From positions 1 through 33,747 of the forward strand of contig VBKW01000206.1 in NCBI GenBank assembly GCA_005879405.1: a DNA stretch of 33,747 nt, read 5' to 3'. A program made the position numbers and the translations under genes. The notes below the pieces were generated by a model that was not told where the DNA came from, ran no database searches, and saw nothing but the letters and a program-made list of their open reading frames with translations. This document shows positions 1-33,747 of this stretch, piece by piece. Position 1 is the first letter of the stretch, and the number at the start of each line of letters is the position of its first letter. The stretch comes from Deltaproteobacteria bacterium. GTDB lineage: Bacteria; Desulfobacterota; Binatia; UTPRO1.

Positions 1-39
1 CGGGTGATGGCGCAGGGCACGAAGCGGACGCGACGTTGA
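1..39 (+). CDS. possible 3' end of an upstream gene
   Basis: Frame 1 is open from the first base and ends at TGA (37-39), giving the basic peptide RVMAQGTKRTRR. Basic C-terminal tails occur on other proteins here (PolX, transaldolase, lytic transglycosylase), so this could be the tail of a gene that starts outside the window. Twelve codons cannot prove coding. Nothing else is visible between here and purU. Confidence 0.25.
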   Translation, partial: RVMAQGTKRTRR

Positions 40-76
40 ATTGCACAGGCTTCTAGGGTAGCCGCTGGCCATCGCC

Positions 77-952
77 ATGGCGGTTCCGAAAAACCTCGCG
101 ATTGTCTCCGTCGTCGGCCGCGACCAGAAGGGGGTGGTCGCGCGCATCTCGACGTACCTCGCCGGCTGCAGCACCAACATCGAGGACATCGAGCAGCGCG
201 TGATGGAGGGTCTCTTCATCATGACGATGCGCGTCGACCTGAGCGACCTCTCGACGTCGCTCGACGAGATGATCCTCGGGCTCAAGCACATCGGCGACGA
301 GATGCACATGGAGGTGAGCGTCCGCCTCCACAGCGCGCGTGAGCGCAAGCGCGTCGCCATTCTCGTCACCAAGGAGCCGCACTGCCTGGAGACGCTGCTC
401 GCCGATCACGATGCGGGATTGATCAACGGCGACTTCGCGATCGCGCTCTCGAACCACGACGTGCTGCGCCCGATCGCCGAGCGCCGCGGCATTCCGTTTC
501 ACTGGCTGCCGTCGACCGACAAGTCGGCGCACGAGCGCTTCTTGATCGAGCGGCTGCGCGAGGCGCGACCCGACCTCGTCGTGCTCGCGCGCTACATGCA
601 GGTGCTGTCGCCGGCGATGGTGCGGCAGTACCCGCATCGCATCGTCAACATCCACCCGTCGCTGCTGCCGTACCACCCAGGCGCGAACGCCTACAAGCAA
701 GCGTTCGAGGCCGGCGTGCGCGTCTCGGGCTGCACCGCGCACTTCGTCACCGAGCACCTCGACGAAGGACCGGTGATCTTGCAGGACGTCTTCCAGATCC
801 GCGTCGGCGAGGACACGCTCGAGGACGTGAAAGAGCACGGCAAGGCGCTCGAAGGGAAGGTGCTGTCGCAAGCCGTGCAGCTCTTCTTGAACGAGCAGCT
901 CGTCGTCGCCGATACCAAGGTGCTCTTCCGGCCCGGCCGCCTGCCGGCCTGA
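77..952 (+). CDS. purU: formyltetrahydrofolate deformylase (PurU)
   Basis: This enzyme hydrolyses 10-formyltetrahydrofolate to tetrahydrofolate and formate in the cytoplasm, supplying formate for the PurT step and balancing one-carbon pools. The 291-residue protein has the family's two parts. An ACT domain spans about residues 6-85 (VGRDQKGVVARISTYLA). A formyltransferase domain spans about 90-285 and contains the NIHPSLLP motif and HLDEGPVI. The expected catalytic Asn, His and Asp are N191, H193 and D229. Length is normal for PurU (about 280-290). The ACT domain plus the NIHPSLLP context separates it from PurN and Fmt. ATG at 77 is the first start that gives a complete ACT domain; no strong Shine-Dalgarno is visible. 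A small membrane protein follows after 41 bp and may be co-transcribed. Confidence 0.93.
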   Translation: MAVPKNLAIVSVVGRDQKGVVARISTYLAGCSTNIEDIEQRVMEGLFIMTMRVDLSDLSTSLDEMILGLKHIGDEMHMEVSVRLHSARERKRVAILVTKEPHCLETLLADHDAGLINGDFAIALSNHDVLRPIAERRGIPFHWLPSTDKSAHERFLIERLREARPDLVVLARYMQVLSPAMVRQYPHRIVNIHPSLLPYHPGANAYKQAFEAGVRVSGCTAHFVTEHLDEGPVILQDVFQIRVGEDTLEDVKEHGKALEGKVLSQAVQLFLNEQLVVADTKVLFRPGRLPA

Positions 953-993
953 ACCTCGCGACCCGGAGCGGAGCGCCGGCCGCGCGACCTGCC

Positions 994-1311
994 GTGGGAC
1001 TCTTGTTCGCCGTCGTCGTCCTCCTCGCCGCCACCGTCTGGGTCGTGCGCGGATGGCGCACGCGCGGGCGGCGACGGCTCGCAGCGACCGGACCCGGCAG
1101 CACGATGGAACGCGCGATTCCCGTGCGCAGCTTCGACGAGATCGATCGCATCGTCGCCGCCCGCCGCTGCGGGTGCGGCCGTCCGCTGCGCTCGACCGGC
1201 GAGGGCGCACGCCAGCTGGGCGCGCAGCGCTTTCGTCTGACGCGGCTCGCGTGCGACGACTGCGAGGAGGAGACGGTGATCTACTTCGACGTCACCGAGC
1301 TGGTGCACTGA
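994..1311 (+). CDS. small membrane-anchored protein with paired CxC/CxxC motif
   Basis: I do not recognise this 105-residue protein. It starts at GTG 994 with one clear hydrophobic segment (about residues 2-18, LLFAVVVLLAATVWVVR), then a very basic stretch (GWRTRGRRRL). The C-terminal half holds CGCG (about 54-57) and CDDC (about 88-91), a spacing that could form a zinc ribbon. The architecture suggests an inner-membrane anchor with a cytosolic metal-binding domain. It lies 41 bp after purU and about 70 bp before polX on the same strand, so it may belong to the purU transcript. Function is unknown; that it is coding is supported by the tidy fit between neighbours and the paired cysteines. Confidence 0.6.
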   Translation: MGLLFAVVVLLAATVWVVRGWRTRGRRRLAATGPGSTMERAIPVRSFDEIDRIVAARRCGCGRPLRSTGEGARQLGAQRFRLTRLACDDCEEETVIYFDVTELVH

Positions 1312-1383
1312 CGTGGCGGCGCTCGATGCCACGCCGAATCGATCGCGAGCCACGCGCGTGATGACGCGCTGCACGTGCCTGCC

Positions 1384-3168
1384 ATGACGCTGACCAACAC
1401 CGACGTCGCGCGCGCGCTGCGGGAGATCGCGCTCTTCCTCGAGATGGAGAACGTGCCGTTCAAACCGCGCTCGTACGAGAAAGCCGCGCAATCGATCGCG
1501 ACGTGCGACGAGCCGTGCAGCGCGATGCTCGCACGCGGCGGGGTGAAGGCGCTGGCGGAGATTCCCGGCGTCGGCAAGAGCATCGCGGAGAAGATCGCGG
1601 AGCTGCTCACGACCGGCGTCATGGCGTACCACGAGGAGCTGCGCGCGCGGACGCCGATCGACGTCGCCGCGCTCACCGCGGTCGAGGGCGTCGGGCCGAA
1701 AGGGGCGCGCGCGCTCTACCAGGCGCTCGGCGTCACCGACCTCGAGAGCCTGGAGGCGGCGGCGCGCGCCGGCCGCATCCGCGCCCTCCCGCGGTTCGGC
1801 GAGAAGAGCGAGGAGAAGATCCTGCGCGGGTTGGCGTTCGCCCGCGAGCACCACGGCCGGATGCCGCTCGGCGACGTGCTGCCGCTGGTCCGCGACATCG
1901 AGGCTCGTCTCGCAGCGCTGCCCGGCGTCGAGCGGGCGACGATCGCCGGCTCGATCCGCCGCCGCCGCGAGACCGTCGGCGACGCCGACATCCTCGTGAT
2001 CGCGCGCCGCGCGGCGCCCGTGATGGAGCGCGTCGCGGCGCTGCCCGAGGTCGCGCGCGTCCTCGCGAAGGGCGACACCAAGATCTCCGTGCGCCTCGCC
2101 GGCGGATTGCAGATGGACGTCCGCGTCGTGCCGCGCGCGAGCTTCGGCGCCGCCCTGCACTACTTCACCGGCTCCAAGGCGCACAACGTCGCGCTGCGGC
2201 AGATCGCGATCAAGAAGGGCCTCAAGCTGAACGAGTACGGCGTCTTTCGCGGCGATACGTCGATCGCCGGCAAGACCGAGGAGGAGGTGTACGCGGCGCT
2301 CGATCTGCCGTTCATCGCCCCCGAGCTGCGCGAGGACGTCGGCGAGATCGACGCCGCGCGCGCCGGGCGCCTGCCGCAGCTGATCGAGCACGGCTCCTTG
2401 CGCGGCGACTTGCAGACGCAGACGACGTGGACGGACGGCGCCGACACGCTGGAGGCGATGGCCGAAGCGGCGCACCGCCTCGGGCTCCAGTACATGGCGA
2501 TCACCGACCACACGCGCGACCTCGCGATGACCTCCGGCGCCGACGAGGCGAAGCTGCGCAAGCAAGGCGCGGCGATCGACGCGCTCAACGCGCGTCTCGA
2601 GGGCTTTCGCGTCTTGAAAGGCGCGGAGGTGAACATCCGCAAGGACGGGACGCTCGACATCGCCGACGACGCGCTTGCCGAGCTCGACGTCGTCGGCATC
2701 GCGGTGCATTCGCACTTCCTCCTGCCGCGCGCCGAGATGACGGCGCGCGTGCTGCGCGCCATGCGCAACCCCCACGCCGACATTCTGTTTCACCCGACCG
2801 CGCGCATCCTCGGCAAGCGCGAGCCGATCGACGTCGACATGGACGCCGTGATCGCGTGCGCGCGCGAGACCGGCACCGTCCTCGAGCTCGACGCCTACCC
2901 CGCCCGTCTCGACCTGCGCGACGATCACGTGCGGAAGGCCGTCGCCGCCGGCGTGAAGCTCGTCATCGACTCCGATGCGCACGCGACCGCGCAGCTCCAG
3001 TATCCCGACGGCTACGGTATCGACCAGGCGCGCCGCGGCTGGGCGACCCGCGACGACGTCCTGAACACCCGTCCCGTCGAGCAGTTCCTCGCGGCGTTGA
3101 AGGGCGGCGCGAAGACGCCGCCGCCACGCAGCCGGGGGGCGAAACGCCCGCGGAAGCGCGAGACATAG
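1384..3168 (+). CDS. polX: DNA polymerase X family protein with C-terminal PHP domain
   Basis: Bacterial PolX fills short gaps in base-excision repair, and its PHP domain usually gives 3'-5' exonuclease and AP-end cleaning. In order, the 594-residue protein has an N-terminal helix-hairpin-helix domain (about 1-90, IPGVGKSIAEKIAELL), a second HhH (ValEGVGPKGARALYQ, about 100-115), a nucleotidyltransferase palm (GSIRRRRETVGDADIL with D200 and D202, third Asp near D245), and a PHP domain (about 335-570). PHP motifs ITDHTRD, EVNIRKDG, HSHF and DSDAHA are present, but motif I reads GDLQTQTTWTDG, with Gln where metal-binding His is classical. I recall Gln variants in related PolX subfamilies, so this may be subgroup-specific. 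The tail (RSRGAKRPRKRET) is strongly basic. ATG 1384 is preferred over GTG 1375. Confidence 0.92.
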   Translation: MTLTNTDVARALREIALFLEMENVPFKPRSYEKAAQSIATCDEPCSAMLARGGVKALAEIPGVGKSIAEKIAELLTTGVMAYHEELRARTPIDVAALTAVEGVGPKGARALYQALGVTDLESLEAAARAGRIRALPRFGEKSEEKILRGLAFAREHHGRMPLGDVLPLVRDIEARLAALPGVERATIAGSIRRRRETVGDADILVIARRAAPVMERVAALPEVARVLAKGDTKISVRLAGGLQMDVRVVPRASFGAALHYFTGSKAHNVALRQIAIKKGLKLNEYGVFRGDTSIAGKTEEEVYAALDLPFIAPELREDVGEIDAARAGRLPQLIEHGSLRGDLQTQTTWTDGADTLEAMAEAAHRLGLQYMAITDHTRDLAMTSGADEAKLRKQGAAIDALNARLEGFRVLKGAEVNIRKDGTLDIADDALAELDVVGIAVHSHFLLPRAEMTARVLRAMRNPHADILFHPTARILGKREPIDVDMDAVIACARETGTVLELDAYPARLDLRDDHVRKAVAAGVKLVIDSDAHATAQLQYPDGYGIDQARRGWATRDDVLNTRPVEQFLAALKGGAKTPPPRSRGAKRPRKRET

Positions 3169-3252
3169 CGTCGCGCGTCCCGCTGAGGTTCGCGCGCGTC
3201 GCCTGCCCGAGCTGCGCGAGCCCGGGGTGGCGACTTGCGTTCGGTGGGTAGT

Positions 3253-3273
3253 AATTGTAACTAGATTACAGTT
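3253..3273. promoter_or_regulatory. palindromic operator upstream of tetR-like gene
   Basis: The sequence contains TGTAA-CTAGA-TTACA (3256-3270), a perfect inverted repeat with a 5-bp spacer. Including the flanking AAT/GTT the half-sites match at 7 of 8 positions. It is a sharply AT-rich island in a very GC-rich genome and ends 5 bp before the TetR start codon. TTATAA at 3272-3277 follows immediately. That position fits autorepression by the TetR protein. Binding is inferred, not shown. Confidence 0.65.
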
Positions 3274-3278
3274 ATAAG

Positions 3279-3938
3279 ATGTTCATGCGGACTGCTCTCG
3301 AGACCACATCGACCCTGCACCGCCGCCTGCGTCCACCGCGGCAGGTGCGCAGTCGCGAGAGCCAGGAGCGCGTGCTGAACGCGTTCGCCGCGATGCTCGC
3401 CGAGGAGCCGTTCGAGAAGATCACGATGGCCGATCTCGCGCGGCGCGCGCGCGTCGCGGTGACGTCGATCTACGCACGATTCGAGGACAAGCGCGCCCTC
3501 GTGCTCGCGCTCCACGAGCGCCACTTCGAGGAGACTCTGCGGAACATGGACACGCTCCTCGACCCCGACCGTTGGGAAGGCGCCGATCTCGAGACCGTCG
3601 TCCGCGCCGTCGTCACGAGCATCGTCCGCCGATTGCTGCCGCGCGCGCATCTTTTGCGCGCGGCGCTCCTCGTGAACGACCGCGACGTCGAGACGCGCGT
3701 CGCGGAGCTGATGCGGCACGGCTCGGAGGGGCTCGCCGCGCTCCTCCGTCCTCGCTTGCGCCACCTCCAGCCCCGCGACCGTGATCGCGCCGTCGACTTC
3801 GCGAGTCGTGCCGTCCTCGCCGTCGTCCAGCAGCGTCTGCTGTTCCCGACGGCCGAACCGGGACGATATCGCCTCTCGGACTCCGAGCTGACGCGTCGGC
3901 TCGGCGCCCTCTTTCTCGCAATCCTGCGCAACCCGTGA
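3279..3938 (+). CDS. TetR/AcrR-family transcriptional regulator
   Basis: The 219-residue protein has a classical TetR N-terminal helix-turn-helix (about residues 24-70). It runs from RSRESQERVLNAFAAMLAEE through ITMADLARRARVAVTSIYARFEDKRAL, with the usual Y-x-R/H-F-x-x-K pattern at the recognition helix. The C-terminal ligand domain is divergent, as is normal in the family. A perfect palindrome sits just upstream, so the protein probably represses its own transcript. The stop codon (TGA 3936-3938) lies only 11 bp before the hydrolase start, and that gene's Shine-Dalgarno overlaps the stop, so the two are almost certainly co-transcribed. The regulator may therefore respond to a substrate or product of the hydrolase. 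ATG 3279 and ATG 3285 are both possible starts, and either would leave a very short leader. Confidence 0.88.
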   Translation: MFMRTALETTSTLHRRLRPPRQVRSRESQERVLNAFAAMLAEEPFEKITMADLARRARVAVTSIYARFEDKRALVLALHERHFEETLRNMDTLLDPDRWEGADLETVVRAVVTSIVRRLLPRAHLLRAALLVNDRDVETRVAELMRHGSEGLAALLRPRLRHLQPRDRDRAVDFASRAVLAVVQQRLLFPTAEPGRYRLSDSELTRRLGALFLAILRNP

Positions 3939-3949
3939 AGGAGCCGCTG

Positions 3950-5122
3950 ATGTTCGAGTACTTCGAGAACAATTATCCGTGGAACTTGGCCGTCGTGACG
4001 GCGCTCGGGATGGGCGCCGTCGCCTCCGACGTCGACACCGCGTGCCGGCCGCTGCGTGCCGTCGCGGACGGCGACGTGGGCGTCTCGAGTGCGGCCTGGG
4101 CCGACGCCTGGTCGGCGCTCGCCGAGCGCCTGCGCCGGCAAGCGCGGCACGACGAGGCCGAGCACCACCGCCGCAGCGCCGGCGAGAAGTATCTGCGCGG
4201 CGCGCTGTATTTCTTGATGGCCGAGCGTGCGCTCCGCTGCGCCGATCCGCGCAAGCTCGAGATCTATCGCGAGGCCACCGCGATGTTCGCACGTGGCGTC
4301 GCGCTCCGCGGCGACGCCGCCGAGCGGGTCGAGATCCCATACGCCATGGGAGCACGCGGCGGGGCCATGCCCGCCGTGTTCGTCAAGGCCGCGGGCGACC
4401 GCCCGGCGCCCTGCATCATCCACTTCAACGGCTTCGATTGGCTGAAGGAGTTCAACTATCTCTCGATGGCCGAGGAGTACGCGCGTCGCGGCATCGCCGG
4501 CCTCTTCTGCGACCAACCCGGCAGCGGCGGCGCGCTCCGCCTGCACGGGCTTCCGGCCGAGGTGGAATCCGAGCGATCGGTGGGCGCGTGCATCGACTAC
4601 CTCGCGCGCCGACCCGACGTCGACGCGACGCGGATCGGCATCATGGCGCCGAGCCTCGGGGGATATTACGCGCCGCGCGCCGCCGCATTCGAGAAGCGGC
4701 TTGCGTGCTGCGTTGCGTGGGGCGCGTTCTACGACGCCGGCGAGGTGCTGCAGCTGCGGATGGCGCAAGGCGACCGCTACGCCCGCTCGGTGCCCGACGT
4801 CGAGGACCAGATGCTGTGGGTCACCGGCACCGACTCGCTCGAGGCGGCAATCGCGTTCATGCGCAGGTTCACGTTGAAGGACGTGGCGCAGCACATCACC
4901 TGCCCGCTCCTCGTCGTCCACGGCGGCCGCGACCGGCAGATCCCCGTCGATCACGGCCAGAAGACGTACGACGCCGCCCGCAACAGCCGCGCGCGGAAGC
5001 TCGTCGTCCTGCAGCCCGAGGACGGCGGCGTCGAGCACTGCTCGGTCGACAACTTCCCGCCCGTACGCGACCTCGCGGCCGACTGGATCGCCGACACGCT
5101 CGACGTCCGCGCCCGCGTGTGA
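3950..5122 (+). CDS. alpha/beta hydrolase with N-terminal helical cap
   Basis: This is a serine hydrolase of the alpha/beta fold, resembling the esterase/acylaminoacyl-peptidase-like group that includes 2,6-dihydroxypseudooxynicotine hydrolase and FrsA-like proteins. The nucleophile elbow is APSLGGYYAP. The acid is likely the Asp in HGGRDRQIP and the histidine that in GVEHCSVDN. About 130 residues of helical sequence precede the fold and probably form a lid. HFNGFDWLKEF and FCDQPGSGGALRLHG fit the oxyanion-strand region. ATG 3950 (390 residues) is chosen over GTG 3935 because GAAGGAG (3937-3943) is well placed for it. It is the second gene of the TetR operon. The substrate cannot be deduced. 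Confidence 0.82.
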   Translation: MFEYFENNYPWNLAVVTALGMGAVASDVDTACRPLRAVADGDVGVSSAAWADAWSALAERLRRQARHDEAEHHRRSAGEKYLRGALYFLMAERALRCADPRKLEIYREATAMFARGVALRGDAAERVEIPYAMGARGGAMPAVFVKAAGDRPAPCIIHFNGFDWLKEFNYLSMAEEYARRGIAGLFCDQPGSGGALRLHGLPAEVESERSVGACIDYLARRPDVDATRIGIMAPSLGGYYAPRAAAFEKRLACCVAWGAFYDAGEVLQLRMAQGDRYARSVPDVEDQMLWVTGTDSLEAAIAFMRRFTLKDVAQHITCPLLVVHGGRDRQIPVDHGQKTYDAARNSRARKLVVLQPEDGGVEHCSVDNFPPVRDLAADWIADTLDVRARV

Positions 5123-5169
5123 CGTCTCGCGCAACACGGCGACGAGTCGCGAGCGTTCGACGTTCTGCG

Positions 5170-5307
5170 CGGGCGGCGTCGGGGTGCCGCGCGCTGGCTT
5201 AGTAGACCGCGCGGGTTGGTGGTAGCGCTGTGGCACTTCCGTTCCCGCACCGTTCGCGGTGGCAGGGCGGTCTAATGCGCCTGCGCGCGGCACCCCGACG
5301 CCGCCCG
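5170..5307. repeat. structured intergenic element A (25-bp perfect inverted arms)
   Basis: Positions 5170-5194 and 5283-5307 are perfect reverse complements (25 of 25). Imperfect pairing extends outward to about 5155. Inside, TAGACCGC near 5204 and GCGGTCTA near 5267 pair again, and CACCG-TTCG-CGGTG near 5249 forms a tetraloop hairpin. The 88-bp core is homologous, in opposite orientation, to the core of the element at 5470-5608. No coding sequence is credible here. It could be a non-autonomous repeat, a structured RNA or a DNA cruciform. Confidence 0.75.
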
Positions 5308-5469
5308 GGCCGGACGTAGGGCGTTCGACCCGCGGCGGCGTGCTGTGCACGCGCCGCGAGGGACGCGACGGCGCGTCGTGCGCGCACTGCCGTCGCGCGA
5401 AGCCGGCGTAGTGCACGCCGCGCCGCGATCGCGGCGATCCTGTTGCGGCGTGTTGCGGCGAGCACCGCT
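5308..5469. other. palindrome-rich spacer between elements A and B
   Basis: No gene is visible. The stretch holds a 9-bp inverted repeat (CGCGACGGC at 5364-5372 with GCCGTCGCG at 5389-5397), a perfect 16-bp palindrome CGCCGCGATCGCGGCG (5421-5436), and two exact tandem copies of TGTTGCGGCG (5441-5460). TGTGCACGC and AGTGCACGCCG lie on opposite sides of the centre. Together with A and B the whole 5155-5608 block is roughly symmetric, as if a larger unit had been duplicated in inverted orientation. Confidence 0.5.
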
Positions 5470-5608
5470 CGGCGCGGTGGGGAGCGCCTCCCGGGCGGAC
5501 ATTGGGACGCCCTACCACCTCGAACGGCACGGAAACGGAAGAATCCACAGCGCAACAACTACCCCGCGCGTTCCGTCGTCCGCCCGGGAGGCGTTCCCCA
5601 CCGCGCCG
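5470..5608. repeat. structured intergenic element B (30-bp inverted arms)
   Basis: Positions 5470-5499 and 5579-5608 are reverse complements with one mismatch. The core (5500-5578) aligns with the reverse complement of element A's core, sharing words such as CGAACGG, AACGGAAG, CCACAGCGC and CCCGCGCG. The arms of A and B differ in sequence, yet each pair stays self-complementary. This keeps structure rather than sequence, which is unusual for decaying transposon ends. Confidence 0.75.
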
Positions 5609-5633
5609 CGCGACGTACGCCTCTTCCACGTCG

Positions 5634-5655
5634 AAAAAACGACCGCGCGCGGTCG
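5634..5655 (-). terminator. Rho-independent terminator for the hemB-M48 transcript
   Basis: Read on the minus strand, the palindrome CGACCGCGCGCGGTCG (5640-5655; six base pairs around a CGCG loop) is followed directly by six T (5639-5634). It lies about 45 bp beyond the likely ancestral stop (5699-5701) of the M48 gene and 66 bp beyond the current one. It is the only textbook hairpin-plus-T tract I found in the window. Confidence 0.7.
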
Positions 5656-5721
5656 GAGAGCGTTCGCCAGGCGTGGACGACGCCGGTGCGACCGCGCGTC
5701 AGAGGACGGCGCGCAGCGCTT

Positions 5722-7008
5722 TCAGCGCCTCCTCCGCGTCCTTGCGCTCCGGCGTGTCGTTCGGCCGTAGGCGCGCGCCAGGTGCCACCATTGTTGGCGC
5801 TCGTCGCCGCTCTTGCCGCGGCACTCGGCGAGCGCGTACTCGGCGTAGTCGAGCTCCGGCTCACGCGCGAGGGCGCTTTCGAGGAGCGCCGCGGCAGACT
5901 TGAGCTCACCGGCCGCGATCATGGTGCGTGCCAGGTCGGCCATGATCGGCGGGTCGTTGGGATAGTCGCGGAGATGGGCCTCGAACGCAGCGCGCGCCTC
6001 TGCGAGTCTGCCGAGGCGGGCGAGCGCGCGGCCTTCGTCACCGCGGGCGCGCGGCGCGCCCGCGGCGGCGGCGCCGGCGAGGAGCGGCGCGGCGCGCTCG
6101 GGCTGCCCGGTCTCGAGAAGGACGAGACCGAGCTGATGTTGCACGTCCGCGTTCTTGGGATCGCGAGCGAGACGCTCCTCGTACGCGGGCACGACTTTTT
6201 CACGCGACCCGACGAGCGCACGCACGGTCGCCTGCGCGGCGGCGAGGTCGGCGTCGCCGCCCGGGCGCGGCCGCGCGCGCGGCATCGCGCGCGCCAGCTG
6301 CTCGAGCTCGGTGATGCGGTCCTCGGTGAGCGGGTGCGAGAGAAAATACGGCGGAACCTGCGTCGGGTTCAGCTGCTGCGTCTTCAGCACCAAACGCAGG
6401 AACCGCGGCATGCCGAGCGGATCGAAGCCGGCGTCGCGCATGAGGCCGATCCCGACGTGATCCGCCTCCGTCTCGTACTGCCGCGCGTACTTGAGCTGCG
6501 CCGCCGCGCCGGCGCTCGCCGCGCCGGCACCGAGCGCCGGATGGACTGCGGAAAGAAAGAGGCCGAGGATCGTCGCGTAATTCAGCAGCGCGGTCTGCTC
6601 CTCTTGGCGCACGACGTGATGCGCGTGCACGTGCACGATCTCGTGCGCCAGGACGCCGGCGAGCTCGGCCTCGTCGGCGACTGCGTCGATCAGCCCGGCA
6701 TGGACGTACACGTAGCCGCCGGGAACGGCGAAGGCGTTCAGCGTCGCCTCGCGCACGACGTAGAACCGATAGTCGAACTCGCGCGCGTCGAGATGCGCGA
6801 TGATCCGCTCGCCGATGCGACGGAGATACGCGCTCAGCATCGGCTCGCGGACGAGCGGCAGGCGCCGGCGTGCCTCGAGAGCGAAGCGGGCGCCGAGCCC
6901 CTGCTCCTCCTTCAGCCCTATCGCGGCGACCACCGGCGCCCAGAGGACGGCGGCCGCGAGCAGCGCCACGGCGGCTCGCGTCCTCGCCGCGCGCCGGGTC
7001 GACGTCAT
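5722..7008 (-). CDS. M48-family metalloprotease with TPR repeats (BepA/YfgC-like), C-terminus frameshifted
   Basis: This resembles BepA/YfgC-type periplasmic proteases that survey outer-membrane protein assembly. The 428-residue protein begins with a signal peptide (about 1-29, [19 protein letters not shown]). The zinc motif HEIVH is at 122-126, with the third ligand probably E181 in YETEADHVG. Downstream are SHPLTEDRI and TPR-like helices (about 290-420: [38 protein letters not shown]). The final residues [12 protein letters not shown] look out of frame: shifting by one base near 5763 gives [20 protein letters not shown], a credible TPR helix ending at TGA 5699-5701. The start overlaps the hemB stop as ATGA, so translation is coupled to hemB. 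A hairpin-T6 terminator follows. Confidence 0.87.
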
Positions 7009-7976
7009 CGCATGCGTCGCGCGAGATCCTTCGCGAAATACGTCAGCACGATGCTGGCGCCGGCGCGGACGATCGCGAGGTGCGTCTCCCACATCGCACG
7101 CTCCTCGTCGATCATGCCCGCGGCGGCCGCGGCCTTGATCATCGCGTACTCGCCGCTGACCGCGTACGCGGCCACCGGCAGGTCGAACCGCTCGTGCACG
7201 CGCTGAATGACGTCGAGATAGGCGAGCGCCGGCTTGACCATGACGATGTCGGCGCCCTCCTCGACGTCGAGCGCGACCTCGCGCAGCGCCTCGCGCGCGT
7301 TCGCGGAGTCCATCTGGTAGCCCCGCCGGTCGCCGAACCGCGGCGTCGACTCCGCCGCCTCGCGGAACGGGCCGTAGAACGCGGACGCGTACTTCGCCGC
7401 GTAGGCCATGATCGGCACGTCGACGAAGCCCGCGCGATCGAGGCCGGCGCGGATCGCGCCGACGCGACCGTCCATCATGTCCGACGGCGCGACGATGTCG
7501 GCGCCGGCGCGCGCGTGCGCCAGCGCCTCCTTCACGAGCGGCTCGAGGCTGGCGTCGTTCGCGACCTCGCCGTTCTCGACGATGCCGCAGTGCCCGTGGT
7601 CGGTGTACTCGCAGAGACAGACGTCGGTGACGACCAGCAGCTCCGGCAGCGCACTCTTGATCGCCTCGACCGCACGCACCACGATCCCGTCGGCGGCGTA
7701 CGCGCCCGAGCCGATCGCGTCCTTGCGCTCGGGGATGCCGAAGAGGATCACCGCCGGCACGCCGAGGTCGAACGCCGCCTTGCACTCGTCGACGGCACGA
7801 TCGACGGAGAGCTGCGCCACGCCCGGCATCGCCGCGATCGGCTGCGCGCGGCCGCTCCCCGGGGCGACGAAGAGCGGCAGCACGAGACCGTCGATGCTCG
7901 GCCGCGTCTCGGCCACGAGGCGCCGCAACGCGGCCGTACGGCGCAGGCGGCGCGGGCGATGCGTCGGATAGGCCAT
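7005..7976 (-). CDS. hemB: delta-aminolevulinic acid dehydratase (porphobilinogen synthase)
   Basis: HemB condenses two molecules of 5-aminolevulinate to porphobilinogen, the second committed step of tetrapyrrole synthesis. The 323-residue protein has the usual length. The zinc site is the cysteine-type signature [14 protein letters not shown], with C120, C122 and C130, so this is a zinc-dependent form. The Schiff-base lysines are K195 ([15 protein letters not shown]) and K248 ([11 protein letters not shown]). The start ATG at 7976 gives the normal N-terminus; longer upstream extensions in the same frame lack homology. It sits about 13 kb from the other heme genes and overlaps the M48 protease by 4 bp. 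Upstream, a divergent sugar-dehydrogenase gene begins after 97 bp. Confidence 0.96.
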
Positions 7977-8073
7977 CGCTGCGTGACGATAGTGAATCCG
8001 GTGCGCGTTTGCAAAATCGCATCCCGTCTTGGCGCGTCGCCGGCGCTGGCGTACACGAGAAAGCAATCCCCCC

Positions 8074-9498
8074 ATGCTACGGAGCACTATCTCCGATTCA
8101 TCGATCGCGGCGACGGCCCGGCGAACGACGGCAACCACGCCGGCACCGCGACGGCGGCCGATCGTCGCGCGCCTGCTCGTGCTGCTCGTCGTCGCCGCGG
8201 TCGGCCATTGCGCACGCGGCGCGTATGCGGCGGGCGCCCCGTCGTGCGCCGATCCGAACGGCGACGGCGTCGACGTGATCGACGCCGCGAACGTGCTGCG
8301 CGCCGCGGTCGGCCTGCCGAGCACGTGCGCGAGCGCGCCGGCCGCGTGCGACCTGGACGGCGCGGGTGGCATCGATCGCGAGGACGCGCTCGACGTCCTC
8401 CGTCGCGCCGTCGGGCTCGCACCGACCCGCGATTGTCTGCCCCACCTCCAACTCACGGAGGTCGTCCACGACCTCGACCTCCCGCTCTTCGTCGGCGCCG
8501 CACCCGGCGACGACACGCGTCTCTACGTCGTCGAGCAAACCGGTCACATCCGACTCGTGAAAGACGGCACGCTCGCGCCGACGCCGTTCCTCGACCTCTC
8601 GCGCACCATCTCGTCCGGCGGCGAGCGCGGCCTCCTCGGTCTCGCCTTCCACCCGCAGTACGTGGCGACGGGTCGCTTCTTCGTGAACTACACGGACACC
8701 GCGGGCAACACGGTCATCGCCGAGTATCGCCGCGCGGCGGATCCCGACGTCGCCGAGCCGACGGCGGCGCGCGTCTTCTTCACGGTCACGCAGCCGTTCG
8801 CGAACCACAACGGCGGCATGCTCGCCTTCGGGCCCGACGGGCTCTTGTACATCGGGCTCGGCGACGGCGGCAGCGGCGGCGATCCGATGAACAACGGGCA
8901 GCGGCTCGACACCAAGCTCGGCAAGATCCTGCGCATCGACGTCGACGCGTACCCGACGCCGCCGTCCGGAAACGTCGGCGGCGGTGATCCCGACGTCTGG
9001 GATTTCGGCCTCCGCAATCCGTTCCGCTTCAGCTTCGACCGCGGCACCGGCGACCTCTACATCGCCGACGTCGGCCAGGACCGCTTCGAGGAGATCGACT
9101 TCGAGCCGCGCGCGACCGGCAAGCGCAACTACGGCTGGCGGATCACCGAGGGCACGCATTGCTTCGATCCGCCGTCGGGCTGCAACTTGACCGGCATCAC
9201 GCTGCCCGTCGCCGAGTACGGACACGACGCGGGCTGCGCGGTGATCGGCGGCTACGTGTATCGCGGCGCGCGCATCCCGGGTTTCGTCGGGCGGTATCTC
9301 TACGCCGACTTCTGCTCGAACCGCATATGGTCCTTCGTGCGCGACGGTGCGCGGCTCACCAGCCAAGTCGAGCTGACCGACGACCTCGATCCGACGCACG
9401 CGCTCGGCGGCATCACGTCGTTCGGCGAGGACGCCGCGGGCGAGCTCTACGTCGTCGACGGGCCGACCGGCCTCGTGTTCCGCATCGATCCGGAGTAG
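8074..9498 (+). CDS. secreted PQQ-dependent sugar dehydrogenase-like protein with dockerin-like repeats
   Basis: This is a glucose/sorbosone dehydrogenase-type six-bladed beta-propeller, predicted periplasmic or extracellular. From ATG 8074 it has 474 residues. A basic region is followed by a signal peptide (about 28-53, [20 protein letters not shown]). Residues 57-121 hold two calcium-loop dockerin-like units ([20 protein letters not shown] and [20 protein letters not shown]). The propeller covers about 125-470, with [45 protein letters not shown] and [15 protein letters not shown] is the conserved PQQ-site neighbourhood in the family. The dockerin-like block is N-terminal here, but C-terminal in the protease at 10150-11127. 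ATG 8074 is preferred to TTG 8029. The lipoprotein that follows has its Shine-Dalgarno on this stop codon. Confidence 0.87.
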
Positions 9499-9512
9499 GA
9501 GGAACGGCACGC

Positions 9513-10013
9513 ATGCGCGGCTTCGGCGTCTTCACGACCATCGCCCTCCTCATTGCGGGCTGCGGCGGCGGCGGTGGTCACGGCGATCCGAATCCCGTGC
9601 AGCCGACGAGCACGCCGGCTCCCGCCGTCACCGCGACGCCGATCCCGACCGTCAATCTGGTCTTGCAGCTGTCGTCGTCCGTCGGCGTCGCGGCGGCGAG
9701 CTTCAGCGTCGGCTACGAGGCCGGCCGCGGTAGCTTCAGCGGCAGCGGCGCGCAAGCCCAGTGCCAGCTCGGCTCCAGCGACACGCTCGCCGTGAACGAC
9801 GACGACGCGGGGACGCTCAAGGTCGCGATTCTGCCCGCCGATCCGACGCGCGCGCAGAATCTCGCGCTGCCGACGACGCTCACGTGCTCGTTCGACGAGA
9901 CGGGCGGCACCGTGACGACGGCCGGACTGCGGATCGGCGATAAGAAAATCGGCGTGATCGACGGGAACGGCGTCGTCGTCGCGGGCGACAGCTCGCGGCT
10001 CGACGTGCGCTGA
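9513..10013 (+). CDS. putative lipoprotein of unknown function
   Basis: The 166-residue product has a short hydrophobic N-terminus (FGVFTTIALLIAGC) ending in a good lipobox, LIAGC, so it is probably lipid-anchored at Cys17. A Gly-rich and then Pro/Thr-rich linker (PTSTPAPAVTATPIPT) leads to a domain of about 115 residues rich in beta-forming sequence. Two cysteines (in QCQLG and LTCSFDE) could form a disulfide. The layout resembles cohesin-like or beta-sandwich surface domains, but I cannot name the family. TAGGAGGA (9496-9503) overlaps the previous stop and lies 9 bp before ATG 9513, so it is translated with the sugar-dehydrogenase gene. Confidence 0.75.
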   Translation: MRGFGVFTTIALLIAGCGGGGGHGDPNPVQPTSTPAPAVTATPIPTVNLVLQLSSSVGVAAASFSVGYEAGRGSFSGSGAQAQCQLGSSDTLAVNDDDAGTLKVAILPADPTRAQNLALPTTLTCSFDETGGTVTTAGLRIGDKKIGVIDGNGVVVAGDSSRLDVR

Positions 10014-10037
10014 CGTCGCCGGCCGCTCATCGACGAG

Positions 10038-10160
10038 CAGGTCGATCAAAAACGACCAGATGCAAGGCGCGAGGGGAGTGAACGCGGAGGCGTAGCGCGA
10101 GCTACGCCGCACAAGTGAACGACCGAGCAACGCAGCAGATGGTCGTTTTTCATCGACCTG
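10038..10160. repeat. 123-bp inverted-repeat element between convergent genes
   Basis: Arms 10038-10063 and 10135-10160 match at 23 of 26 positions and contain AAAAACGACCA / TGGTCGTTTTT. The centre holds a perfect hairpin, GGCGTAGC-GCGA-GCTACGCC (10089-10108). The element separates a plus-strand lipoprotein from a minus-strand protease and even supplies the protease's last codons and stop (TGA 10150-10152). T-runs on both strands after the long stem could make it a bidirectional terminator. I recall similar elements, translated spuriously as 'KNDHLLRCS...', in many deltaproteobacterial genomes. Confidence 0.8.
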
Positions 10161-11127
10161 CGCAGGCGTTCGCCGCCGGGAGGCCAAAGGCGCGGCGCTC
10201 GACGTTCGCCGCGTCGATGACGTCGATGCCGTCGCTGCCGTCGACGTCGCAGCGGCTCGGGACGAGGTCGCAGCCGCTCGAGAGGTCGACGGCGGCTGCG
10301 AGCACTGATGCGAGGTCGCTGAGGGTCACCGTGCCGTTGCCGTCGACGTCGCCGCAGACCGGTGCCGGCGTCGGCGTCGGTTCGGGGTTCACCACGGGGT
10401 AGATCATGGTCGCGCCGGCGAGGTCGTCGGCGGTCGGCGCGCTCACGAAGCACGGATCGCCGTCGGCGAACTTGAAGGCGGAGCGCATCAGCACATTGGC
10501 GTCGCGGCCGCACTGATCCGGATGGTCGAGACCGAGCACGTGCCCGAGCTCGTGCTCGATGACGACGCGGAAGAACGCCGGCGTGAAGAGGTCGTTGAAT
10601 TTCGGATTGAGCACGACGTCGGCATCCTGCTGCTCGCCGCGTTGCGGACCGCTCGTGATCGTGACGCGCAACGTGACCGCGACGACGTTCGAGCCGAACG
10701 ACTGCCCGCCACAGAACTGCGGGCTGCCGCCGATCGAGGTGCGCCCATCCGTGGTGTCGCAGAATGCGACCGGGTGCGCGGCGTCCGCCTCGACGTACCG
10801 AAACCGCCCGCCGAGATCGTCGTTCCACTGCGCGGCGGCTTCGCGGCAATGCTGTACGCACGCGTCCTGCGTGGTCTCGCCGCACGAGGTCTGGTGCGTG
10901 CCGTCGGCGAAGAACCGGCAGTCGAAGACGACCTCAGGCGTTGCCCAGAGCACGAGCGGCGTCGCCGGACACCTGGTGCTCGCGAGCGACAGGAATGCGA
11001 ACGCATCGCCCGGCAGCGCCGGACACTGCGCCGCGGCGGGAGCCGCGCGCCCGACGACGATCGCAAGCGCGAGCGCAATCGTCACGGACGCGCGGCGCAC
11101 CGGCGGCGGAACGCCGACCGCCTGCAT
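10150..11127 (-). CDS. secreted matrixin-type (M10) metalloprotease with dockerin-like C-terminus
   Basis: The 325-residue protein has a signal peptide (about 11-33, RRASVTIALALAIVVGRAAPAAA), then a Cys-rich N-terminal half. The metzincin zinc motif HELGHVLGLDH is at 192-202 (H192, E193, H196, H202), with a likely Met-turn at M214 in NVLMRS. A Pro/Thr linker (EPTPTPAPV) leads to two calcium-loop dockerin-like units (about 257-320, GDVDGNGTVTLSDLASVL and [20 protein letters not shown]). It should be a secreted calcium-dependent protease. Paired cysteines in the N-terminal half suggest disulfides. Its final AGR-stop lies inside the inverted-repeat element, so the native end may have been altered. 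A small secreted-type gene lies 62 bp upstream and is probably co-transcribed. The ATG at 11127 has only a weak Shine-Dalgarno. Confidence 0.85.
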   Translation of the reverse strand: MQAVGVPPPVRRASVTIALALAIVVGRAAPAAAQCPALPGDAFAFLSLASTRCPATPLVLWATPEVVFDCRFFADGTHQTSCGETTQDACVQHCREAAAQWNDDLGGRFRYVEADAAHPVAFCDTTDGRTSIGGSPQFCGGQSFGSNVVAVTLRVTITSGPQRGEQQDADVVLNPKFNDLFTPAFFRVVIEHELGHVLGLDHPDQCGRDANVLMRSAFKFADGDPCFVSAPTADDLAGATMIYPVVNPEPTPTPAPVCGDVDGNGTVTLSDLASVLAAAVDLSSGCDLVPSRCDVDGSDGIDVIDAANVERRAFGLPAANACAGR

Positions 11128-11189
11128 CGGGCGATCGTGGCCCTTTTGACGTGACGTTCTCGGCGTCCCTGCCGCCGCGCTCGTCGCCA

Positions 11190-11693
11190 TCAGCGCGGCC
11201 GCACCGCGCGCACGGCGGCGAGAAAGTCCGCGAGGGCAGGCTCGGCTGATCGCGCCTCGGGCGTCGCCCCAGCCGCGCCGCGCGCGGCGCGCAGCGCGGC
11301 CGTGGCGGTCTCCGGCAGCGCACGCCCGAGCCGATCGCAGACGACATCTGCGCCCGCGGAGCGCTCGATGCGGTAGAGCCCCTGATTGAAGCCGGTGATG
11401 GGGCTCACGAGCGGCGGATCCTGCTCGCGATCGAGGAACACGACGTACCGCTCCCCGGGCGCGAACTCCGGCATCCCGTCGATCGATTGCCGAATCGCGC
11501 CGATCTCTCCGCCCGCGAGCCGCAGCGTGAGCGCAGCGGACGCCGTGCCGACGACGGCCTCGTCGACCGCGAGCGTCGCGACCGTCTCGAAGAAGGTCGG
11601 ATTCGCCGGCATCCGCCGGCTCACGACATCGCGGACCGTGCCGACGACGACCCGTGAGCCCGACGACGGCGGCGGCGAGGAGCGCGCGCGCAA
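11190..11693 (-). CDS. small secreted-type protein partnered with the matrixin; N-terminus probably frameshifted
   Basis: The conserved-looking part begins SRVVVGTVRDVVSRRMPANP and continues through TVATLAVDEAVVGT, GGEIGAIRQSIDGM and GERYVVFLDRE. This pattern (VVVGTV... GERYVVFL) is familiar from uncharacterised secreted proteins next to matrixin-type proteases. The only in-frame start is TTG 11693, giving 167 residues without a signal peptide. In the adjacent frame, GTG 11715 starts a typical signal peptide (VRFRTAVLARALLAAAVVGLTG) that runs straight into this domain, so a one-base error or indel near 11660 probably separates them. Function is unknown; it may act on or with the protease 62 bp downstream. 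Confidence 0.6.
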   Translation of the reverse strand: MRARSSPPPSSGSRVVVGTVRDVVSRRMPANPTFFETVATLAVDEAVVGTASAALTLRLAGGEIGAIRQSIDGMPEFAPGERYVVFLDREQDPPLVSPITGFNQGLYRIERSAGADVVCDRLGRALPETATAALRAARGAAGATPEARSAEPALADFLAAVRAVRPR

Positions 11694-11894
11694 GGACGGC
11701 GGTGCGGAACCTCACGTGCGTGGCCGCCGTCCGAGACACGTCGCTTCGCTGTAACGTGACAAGAGGCGGGCCGCAAGCGACGCGTCGCGCGGCGGTGACG
11801 ACGCCGGTTCGCCGCTGTCCACGGCCGGTCCGGCGCCGCGCTTGTAACGAGCGCACCCAAGAGGAATCATGGCTCCGGACGGAGGTCGAGGACG

Positions 11895-13424
11895 ATGACG
11901 AATCCCTTGCTCGAGCTGCAACGCCTCGGACAATCACCGTGGCACGACAACATCCGGCGTCAGCTGCTGACGTCGGGCACGCTGAAGCGCATGGTCGAGG
12001 ACGGCGACATCACCGGCCTCACGTCGAACCCGACGATCTTCGACCAAGCGATCGCCGGCGGCCACGAGTACGACGCGCAGCTGCGGACGCTCGCGCGCCA
12101 AGGCAAGACCCCGGACGAGATCTTCGATGCGCTCGCGATCACCGACATCCGCAACGCCGCTGACGTCTTCGCGCCCGTCTACGCACGGACCGGCGGCGGC
12201 GACGGCTTCGTCAGCATCGAGGTGGCGCCGCGCTGGGCGAACGACACGGCGCGCACGATCGCGGAGGCGCATCGGCTGTGGAAGGAGGTCGCGAAGCCGA
12301 ACGTGATGGTGAAGATTCCGGCGACCGCCGAGGGCATCCCGGCGATCGAGGAATGCATCGCCGACGGGCTCAACATCAACATCACGCTGATCTTCGCCCT
12401 CGATCGCTACGACCAGGTCATGGACGCGTACCTCGCCGGCCTCGCGCGCCGGCGCGCCGCCGGGAAACCGATCGACCGCATCGCGTCGGTCGCGAGCTTC
12501 TTCGTGAGCCGCGTCGACACCGAGGTCGACAAACGGCTCGACGCGCTTCTCGCCACCGTCGGCCCCGATCAAGCCGAGCAGCTGAAGCAGCTGAAAGGTC
12601 GCGCCGCGATCGCCAACGCGCAGCTCGCGTACGTGCGCTTCCGGAAGACGTTCGCCGAGCCGCGCTACCGCGAGCTCGCGAACGCCCGCGCGCGCCTGCA
12701 GCGGCCGCTCTGGGCGAGTACGTCGACGAAGAACCCCGCGTATCCCGACATCTACTACGTCGAGGCATTGATCGCGCCGGACACCGTCGACACGATGCCG
12801 CCCGCGACGATCACCGCGTACAAGGACCACGGCCACCCCGAGGTGCGGATCGACCGCGATCTCGATCAGGCGACCGCGCTCATGCAGCGCCTCGCCGACG
12901 TCGGGATCCACATGGACGACGTCACGAAGAAGCTCGAGATCGACGGCGTTGCCTCGTTCGCGAAATCGTACGACGAGTTGATCGCAACCGTCGCGCGCGA
13001 GGCGTCGCAGAACGGCGGCCGAGCACTCGCGCGTGACGGCGCGAGCGCGCGGGATTCGGCTGGAACCGCGACGGCGGGGTCGCGCGCGCCGACGGCGCGA
13101 GCGAAGAGCGGCGCCGGACGGACGGCCAAGGCAAAGACGACGAAGCGCTCGGCGAAGCGGAAAAAGTCCGCTGGCACCCGGCCGTTGGGGCGCGCCGCAA
13201 AACGAAAGACGGCGGCGCGCGCACGGAAGAGCGCGGTGAAGAAGCGAGCGACGAAGGGCGCGGCGCGGGCACGCGCAAAGGCGACGGCGCGGCGCGCGAC
13301 GACGCGCCGGGCCGCGGCGCGCGGCTCGTCGGCGGGAGGTACACGCGCGAGGGCGCGCAAGCGCGCCGTCACACGCGCACCGCGCGCGCGGCGGCGGACG
13401 CCGCGGCGCCGCGGCACGCACTGA
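11895..13424 (+). CDS. tal: transaldolase with a 139-residue histone-H1-like basic tail
   Basis: Transaldolase moves a dihydroxyacetone unit between sugar phosphates in the non-oxidative pentose phosphate pathway. Residues 1-370 form a complete enzyme of the roughly 365-residue class: LTSNPTIFDQAIA near the N-terminus, the Schiff-base lysine K140 in VMVKIPATAEGIPA, INITLIFALDRY, and the late motif STSTKNPAYPDIYYVEALI. From about residue 371 to 509 the protein becomes almost pure Ala, Lys, Arg, Thr, Ser and Gly (for example KAKTTKRSAKRKKSAGTRP). This resembles bacterial histone H1-like or AlgP-type tails and has no place in the enzyme fold. ATG 11895 follows GGAGGT (11881-11886) with 8-bp spacing. 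zwf and glk follow on the same strand. Confidence 0.93.
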   Translation: MTNPLLELQRLGQSPWHDNIRRQLLTSGTLKRMVEDGDITGLTSNPTIFDQAIAGGHEYDAQLRTLARQGKTPDEIFDALAITDIRNAADVFAPVYARTGGGDGFVSIEVAPRWANDTARTIAEAHRLWKEVAKPNVMVKIPATAEGIPAIEECIADGLNINITLIFALDRYDQVMDAYLAGLARRRAAGKPIDRIASVASFFVSRVDTEVDKRLDALLATVGPDQAEQLKQLKGRAAIANAQLAYVRFRKTFAEPRYRELANARARLQRPLWASTSTKNPAYPDIYYVEALIAPDTVDTMPPATITAYKDHGHPEVRIDRDLDQATALMQRLADVGIHMDDVTKKLEIDGVASFAKSYDELIATVAREASQNGGRALARDGASARDSAGTATAGSRAPTARAKSGAGRTAKAKTTKRSAKRKKSAGTRPLGRAAKRKTAARARKSAVKKRATKGAARARAKATARRATTRRAAARGSSAGGTRARARKRAVTRAPRARRRTPRRRGTH

Positions 13425-13479
13425 CGTAGCTGACGAACGGCGTCCGCACGCGGCCGTGCGGCGCGATCACGAGGACGAC

Positions 13480-15108
13480 ATGGCGCTTCCGACGCGAGTG
13501 AGAGCGGGCGTGCACGTGAGTCGCGCCGCAACGGCAGAGGAGTCCAGCGAGCCGCTACGGGTCCGGGACCCGTTCGCGCTGGTGATCTTCGGCGCCTCCG
13601 GGGACCTCGCCAAGCGCAAGCTCATTCCGGCCCTCTATCAGCTGCAAGCGGCCGGCTACCTTCCCGACCACTACGCCGTGATCGGCTTCTCGCGCACGCC
13701 GATGTCCGACGAGCAGTACCGCGAGGCGATGCGCGAGGAGCTGCAGCGCCGCGCCGGCGACGGTACGAGCGCAAGCGGCCCGGGGTCGAGCGGCGCCACG
13801 GTCGCGCCCGACGACCCCCTCGTGCGCGCCCTGCACTATCAGGCCGGGAACAACGACGACCGCGAGACGTTTCTGCAGCTGAAGGAGCGGCTCGACCACC
13901 TCGACGCCGAGCTCGGTCTCGGCGGCAATCGCTTGTTCTATCTGTCGGTCGCGCCCGAGTTCTTTCCCGCTATCATCCGCAATCTCGCGGCCGCGGGCCT
14001 CATCCACGGCAAGGGCGAGGCGTCGTGGTCGCGCGTCATCATCGAGAAGCCGTTCGGGACCGACCTCGCGAGCGCGCGCGAGCTGAGTGCGATCGTCACG
14101 AGCGTCCTCGACGAGAGCCAGATCTACCGCATCGATCACTACCTCGGGAAAGAGACCGTCCAGAACATCTTGAGCTTCCGCTTCGGCAACGCGATCTTCG
14201 AGCCGCTCTTCACCGAGAAGTACGTCGACCACGTGCAGATCACGGTCGCGGAGACGCTCGGCATGGAGGGACGCCGCGGCGCCTATTACGATCACGCCGG
14301 GGCGCTGCGCGACGTCGTGCAGAACCACATGCTGCAGCTCCTCTGTCTCATCGCGATGGAGCCGCCGTCGGCGCTCGACGCCGATTCGATCCGCGACGAG
14401 AAGGTGAAAATCCTGCGCACGCTCGTTCCGCTGTCGGTCGAGGAGGTGGCGGCGTCGACGGTGCGCGGGCAGTACGGCGTCGGCGAGCGCGACGGCAAAG
14501 TCGTGAAGGGCTATCGCCAAGAGGAGGGCGTGGACCCGAAGTCGCTCACCGAGAGCTATGTCGCGCTGCGGGTGCGCATCGACAACTGGCGCTGGGCTGG
14601 GGTGCCCTTTTTGTTGCGCTCGGGAAAGTGCCTCGCGCGGCGCGTGTCGGAGATCGCGGTCCAATTCAAGCAGCCGCCGCTCCTCCTCTTCCGCGAGAGC
14701 GAGGAGTGCGGCGACCTCCCGCCTACGCACGCGAGCGCCAACCTGCTCGTCATGCGCATCCAGCCGAACGAGGGGATCAGTCTCGCGTTCGCCTGCAAGC
14801 GTCCGGGAATGCGCATCCACCTCGAGGAGGTCACGATGGACTTCTTCTACGGTGAGGCGTTCCGCGAGCGCTCGCCGGAGGCCTACGAGCGCCTGCTTCT
14901 CGACGCGCTCCGCGGTGACGCGTCGCTGTTCACGCGCTCGGACGAGGTCGAGTACTCGTGGCGGTTCATTACGTCGATCCACCAGGGCTGGGCGGAGCTG
15001 CCGCCGCCGAAGTTCCCGAACTACTACCCCTTCAGCGACGGCCCCGAAGAGGCGACCCACCTCTTCGCCGGCCGCGACGGTGGCTGGCGGCCGCTGCGCG
15101 ATGACTGA
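13480..15108 (+). CDS. zwf: glucose-6-phosphate 1-dehydrogenase
   Basis: Zwf oxidises glucose 6-phosphate to 6-phosphogluconolactone with reduction of NAD(P)+. The 542-residue protein has the dinucleotide-binding motif FGASGDLAKRKLIPALY (about 37-53) and the substrate signature RIDHYLGKE (217-225). The later YYDHAGALRDVVQNHMLQ carries the second conserved His region. A Ser/Gly-rich insert (about 92-110, RAGDGTSASGPGSSG) makes it a little longer than usual. ATG 13480 is chosen over GTG 13456 because GAGG at 13471 is correctly spaced; 55 bp separate it from tal. The stop overlaps the glucokinase start by 8 bp, so the three genes form an operon that channels glucose into the pentose phosphate pathway. 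Confidence 0.95.
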   Translation: MALPTRVRAGVHVSRAATAEESSEPLRVRDPFALVIFGASGDLAKRKLIPALYQLQAAGYLPDHYAVIGFSRTPMSDEQYREAMREELQRRAGDGTSASGPGSSGATVAPDDPLVRALHYQAGNNDDRETFLQLKERLDHLDAELGLGGNRLFYLSVAPEFFPAIIRNLAAAGLIHGKGEASWSRVIIEKPFGTDLASARELSAIVTSVLDESQIYRIDHYLGKETVQNILSFRFGNAIFEPLFTEKYVDHVQITVAETLGMEGRRGAYYDHAGALRDVVQNHMLQLLCLIAMEPPSALDADSIRDEKVKILRTLVPLSVEEVAASTVRGQYGVGERDGKVVKGYRQEEGVDPKSLTESYVALRVRIDNWRWAGVPFLLRSGKCLARRVSEIAVQFKQPPLLLFRESEECGDLPPTHASANLLVMRIQPNEGISLAFACKRPGMRIHLEEVTMDFFYGEAFRERSPEAYERLLLDALRGDASLFTRSDEVEYSWRFITSIHQGWAELPPPKFPNYYPFSDGPEEATHLFAGRDGGWRPLRDD

Positions 15109-16108
15109 CGCCGGCGCGGCGGCGTACGTTCTCGCCGGCGACATCGGCGGCACGAAAACGGCGCTGGCGCTGCATGCGGTTTCCGTGGGAGGCGCGACGA
15201 CGCTCGTCCGCGAGCACACCTTCGCGAGCCACGACTACCGCGGCCTCGAGCAGGTGATCGCCGCGTTTCTCGAGCCGCAGGCGCCGCGCGTCGCCGCCGC
15301 GGCGTTCGGCATCGCCGGCCCGGTCGTCGACGACGCCGTCAGCACGACGAACCTGCCGTGGAGAATCGAGCGTCGCGGCGTGTCCGCGGCGCTCGGCGGC
15401 GTACCGGTACGTCTCATGAACGATCTCGAGAGCACCGCCTACGGCGCGCTCTTCCTCCCGCCCGCCGCGCTCCAAACGCTGAACGCGGGCGTGACACGTC
15501 GGGGGCATCGCGCCGTGATCGCCGCCGGCACCGGGCTCGGCCAGGCGTTTCTCTACGACGACGGCAGGCACTACGTCCCCGTCGCGACCGAAGGCGGGCA
15601 CGCCGACTTCGCCCCCCGCACGCCGACGGAAGACGCATTGCTCCTTTTTCTGCGCGGGCGTTTCGACCACGTCTCGTACGAGCGCGTCGTGTCCGGCCCC
15701 GGGTTGCTGAACGTGTTCCACTTCCTCGACGAGGAGCTGCATCGCCCAGTCGCACCCGAGGTCCGGGCGCGCATGACGACCGAGGACCCGAGCGCCGTGA
15801 TCGGCTCGGCCGCCGTCGCCGGCGCGTGCGGCACCTGTCGCGACGCCGTCGAGCTGTTCTTGTCCGTGTACGGCGCGCAGGCGGGCAACCTGGCCCTGAC
15901 CGTCATGGCGACCGGCGGTGTCTACGTCGGCGGCGGGATCGTCACCAAGCTCCTGCCGCTCGTCGCGACGAGCGACTTCCTGCGCGCGTTCAGCGCGAAG
16001 GGTCGCTACGAGGGGCTGATGCGCCAGATCCCGGTGTGGCTGATCACCGAGCCGAAGACGGGGCTGATCGGCGCGATTCACGCCGCGCGCGCGTTGGTCG
16101 GCGGGTAA
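15101..16108 (+). CDS. glk: glucokinase
   Basis: Glucokinase phosphorylates glucose with ATP to give the substrate of the preceding zwf product. The 335-residue protein starts at ATG 15101 inside the last codons of zwf. It has the phosphate-1 loop LAGDIGGTKTALAL (about 11-24), FGIAGPV, LMNDLESTAYG with the probable catalytic Asp, and AAGTGLGQAFL. EGGHADFAPRT is the typical glucose-binding segment, and TGGVYVGGGIVTKLLP closes the fold. These motifs mark the proteobacterial Glk (Pfam Glucokinase) group rather than ROK kinases. The end faces the NFACT-R gene, 23 bp away on the other strand, with no obvious terminator between. Confidence 0.93.
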   Translation: MTDAGAAAYVLAGDIGGTKTALALHAVSVGGATTLVREHTFASHDYRGLEQVIAAFLEPQAPRVAAAAFGIAGPVVDDAVSTTNLPWRIERRGVSAALGGVPVRLMNDLESTAYGALFLPPAALQTLNAGVTRRGHRAVIAAGTGLGQAFLYDDGRHYVPVATEGGHADFAPRTPTEDALLLFLRGRFDHVSYERVVSGPGLLNVFHFLDEELHRPVAPEVRARMTTEDPSAVIGSAAVAGACGTCRDAVELFLSVYGAQAGNLALTVMATGGVYVGGGIVTKLLPLVATSDFLRAFSAKGRYEGLMRQIPVWLITEPKTGLIGAIHAARALVGG

Positions 16109-16131
16109 TCTTGCGGCCCTCGACGGCGTCG

Positions 16132-16506
16132 CTACTCGGCGCGCGGCGCGACACGCACCACCCGCCAACGCCGGAGATGCACCTCGCCGGCCGGCGCGCC
16201 GCGGCGCTTGGACACGTCGGCGACGCGGCAGACGTGGACGTCGACGCGGCGCGCGCTCCGCGCTTTCGAGTACCAGGCACTGAGCGCGGCCGCGTGCTCC
16301 ACGACCGCGCGCGGTACCTCGCCGTCGTCCTCCGGGACGCGCACGACGACGTGGCTCCCCGAGACGCCGCCGGCGACGTGCATCCAGAGGTCGCGCGGCT
16401 CCGCGACGTCGAACGTCAGCACGTCGTTCTCGCGATCGCCCTTGCCGATCAGGATCTCGAAGGCGTCGACGACGACGCGTCGGTAGGGCTTACCCTTGCT
16501 GCTCAT
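16132..16506 (-). CDS. stand-alone NFACT-R (DUF814) RNA-binding-domain protein
   Basis: The 124-residue protein is a single NFACT-R domain, the RNA-binding module normally found at the C-terminus of RqcH/NEMF-type proteins. Diagnostic features are YRRVVVDAFEILIGKGDREND, the DLWMHVAGGVSGSHVVVR core, EHAAALSAWYSKAR, and the Lys/Arg-rich VSKRRGAPAGEVHLRRWR end. The first ATG with good homology is 16506 (MSSKGKPYRR). It starts 4 bp after the GFA-family gene and is probably the last gene of the phosphotransferase operon. Stand-alone forms occur in bacteria; a role on tRNA or stalled ribosomes is inferred from the domain only. Confidence 0.8.
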   Translation of the reverse strand: MSSKGKPYRRVVVDAFEILIGKGDRENDVLTFDVAEPRDLWMHVAGGVSGSHVVVRVPEDDGEVPRAVVEHAAALSAWYSKARSARRVDVHVCRVADVSKRRGAPAGEVHLRRWRVVRVAPRAE

Positions 16507-16510
16507 GCAG

Positions 16511-16915
16511 CTACTGACCCTCGATCGCGGGGATGTCACGAACGTTCTGCGCCCACGCGAGCGCCGATTTGCACCAGATGCGTCGCTTCGGGGGCAGCAT
16601 CGCGCGTTCGTCGAGGCAGCCGACCCGCAGCGAGTAGGCAGGCGGGTCGTCCGCGTCCGCCGTCGCGTGCACCGGGGTCCCGCAATTCGGACAGAACGAG
16701 TGGCGGCGTCTGGCGCCGCTGTCGGCGCGCTTGACGTAGACCTGCGGCCGGCCGCTCAGCAGGTGAAAAGCGGCGCTCGGCGCGGGCACTGATACGCGGA
16801 ACGCGGATCCGGTGAGCATCTGACAGTCGGTGCAGTTGCACAACCCGACCTTCTCCGGGTCGATTTCGGCCTCGTACGTGATGTGCCCGCAGTGACATGC
16901 GCCGTGAACTTTCAT
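16511..16915 (-). CDS. GFA (DUF636) family zinc protein
   Basis: The 134-residue protein has the GFA fold signature, with zinc ligands in CHCG (about 7-10), CNCTDC (about 26-31) and CPNCG (about 75-79). The motif NCTDCQMLTGSAFRVSVP is typical. The family is named for glutathione-dependent formaldehyde-activating enzyme, but most members are of unproven function, so I do not assign a reaction. The upstream AGGTAGGA gives a good ribosome site for ATG 16915. It lies 13 bp after the helical protein gene and 4 bp before the NFACT-R gene, so all three are likely on one transcript. Confidence 0.88.
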   Translation of the reverse strand: MKVHGACHCGHITYEAEIDPEKVGLCNCTDCQMLTGSAFRVSVPAPSAAFHLLSGRPQVYVKRADSGARRRHSFCPNCGTPVHATADADDPPAYSLRVGCLDERAMLPPKRRIWCKSALAWAQNVRDIPAIEGQ

Positions 16916-16928
16916 CGATTCCTACCTC

Positions 16929-17402
16929 TCAACCCTGCGAGATGCGGTTCAGCAACGGCCGTTGCGCGCGCATGAGATCGCGCACGGCCTGGTTCACGAG
17001 GTGCGCGCGCACGGCGGCGTGCACCGCATCGATCCCCGGCCGTTCGCGCTCGCGGTCGGCGACGACGAGCACGTCCTCGAGCGCGGCGTCGAGCGCGCAG
17101 CCCCGCGCCTCGCGATCGGGGAGTCGTGCCGCAGCGGCGACGGCGTCACGGACGCGCGCGGCGTCGGCGGTGAGCCCGCTCGCTTCGAGCTGCGCCGCCG
17201 CGTCGCCGAGCGCCGCGGCGGCGCTCGCCAGCTCCTCCTCGCGCACGTCGGCGCGCCACTCGACGAGATCCTGGACGTTCGCCAGCATCTCGAGCGCTGC
17301 GAACACGAGGCCGCGCGCGGTGCGGCTCTCGACCGCGGGCAGCACGTCTTCTTCCAGCGTCCGCGCGACGCCGGCGAGGATCACGGCCGGGGGAAGTCGC
17401 AT
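16929..17402 (-). CDS. conserved-looking helical protein of unknown function
   Basis: I do not recognise a named family. The 157-residue product is almost entirely helical (LEEDVLPAVESRTARGLVFAALEMLANVQDLVEW, then long Ala-rich helices), with no signal peptide, membrane segment or cysteine motif. The ATG at 17402 follows AGGAGA (17412-17407 on this strand) with ideal spacing. Part of that Shine-Dalgarno comes from the TA target of the MITE inserted just upstream. Its immediate partner upstream, before the MITE came in, is the APH-type phosphotransferase, so a joint role is likely. Confidence 0.7.
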   Translation of the reverse strand: MRLPPAVILAGVARTLEEDVLPAVESRTARGLVFAALEMLANVQDLVEWRADVREEELASAAAALGDAAAQLEASGLTADAARVRDAVAAAARLPDREARGCALDAALEDVLVVADRERERPGIDAVHAAVRAHLVNQAVRDLMRAQRPLLNRISQG

Positions 17403-17411
17403 GTCGTCTCC

Positions 17412-17576
17412 TAGTGTCCCGTCTCGGAAATTCGTTGCATAAGTCTGCGAGGGATTTTCAGCCCTGCCAAGGCGCGACGACGAAGGAATAGTCTAGACTA
17501 TTTCGAGGAGGAGCAACGCAGGCAGGGCCGAAAAGACCCGCAGAATTATGCAACGAATTTCCGAGACGGGACACTA
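17412..17576. mobile_element. 161-bp hairpin MITE with TA target duplication (IS630-type)
   Basis: The ends are perfect inverted repeats: 17411-17442 and 17546-17577 match at 32 of 32 positions, including outer CTAG. Similarity continues inward along the whole arm to a central perfect palindrome AATAGTCTAGACTATT (17487-17502), so the element is one long hairpin centred at 17494. TA dinucleotides at 17412-17413 and 17575-17576 fit the TA duplication of IS630/Tc1-mariner elements. It has no credible ORF. It sits exactly between the phosphotransferase stop codon and the next gene's ribosome site. Confidence 0.9.
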
Positions 17577-18428
17577 GAGAAACCCGCGGGCTTGGGCGAT
17601 CGCCACGCTCATGTAGGCCCACTGGTGATCGAACAACGCCATGCGCAGGTCGCGGGTCCGGCCCTCGCGAAATGCGTGCAGCCCCGTCAACATGATCGCG
17701 GCCATCTTCACGGTCGCGAGCACCTCGTAGAAGTGCACGCGCGCGCGGTCGACGCGACGGCCGGAGCGCTGCTCGTAGCGCGCGTAGAGCTGCTCGCGCT
17801 CGAGAAGGTGGCACATGTACGGCGACTCGCCGCGCCAGAGGGTCATGCACGCCCAGCCGAGGTCTTCCATCGGGTCGCCGAGGTGCACCATCTCCCAGTC
17901 CACGATCGCCGCGATGCGTCCGCCGTCGACGAGGAAGTTGCCGGTGCGGTAGTCGCCGTGCACGAGCGTGATCTCGTCCGTCGCAGGGAGCCCGCGCCGC
18001 AGCCAGAGGACCGCTTCGGTGAGCAGCGGACGCGGCGGCCCGCCGGCGCGCGCGACGTAGCCTTCCCAGCGCGCGAGCTCACGCGCCGCGGCGCCGGTGC
18101 CCGGTGCGGGAGCGCCGAGGAAGTCGAGGTCGGCGGCGTGCCAATCGACGGCATGCAGCGCGGCCAGGTTCCCGACGAAGTCCTCGCCGAGACGCGCCCT
18201 CGCGTCGTCGTCGAAGACGGGCTTGCCGTCGACCATCACCGGCAACGGCACCGTCCCGCGGACGAGCTCCATCACGTAGAAGGGACGCTCGAAAACCGCG
18301 GGGTCGCGCTCGTACCACAGCACGCGCGGCGCCCGCACCGGTGTCGCGGCGAGCGCGGCGAGGACGCGAAACTCGGGCTCGGTGTCGTAGGGCTCGAGCA
18401 GTCCGGCGGCGGGCTGCCGGCGGAGCAC
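17574..18428 (-). CDS. APH-type phosphotransferase, N-terminal lobe disrupted
   Basis: This is an aminoglycoside phosphotransferase/choline-kinase-fold protein of the type often found near acyl-CoA dehydrogenases. It has the catalytic loop LVHGDYRTGNFLV and the metal-binding motif AIVDWEMVHLGDPMEDLGW. The frame is open only from GTG 18428 (284 residues), starting within VLRRQPAAGLLEPYDTEPEF, which is normally strand 3 of the N-lobe. The expected N-terminus lies in another frame: ATG 18516 gives MIEQLSAWFARRLTPRVDV, and the sense frame resumes at DGREKTASY. The glycine-rich nucleotide loop is missing between them, so about 60 nt appear deleted with a frameshift near 18440-18455. It is either a pseudogene or an assembly error. 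The stop TAG coincides with the MITE edge. Confidence 0.75.
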   Translation of the reverse strand: MLRRQPAAGLLEPYDTEPEFRVLAALAATPVRAPRVLWYERDPAVFERPFYVMELVRGTVPLPVMVDGKPVFDDDARARLGEDFVGNLAALHAVDWHAADLDFLGAPAPGTGAAARELARWEGYVARAGGPPRPLLTEAVLWLRRGLPATDEITLVHGDYRTGNFLVDGGRIAAIVDWEMVHLGDPMEDLGWACMTLWRGESPYMCHLLEREQLYARYEQRSGRRVDRARVHFYEVLATVKMAAIMLTGLHAFREGRTRDLRMALFDHQWAYMSVAIAQARGFL

Positions 18429-18572
18429 GTAGCTCGCCGTCTTCTCGCGTCCGTCGCCGCACGTCGACGCGCGGCGTGAGGCGGCGCGCGAACCATGCCG
18501 AGAGCTGCTCGATCATCCACTTCGGCGCATACGCGCTCCGCGGCCGGGCCGCAACGACCGCGCGCTTTCACC

Positions 18573-18601
18573 TTGACACCGCACCGAGGACCGCGTTAGC
18601 G
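18573..18601 (+). promoter_or_regulatory. possible sigma-70-like promoter
   Basis: TTGACA (18573-18578) is a perfect -35 hexamer, rare in this GC-rich sequence. The best -10 at 17-bp spacing is TTAGCG (18596-18601), which is poor. It points toward the secreted PQQ-propeller gene about 165 bp downstream. Apart from this and a 53-codon frame discussed in the findings, the 251 bp between the two genes hold nothing I can identify. Confidence 0.25.
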
Positions 18602-18767
18602 GTCGGGGCATGCGTCGTGTGCCGTACGACGCCAGTGCCGTGACGTCACGACAACTCGCGAAGCAACGCCCAGCCGGCGAGCCGCGGAAAGGCGGTGGTA
18701 CGCGCCGCACCGGGCCGGCTACGATCGAAGCCTCGCGACGCCGACGAGCGAAAGGAATCGTACTACC

Positions 18768-20834
18768 ATGAGCCCTCACCGTTTCCGCGTCTTCCGGAGC
18801 GCGACACGGACGACGTCGCGCGCGTGGTCGGCGGCGCTCGTCGTCGCCGCCGTGCTGATCTCGACGGCCTCGCCCGCACGCGCGCTCGAGCCCGGCGGCA
18901 CCGGCAGCCCGCAGCGCGACTGCATCGTCGAGTACGGCGGGTTCATGCTCAACTACCCGCCGCCGCCGGCGCCGAAGCGCCGTGAGTTCCGCTGCTTCGA
19001 CGGGGACCCGTCGTGCGATACCGACGGGACGCGCAACGGCAGCTGCGCATTCTCGATCCAGATGTGCTTCGCCGGCGATAACGTCCCTGGCTGCGCCGCG
19101 GGGACGGTCTCGACGGTGCGCGTGAAGAACCCGCGGCCGACGAGCCCCCGCTTCGACCCGCAGCTGGACGCGCTACAAAACGCCGGGCGCGCGGTGCTGC
19201 CGACGAGCACGGCGAACACGTGCAGCGCGCCCGTGACCATCACGGTGCCCGCGACCGGCAAGCACGGAGCGAAGAAGCTGCGCGTCCACGCCAACGGGAC
19301 CGCCGGCAGCGACAGCGACAATTTTCGTCTCACCTGCGTGAAGAGCGGCTGGACGAAGTATCAGCACGACCTCGCCAACTCCGGCGCCAACCCCGACGAG
19401 ACGACGATCACCCCGGCGAATGCCGGCACGTTGACGCTGAAGTGGCAGTTCCGGGCGAAGGCCAAGCCCGACCAACCACACTACGTGACCGCAGAGCCGA
19501 CGGTCGCGGACGACATCGTGTACATCGGCGCATGGAACGGCGTCATGTACGCGCTGCACGCCGCTGACGGATCGGTCGCGTGGCAGTTCGACACCGCCGA
19601 TCCGCACCCCGAGCAGCGCGGCAACCTCCAAGGCATCCAGTCGTCGGCCGCCGTGCTCGCAGATGGACGCGTCTACTTCGGCGCCGCCGACGCCAACATC
19701 TACTGCCTGAGCGACAAGGGGACGCTGATCTGGAAGACGTCCCTCGGCAATCCCGATCAGACCGGCCCCGGCGCGGAGGGCGCGCACGCCTGGTCGTCGC
19801 CGGCGATCATCGACGGCAAGGTCTTCGTCGGCCGCGCGTCGCACGAGGACGCGCCCTGCATCCGCGGCCGCTTCTACGCCCTCGACCAGGACACCGGCGC
19901 GATCTTGTGGCAGCAGAGCATCGTCCCCGAGATGGTCTGCGACAACGCGCCGACGACGATTTGCACGACGGATGCCGGATGTCCGGGCGGCAGCTGTGTT
20001 TCGAACAAGGTCTGCACGAAGCAAGCGACGCAGTTCTGCACCAGCGACGCCGACTGCGATACCAACATCCCCGGCAACTTCTGCGACGACTCCAAGGGCG
20101 GCGCGATCACGTCGTCGGCGGCCATCGACGCCGGCCGCAACCACGTGTACATCACGACCGGCGATTGCCTGCAGCAAGGCGCGATCGGCGACGCGGAGTC
20201 GATCATGGCCTTCGACATCGATACCGGCGCGCGTCTCTGGGCGAACCGCGCCAACCCGGTCGGCGAGACGGCGGACTTCGACTATATCTCGTCGCCGTCG
20301 GTGTTCACCGCCACCGACGGCGTGACGACGCGCGACCTCGTGGGCGCCGGCAACAAGAACGGCACCTTCTACGCCGTCGATCGCGATACCGGGACGCTCG
20401 TGTGGAGCACGGCGGTCGTTCCGGGGTCCGTGATCGGCGGCTTCCTCGGGTCGCACGCCGTCGCGGGAGGCCAGATCTTCTCGGGGACGATGACCGGCCC
20501 GCCGTACGTCGACGCACTGAACGCCTTCGACGGCTCGTTCGGAACGCTCAGCAACTCGTCGTCGGACGCCCGCACCTGGGCTGCGGCGACGTACGCCAAC
20601 GGCGTCGTTTTCAACGGCAGCCAGCTGATCTCGTTCTTCCCGTCGGGCACGAACACCCTGCGCGCCTATGACGCGTCCACCGGTACCGTGCTCTTGAGCG
20701 TCACGATGCCCGGCGGCGTCGCTTCCGGCGCCGCAATCGTCGACGGCACGGTGTACGTCGGCTATGGCGACCTGGTCGACGGCAACGCGGCACCGGGCGG
20801 CGGAGGGGTCGAGGCGTTCGGGCTAGCGCCTTAG
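18768..20834 (+). CDS. secreted PQQ-like beta-propeller protein with a Cys-rich insert
   Basis: The 688-residue protein has a long n-region and signal peptide (about 18-40, WSAALVVAAVLISTASPARA). An N-terminal Cys-containing region (about 45-195) follows. Then come repeated PQQ/BamB-type propeller blades (about 205-685): IVYIGAWNGVMYALHAADGS, VYFGAADANIYCLSDKG, RFYALDQDTGAILWQ, GTFYAVDRDTGTLVW and TLRAYDASTGTVLLS. Between blades, about 380-428, lies an insert with CTTDAGCPGGSC and CTSDADCD, the same repeat type as the protein at 26463-28076. Whether it binds PQQ or is a structural propeller is open. ATG 18768 is preceded by GAAAGGA. Its stop shares bases with the convergent cobA-hemD stop. 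Confidence 0.85.
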   Translation: MSPHRFRVFRSATRTTSRAWSAALVVAAVLISTASPARALEPGGTGSPQRDCIVEYGGFMLNYPPPPAPKRREFRCFDGDPSCDTDGTRNGSCAFSIQMCFAGDNVPGCAAGTVSTVRVKNPRPTSPRFDPQLDALQNAGRAVLPTSTANTCSAPVTITVPATGKHGAKKLRVHANGTAGSDSDNFRLTCVKSGWTKYQHDLANSGANPDETTITPANAGTLTLKWQFRAKAKPDQPHYVTAEPTVADDIVYIGAWNGVMYALHAADGSVAWQFDTADPHPEQRGNLQGIQSSAAVLADGRVYFGAADANIYCLSDKGTLIWKTSLGNPDQTGPGAEGAHAWSSPAIIDGKVFVGRASHEDAPCIRGRFYALDQDTGAILWQQSIVPEMVCDNAPTTICTTDAGCPGGSCVSNKVCTKQATQFCTSDADCDTNIPGNFCDDSKGGAITSSAAIDAGRNHVYITTGDCLQQGAIGDAESIMAFDIDTGARLWANRANPVGETADFDYISSPSVFTATDGVTTRDLVGAGNKNGTFYAVDRDTGTLVWSTAVVPGSVIGGFLGSHAVAGGQIFSGTMTGPPYVDALNAFDGSFGTLSNSSSDARTWAAATYANGVVFNGSQLISFFPSGTNTLRAYDASTGTVLLSVTMPGGVASGAAIVDGTVYVGYGDLVDGNAAPGGGGVEAFGLAP

Positions 20835-22360
20835 CGGGCGAAGTACTCGACGATCGCGGCCGCGAACGCGGGGATCGTGTACTCCGCCGGCTGCACGTCG
20901 ACCCGCAGTCCCAAGCCACGCGTGGTTCCTGCGGTGATCGGCCCGATGCAGCCGACGGCCGTACTATTGAGGAGGCGCTGCAGCTCGCTCGACGGAAACA
21001 GGCGGGCGAAGTTCGTCACGGTGCTGGAACTGGTGAACGTCACCATGTGCGGCGGGCGGTCGCCGGCGAAGAGTGCGGGCGCGGCGGCGGCCTCCGCGGG
21101 CACGACCGTCCGATAGACGGCAACCTCGTCGACCACGGCGCCCGCGGCGGCGAGGCGCTGCGGGAGAATCGCGCGCGCCGCGGCGGCACGGGCCAGGAGG
21201 ACGCGGCGGCCCGTGACGCCGGCGGCGACGAGCGCGTCGGCCACCGCCTCGGCGCGGTACTCCGGCGGCGTGAGCGCGACGCGCAGCCCACGCGCTTCGA
21301 TCGCGGCGCGCGTCTGCGGGCCGATCGCGGCGATCGCGACGCCGGCGAGATCGCGGACGTCGCGGCCGGTCTCGCGCAGACGATCGAAGAATGCCGCCAC
21401 GCCGTTCTCGCTGGTGAGGACGAGCCATCCGTACTCGCGCAGGCGTGCGAGCGCCGCGTCGACCGCGTCCCAGCCCTCGGGCGGCACCGTCGCGATCGTC
21501 GGCAGCGTGACGACCTCCGCGCCCTGCTGCTCGAGCAGCGTGGCGAACGCCGCCGCCTGCGCGCGCGCGCGGGTGACGACGATGCGGCGGCCGAAAAGCG
21601 GACGCCGGTCGAACCAGCGCAGCTCCGGCGCCAAGCGGACGACGTCGCCGACGACGACGATCGCCGGCGGCCGGAGATGCTGCGCCCGCGCGAGCTCCGG
21701 CAGCGTCGCGACGGAGCCGAGCAGCACCTGCTGACGGCCCGTCGTCCCCCAGCGGATCGCCGCCGCCGGCGTCTCCACGGCGAGCCCGCCGGCGACCAAA
21801 CGGCCGAGATTCTCGCCCAGCTGGAGCACGCTCATGAAGAGCACGAGCGTCCCGCCTTGGCGCGCCAGCGCCTCCCACGGCAACGACGGCGCGAGGTCCG
21901 GTTTGTCGCTCTCGTGTCCGGTGACGAAGGTGACCGTCGACGCGTAGTCGCGATGCGTGAGCGGAATGCCGGCGTAGGCCGGCGCCGCGATCGCCGACGT
22001 CACCCCCGGCACGACCTCGAACGGAATGCCGGCGCGGACGCACTCGAGCGCCTCCTCGCCGCCGCGCCCGAAGATGAACGGATCGCCGCCCTTCAAGCGC
22101 ACCACCCATTTGCCCGCCCGCGCGCGTGCGAGCACGATGCGCGAGATCTCCTCCTGCGAGAGGCGCACGCCGCTGCCGTGCTTGCCGGTGAACACGATCT
22201 CGGCGTCGGCGCGGCTATGGGCGAGCAGCGCCGGATTGGAGAGGTTGTCGTAGACGACGACGTCGCAGCGCGCGAGGCACTCCCGGCCGCGCAGCGTGAG
22301 AAGGCCCGGATCGCCCGGGCCGGCGCCGACGAGGCTCACGCGTCCGGTCGCGACGCTCAT
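20831..22360 (-). CDS. cobA-hemD: uroporphyrinogen-III C-methyltransferase / uroporphyrinogen-III synthase fusion (CobA-HemD)
   Basis: The first half (about 1-245) is the SUMT methyltransferase that makes precorrin-2 from uroporphyrinogen III. It has VSLVGAGPGDPGLLTLRG at the N-terminus, VVRLKGGDPFIFGRGGEEA, and PGVTSAIAAPAYAGIPLTHR. The second half (about 255-505) is HemD, which cyclises hydroxymethylbilane (RRIVVTRARAQAAAFATLLE, LTSENGVAAFFDRL, FTSSSTVTNFARL). Such fusions are common in deltaproteobacteria and Firmicutes. The total, 509 residues, is normal. It is the last gene of the five-gene heme/siroheme operon. ATG 22360 lies 37 bp after hemC, inside a short tandem duplication. The stop overlaps that of the convergent propeller gene. 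Confidence 0.95.
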   Translation of the reverse strand: MSVATGRVSLVGAGPGDPGLLTLRGRECLARCDVVVYDNLSNPALLAHSRADAEIVFTGKHGSGVRLSQEEISRIVLARARAGKWVVRLKGGDPFIFGRGGEEALECVRAGIPFEVVPGVTSAIAAPAYAGIPLTHRDYASTVTFVTGHESDKPDLAPSLPWEALARQGGTLVLFMSVLQLGENLGRLVAGGLAVETPAAAIRWGTTGRQQVLLGSVATLPELARAQHLRPPAIVVVGDVVRLAPELRWFDRRPLFGRRIVVTRARAQAAAFATLLEQQGAEVVTLPTIATVPPEGWDAVDAALARLREYGWLVLTSENGVAAFFDRLRETGRDVRDLAGVAIAAIGPQTRAAIEARGLRVALTPPEYRAEAVADALVAAGVTGRRVLLARAAAARAILPQRLAAAGAVVDEVAVYRTVVPAEAAAAPALFAGDRPPHMVTFTSSSTVTNFARLFPSSELQRLLNSTAVGCIGPITAGTTRGLGLRVDVQPAEYTIPAFAAAIVEYFAR

Positions 22361-22411
22361 GTCGTCTCCACTGCGGCCGCGCGCTCGACGCCGACGCTCA
22401 CGTCGTCTCCA
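22351..22411. repeat. short direct duplication at the hemC/cobA junction
   Basis: Positions 22351-22370 and 22392-22411 are the same 20-bp sequence (CGACGCTCATGTCGTCTCCA) with one C/T difference, 41 bp apart. One copy contains the cobA-hemD start codon and its GGAG; the other contains the hemC stop codon. The C/T difference turns ATGA into GTGA. Confidence 0.7.
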
Positions 22412-23330
22412 TCGCCGCCGCCGCCCGCGCTCGGGCGATGATCGCCGCGGCACCGCGGGCGAGGAGCGTCGCCGCGAGACGCTCGCCGAGCATCGCCGCG
22501 TCGGTGACCGGGCCGGCGACCGTATCCTCGAGCGCGCCGCTGCCGTCGAGCTCGGAGACGATCGCGCGCAGCGTGAGCGCGTCGCCGGTGACGCGCGCGT
22601 ACGCCGCGAGCGGCGTCTGGCAATCGCCGCCGACCGCGACCAGAAACGCGCGCTCGGCGCGCGCCGCCGCCGCGCTCGCCGGATCGTCGAGCGCACGCAG
22701 CGCGGCGCACACCGACGCGTCGTCGGCACGCGCCTCGAGGCCGAGCGTGCCTTGACCGATCGCGGGCACGAACTCGTCGGGCGAGAGCGGGGTCATGCCG
22801 GCGGGCGCGAGCCCGAGGCGACGCAGCCCGGCCGCGGCGAGCAGCACGGCGTCGACCTCGCCCGCGGCAAGCTTCCGCAGCCGCGTGTCGACGTTGCCGC
22901 GGAGCGCGACCGCCTCGACGTCCGGGCGGCGCGCGCGCAGCTGTGCCCGACGGCGGAGGCTGGAGGTGCCGACGCGCGCGCCCGGCCGCAATCCGTCGAT
23001 GCCGACGCCGCCGTCACGCGACACGAGCACGTCGCGCGGGTCCTCACGCGGCGGCGTCGCGACGAGCACGAGACCCGCGGGGATCACCGCCGGCACGTCC
23101 TTCAGCGAATGCACCGCGACGTCGATCGTCGAGGCCGCGAGCGCGCTCTCGATCTCCTTCACGAAGAGGCCCTTCCCGCCGACGGCGACGAGGCTCCCGG
23201 TCAGCACGTCACCGGTCGTCGTGATGGGAACGATCTCGACGTCGTGGCCGCGGCGCTCGAGCTCGGCGGCGACGTGGCGCGCCTGGACGAGGGCGAGCGC
23301 GCTGCCGCGCGTCCCGAGGCGAAGGCGCAC
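22398..23330 (-). CDS. hemC: hydroxymethylbilane synthase (porphobilinogen deaminase)
   Basis: HemC polymerises four porphobilinogens to hydroxymethylbilane on a covalently bound dipyrromethane cofactor. The 310-residue protein starts with the typical LGTRGSALALVQA and has the catalytic Asp region HSLKDVP (74-80). Substrate-binding arginines lie in GTSSLRRRAQL (121-131). The cofactor cysteine is C237 in VAVGGDCQTPLAAYA. It follows hemA by 33 bp and precedes cobA-hemD by 37 bp. The last residues (AAAAMETT) are encoded by the duplicated segment, so the native C-terminus may have been slightly different. Confidence 0.96.
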   Translation of the reverse strand: MRLRLGTRGSALALVQARHVAAELERRGHDVEIVPITTTGDVLTGSLVAVGGKGLFVKEIESALAASTIDVAVHSLKDVPAVIPAGLVLVATPPREDPRDVLVSRDGGVGIDGLRPGARVGTSSLRRRAQLRARRPDVEAVALRGNVDTRLRKLAAGEVDAVLLAAAGLRRLGLAPAGMTPLSPDEFVPAIGQGTLGLEARADDASVCAALRALDDPASAAAARAERAFLVAVGGDCQTPLAAYARVTGDALTLRAIVSELDGSGALEDTVAGPVTDAAMLGERLAATLLARGAAAIIARARAAAAMETT

Positions 23331-23363
23331 GTCAGGCGGCCTCGCGTACGGCGCCGACGCCGC

Positions 23364-24689
23364 TCACGCCGACTCCTTGTCCGGCTCCTTGTCGTCGGGC
23401 GACCGTGCAGGCGGCTCGAGGTCGAAGAGTCGCCGCGCGCTCACGACCAAATCCGGCGTCCCCTCGCGTCCGTCGTGGTGCTTCAACGACGCGATTGGCG
23501 CGTGCAGGATCTTGTTGACGATCGACGAGGTGAGCGCGTCCAGCAGCTCGCGGTGACGCGGCGCCTGATCTTTGAGGCTCGCGAGCGCTTTCTCGAGCTC
23601 GCGCTGGCGGATCGCCTCCACCTTCTCGCGGATGGCGACGATCGTCGGGACGACCTCGAGGCTCTCGAACCAGCGCCAGAAGCGCTCCACCTCCTCCTCG
23701 ACGATCGCCTCCCCGCGCACCGCCTCGCGCTCGCGCTCGTCGACGTTACCGGCGACGGCGACCGCGAGGTCGTCGAGGTCGTAGAGGTAGACGTTGTCGA
23801 GGTCGTTGATCGTGGGATCGAAGTTGCGCGGCACGGCGAGGTCGATGAAGAACATCGGCCGCTGCTTGCGGGCGCGCAGCACCTCCTGGACGAGCGGCGC
23901 CGTGACGAGGTAGTCGGTCGCGCCGGCGGAGCCGATCACGACGTCGGCGAGCTTCAGGTATTCCGCGACGCGATCGAAGGGTACGGGGACGCCCTGGAGC
24001 TCGCGCGCCAGCGCAACCGCGCGCTCGAACGTGCGGGTGGCGATCATCACGCTGCCGACGCCTTGGGTCTTCAGATGGCGCGCGGCGAGCTCGCTCATCG
24101 TCCCGGCGCCGATCAGCATCGCGGTCTTGTCGTCGAACTTCTCGAAGATCGTTCGCGCGAGGTCGACGGCCGACGACGCGACCGACACGGCTTTGCCGGC
24201 AATGCCCGTCTCTGTGCGCACGCGCTTCGCGACGGCGAACGCGCGGTGGAAGACCCGATGCAGCACGGATCCGGACGTGCCGGCGAGCGCCGCCTCCTCG
24301 TAATGGTCCTTCACCTGGCCGAGGATCTGCGGCTCGCCGACGACCATCGAGTCGAGGCTCGAGGCGACGCGGAACAGATGCCGCACGCCCTCGCGTCCGG
24401 AGTGCGCGTAGAGATGCGCCGCGAACTCCGCGTGCGCCATGTTGCGCTCGGCGGCGAGGAACTCGCTGATCCTCGTCTCGAGACCGCGCGCGCGGGCGTC
24501 CTCGGCGACGCACGCGACGACCTCGACGCGGTTGCACGTCGAGACGATCGCCGCCTCGTGCACGCCGTCGAGACCGGCGAGACGCGCGAGCGCCGGCTGC
24601 AAGTCGACTTGCGGGAACGCGAGACGCTCCCGCACCGCGCTCGGCGCGGTGCGGTGGCTCAAGCCGACGATGAGGATGTCGCGTGCCAT
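23364..24689 (-). CDS. hemA: glutamyl-tRNA reductase
   Basis: HemA reduces glutamyl-tRNA(Glu) to glutamate-1-semialdehyde, the first step of the C5 heme pathway. The 441-residue protein has the N-terminal GLSHRTAPSAVRERLAF, the active-site cysteine C52 in STCNRVE, and VVGEPQILGQVKDHYEEA. The NADPH-binding GAGTMSELAARHL and a dimerisation helix (EKVEAIRQRELEKAL) follow. The C-terminus (ARSPDDKEPDKESA) is acidic and disordered. Its ATG is one base after the stop of the CcsA-like gene (TGA-C-ATG), so the two are translationally coupled. No hemL is visible in the window. Confidence 0.96.
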   Translation of the reverse strand: MARDILIVGLSHRTAPSAVRERLAFPQVDLQPALARLAGLDGVHEAAIVSTCNRVEVVACVAEDARARGLETRISEFLAAERNMAHAEFAAHLYAHSGREGVRHLFRVASSLDSMVVGEPQILGQVKDHYEEAALAGTSGSVLHRVFHRAFAVAKRVRTETGIAGKAVSVASSAVDLARTIFEKFDDKTAMLIGAGTMSELAARHLKTQGVGSVMIATRTFERAVALARELQGVPVPFDRVAEYLKLADVVIGSAGATDYLVTAPLVQEVLRARKQRPMFFIDLAVPRNFDPTINDLDNVYLYDLDDLAVAVAGNVDEREREAVRGEAIVEEEVERFWRWFESLEVVPTIVAIREKVEAIRQRELEKALASLKDQAPRHRELLDALTSSIVNKILHAPIASLKHHDGREGTPDLVVSARRLFDLEPPARSPDDKEPDKESA

Positions 24690-24690
24690 G

Positions 24691-25518
24691 TCAGTCGAAG
24701 CTGCCGCCGTGCTTACCGGGGAAGAAGACGTTGCCGAAGACGAACGAGACCAACACCACCGCGAAGCCGATGATCGTGACCGTCGCGAGCCGCCGACCGC
24801 GCCACCCGGCGACGAGCCGCGCTTGCAGCAGCCCGGCGTAGAGCATCCACACGATCAGCGAGAACACCTCGCGCGGCTCCCACGACCAGAAGCTGCCCCA
24901 CGAGTACTTGCCCCAGACGGCGCCGGTGATGATGCCGAGCGTGAGGAGCGGGAAGCCCCAGGAGAGCGCGCGGTAGTTCAGCTGGTCGAGGGTCTCGAGT
25001 GACGGCAGCCGTCGCATACGCTCGCCGACGCGCTTCTCTTTCAGCTGCCGCTCGTGAAAGAGGTAGACGAGGCTGACGCAAAACGCGAGCGCGAGCACCG
25101 CGTTCCCGAGAAATGCGAGCGTCACGTGGACGAAGAGCCACGCGCTGCGCAGATTCGGCGGCAGCTCTTGCACGCCGCTGTAGAACACGGCCGCGCCGAG
25201 GGTGACGACGAACGCGAACGCCGCGACGACCGCGCCGACCGCCGCCAATCGATAGCGCAGCTCGACGGCGACGTACACGCCGACCACCAGCCACGCGAAG
25301 AAGGAGAGTGCCTCGTAGTCGGTGACCACCGCGACGTGGCCGGCGGTGATCGAGCGCGCCGCGATCGCGCCGCCGTGCGCGAGAAACGCCGCGAGCAGGA
25401 GCGACAGCCCGAGCGCGCGCGAGATCGGATGCAGCACGAGCAGAAAGAGGCCGAACGCGCCGGCGGCGAGCAGGTACGCGACGAGCGCCGCTTTCAGGAG
25501 GACGAGCTCGCTCGTCAT
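24691..25518 (-). CDS. cytochrome c assembly protein, CcsA/HemX family
   Basis: This integral membrane protein has about eight hydrophobic segments in 275 residues. It carries a tryptophan-rich heme-handling segment near the C-terminus, GAVWGKYSWGSFWSWEPREVF, in place of the classical WGxxWxWD signature (Glu replaces the Asp). In heme operons this family is usually called HemX or CcsA-like and is thought to influence HemA level or to pass heme to cytochrome c maturation. The start ATG 25518 overlaps the stop of the precorrin-2 dehydrogenase gene (ATGA), and the stop is one base from hemA. I leave the symbol blank because HemX and CcsA cannot be told apart from sequence alone. Confidence 0.88.
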   Translation of the reverse strand: MTSELVLLKAALVAYLLAAGAFGLFLLVLHPISRALGLSLLLAAFLAHGGAIAARSITAGHVAVVTDYEALSFFAWLVVGVYVAVELRYRLAAVGAVVAAFAFVVTLGAAVFYSGVQELPPNLRSAWLFVHVTLAFLGNAVLALAFCVSLVYLFHERQLKEKRVGERMRRLPSLETLDQLNYRALSWGFPLLTLGIITGAVWGKYSWGSFWSWEPREVFSLIVWMLYAGLLQARLVAGWRGRRLATVTIIGFAVVLVSFVFGNVFFPGKHGGSFD

Positions 25519-26180
25519 CGCAGCTCGACCCCGAGCGCCTGCAAGGTGGCGCCCTCGCCGGCAGCATCGCGAAGGATCGCATCGACGCTGGCCGTGTCGC
25601 GCTTCCGCAGCGCGTCGAGCATCGGCCCCTCGACGAGGCGCGCAAACGTGCGCGCCCGCGCCTCGGGATCGGCTTCGGCGCGTTGCACGACGGGGCGCAA
25701 GCGAGCGAGGATCATCGCCGCGACGCCATACTCGTGGCCGACCCGTTCCTCCAGCTCTTCCCGCAGCCGCCGCGCGAGCGCCGGACTCGCGCCGCCGGTG
25801 GAGATCGCGACCATCACCGGATCGCGACGCACGACGGCGGGCGAGATGAACGTGCAGAGCCGGGGCACGTCGACGACGTTCACCGGCACGCCGCTCGCCG
25901 CCGCGTCGGCCGCGACCGCGGCCTGTATCGTTTCGTCGTCGACGGCGACGTACGCCAAAGCCGCGGCGTCCAGATCCCCACGTCGATAGGCACGGGCGTG
26001 GTGCACGATCTCGTGGGTCGCGGCGAGGCGCTCGAGCGCGTCGACCAGGGATGGGCTGACGACGGTGACGCGCGCGCCGGCGTCGAGCAAGCTCTGGACC
26101 TTTTGTTGCGCAACGGCACCGCCGCCGACGACGACGCACGACCGCCCGCGCAGGTCGAGGAAGACGGGATGATAGCCCAC
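25515..26180 (-). CDS. precorrin-2 dehydrogenase / sirohydrochlorin ferrochelatase-type protein (Met8/CysG-N)
   Basis: This protein oxidises precorrin-2 to sirohydrochlorin with NAD+, and in bifunctional members also inserts iron to give siroheme. The 221-residue sequence starts MGYHPVFLDLRGRSCVVVGGGAVAQQ, an NAD-binding Rossmann fold with GGGAVA. Later come VNVVDVPRLCTFISPAVV, which contains the family's conserved Asp, and AISTGGASPALARRLREELE. The start codon is GTG 26180. TAATAG (about 26188-26193 on this strand) could be a -10 box, giving a near-leaderless message. It is the first gene of the operon and couples siroheme to heme synthesis. A ~20-bp junction repeat begins 81 bp upstream. 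Confidence 0.9.
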   Translation of the reverse strand: MGYHPVFLDLRGRSCVVVGGGAVAQQKVQSLLDAGARVTVVSPSLVDALERLAATHEIVHHARAYRRGDLDAAALAYVAVDDETIQAAVAADAAASGVPVNVVDVPRLCTFISPAVVRRDPVMVAISTGGASPALARRLREELEERVGHEYGVAAMILARLRPVVQRAEADPEARARTFARLVEGPMLDALRKRDTASVDAILRDAAGEGATLQALGVELR

Positions 26181-26254
26181 GCCAGAAGCCTATTACCGCC
26201 CAGCGGATCGCTCAAGGACCGCGGCGGCCGCCGCTAGTCGTCCATCCGCCGCAA

Positions 26255-26371
26255 TCAGGTCCGGCCATTCACCAAACACGGCATGTAGACGAGCGCCGGT
26301 CCGGTGCCGGTCGCGGTGAACGCGATGCGGACGCCGTCGGCCGTCGTGACGTACTGGACATGCGGGCCCAC
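26255..26371 (-). pseudogene. 5' fragment of an alpha/beta hydrolase-type gene cut at a junction repeat
   Basis: From GTG 26371 the frame reads VGPHVQYVTTADGVRIAF, then TATGTGPALVYMP. This matches the start of proteins with an alpha/beta-hydrolase domain that often precede a LuxR or adenylate-cyclase domain. Directly after VYMP the sequence enters the repeat (giving CLVNGRT) and stops at 26255. About 30 residues of a protein of several hundred remain, so the gene has been cut at the repeat. No other part of it is found in the window. Confidence 0.6.
26261..26281. repeat. junction direct repeat, copy 1
   Basis: It reads GGCCATTCACCAAACACGG (26263-26281) after CC, differing from copies 2 and 3 by one base (C for T). 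It lies where an alpha/beta hydrolase 5' fragment (26282-26371, minus strand) is truncated. Confidence 0.7.
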
Positions 26372-26462
26372 GGCGCCAGCTTAGCGCAGCGATCACCTCG
26401 GACCGAGCCCGCGGTGCCGCGGTCGCGAGCTGGCTACTTCGGCGCCGACTCTTTCGACCTCG

Positions 26463-28076
26463 TCACCGCAGCTCGCGTGCGTGCCCCGGCAGCTCCAGCC
26501 GACCCGGTCCCGGCAACCCGGCCACCGAGTTGACCGCGCTCGACGCCGTCGGGCCGATGCAGAACAGCGCGGCGAGCGTCGGATTCGAGTCGCCGTTGAC
26601 CGGCGGATCGGCGGCGCCGGTGGCGTGGATCGCGTTGCCGACGACGCCGTTGTCGGTGAAGCACTTGCGGAACTTACCGATCGAGCACGTCTGCTGCGAT
26701 GCGCATGTGCCGCCGGGGCACTGCGCCGCCGTGCTGCACGGCCGACCGGCATTGGTGCCGCCGCTGCACGTCGTGAACGAGGCGCAGTCGGCATTCGTCG
26801 AGCAGCCGGCGAACGTCGCGTCGGGTCCGCAGAACTGCTCGAACGGTCCGCCGCTGCACTCGCCCTCGTTCCCGGTCGTCGGGCTGCACGTCGCGTCGCT
26901 GCATTGGTTCGGCGCCGTCGCGGTCCCCGGAAACGTGCACGCGCCGCTGGGACACTCGCTCGTGGCGGCGCAGGGCGTGCCGGCGTTCGTGCCGGCGATG
27001 CAGCGTTTGCCGCCGCAGATCGGTCCGGTCGGCCCTGGGGGGTCGGGGCAGTCGGCGTTCGTTGCGCAGGGCTCCGCGGCGGCGTCGTTGCAGGTATCGC
27101 AGAAGCACGCGAGCGTGGTGAATCCCGGCGCGTGACAGAGCGGGCTCGCTGTGGACAGCGTCCGTGTGACGGTGCCCGTCGAGTTGCTGAGATCGACCGG
27201 CAGCGAGGCGATCTGCGCGCCGGCTACCGGCGGGCAATCGAGGCTCGTCGCGCCGAAGAACACGTTCGGCGACGACCCGTTCACGTCGCACGACTGGCCG
27301 CTGTTCTGGCCGGAGTCGCAGATCCCGGCGCGCGCGCCGTCGTTCGCCGTCGCGTCGCCGACGCACTTGGGACACGGCGACGCGACCGTCGCGCCGCTGA
27401 ACACGCGCGAGACGAGGTGCACCGCGGTCGTGCTCGCGCCGCTGTCGACGTCGGCCGTGCCCGTGATGGCGCCGGTCACTTGATTGCTGACGCACGTCGA
27501 CACGCCGCCCGCGGAGAGCGGCAGCAGCGAGCCGAAGTAGTACTCACACGTCCCGCCGCTCCCGGCGCAATCGGCGTTCGACGTACATTTCGTGCGCGTA
27601 TTGCCGGTGCAACGGCGGTTGTTGATGTCGCCGGCGTCGGCATTCATGTTCGCGACCGGGCCGGCGAGGTTGCAGACGCCGCACGCCGGAACGGGATTGG
27701 CGCAGCCGGTGACCGCGACGCTGAGCTTGCCGTGATCGACGACGGTCGCGTCGTGCGCCTGTCCCGTCCAACCGGTGTCGAGCACCCCGAGCGAGCCCGG
27801 CGTGCCCTCGAACGCGATGCTGGTCGGGCAGTCGCAGGGGAAGATCCGCCGCCCGGTCTGCTGCTGATATTGCGTCCGCAGCGTCTCGCATGACGCGTTC
27901 GGGCTGGTGTTGCAGTGGTCCACGTCGCAGTAGGTGACGCAGAGCGCCTGCGGAATCCCGGAGAGCTGGTTGCAATCGCTCCCGACTTGCGCGCGCGCCG
28001 GCTCGGGCACCGCGCTACCGAGGATGCACGCCATCGCACCGACGACGGGCGCGCTCAGCCATTTCGTTCCGGTCAT
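26463..28076 (-). CDS. secreted cysteine-rich repeat protein
   Basis: The 537-residue protein has a signal peptide (about 6-29, LSAPVVGAMACILGSAVPEPARA) and more than 50 cysteines. Many are arranged as repeated units such as C-T-S-N-A-D-C, CATNADCPDPPGP, CAATSECPSGAC, CSTNADCASFTTC and CSTAAQCPGGTC. This module (x-AxC/ADC...G-x-C) also occurs once in the propeller protein at 18768-20834, so both were probably made from a shared cassette of extracellular, disulfide-bonded sequence. An Asp/Gly-poor region (about 210-330) may form a separate beta domain. I know no biochemical function. Codon use and GC match the rest of the window. It lies between two junction repeats, upstream of a truncated sat gene. 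Confidence 0.8.
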   Translation of the reverse strand: MTGTKWLSAPVVGAMACILGSAVPEPARAQVGSDCNQLSGIPQALCVTYCDVDHCNTSPNASCETLRTQYQQQTGRRIFPCDCPTSIAFEGTPGSLGVLDTGWTGQAHDATVVDHGKLSVAVTGCANPVPACGVCNLAGPVANMNADAGDINNRRCTGNTRTKCTSNADCAGSGGTCEYYFGSLLPLSAGGVSTCVSNQVTGAITGTADVDSGASTTAVHLVSRVFSGATVASPCPKCVGDATANDGARAGICDSGQNSGQSCDVNGSSPNVFFGATSLDCPPVAGAQIASLPVDLSNSTGTVTRTLSTASPLCHAPGFTTLACFCDTCNDAAAEPCATNADCPDPPGPTGPICGGKRCIAGTNAGTPCAATSECPSGACTFPGTATAPNQCSDATCSPTTGNEGECSGGPFEQFCGPDATFAGCSTNADCASFTTCSGGTNAGRPCSTAAQCPGGTCASQQTCSIGKFRKCFTDNGVVGNAIHATGAADPPVNGDSNPTLAALFCIGPTASSAVNSVAGLPGPGRLELPGHARELR

Positions 28077-28224
28077 GACGAACGCTCCTTCCGAGCCGCG
28101 TTACGGGCCGATGCGGCCACGGTCGCGGCCCGTGATCGTTGTCGCGGCGGGTCGCCGTGTCGTCAATTCCAGACCGATGGGAGACGAACGATCGTCACCG
28201 CGGTGGCGCGCTGCGGCGGTGTCA

Positions 28225-28241
28225 CGCCTCCACGGGAGGCG
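28225..28241. terminator. possible hairpin in the intergenic region 28077-28304
   Basis: CGCCTCC-ACG-GGAGGCG is a perfect 7-bp stem with a 3-nt loop, placed about 65 bp after the stop of the sat fragment on the minus strand. There is no T-tract, so it would be a weak or non-canonical terminator. I see nothing else in the 228 bp upstream of the Cys-rich gene. Confidence 0.3.
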
Positions 28242-28304
28242 CCATCCCGCCGTCGCCGGTCATCGAGCCGGCAACGACGGTGAAGTGCGGGAACGAACGT
28301 GACG

Positions 28305-28652
28305 TTACTGCCGCATCGCAGCGATCAGCACGTCGGCGACCTCCGGGCGGCTGAACTCGATCGGCGGGCGCTCGCCGGCGGCGAGCTTCTCGCGGACCTT
28401 CGTGCCGGAGAGTGTGACGTGCTCGGTCGGCGGGTGCGGACACGTCTTCGCCGACGCCATGCTGACGCACACCTTGCAGAAGAACGTGTGGTCGAAGAAG
28501 AGCGGCGTGATCGCCATGTCCTCGGCGGTGAAGTTGTCGAAGATGTAGTGCGCGCCGTAGGTGCCGTAATACGAGCCGACCCCGGCGTGGTCGCGGCCGA
28601 CGATGAAGTGCGTGCAGCCGTAGTTCTTGCGGATGATGGCGTGGAAGATTCG
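28305..28652 (-). pseudogene. sat: 3' fragment of sulfate adenylyltransferase (sat)
   Basis: The frame encodes about 115 residues matching the C-terminal third of ATP sulfurylase: [74 protein letters not shown] and [17 protein letters not shown]. Full-length Sat is about 380-400 residues, so the ATP/sulfate-binding N-terminal portion is gone. The loss begins exactly at the junction repeat 28653-28673. The frame remains open into unrelated DNA by chance. The retained Cys and GRDHAGVG motifs are intact, so the cut looks recent. It cannot be functional as it stands. Confidence 0.85.
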
Positions 28653-28673
28653 CCGGCCATTCACTAAACACGG
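28653..28673. repeat. junction direct repeat, copy 2
   Basis: GGCCATTCACTAAACACGG (28655-28673) preceded by CC. Copy 3 also shares the flanking ATTCG just to the left. The left side is the truncated sat gene; the right side starts with GGGCGG-ATGAA-CCGCCC, a small hairpin, and then the end of the PIN toxin gene. Confidence 0.75.
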
Positions 28674-28717
28674 GGCGGATGAACCGCCCTGCCTTTCTGC
28701 GTGGGTAGAAGCGACGT

Positions 28718-29081
28718 CTACGTGAGGTCGTCGGGATAGACGACCTCGACCTCGTCGATGCCCTTCACGAAGTCCTTTCGGTTGTTGGTGATGAACCGAT
28801 CTGCACCCGCCTGGACGGCGGTCGCCAGGTGCACGGCGTCTGCGATCAACCGGCCGCAGATCGAGACGCGCGAGCCACCAAGATAACGCCGCGATCTCTT
28901 CCTCCGCCTCGTCGCGCAGCGGCTTGGTCAGCAGCTCCGGGATCAGAAGAACGGATCCGATGCCGACGGAAGGCGCGCCCTCGTCGACCGGAGACGGCGG
29001 GAAGAGCGCGGCTACTCTGGTCCCGAGTGGATGGACGCGAAATGCGGCGTAGATGAGGACGTCTGCGTCGAACGCGTCCAT
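28718..29081 (-). pseudogene. PIN-domain (VapC-like) toxin gene, frameshifted with internal deletion
   Basis: From ATG 29081 the frame gives a typical PIN start, [20 protein letters not shown], and [20 protein letters not shown] up to [10 protein letters not shown]. The rest of the domain, [20 protein letters not shown] with [21 protein letters not shown], is in another frame and ends at TAG 28718-28720. About 20 residues that normally link the two parts (between DLRPVD and ADAVHL) are missing. The first acidic residue (D7) and the late Asp/Asn signature remain but are no longer in one reading frame, so the nuclease is probably dead. The start overlaps the antitoxin stop (TGATG), the classical toxin-antitoxin layout. 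Confidence 0.75.
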
Positions 29082-29374
29082 CAGCCTCGCGCCCGACCGG
29101 CTCGAACGTCGGCAACGAGCCTATCGACGCGCTTTCGGGAAACGCCCTTGGGAACAGGTCGCGGTACACGGCGCGCTGCCCGGACGCGCTCACGGAGTTC
29201 GGCAGCTGAGGTCAGCGCACGTTCACCCCTGCGTACGCGAAGTGCATCGGGCCGGACGACGATCGCGACCGGCCGGCCGTGGCGGGTAAGAGTGATCTCC
29301 TCGCCATTCGTGACCCGATCCACAAGGTCGGGGAGCGCTGCTCGAGCCTCGCTGATGGACAACGTGGTTGCCAT
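29081..29374 (-). CDS. Phd/YefM-family antitoxin
   Basis: The 97-residue protein starts [20 protein letters not shown] and continues [20 protein letters not shown], a textbook Phd/YefM N-terminal DNA-binding domain. The C-terminal half (about 45-97, Arg-rich, [15 protein letters not shown]) would wrap the toxin. ATG 29374 is chosen because the frame upstream has no homology. A near-palindrome 9 bp upstream fits autoregulation. The partner PIN gene directly downstream is broken, so the antitoxin now stands alone. Confidence 0.85.
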
Positions 29375-29382
29375 GTCCGTTT

Positions 29383-29396
29383 GTACTCTAGTGTAC
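29383..29396. promoter_or_regulatory. palindromic operator of the toxin-antitoxin unit
   Basis: GTACTCTAGTGTAC is an inverted repeat matching its complement at 12 of 14 positions. It lies 8-22 bp upstream of the antitoxin ATG, in a short AT-rich patch. Phd/YefM proteins bind such palindromes to repress their own operon; binding here is inferred. Confidence 0.55.
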
Positions 29397-29681
29397 GTTG
29401 ATGTGCAAGGGCAGCCCGCCGTTAGAGACCGTCGATCACCGCCAGCCACACCACGTTGCTGATGAACAGCGCGCGCAGGTCATGACCGCCATCCCGAGCA
29501 CGACAGGCGGAACCTGCTGCATCTACCGTCCTTAGCGGAACGCGACGAAAGCGATCCGGCCCGGTCTCATGCCGGCGAGCGCGTCGGCGCGATGACCGAG
29601 TCGGCAGGAAGTCGGTAGGAAGTCGGAAACATTACCCGCGTGGTTGACAAATGATGGGTTATCGGACGCTCCCCTATTCGC
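29397..29681. other. gene-free decayed stretch upstream of the toxin-antitoxin unit
   Basis: I see no intact gene. On the minus strand, up to TAA 29422-29424, the frame LRALFISNVVWLAVIDGL looks like the last helix of a lost membrane protein, but 18 residues are not proof. An 11-bp unit, AGTCGGCAGGA, is repeated about 2.6 times (29599-29627). TTGACA at 29644-29649 has no matching -10 box. The stretch ends at the third junction repeat. Confidence 0.4.
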
Positions 29682-29702
29682 CGGGCCATTCACTAAACAC
29701 GG
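29682..29702. repeat. junction direct repeat, copy 3
   Basis: GGCCATTCACTAAACACGG (29684-29702) preceded by CG, in the same orientation as copies 1 and 2. The left flank ATTCGCCGG matches copy 2 except for one extra G. Immediately to the right starts the truncated serine-recombinase frame. Confidence 0.75.
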
Positions 29703-29897
29703 AACGCACGCAGGACTGCGGCGGGCACGCGCGCAAGGCAAGCGGCTCGGACGGCGGCCCGTCCTGACCGATTGCACTCGCTTTCGGCAGCTCCTTGCTG
29801 ATGGCCTCAGCTACCGCGAGACGGCCCGACGGCTTGGGTTTCCGAAGCAACGATACGCCGCGCCGTGCACCAAGACTCCGCGCTTCGCGGCTCTTGA
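29703..29897 (+). pseudogene. 3' fragment of a serine recombinase (resolvase/invertase) gene
   Basis: Just right of the repeat the frame reads THAGLRRARAQGKRLGRR, then LLADGLSYRETARRLG. This is the end of the catalytic-domain linker and the Hin-type helix-turn-helix of a small serine recombinase. A one-base shift near 29838 is needed to continue with VSEATIRRAVHQDSALRGS, ending at TGA 29895-29897. The catalytic N-terminal domain is absent. The gene is therefore cut at the repeat and also frameshifted, so it is inactive here. Residue patterns such as A-x-G-x-x-L/R-G-R-R are typical of the family, and I am fairly sure of the identity. Confidence 0.7.
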
Positions 29898-30020
29898 TAT
29901 GGATGCTCCAGCTTTCACCCTGAACTGCCCCACGATGGGGCACCTTGCCGCGATATGCCGTTGACCACTTCCTCTTGTCGGCCACCTGTCCACTTCCGCG
30001 AAAGATTTTGTTGCATCGAT

Positions 30021-30395
30021 TCAGGCGCGGGGAGACGGCATGTCGGTGTGAGCGACGACGAGGGTGAGTTCTTTGAGCGCTCGCTGCAGTTGTGTGAAGC
30101 GGCGGGCTCCGAGTTTGTCGGCGATGTGCTGTTCTGCTGCTTGGGCTCGAACGTGGACGGTCTTTTGAAGTCGACGTCCTTTTGGGGTGAGTCGAACGAT
30201 GCGGGCGCGGCCGTCGTTGGGATCGGGCGCGCGGGTGAGGTAGCCGTGGTGTTCGAGGTGGCCGAGCAGGTCGTTGACGGACTGCTTGGTGATCTGGAGT
30301 TGCTCGGCGAGCTCCGATGGGCGCTGCTGGTCCAGGCGGCCGCGCGCTGAGCTGCGGACCGACTCGTATCCGTTCGCGCCGACACACTCGCTCAC
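30021..30395 (-). CDS. MarR-family transcriptional regulator, short N-terminus
   Basis: The winged helix-turn-helix is clear: QQRPSELAEQLQITKQSVND, LLGHLEHHGYLTRAPDPNDG and RARIVRLTPKGRRL, followed by the dimerisation helix (FTQLQRALKELTLVVAH). From GTG 30395 the product is 124 residues; GTG 30437 would give 138, but that start lies inside the divergent VOC frame. Typical MarR proteins have about 20-30 more residues of N-terminal helix, so the gene may have lost its true start in the rearrangement. It is divergent from VOC genes, which it could regulate. It lies about 120 bp from the recombinase fragment; that gap has a small hairpin (GCCCCACGATGGGGC, 29927-29941) and nothing else I can name. 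Confidence 0.65.
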   Translation of the reverse strand: MSECVGANGYESVRSSARGRLDQQRPSELAEQLQITKQSVNDLLGHLEHHGYLTRAPDPNDGRARIVRLTPKGRRLQKTVHVRAQAAEQHIADKLGARRFTQLQRALKELTLVVAHTDMPSPRA

Positions 30396-30407
30396 AGGGA
30401 GGCAATT

Positions 30408-30684
30408 GTGGATGATGCTGGTCAGGCCCTCCGTCACACCGTTGTGAAAGTTCGAGATCTTCGACTCTCCGAAGCGTTCTACGCGGAGCTGTTGGGCATG
30501 CCGATCGTCTCGCGCATCTCCGGTACACTCGACGTTCGTCTCGCTCTGCGTGAAGCAACACGATTTCGCCATCTTCGCCATCATGGATCGATCCGTCACG
30601 GCCGAACTCGACGCTGCCGGTATCGCGATCCCGTACGAAGCAGACCGCGCGTTCACGAATGGAGACAGAGATGGCACTCTTTGA
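30408..30684 (+). pseudogene. VOC (glyoxalase/dioxygenase-fold) gene, frameshifted and shortened
   Basis: From GTG 30408, with AGGGAGG (30396-30402) as a strong Shine-Dalgarno, the frame encodes VVKVRDLRLSEAFYAELLGM and PIVSRIS, a typical VOC first module. The sense frame then shifts near 30510-30525 and resumes with FVSLCVKQHDFAIFAIMD and AELDAAGIAIPYEAD, ending at TGA 30682-30684. The usual middle of the second module is missing, so the domain is incomplete. It overlaps the start of the next, intact VOC gene by 14 bp, so the pair was probably an operon. Confidence 0.6.
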
Positions 30685-31015
30685 CACCCGAGGCATTGAT
30701 CACGTCGGCATTCGCTATCGCGATCTGCCGCGTGCGGTCGCCTGGTTCCGCGACGTCCTGGGGCTCCCCATCGAGCACCAGACGCGCACCATGGCGTTCG
30801 TCGGGATCGGCGCCGACGGCGCGCAGTTGGCCCTGTTTCAGGCCGAAGGCGATGAGCCGCTGCGCCAGCCGCACCACGTGGCGCTGCGCGTGCCAGACCC
30901 ATCCGGCGCTGAGGCCGCGCTTCGTGCGGCCGGAGTCCCCTTGAGGCTGTTCGGCCCGAACCTGGGCTTTGAAGATCCCGAGGGGACCGTCTTCCACTTC
31001 ATGCCGGCACGCTAG
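30671..31015 (+). CDS. VOC-family (glyoxalase/bleomycin-resistance-type) protein
   Basis: The 114-residue protein is a complete single VOC domain: IDHVGIRYRDLPRAVAWFRD, VLGLPIEHQTRTMAF, LALFQAEGDEPLRQPHHVAL, RVPDPSGAEAALRAAGVPL, and GFEDPEGTVFHFMPAR. Likely metal ligands are the first His (IDHVG), His in PHHVAL and an acidic residue near the end, in the usual betaalphabetabetabeta arrangement. ATG 30671 with GGAG at 30661-30664 is preferred to ATG 30659. The substrate is unknown. The preceding VOC gene is broken, and the divergent MarR gene is the obvious candidate regulator. Confidence 0.8.
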   Translation: MALFDTRGIDHVGIRYRDLPRAVAWFRDVLGLPIEHQTRTMAFVGIGADGAQLALFQAEGDEPLRQPHHVALRVPDPSGAEAALRAAGVPLRLFGPNLGFEDPEGTVFHFMPAR

Positions 31016-31281
31016 ACTTCTTGCGCTTCCGCGCCCCAACGCAGGGGAGGCAATGCGCATCCACCAGCTGGCGCGTTGATGCGGCCGGCGATGCCGGGCA
31101 GCGAAAACACGCACCGCAGATCGGTATTCGACACACCGGTACTACACGCCAGCACGATCCGCGCGCGCTGGGCGAGTGCCTGCGCGGTCTTCGGGCGGCG
31201 TGCCCGGCGTTCCAGCGCCTCCCGTTCCTCAGCGGTGACCAGCAACTGGGCTCCCCGGCCGGTCACGCTCCTCATTCTCAA
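31012..31281 (-). pseudogene. 5' fragment of an IS630-family transposase
   Basis: The first 57 residues, including LLVTAEEREALERRARRPKT and AQALAQRARIVLACSTGVSN, match the N-terminal helix-turn-helix of IS630 transposases (RRxKTAQxLAxRARIVLACA). After NTDLRC the similarity stops and the frame runs into unrelated DNA. The DDE catalytic domain is missing. The fragment abuts the VOC stop codon at its 3' side. Its family is the one that would be expected to mobilise the TA-flanked MITE at 17.4 kb, but the two are 13.5 kb apart and I cannot link them by sequence. Confidence 0.65.
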
Positions 31282-31421
31282 GCGCGCCGAGATGCACGGC
31301 TCTCGCGTCCCCCCGTTCTCTCTCTGTTCCTCCTCAATGGATCAGATCGTTATGTGACCGACAATTGACAAATGTCGTGCGAGGACAGGACCGTGCAACT
31401 CTCCGCGCGCGTCGCCAGCGC

Positions 31422-32858
31422 TTACGCGTCGGGCGGGGACGCCACCGCGATTTGACCGTTCCGCAGCGGCACGGACTCCGCGACGCGGGAAGTGGCGTGG
31501 CGGCGGGACGGTCGACGGGTTTTCGAGCCCGATGCGCCGCTGCGTTTCGCCGTCGGTTTCAGGCGCTTCGCGGACGCGGTACGCGTCACGGTTTTCTTCG
31601 TGCCGGTGCTGCGCTTCGCGACCCGCGTCGCACGGATGTGAGCCTCCGGCACGACGCGCGCGTCGGCGGCGATCTGCGCCAACCGTTGCGCGAACTGACC
31701 CGCCGATCCCGGCGGCACGCGCAGGAGGTATCCGCGCGGGATGTTGCCGCGGCCGCGGAAGACGGCGCTGTCGACGGCGGGATTCAAGACCGCGAGCTCC
31801 GCGGCGCTCGTCGCGGCGCAGCTCGCGGCGACTTTGCCGGCGAGCGCCTGCTGCAACGGGACCTCGTCGCCACGGAACGGGGTGTCGAAATCGAGCGGCC
31901 CGAAGTACTGCTCGGCCGCACCCTCGACGGCGACGGCGGCGAGAAACTCGGCGTAGAAATTCCGCGAGGCGAAGCCGAAGAGCGATCCGTGGTATTGGCG
32001 CACGATCGTCCCGATGTCGGTCGTCCCGGTGTCGCTCACCGCGCGCATCATCCCGGCTCGGCCGTGATTGTAGGCGGTGATCGCCAGCGGCCAGCTGCCG
32101 AGCGCCGCGAAATTCGCCTGCAGGTGCTCCGCGGCGGCGCGCGTCGCTCGCAGCGGATCGCGGCGCTCGTCGAGGACGCCGCCGATGTGCATGTAGTCGC
32201 GGCCGGTCGAGCGCATGAACTGCCAGATTCCGGCGGCGCCGACCTTCGAGTACGCCTCGATGTTGAAGCACGACTCGACGAGCGGCAGGCGCGTGAGCTC
32301 GACCGGTAGCCCCTCCGAGCGAAAGATCTCCTCCATCTCCGGGAGATACCGGCGAGACACGCGGATACCCTCGGCGAAGCGCTCGCGCAGCCCCCGTTGC
32401 GCGCGAATCCGGCTCGGATCGGCGGCGGCGGCGAACTTCCCGGGGCTCGGGCTCTTCGCGAACAGGTTCCAGATCCGCCGCTCCTCGTCGGTGAGACCGG
32501 CGTCGTTGCCCTGTCGCGCGTCGAGGCCGATCAGGAGATCGTGGATGTGCTCCTTCTCGTCCGCCATGCCAGCGCGCTCGACCTGCTCGACGGTGACGGC
32601 GCTCTCGCCGCGCGCGACGAGATCACGGTAGTCGAGCACGGCGTAGACGCGACCGAGGTGCTCCGCGTCGACGATCAGGATCTGATGCTCCGAGTATTTC
32701 CCGAAGATGTTCTTCCAGAAGTTCACCGCGACGCGCAGCGACGGCGGCTGCGGAAAATCGGCGGCACTGGCATGCGCCCGCGCAGCGTGCGAGAGCCCGA
32801 GGCTCGCGGCGATCAGCGTGGCGATGATGGCTCGATGGGGGACACGCATGCGCAGCAT
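31422..32858 (-). CDS. lytic transglycosylase (MltD-like, SLT domain) with basic tail
   Basis: This periplasmic enzyme should cleave peptidoglycan between MurNAc and GlcNAc. The 478-residue protein starts at ATG 32858 after GGAGGAGGAAG, a strong Shine-Dalgarno. It has a signal peptide (about 8-28, HRAIIATLIAASLGLSHAARA) and a long helical region. The SLT domain (about 180-320) has catalytic E195 in LPLVESCFNIEAYSKVGAAG, then IWQFMRSTGRDYM and ITAYNHGRAGM. MltD normally ends in LysM repeats. Here a GYLLRVPPGSA segment (about 377-386) is the only LysM-like remnant. From about residue 410 the sequence is a Lys/Arg/Thr/Ser-rich tail (KRSTGTKKTVTRTASAKR), which could bind anionic cell-wall polymer. 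It is divergent from an ABC-type substrate-binding gene. The 140 bp after its stop hold nothing I recognise. Confidence 0.88.
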   Translation of the reverse strand: MLRMRVPHRAIIATLIAASLGLSHAARAHASAADFPQPPSLRVAVNFWKNIFGKYSEHQILIVDAEHLGRVYAVLDYRDLVARGESAVTVEQVERAGMADEKEHIHDLLIGLDARQGNDAGLTDEERRIWNLFAKSPSPGKFAAAADPSRIRAQRGLRERFAEGIRVSRRYLPEMEEIFRSEGLPVELTRLPLVESCFNIEAYSKVGAAGIWQFMRSTGRDYMHIGGVLDERRDPLRATRAAAEHLQANFAALGSWPLAITAYNHGRAGMMRAVSDTGTTDIGTIVRQYHGSLFGFASRNFYAEFLAAVAVEGAAEQYFGPLDFDTPFRGDEVPLQQALAGKVAASCAATSAAELAVLNPAVDSAVFRGRGNIPRGYLLRVPPGSAGQFAQRLAQIAADARVVPEAHIRATRVAKRSTGTKKTVTRTASAKRLKPTAKRSGASGSKTRRPSRRHATSRVAESVPLRNGQIAVASPPDA

Positions 32859-32920
32859 CTTCCTCCTCCCCTCCTCCCAGCGACGCGCATGGTAATGCAG
32901 TCGTGGAAAACGTGTCAATT

Positions 32921-33747
32921 GTGAAACCGGCTTTGGCGCTGATGCTGTGCGCGGTGGCATGCCGCGGCGGGATGCCGCCGCCGGCGCCGGGGACCGTCGT
33001 GGTCGCGCTCGAGAGCGCGCCGGCGGTCCTCGACCCGCGCTACACGACCGACGCCAACTCGTCCCTGGTCGCCGACCTCGTGACCCGCGGGCTCACCCGC
33101 ATGAACGAGCGTGCGGAGCCGGTCCCGGACCTGGCCGACGCGTGGCAGCAGCCGTCGCCGCTCGAGTACCGCTTCACGCTGCGCCCGGACGCGACCTTCA
33201 GCGACGGCGCCCCGGTAACCGCGGCCGACGTGGTCGCGACCTATCGCTCGGTCCTCGACCCGGCGCTCCGCTCGCCCAAGCGCGAGGCATTTGCGCCCAT
33301 CACCGACGTCGTCGCCGTCGATCCCCGCACGGTCGTCATCCGCGTGCGTGCGACGACGGCATCCTTCCTCGAAACGACCAACCTCGGCATCCTGCCGGCG
33401 GCGCTCGCCGACCGCGGGCCGCTGCCCCCCGACGGAGTCGTCGGCGCGGGCCCGTTTCGCGTCGCGGCGACGCTCCCCGACGGCGGCGTCGAGCTGGCGG
33501 CGTCGGAGACGGCGATGGACGGGGCGCCGTCGATCGCGCGGGTCCGCTTTCGCGTCATTCCGGACGGGACGGTACGCGCGCTCGAGCTCGCCAGCGGAAC
33601 CGTCCACGTGGTGCAAAATGCGCTCGAGCCCGACCTCCTGCGGTGGCTGGCGCGCCGCGACGGCCTGGAGCTGGTGGTCTCGCCGGGAACGACGTTCCAG
33701 TACCTCGGCGTCAACTTCCGCGACCCGCGGCTCGCCGATCGCCGCGT
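32921..33747 (+). CDS. peptide/nickel-type ABC transporter substrate-binding lipoprotein (SBP_bac_5), 5' part
   Basis: The open frame runs off the window after about 275 residues. From GTG 32921 it has a short lipoprotein signal (VKPALALMLCAVAC) with a plausible lipobox ending in Cys14. Then come the family-5 solute-binding-protein hallmarks: LESAPAVLDPRYTTDANSSL, LVTRGLTRMNERAEPVPDLA, the signature YRFTLRPDATFSDGAPVTAA and DVVATYRSVLDP, and later FQYLGVNFRDPRL. GTG 32903 and GTG 32912 are other possible starts, and none has a clear Shine-Dalgarno. It should deliver oligopeptides or similar ligands to an ABC importer encoded beyond the window. It is divergent from the lytic transglycosylase with only 62 bp between starts, so both promoters share that space; import of cell-wall peptides would be a reasonable, untested link. 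Confidence 0.85.
   Translation, partial: MKPALALMLCAVACRGGMPPPAPGTVVVALESAPAVLDPRYTTDANSSLVADLVTRGLTRMNERAEPVPDLADAWQQPSPLEYRFTLRPDATFSDGAPVTAADVVATYRSVLDPALRSPKREAFAPITDVVAVDPRTVVIRVRATTASFLETTNLGILPAALADRGPLPPDGVVGAGPFRVAATLPDGGVELAASETAMDGAPSIARVRFRVIPDGTVRALELASGTVHVVQNALEPDLLRWLARRDGLELVVSPGTTFQYLGVNFRDPRLADRR

Follow-up and report, generated by a model that had tools for sequence, protein, structure and literature searches.

The window analysed here, a stretch of 33,747 nucleotides, is contig C169 of a fragmented, metagenome-style genome (G000; 4.49 Mb in 468 contigs). It was compared with 148 genomes of the class, among which the genus is represented by two, G000 itself and G001. Two large hairpins, A and B, lie between convergent genes: a hydrolase gene (3935-5122, plus strand) on the side of hairpin A, and a gene for an M48 peptidase with TPR repeats (minus strand, ending at 5722) on the side of hairpin B. 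Genes beside these and all other twin hairpins were called with a simple codon-composition heuristic and Pfam. Hairpin A is built on the plus strand from a G-rich 5' arm (5170-5194) that is complementary at 25/25 positions to a C-rich 3' arm (5283-5307), and the palindrome continues imperfectly over 5129-5348, where complementarity is 77% overall. Its conserved core (5205-5277) overlaps an inner stem, P2, in which TAGACCGC (5203-5210) pairs with GCGGTCTA (5267-5274). A spacer (5308-5465) with many small inverted repeats and no long open gene separates A from hairpin B, which faces the other way. On the minus strand, the core of B (5500-5573) is held between an outer arm (5578-5612, the 5' arm in core sense) and a spacer-side arm (5466-5500, the 3' arm), and the motif GGAAGAGG (5620-5627, minus strand) stands 10 to 20 nt outside the hairpin.

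An earlier, sequence-only reading of this DNA had placed the two elements at 5170-5307 and 5470-5608, in opposite orientations, with 25/25 and 29/30 complementary arms, and had proposed that their cores are homologous in inverted orientation while their arms differ. Our recount returned the same figure for A, and 33/35 pairs for B over the longer span 5466-5500/5578-5612, in line with that reading. The core of A aligns with the reverse complement of B over 74 columns with one gap and about 78% identity; the alignment score of 81 compares with 44 for the best of 2000 dinucleotide-preserving shuffles and with only 16 for the direct orientation. The inner 16 bp of the arms, on the other hand, agree at 41% of positions. 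The predicted folds of both hairpins are 8-10 standard deviations better than those of shuffled sequences on either strand.

BLAST with the A and B cores found nothing convincing in the window's own genome or the 148 class genomes, and the BLAST and pattern matches that did arise there, in GTDB contigs and in viral contigs were rejected as partial, palindrome-free chance matches. A covariance model built from the two cores gave one weak match in G001 (E 0.08), which sits as a 76-nt loop in a perfect 36-bp inverted repeat. At a distance of 274 bp lies a second G001 hairpin with an inverted core and a different pair of arms (37/37), the same layout as that of A and B. Used as a query, the G001 core identified 17 places in G001 and 5 in G000, and a model of 26 copies, the alignment to which the core of A belongs, identified 24 cores in G001 and 8 in G000, A and B included. 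The check set in advance, further copies with covariation, was passed. The 26-copy model had no match with arms elsewhere among the class genomes, weak matches in G147 and G079 being rejected as armless, and the family is confined to one genus among the 148. A pattern derived from the G001 core matched no viral sequence, and the G001 twin had no match in phages or plasmids. A and B are not connectable to the family by BLAST or a DNA pattern; the connection comes from model R3, trained without either of them, which matched B at 34.7 bits (E 5e-4 in 628 kb; runner-up 21.5 bits). A falls below the R3 threshold and is linked to the family through B. The family is small, with tens of copies, and some twins have diverged strongly, the cores of A and B agreeing at only about 70-78%. 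Together A and B represent a single copy of a family, not listed before, of DNA hairpins that occur in pairs facing opposite ways. This bears out the suggestion of a new family of repeats in which the core is conserved and the arms keep pairing, not sequence.

The unit of this family is the twin. The sequence-only reading had overlooked A plus B as a unit, but 12 other complete twins share the arrangement, and in all 13 the cores follow each other in the order plus then minus. A and B together make up a single extragenic repeat, each contributing one half of an inverted hairpin pair. The 13 complete twins are all intergenic; their total length is 365-612 bp, of which the spacer takes up 86-312 bp. 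The cores, whose consensus in core sense is CAGCGGACCTGGCGGGACGCCACATCGTGKGGATYCTTCCGTACGTCG...CACTCGAAGCACGTACGGCCCAATG, have a median length of 76 nt, and each is held in arms usually of 28-54 bp, which become longer in hairpins with an imperfectly continued palindrome, such as A. The 5' arms are G-rich (56% G) and the 3' arms C-rich. Just inside the arms lies a 5-bp inner stem, GGACC/GGYCC, whose counterpart in hairpin A is P2 and which is replaced in some copies by AGATC/GATCT, AGGGC/GCCCT, GACCGC/GCGGTC or others. Of 32 hairpins, 11 carry the motif [AG]AAGAG in the 60 nt beyond their outer side, usually at a distance of 10-20 nt (expected 0.43; at most 4 in 2000 shuffles), and none carries it within 60 nt on the inner side. 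Concerted evolution of twin mates was considered, for which the support is weak (rank 21 of 720 permutations). At L181:7334-7422 (G001:C7), the place expected to hold a twin's second core is taken by a 38/38 perfect palindrome with a 13-nt loop; this hairpin appears to have lost its core yet retained its arms.

The claim that changes in one arm are matched in the other could not be shown by two copies, but 26 copies do show it. In a MAFFT alignment that was not fitted to structure, 85% of arm and inner-stem cells were paired, compared with 62% after shuffling and at most 50% after sliding; double changes were present in 11 of 12 pairs, and the covariation score was 0.569 versus 0.192. Across the arms, 1128 of 1231 pairs are Watson-Crick. 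The 103 mismatches include 22 G.T and 26 A.C in core sense and show no strand bias, and from this we read that constraint or homogenisation acts on the DNA and not on an RNA of fixed sense. The orthologous single hairpin of G001:C21 and G000:C137 carries compensatory and half-way changes side by side. Replacement of arms en bloc was dropped as an explanation, since related arms align, if loosely, and the C21/C137 pair changes stepwise with compensation.

We favour, with a probability of roughly one half, a reading of the twin as a giant, loop-conserved, REPIN/BIME-like non-autonomous DNA element. Such an element is probably spread in trans by a candidate single-strand (HUH) transposase; its recognition as single-stranded DNA, the enzyme and its mobility are what we infer, whereas the family itself, its twin architecture, the covariation, the lack of strand bias, the intergenic placement and the orthologous and absent sites are observed. 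Each hairpin comprises a conserved core of ~76 nt in a palindromic stem, the sequence of which is free as long as its two sides match. When the region is single-stranded, as on the lagging strand, or is extruded as a cruciform, the arm pairs would fold, so that a protein could read the core together with the outer AAGAG motif and the twin geometry; an HUH-type transposase acting in trans is the likeliest candidate. An enzyme of this kind would account for the dispersed copies, the fixed plus/minus pairing and the presence or absence of the twin at given sites. The arms may stay complementary because pairing is needed, because template switching copies one arm onto the other, or through both. 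Protein binding to a cruciform, one of the options raised by the sequence-only reading, would fit the A and B elements, as would protein binding to the single strand.

Several points count against this reading: the family is small and some of its twins are much diverged, no transposase was found to travel with it in the neighbourhoods read, no target-site duplication or clean empty site was demonstrated within the genus, and template switching by itself could account for the perfection of the arms. In that last case the matched arms would be a mutational by-product, as intrastrand template switching would homogenise any palindrome and the covariation would imply no function. The process itself is known (PMC8604942), the mismatches are symmetric between the strands, the seemingly core-less hairpin of L181 still has fully matched arms, and two other palindromic families in this genome, unrelated to the twins and described below, behave likewise. 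Nevertheless, it leaves unexplained the persistence of such long arms, the twin geometry, the core and the outer motif, and as a complete account we regard it as possible but rather doubtful. The two explanations can act together, and template-switch homogenisation probably contributes to the complementarity of the arms in the mobile element that we favour.

Every copy read stands in intergenic DNA, in most cases 2-80 bp from where a gene ends and beside ordinary metabolic genes, and the copies lie between convergent, codirectional and divergent genes alike. A terminator-only role was rejected on the basis of the divergent placements and the lack of a T run. The sites are partly orthologous between the two species and partly present or absent. 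At least two are common to both (C21/C137 and C50/C317). The galE-lepA junction (G001:C15, G000:C304; L073, L253) has a twin in G001, whereas the sister species G000 carries about 2 kb of different sequence there, with an unrelated gene, and G144, which comes from a sister genus, only a 48-bp gap. At the window's M48 locus, the four related genomes readable there have no palindrome. Neither the galE-lepA nor the M48 comparison offers a clean empty site, as the gene on the other side or the genus is not the same, and neither a target-site duplication nor a clean empty site was demonstrated within the genus. These positions could suit a host structural element that spreads little, with the core as a protein site and the cruciform as a platform for gyrase, HU or condensin binding or for blocking transcription. 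The intergenic placement close to ends of metabolic genes and the sites common to both species favour such a role, and REP and BIME sequences are reported to have comparable roles in enterobacteria (PMC2817692). However, placement between divergent genes, presence or absence between relatives and confinement to a single genus of the class speak against it, and we consider this explanation unlikely.

Strong covariation of the arms and inner stem, together with very stable predicted folds, would also be expected of a structured RNA, whether a small RNA, a 3'-UTR element or a dual hairpin, and an undescribed family would escape Rfam. A structured RNA was among the possibilities that the sequence-only reading had raised, and one of fixed sense is not supported. 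The arm mismatches show no preference for G.U on the core strand, and all gene orientations occur. Since the mates are opposite in sense, a read-through transcript would carry one core and one anti-core. Rfam gave no match at the gathering threshold, the best sub-threshold matches being miRNA models far under their cut-offs. We therefore hold an RNA of fixed sense to be improbable.

One locus connects the family with a transposase gene. At G001:C70 (L169:8604-12343), a Zn_Tnp_IS91/Y2_Tnp gene that is interrupted by an IS110-family element lies between two 92%-identical units of 0.77 kb, each with a twin, and the duplication stops exactly where the second hairpin does. By eye, the window's cores most resemble the C70 subfamily. 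That the twins come from an IS91-family rolling-circle transposon, as its ends or as miniature versions of it, is equally improbable and was mostly rejected, because about eight other Y2_Tnp places or fragments of G000 and G001 have no such hairpins nearby in the stretches read, a LysR gene contributes its 3' end to the duplicated unit, which so looks like captured flank, and the twin is symmetric, which the ends of IS91 are not. No transposase travelling with the family was found in the neighbourhoods read, and the E. coli RayT had no match in about 1.3 Mb read, which covers the neighbourhoods of nearly all copies.

Two further palindromic families are present in the same genome. The second family occurs twice in the window, at 10037-10161 and 17411-17577 with outer arms of 22 and 39 bp, and also at L266:14008-14170 and in L078, L290 and L315, which brings the count to six in about 0.84 Mb of genomic sequence. 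Its internal loop, CAAGGCGCGA...GAGCAACGCA, is conserved, while the apical stem and the outer arms, between which the loop lies, are variable; no Rfam family matches it at the gathering threshold. The third family has a conserved centre, GCACCCGTGGTGCGCA-AACYTACCCTC, with a loop of 10-14, and its eight copies in 0.84 Mb (L076:11181-11274, L081:9451-9582, L186:8769-8880, L205:9223-9314, L289:7157-7258, L302:4640-4769, L310:1853-1972 and L313:13385-13536) have long palindromic outer arms (40-71 bp in all), the outer parts of which differ in every copy.

In both of these families the core is fixed while the arms are free and matched, which suggests that the core-plus-free-arms layout is a wider phenomenon. 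Because the twins have free paired stems around a conserved loop domain, BLAST-style repeat finders miss copies of them. It is a tentative and rather unlikely further step to place the twins in a new class of their own among small mobile DNAs, recognised through a conserved hairpin domain of ~76 nt, with a stem that is free in sequence and a putative single-strand transposase as the enzyme; if true, each copy could look different to the host without losing its function, because its stem is free and matches itself. The family provides a natural data set for separating selection on DNA structure from homogenisation by template switching, as well as a starting point for finding a protein of this uncultured lineage that reads hairpin loops.

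Several known systems share features with the twins. Like the ends of IS91-family elements (oriIS and terIS), one twin pair flanks an IS91 gene, and there is precedent in Helitrons for rolling-circle elements that end at hairpins (PMC4778049); unlike those ends, the twin is symmetric and, the Y2_Tnp gene of C70 being the only one of the about eight places or fragments with hairpins beside it, is not associated with the other IS91 genes of these genomes. Like MITEs, the twins are short, non-coding and dispersed, with inverted copies at their two ends, but the inverted repeats are the cores and not the terminal arms, the outermost arms of the two ends being unrelated, each end is itself a hairpin, and no target-site duplication was demonstrated. 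The earlier judgement that A and B do not look like an ordinary MITE is upheld. Palindromes attributed to template switching, such as the long perfect inverted repeats in coding sequence of Nematomorpha mitochondria (PMC6649704), resemble the twins in the length and perfection of their repeats and in their free arm sequence; the twins differ from them in having a conserved core, a twin arrangement and an outer motif. The twins match no Rfam family at the gathering threshold, and they have no wobble-tolerant covariation confined to one strand.

The closest likeness is to REPINs and BIMEs. Published REPs and REPINs are paired in inverted orientation, lie outside genes and show stem changes that compensate each other (PMC3116915, PMC3733652), and the accepted model for them is single-strand recognition by a Y1 HUH transposase (PMC3116915, PMC8266576). 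The twins are likewise extragenic, dispersed palindromes arranged as inverted doublets near gene ends, with a short outer tag and compensatory stems. They depart from that pattern in size, tag and stem conservation, and for this reason we file them as a REPIN/BIME variant. Their units are ~150 bp, about four times larger than the 20-60 nt of REPIN/BIME; they number in the tens where REPIN/BIME copies number in the hundreds; their motif is of the GAAGAG type, no GTAG/CGTC tag being evident in the outer flanks read; and a RAYT match is absent from the ~1.3 Mb read. Most of all, REP, REPIN and ERIC sequences conserve the sequence of the stem, in REPs and REPINs along with the tag, whereas in the twins the stems are free but paired and it is the loop domain that is conserved.
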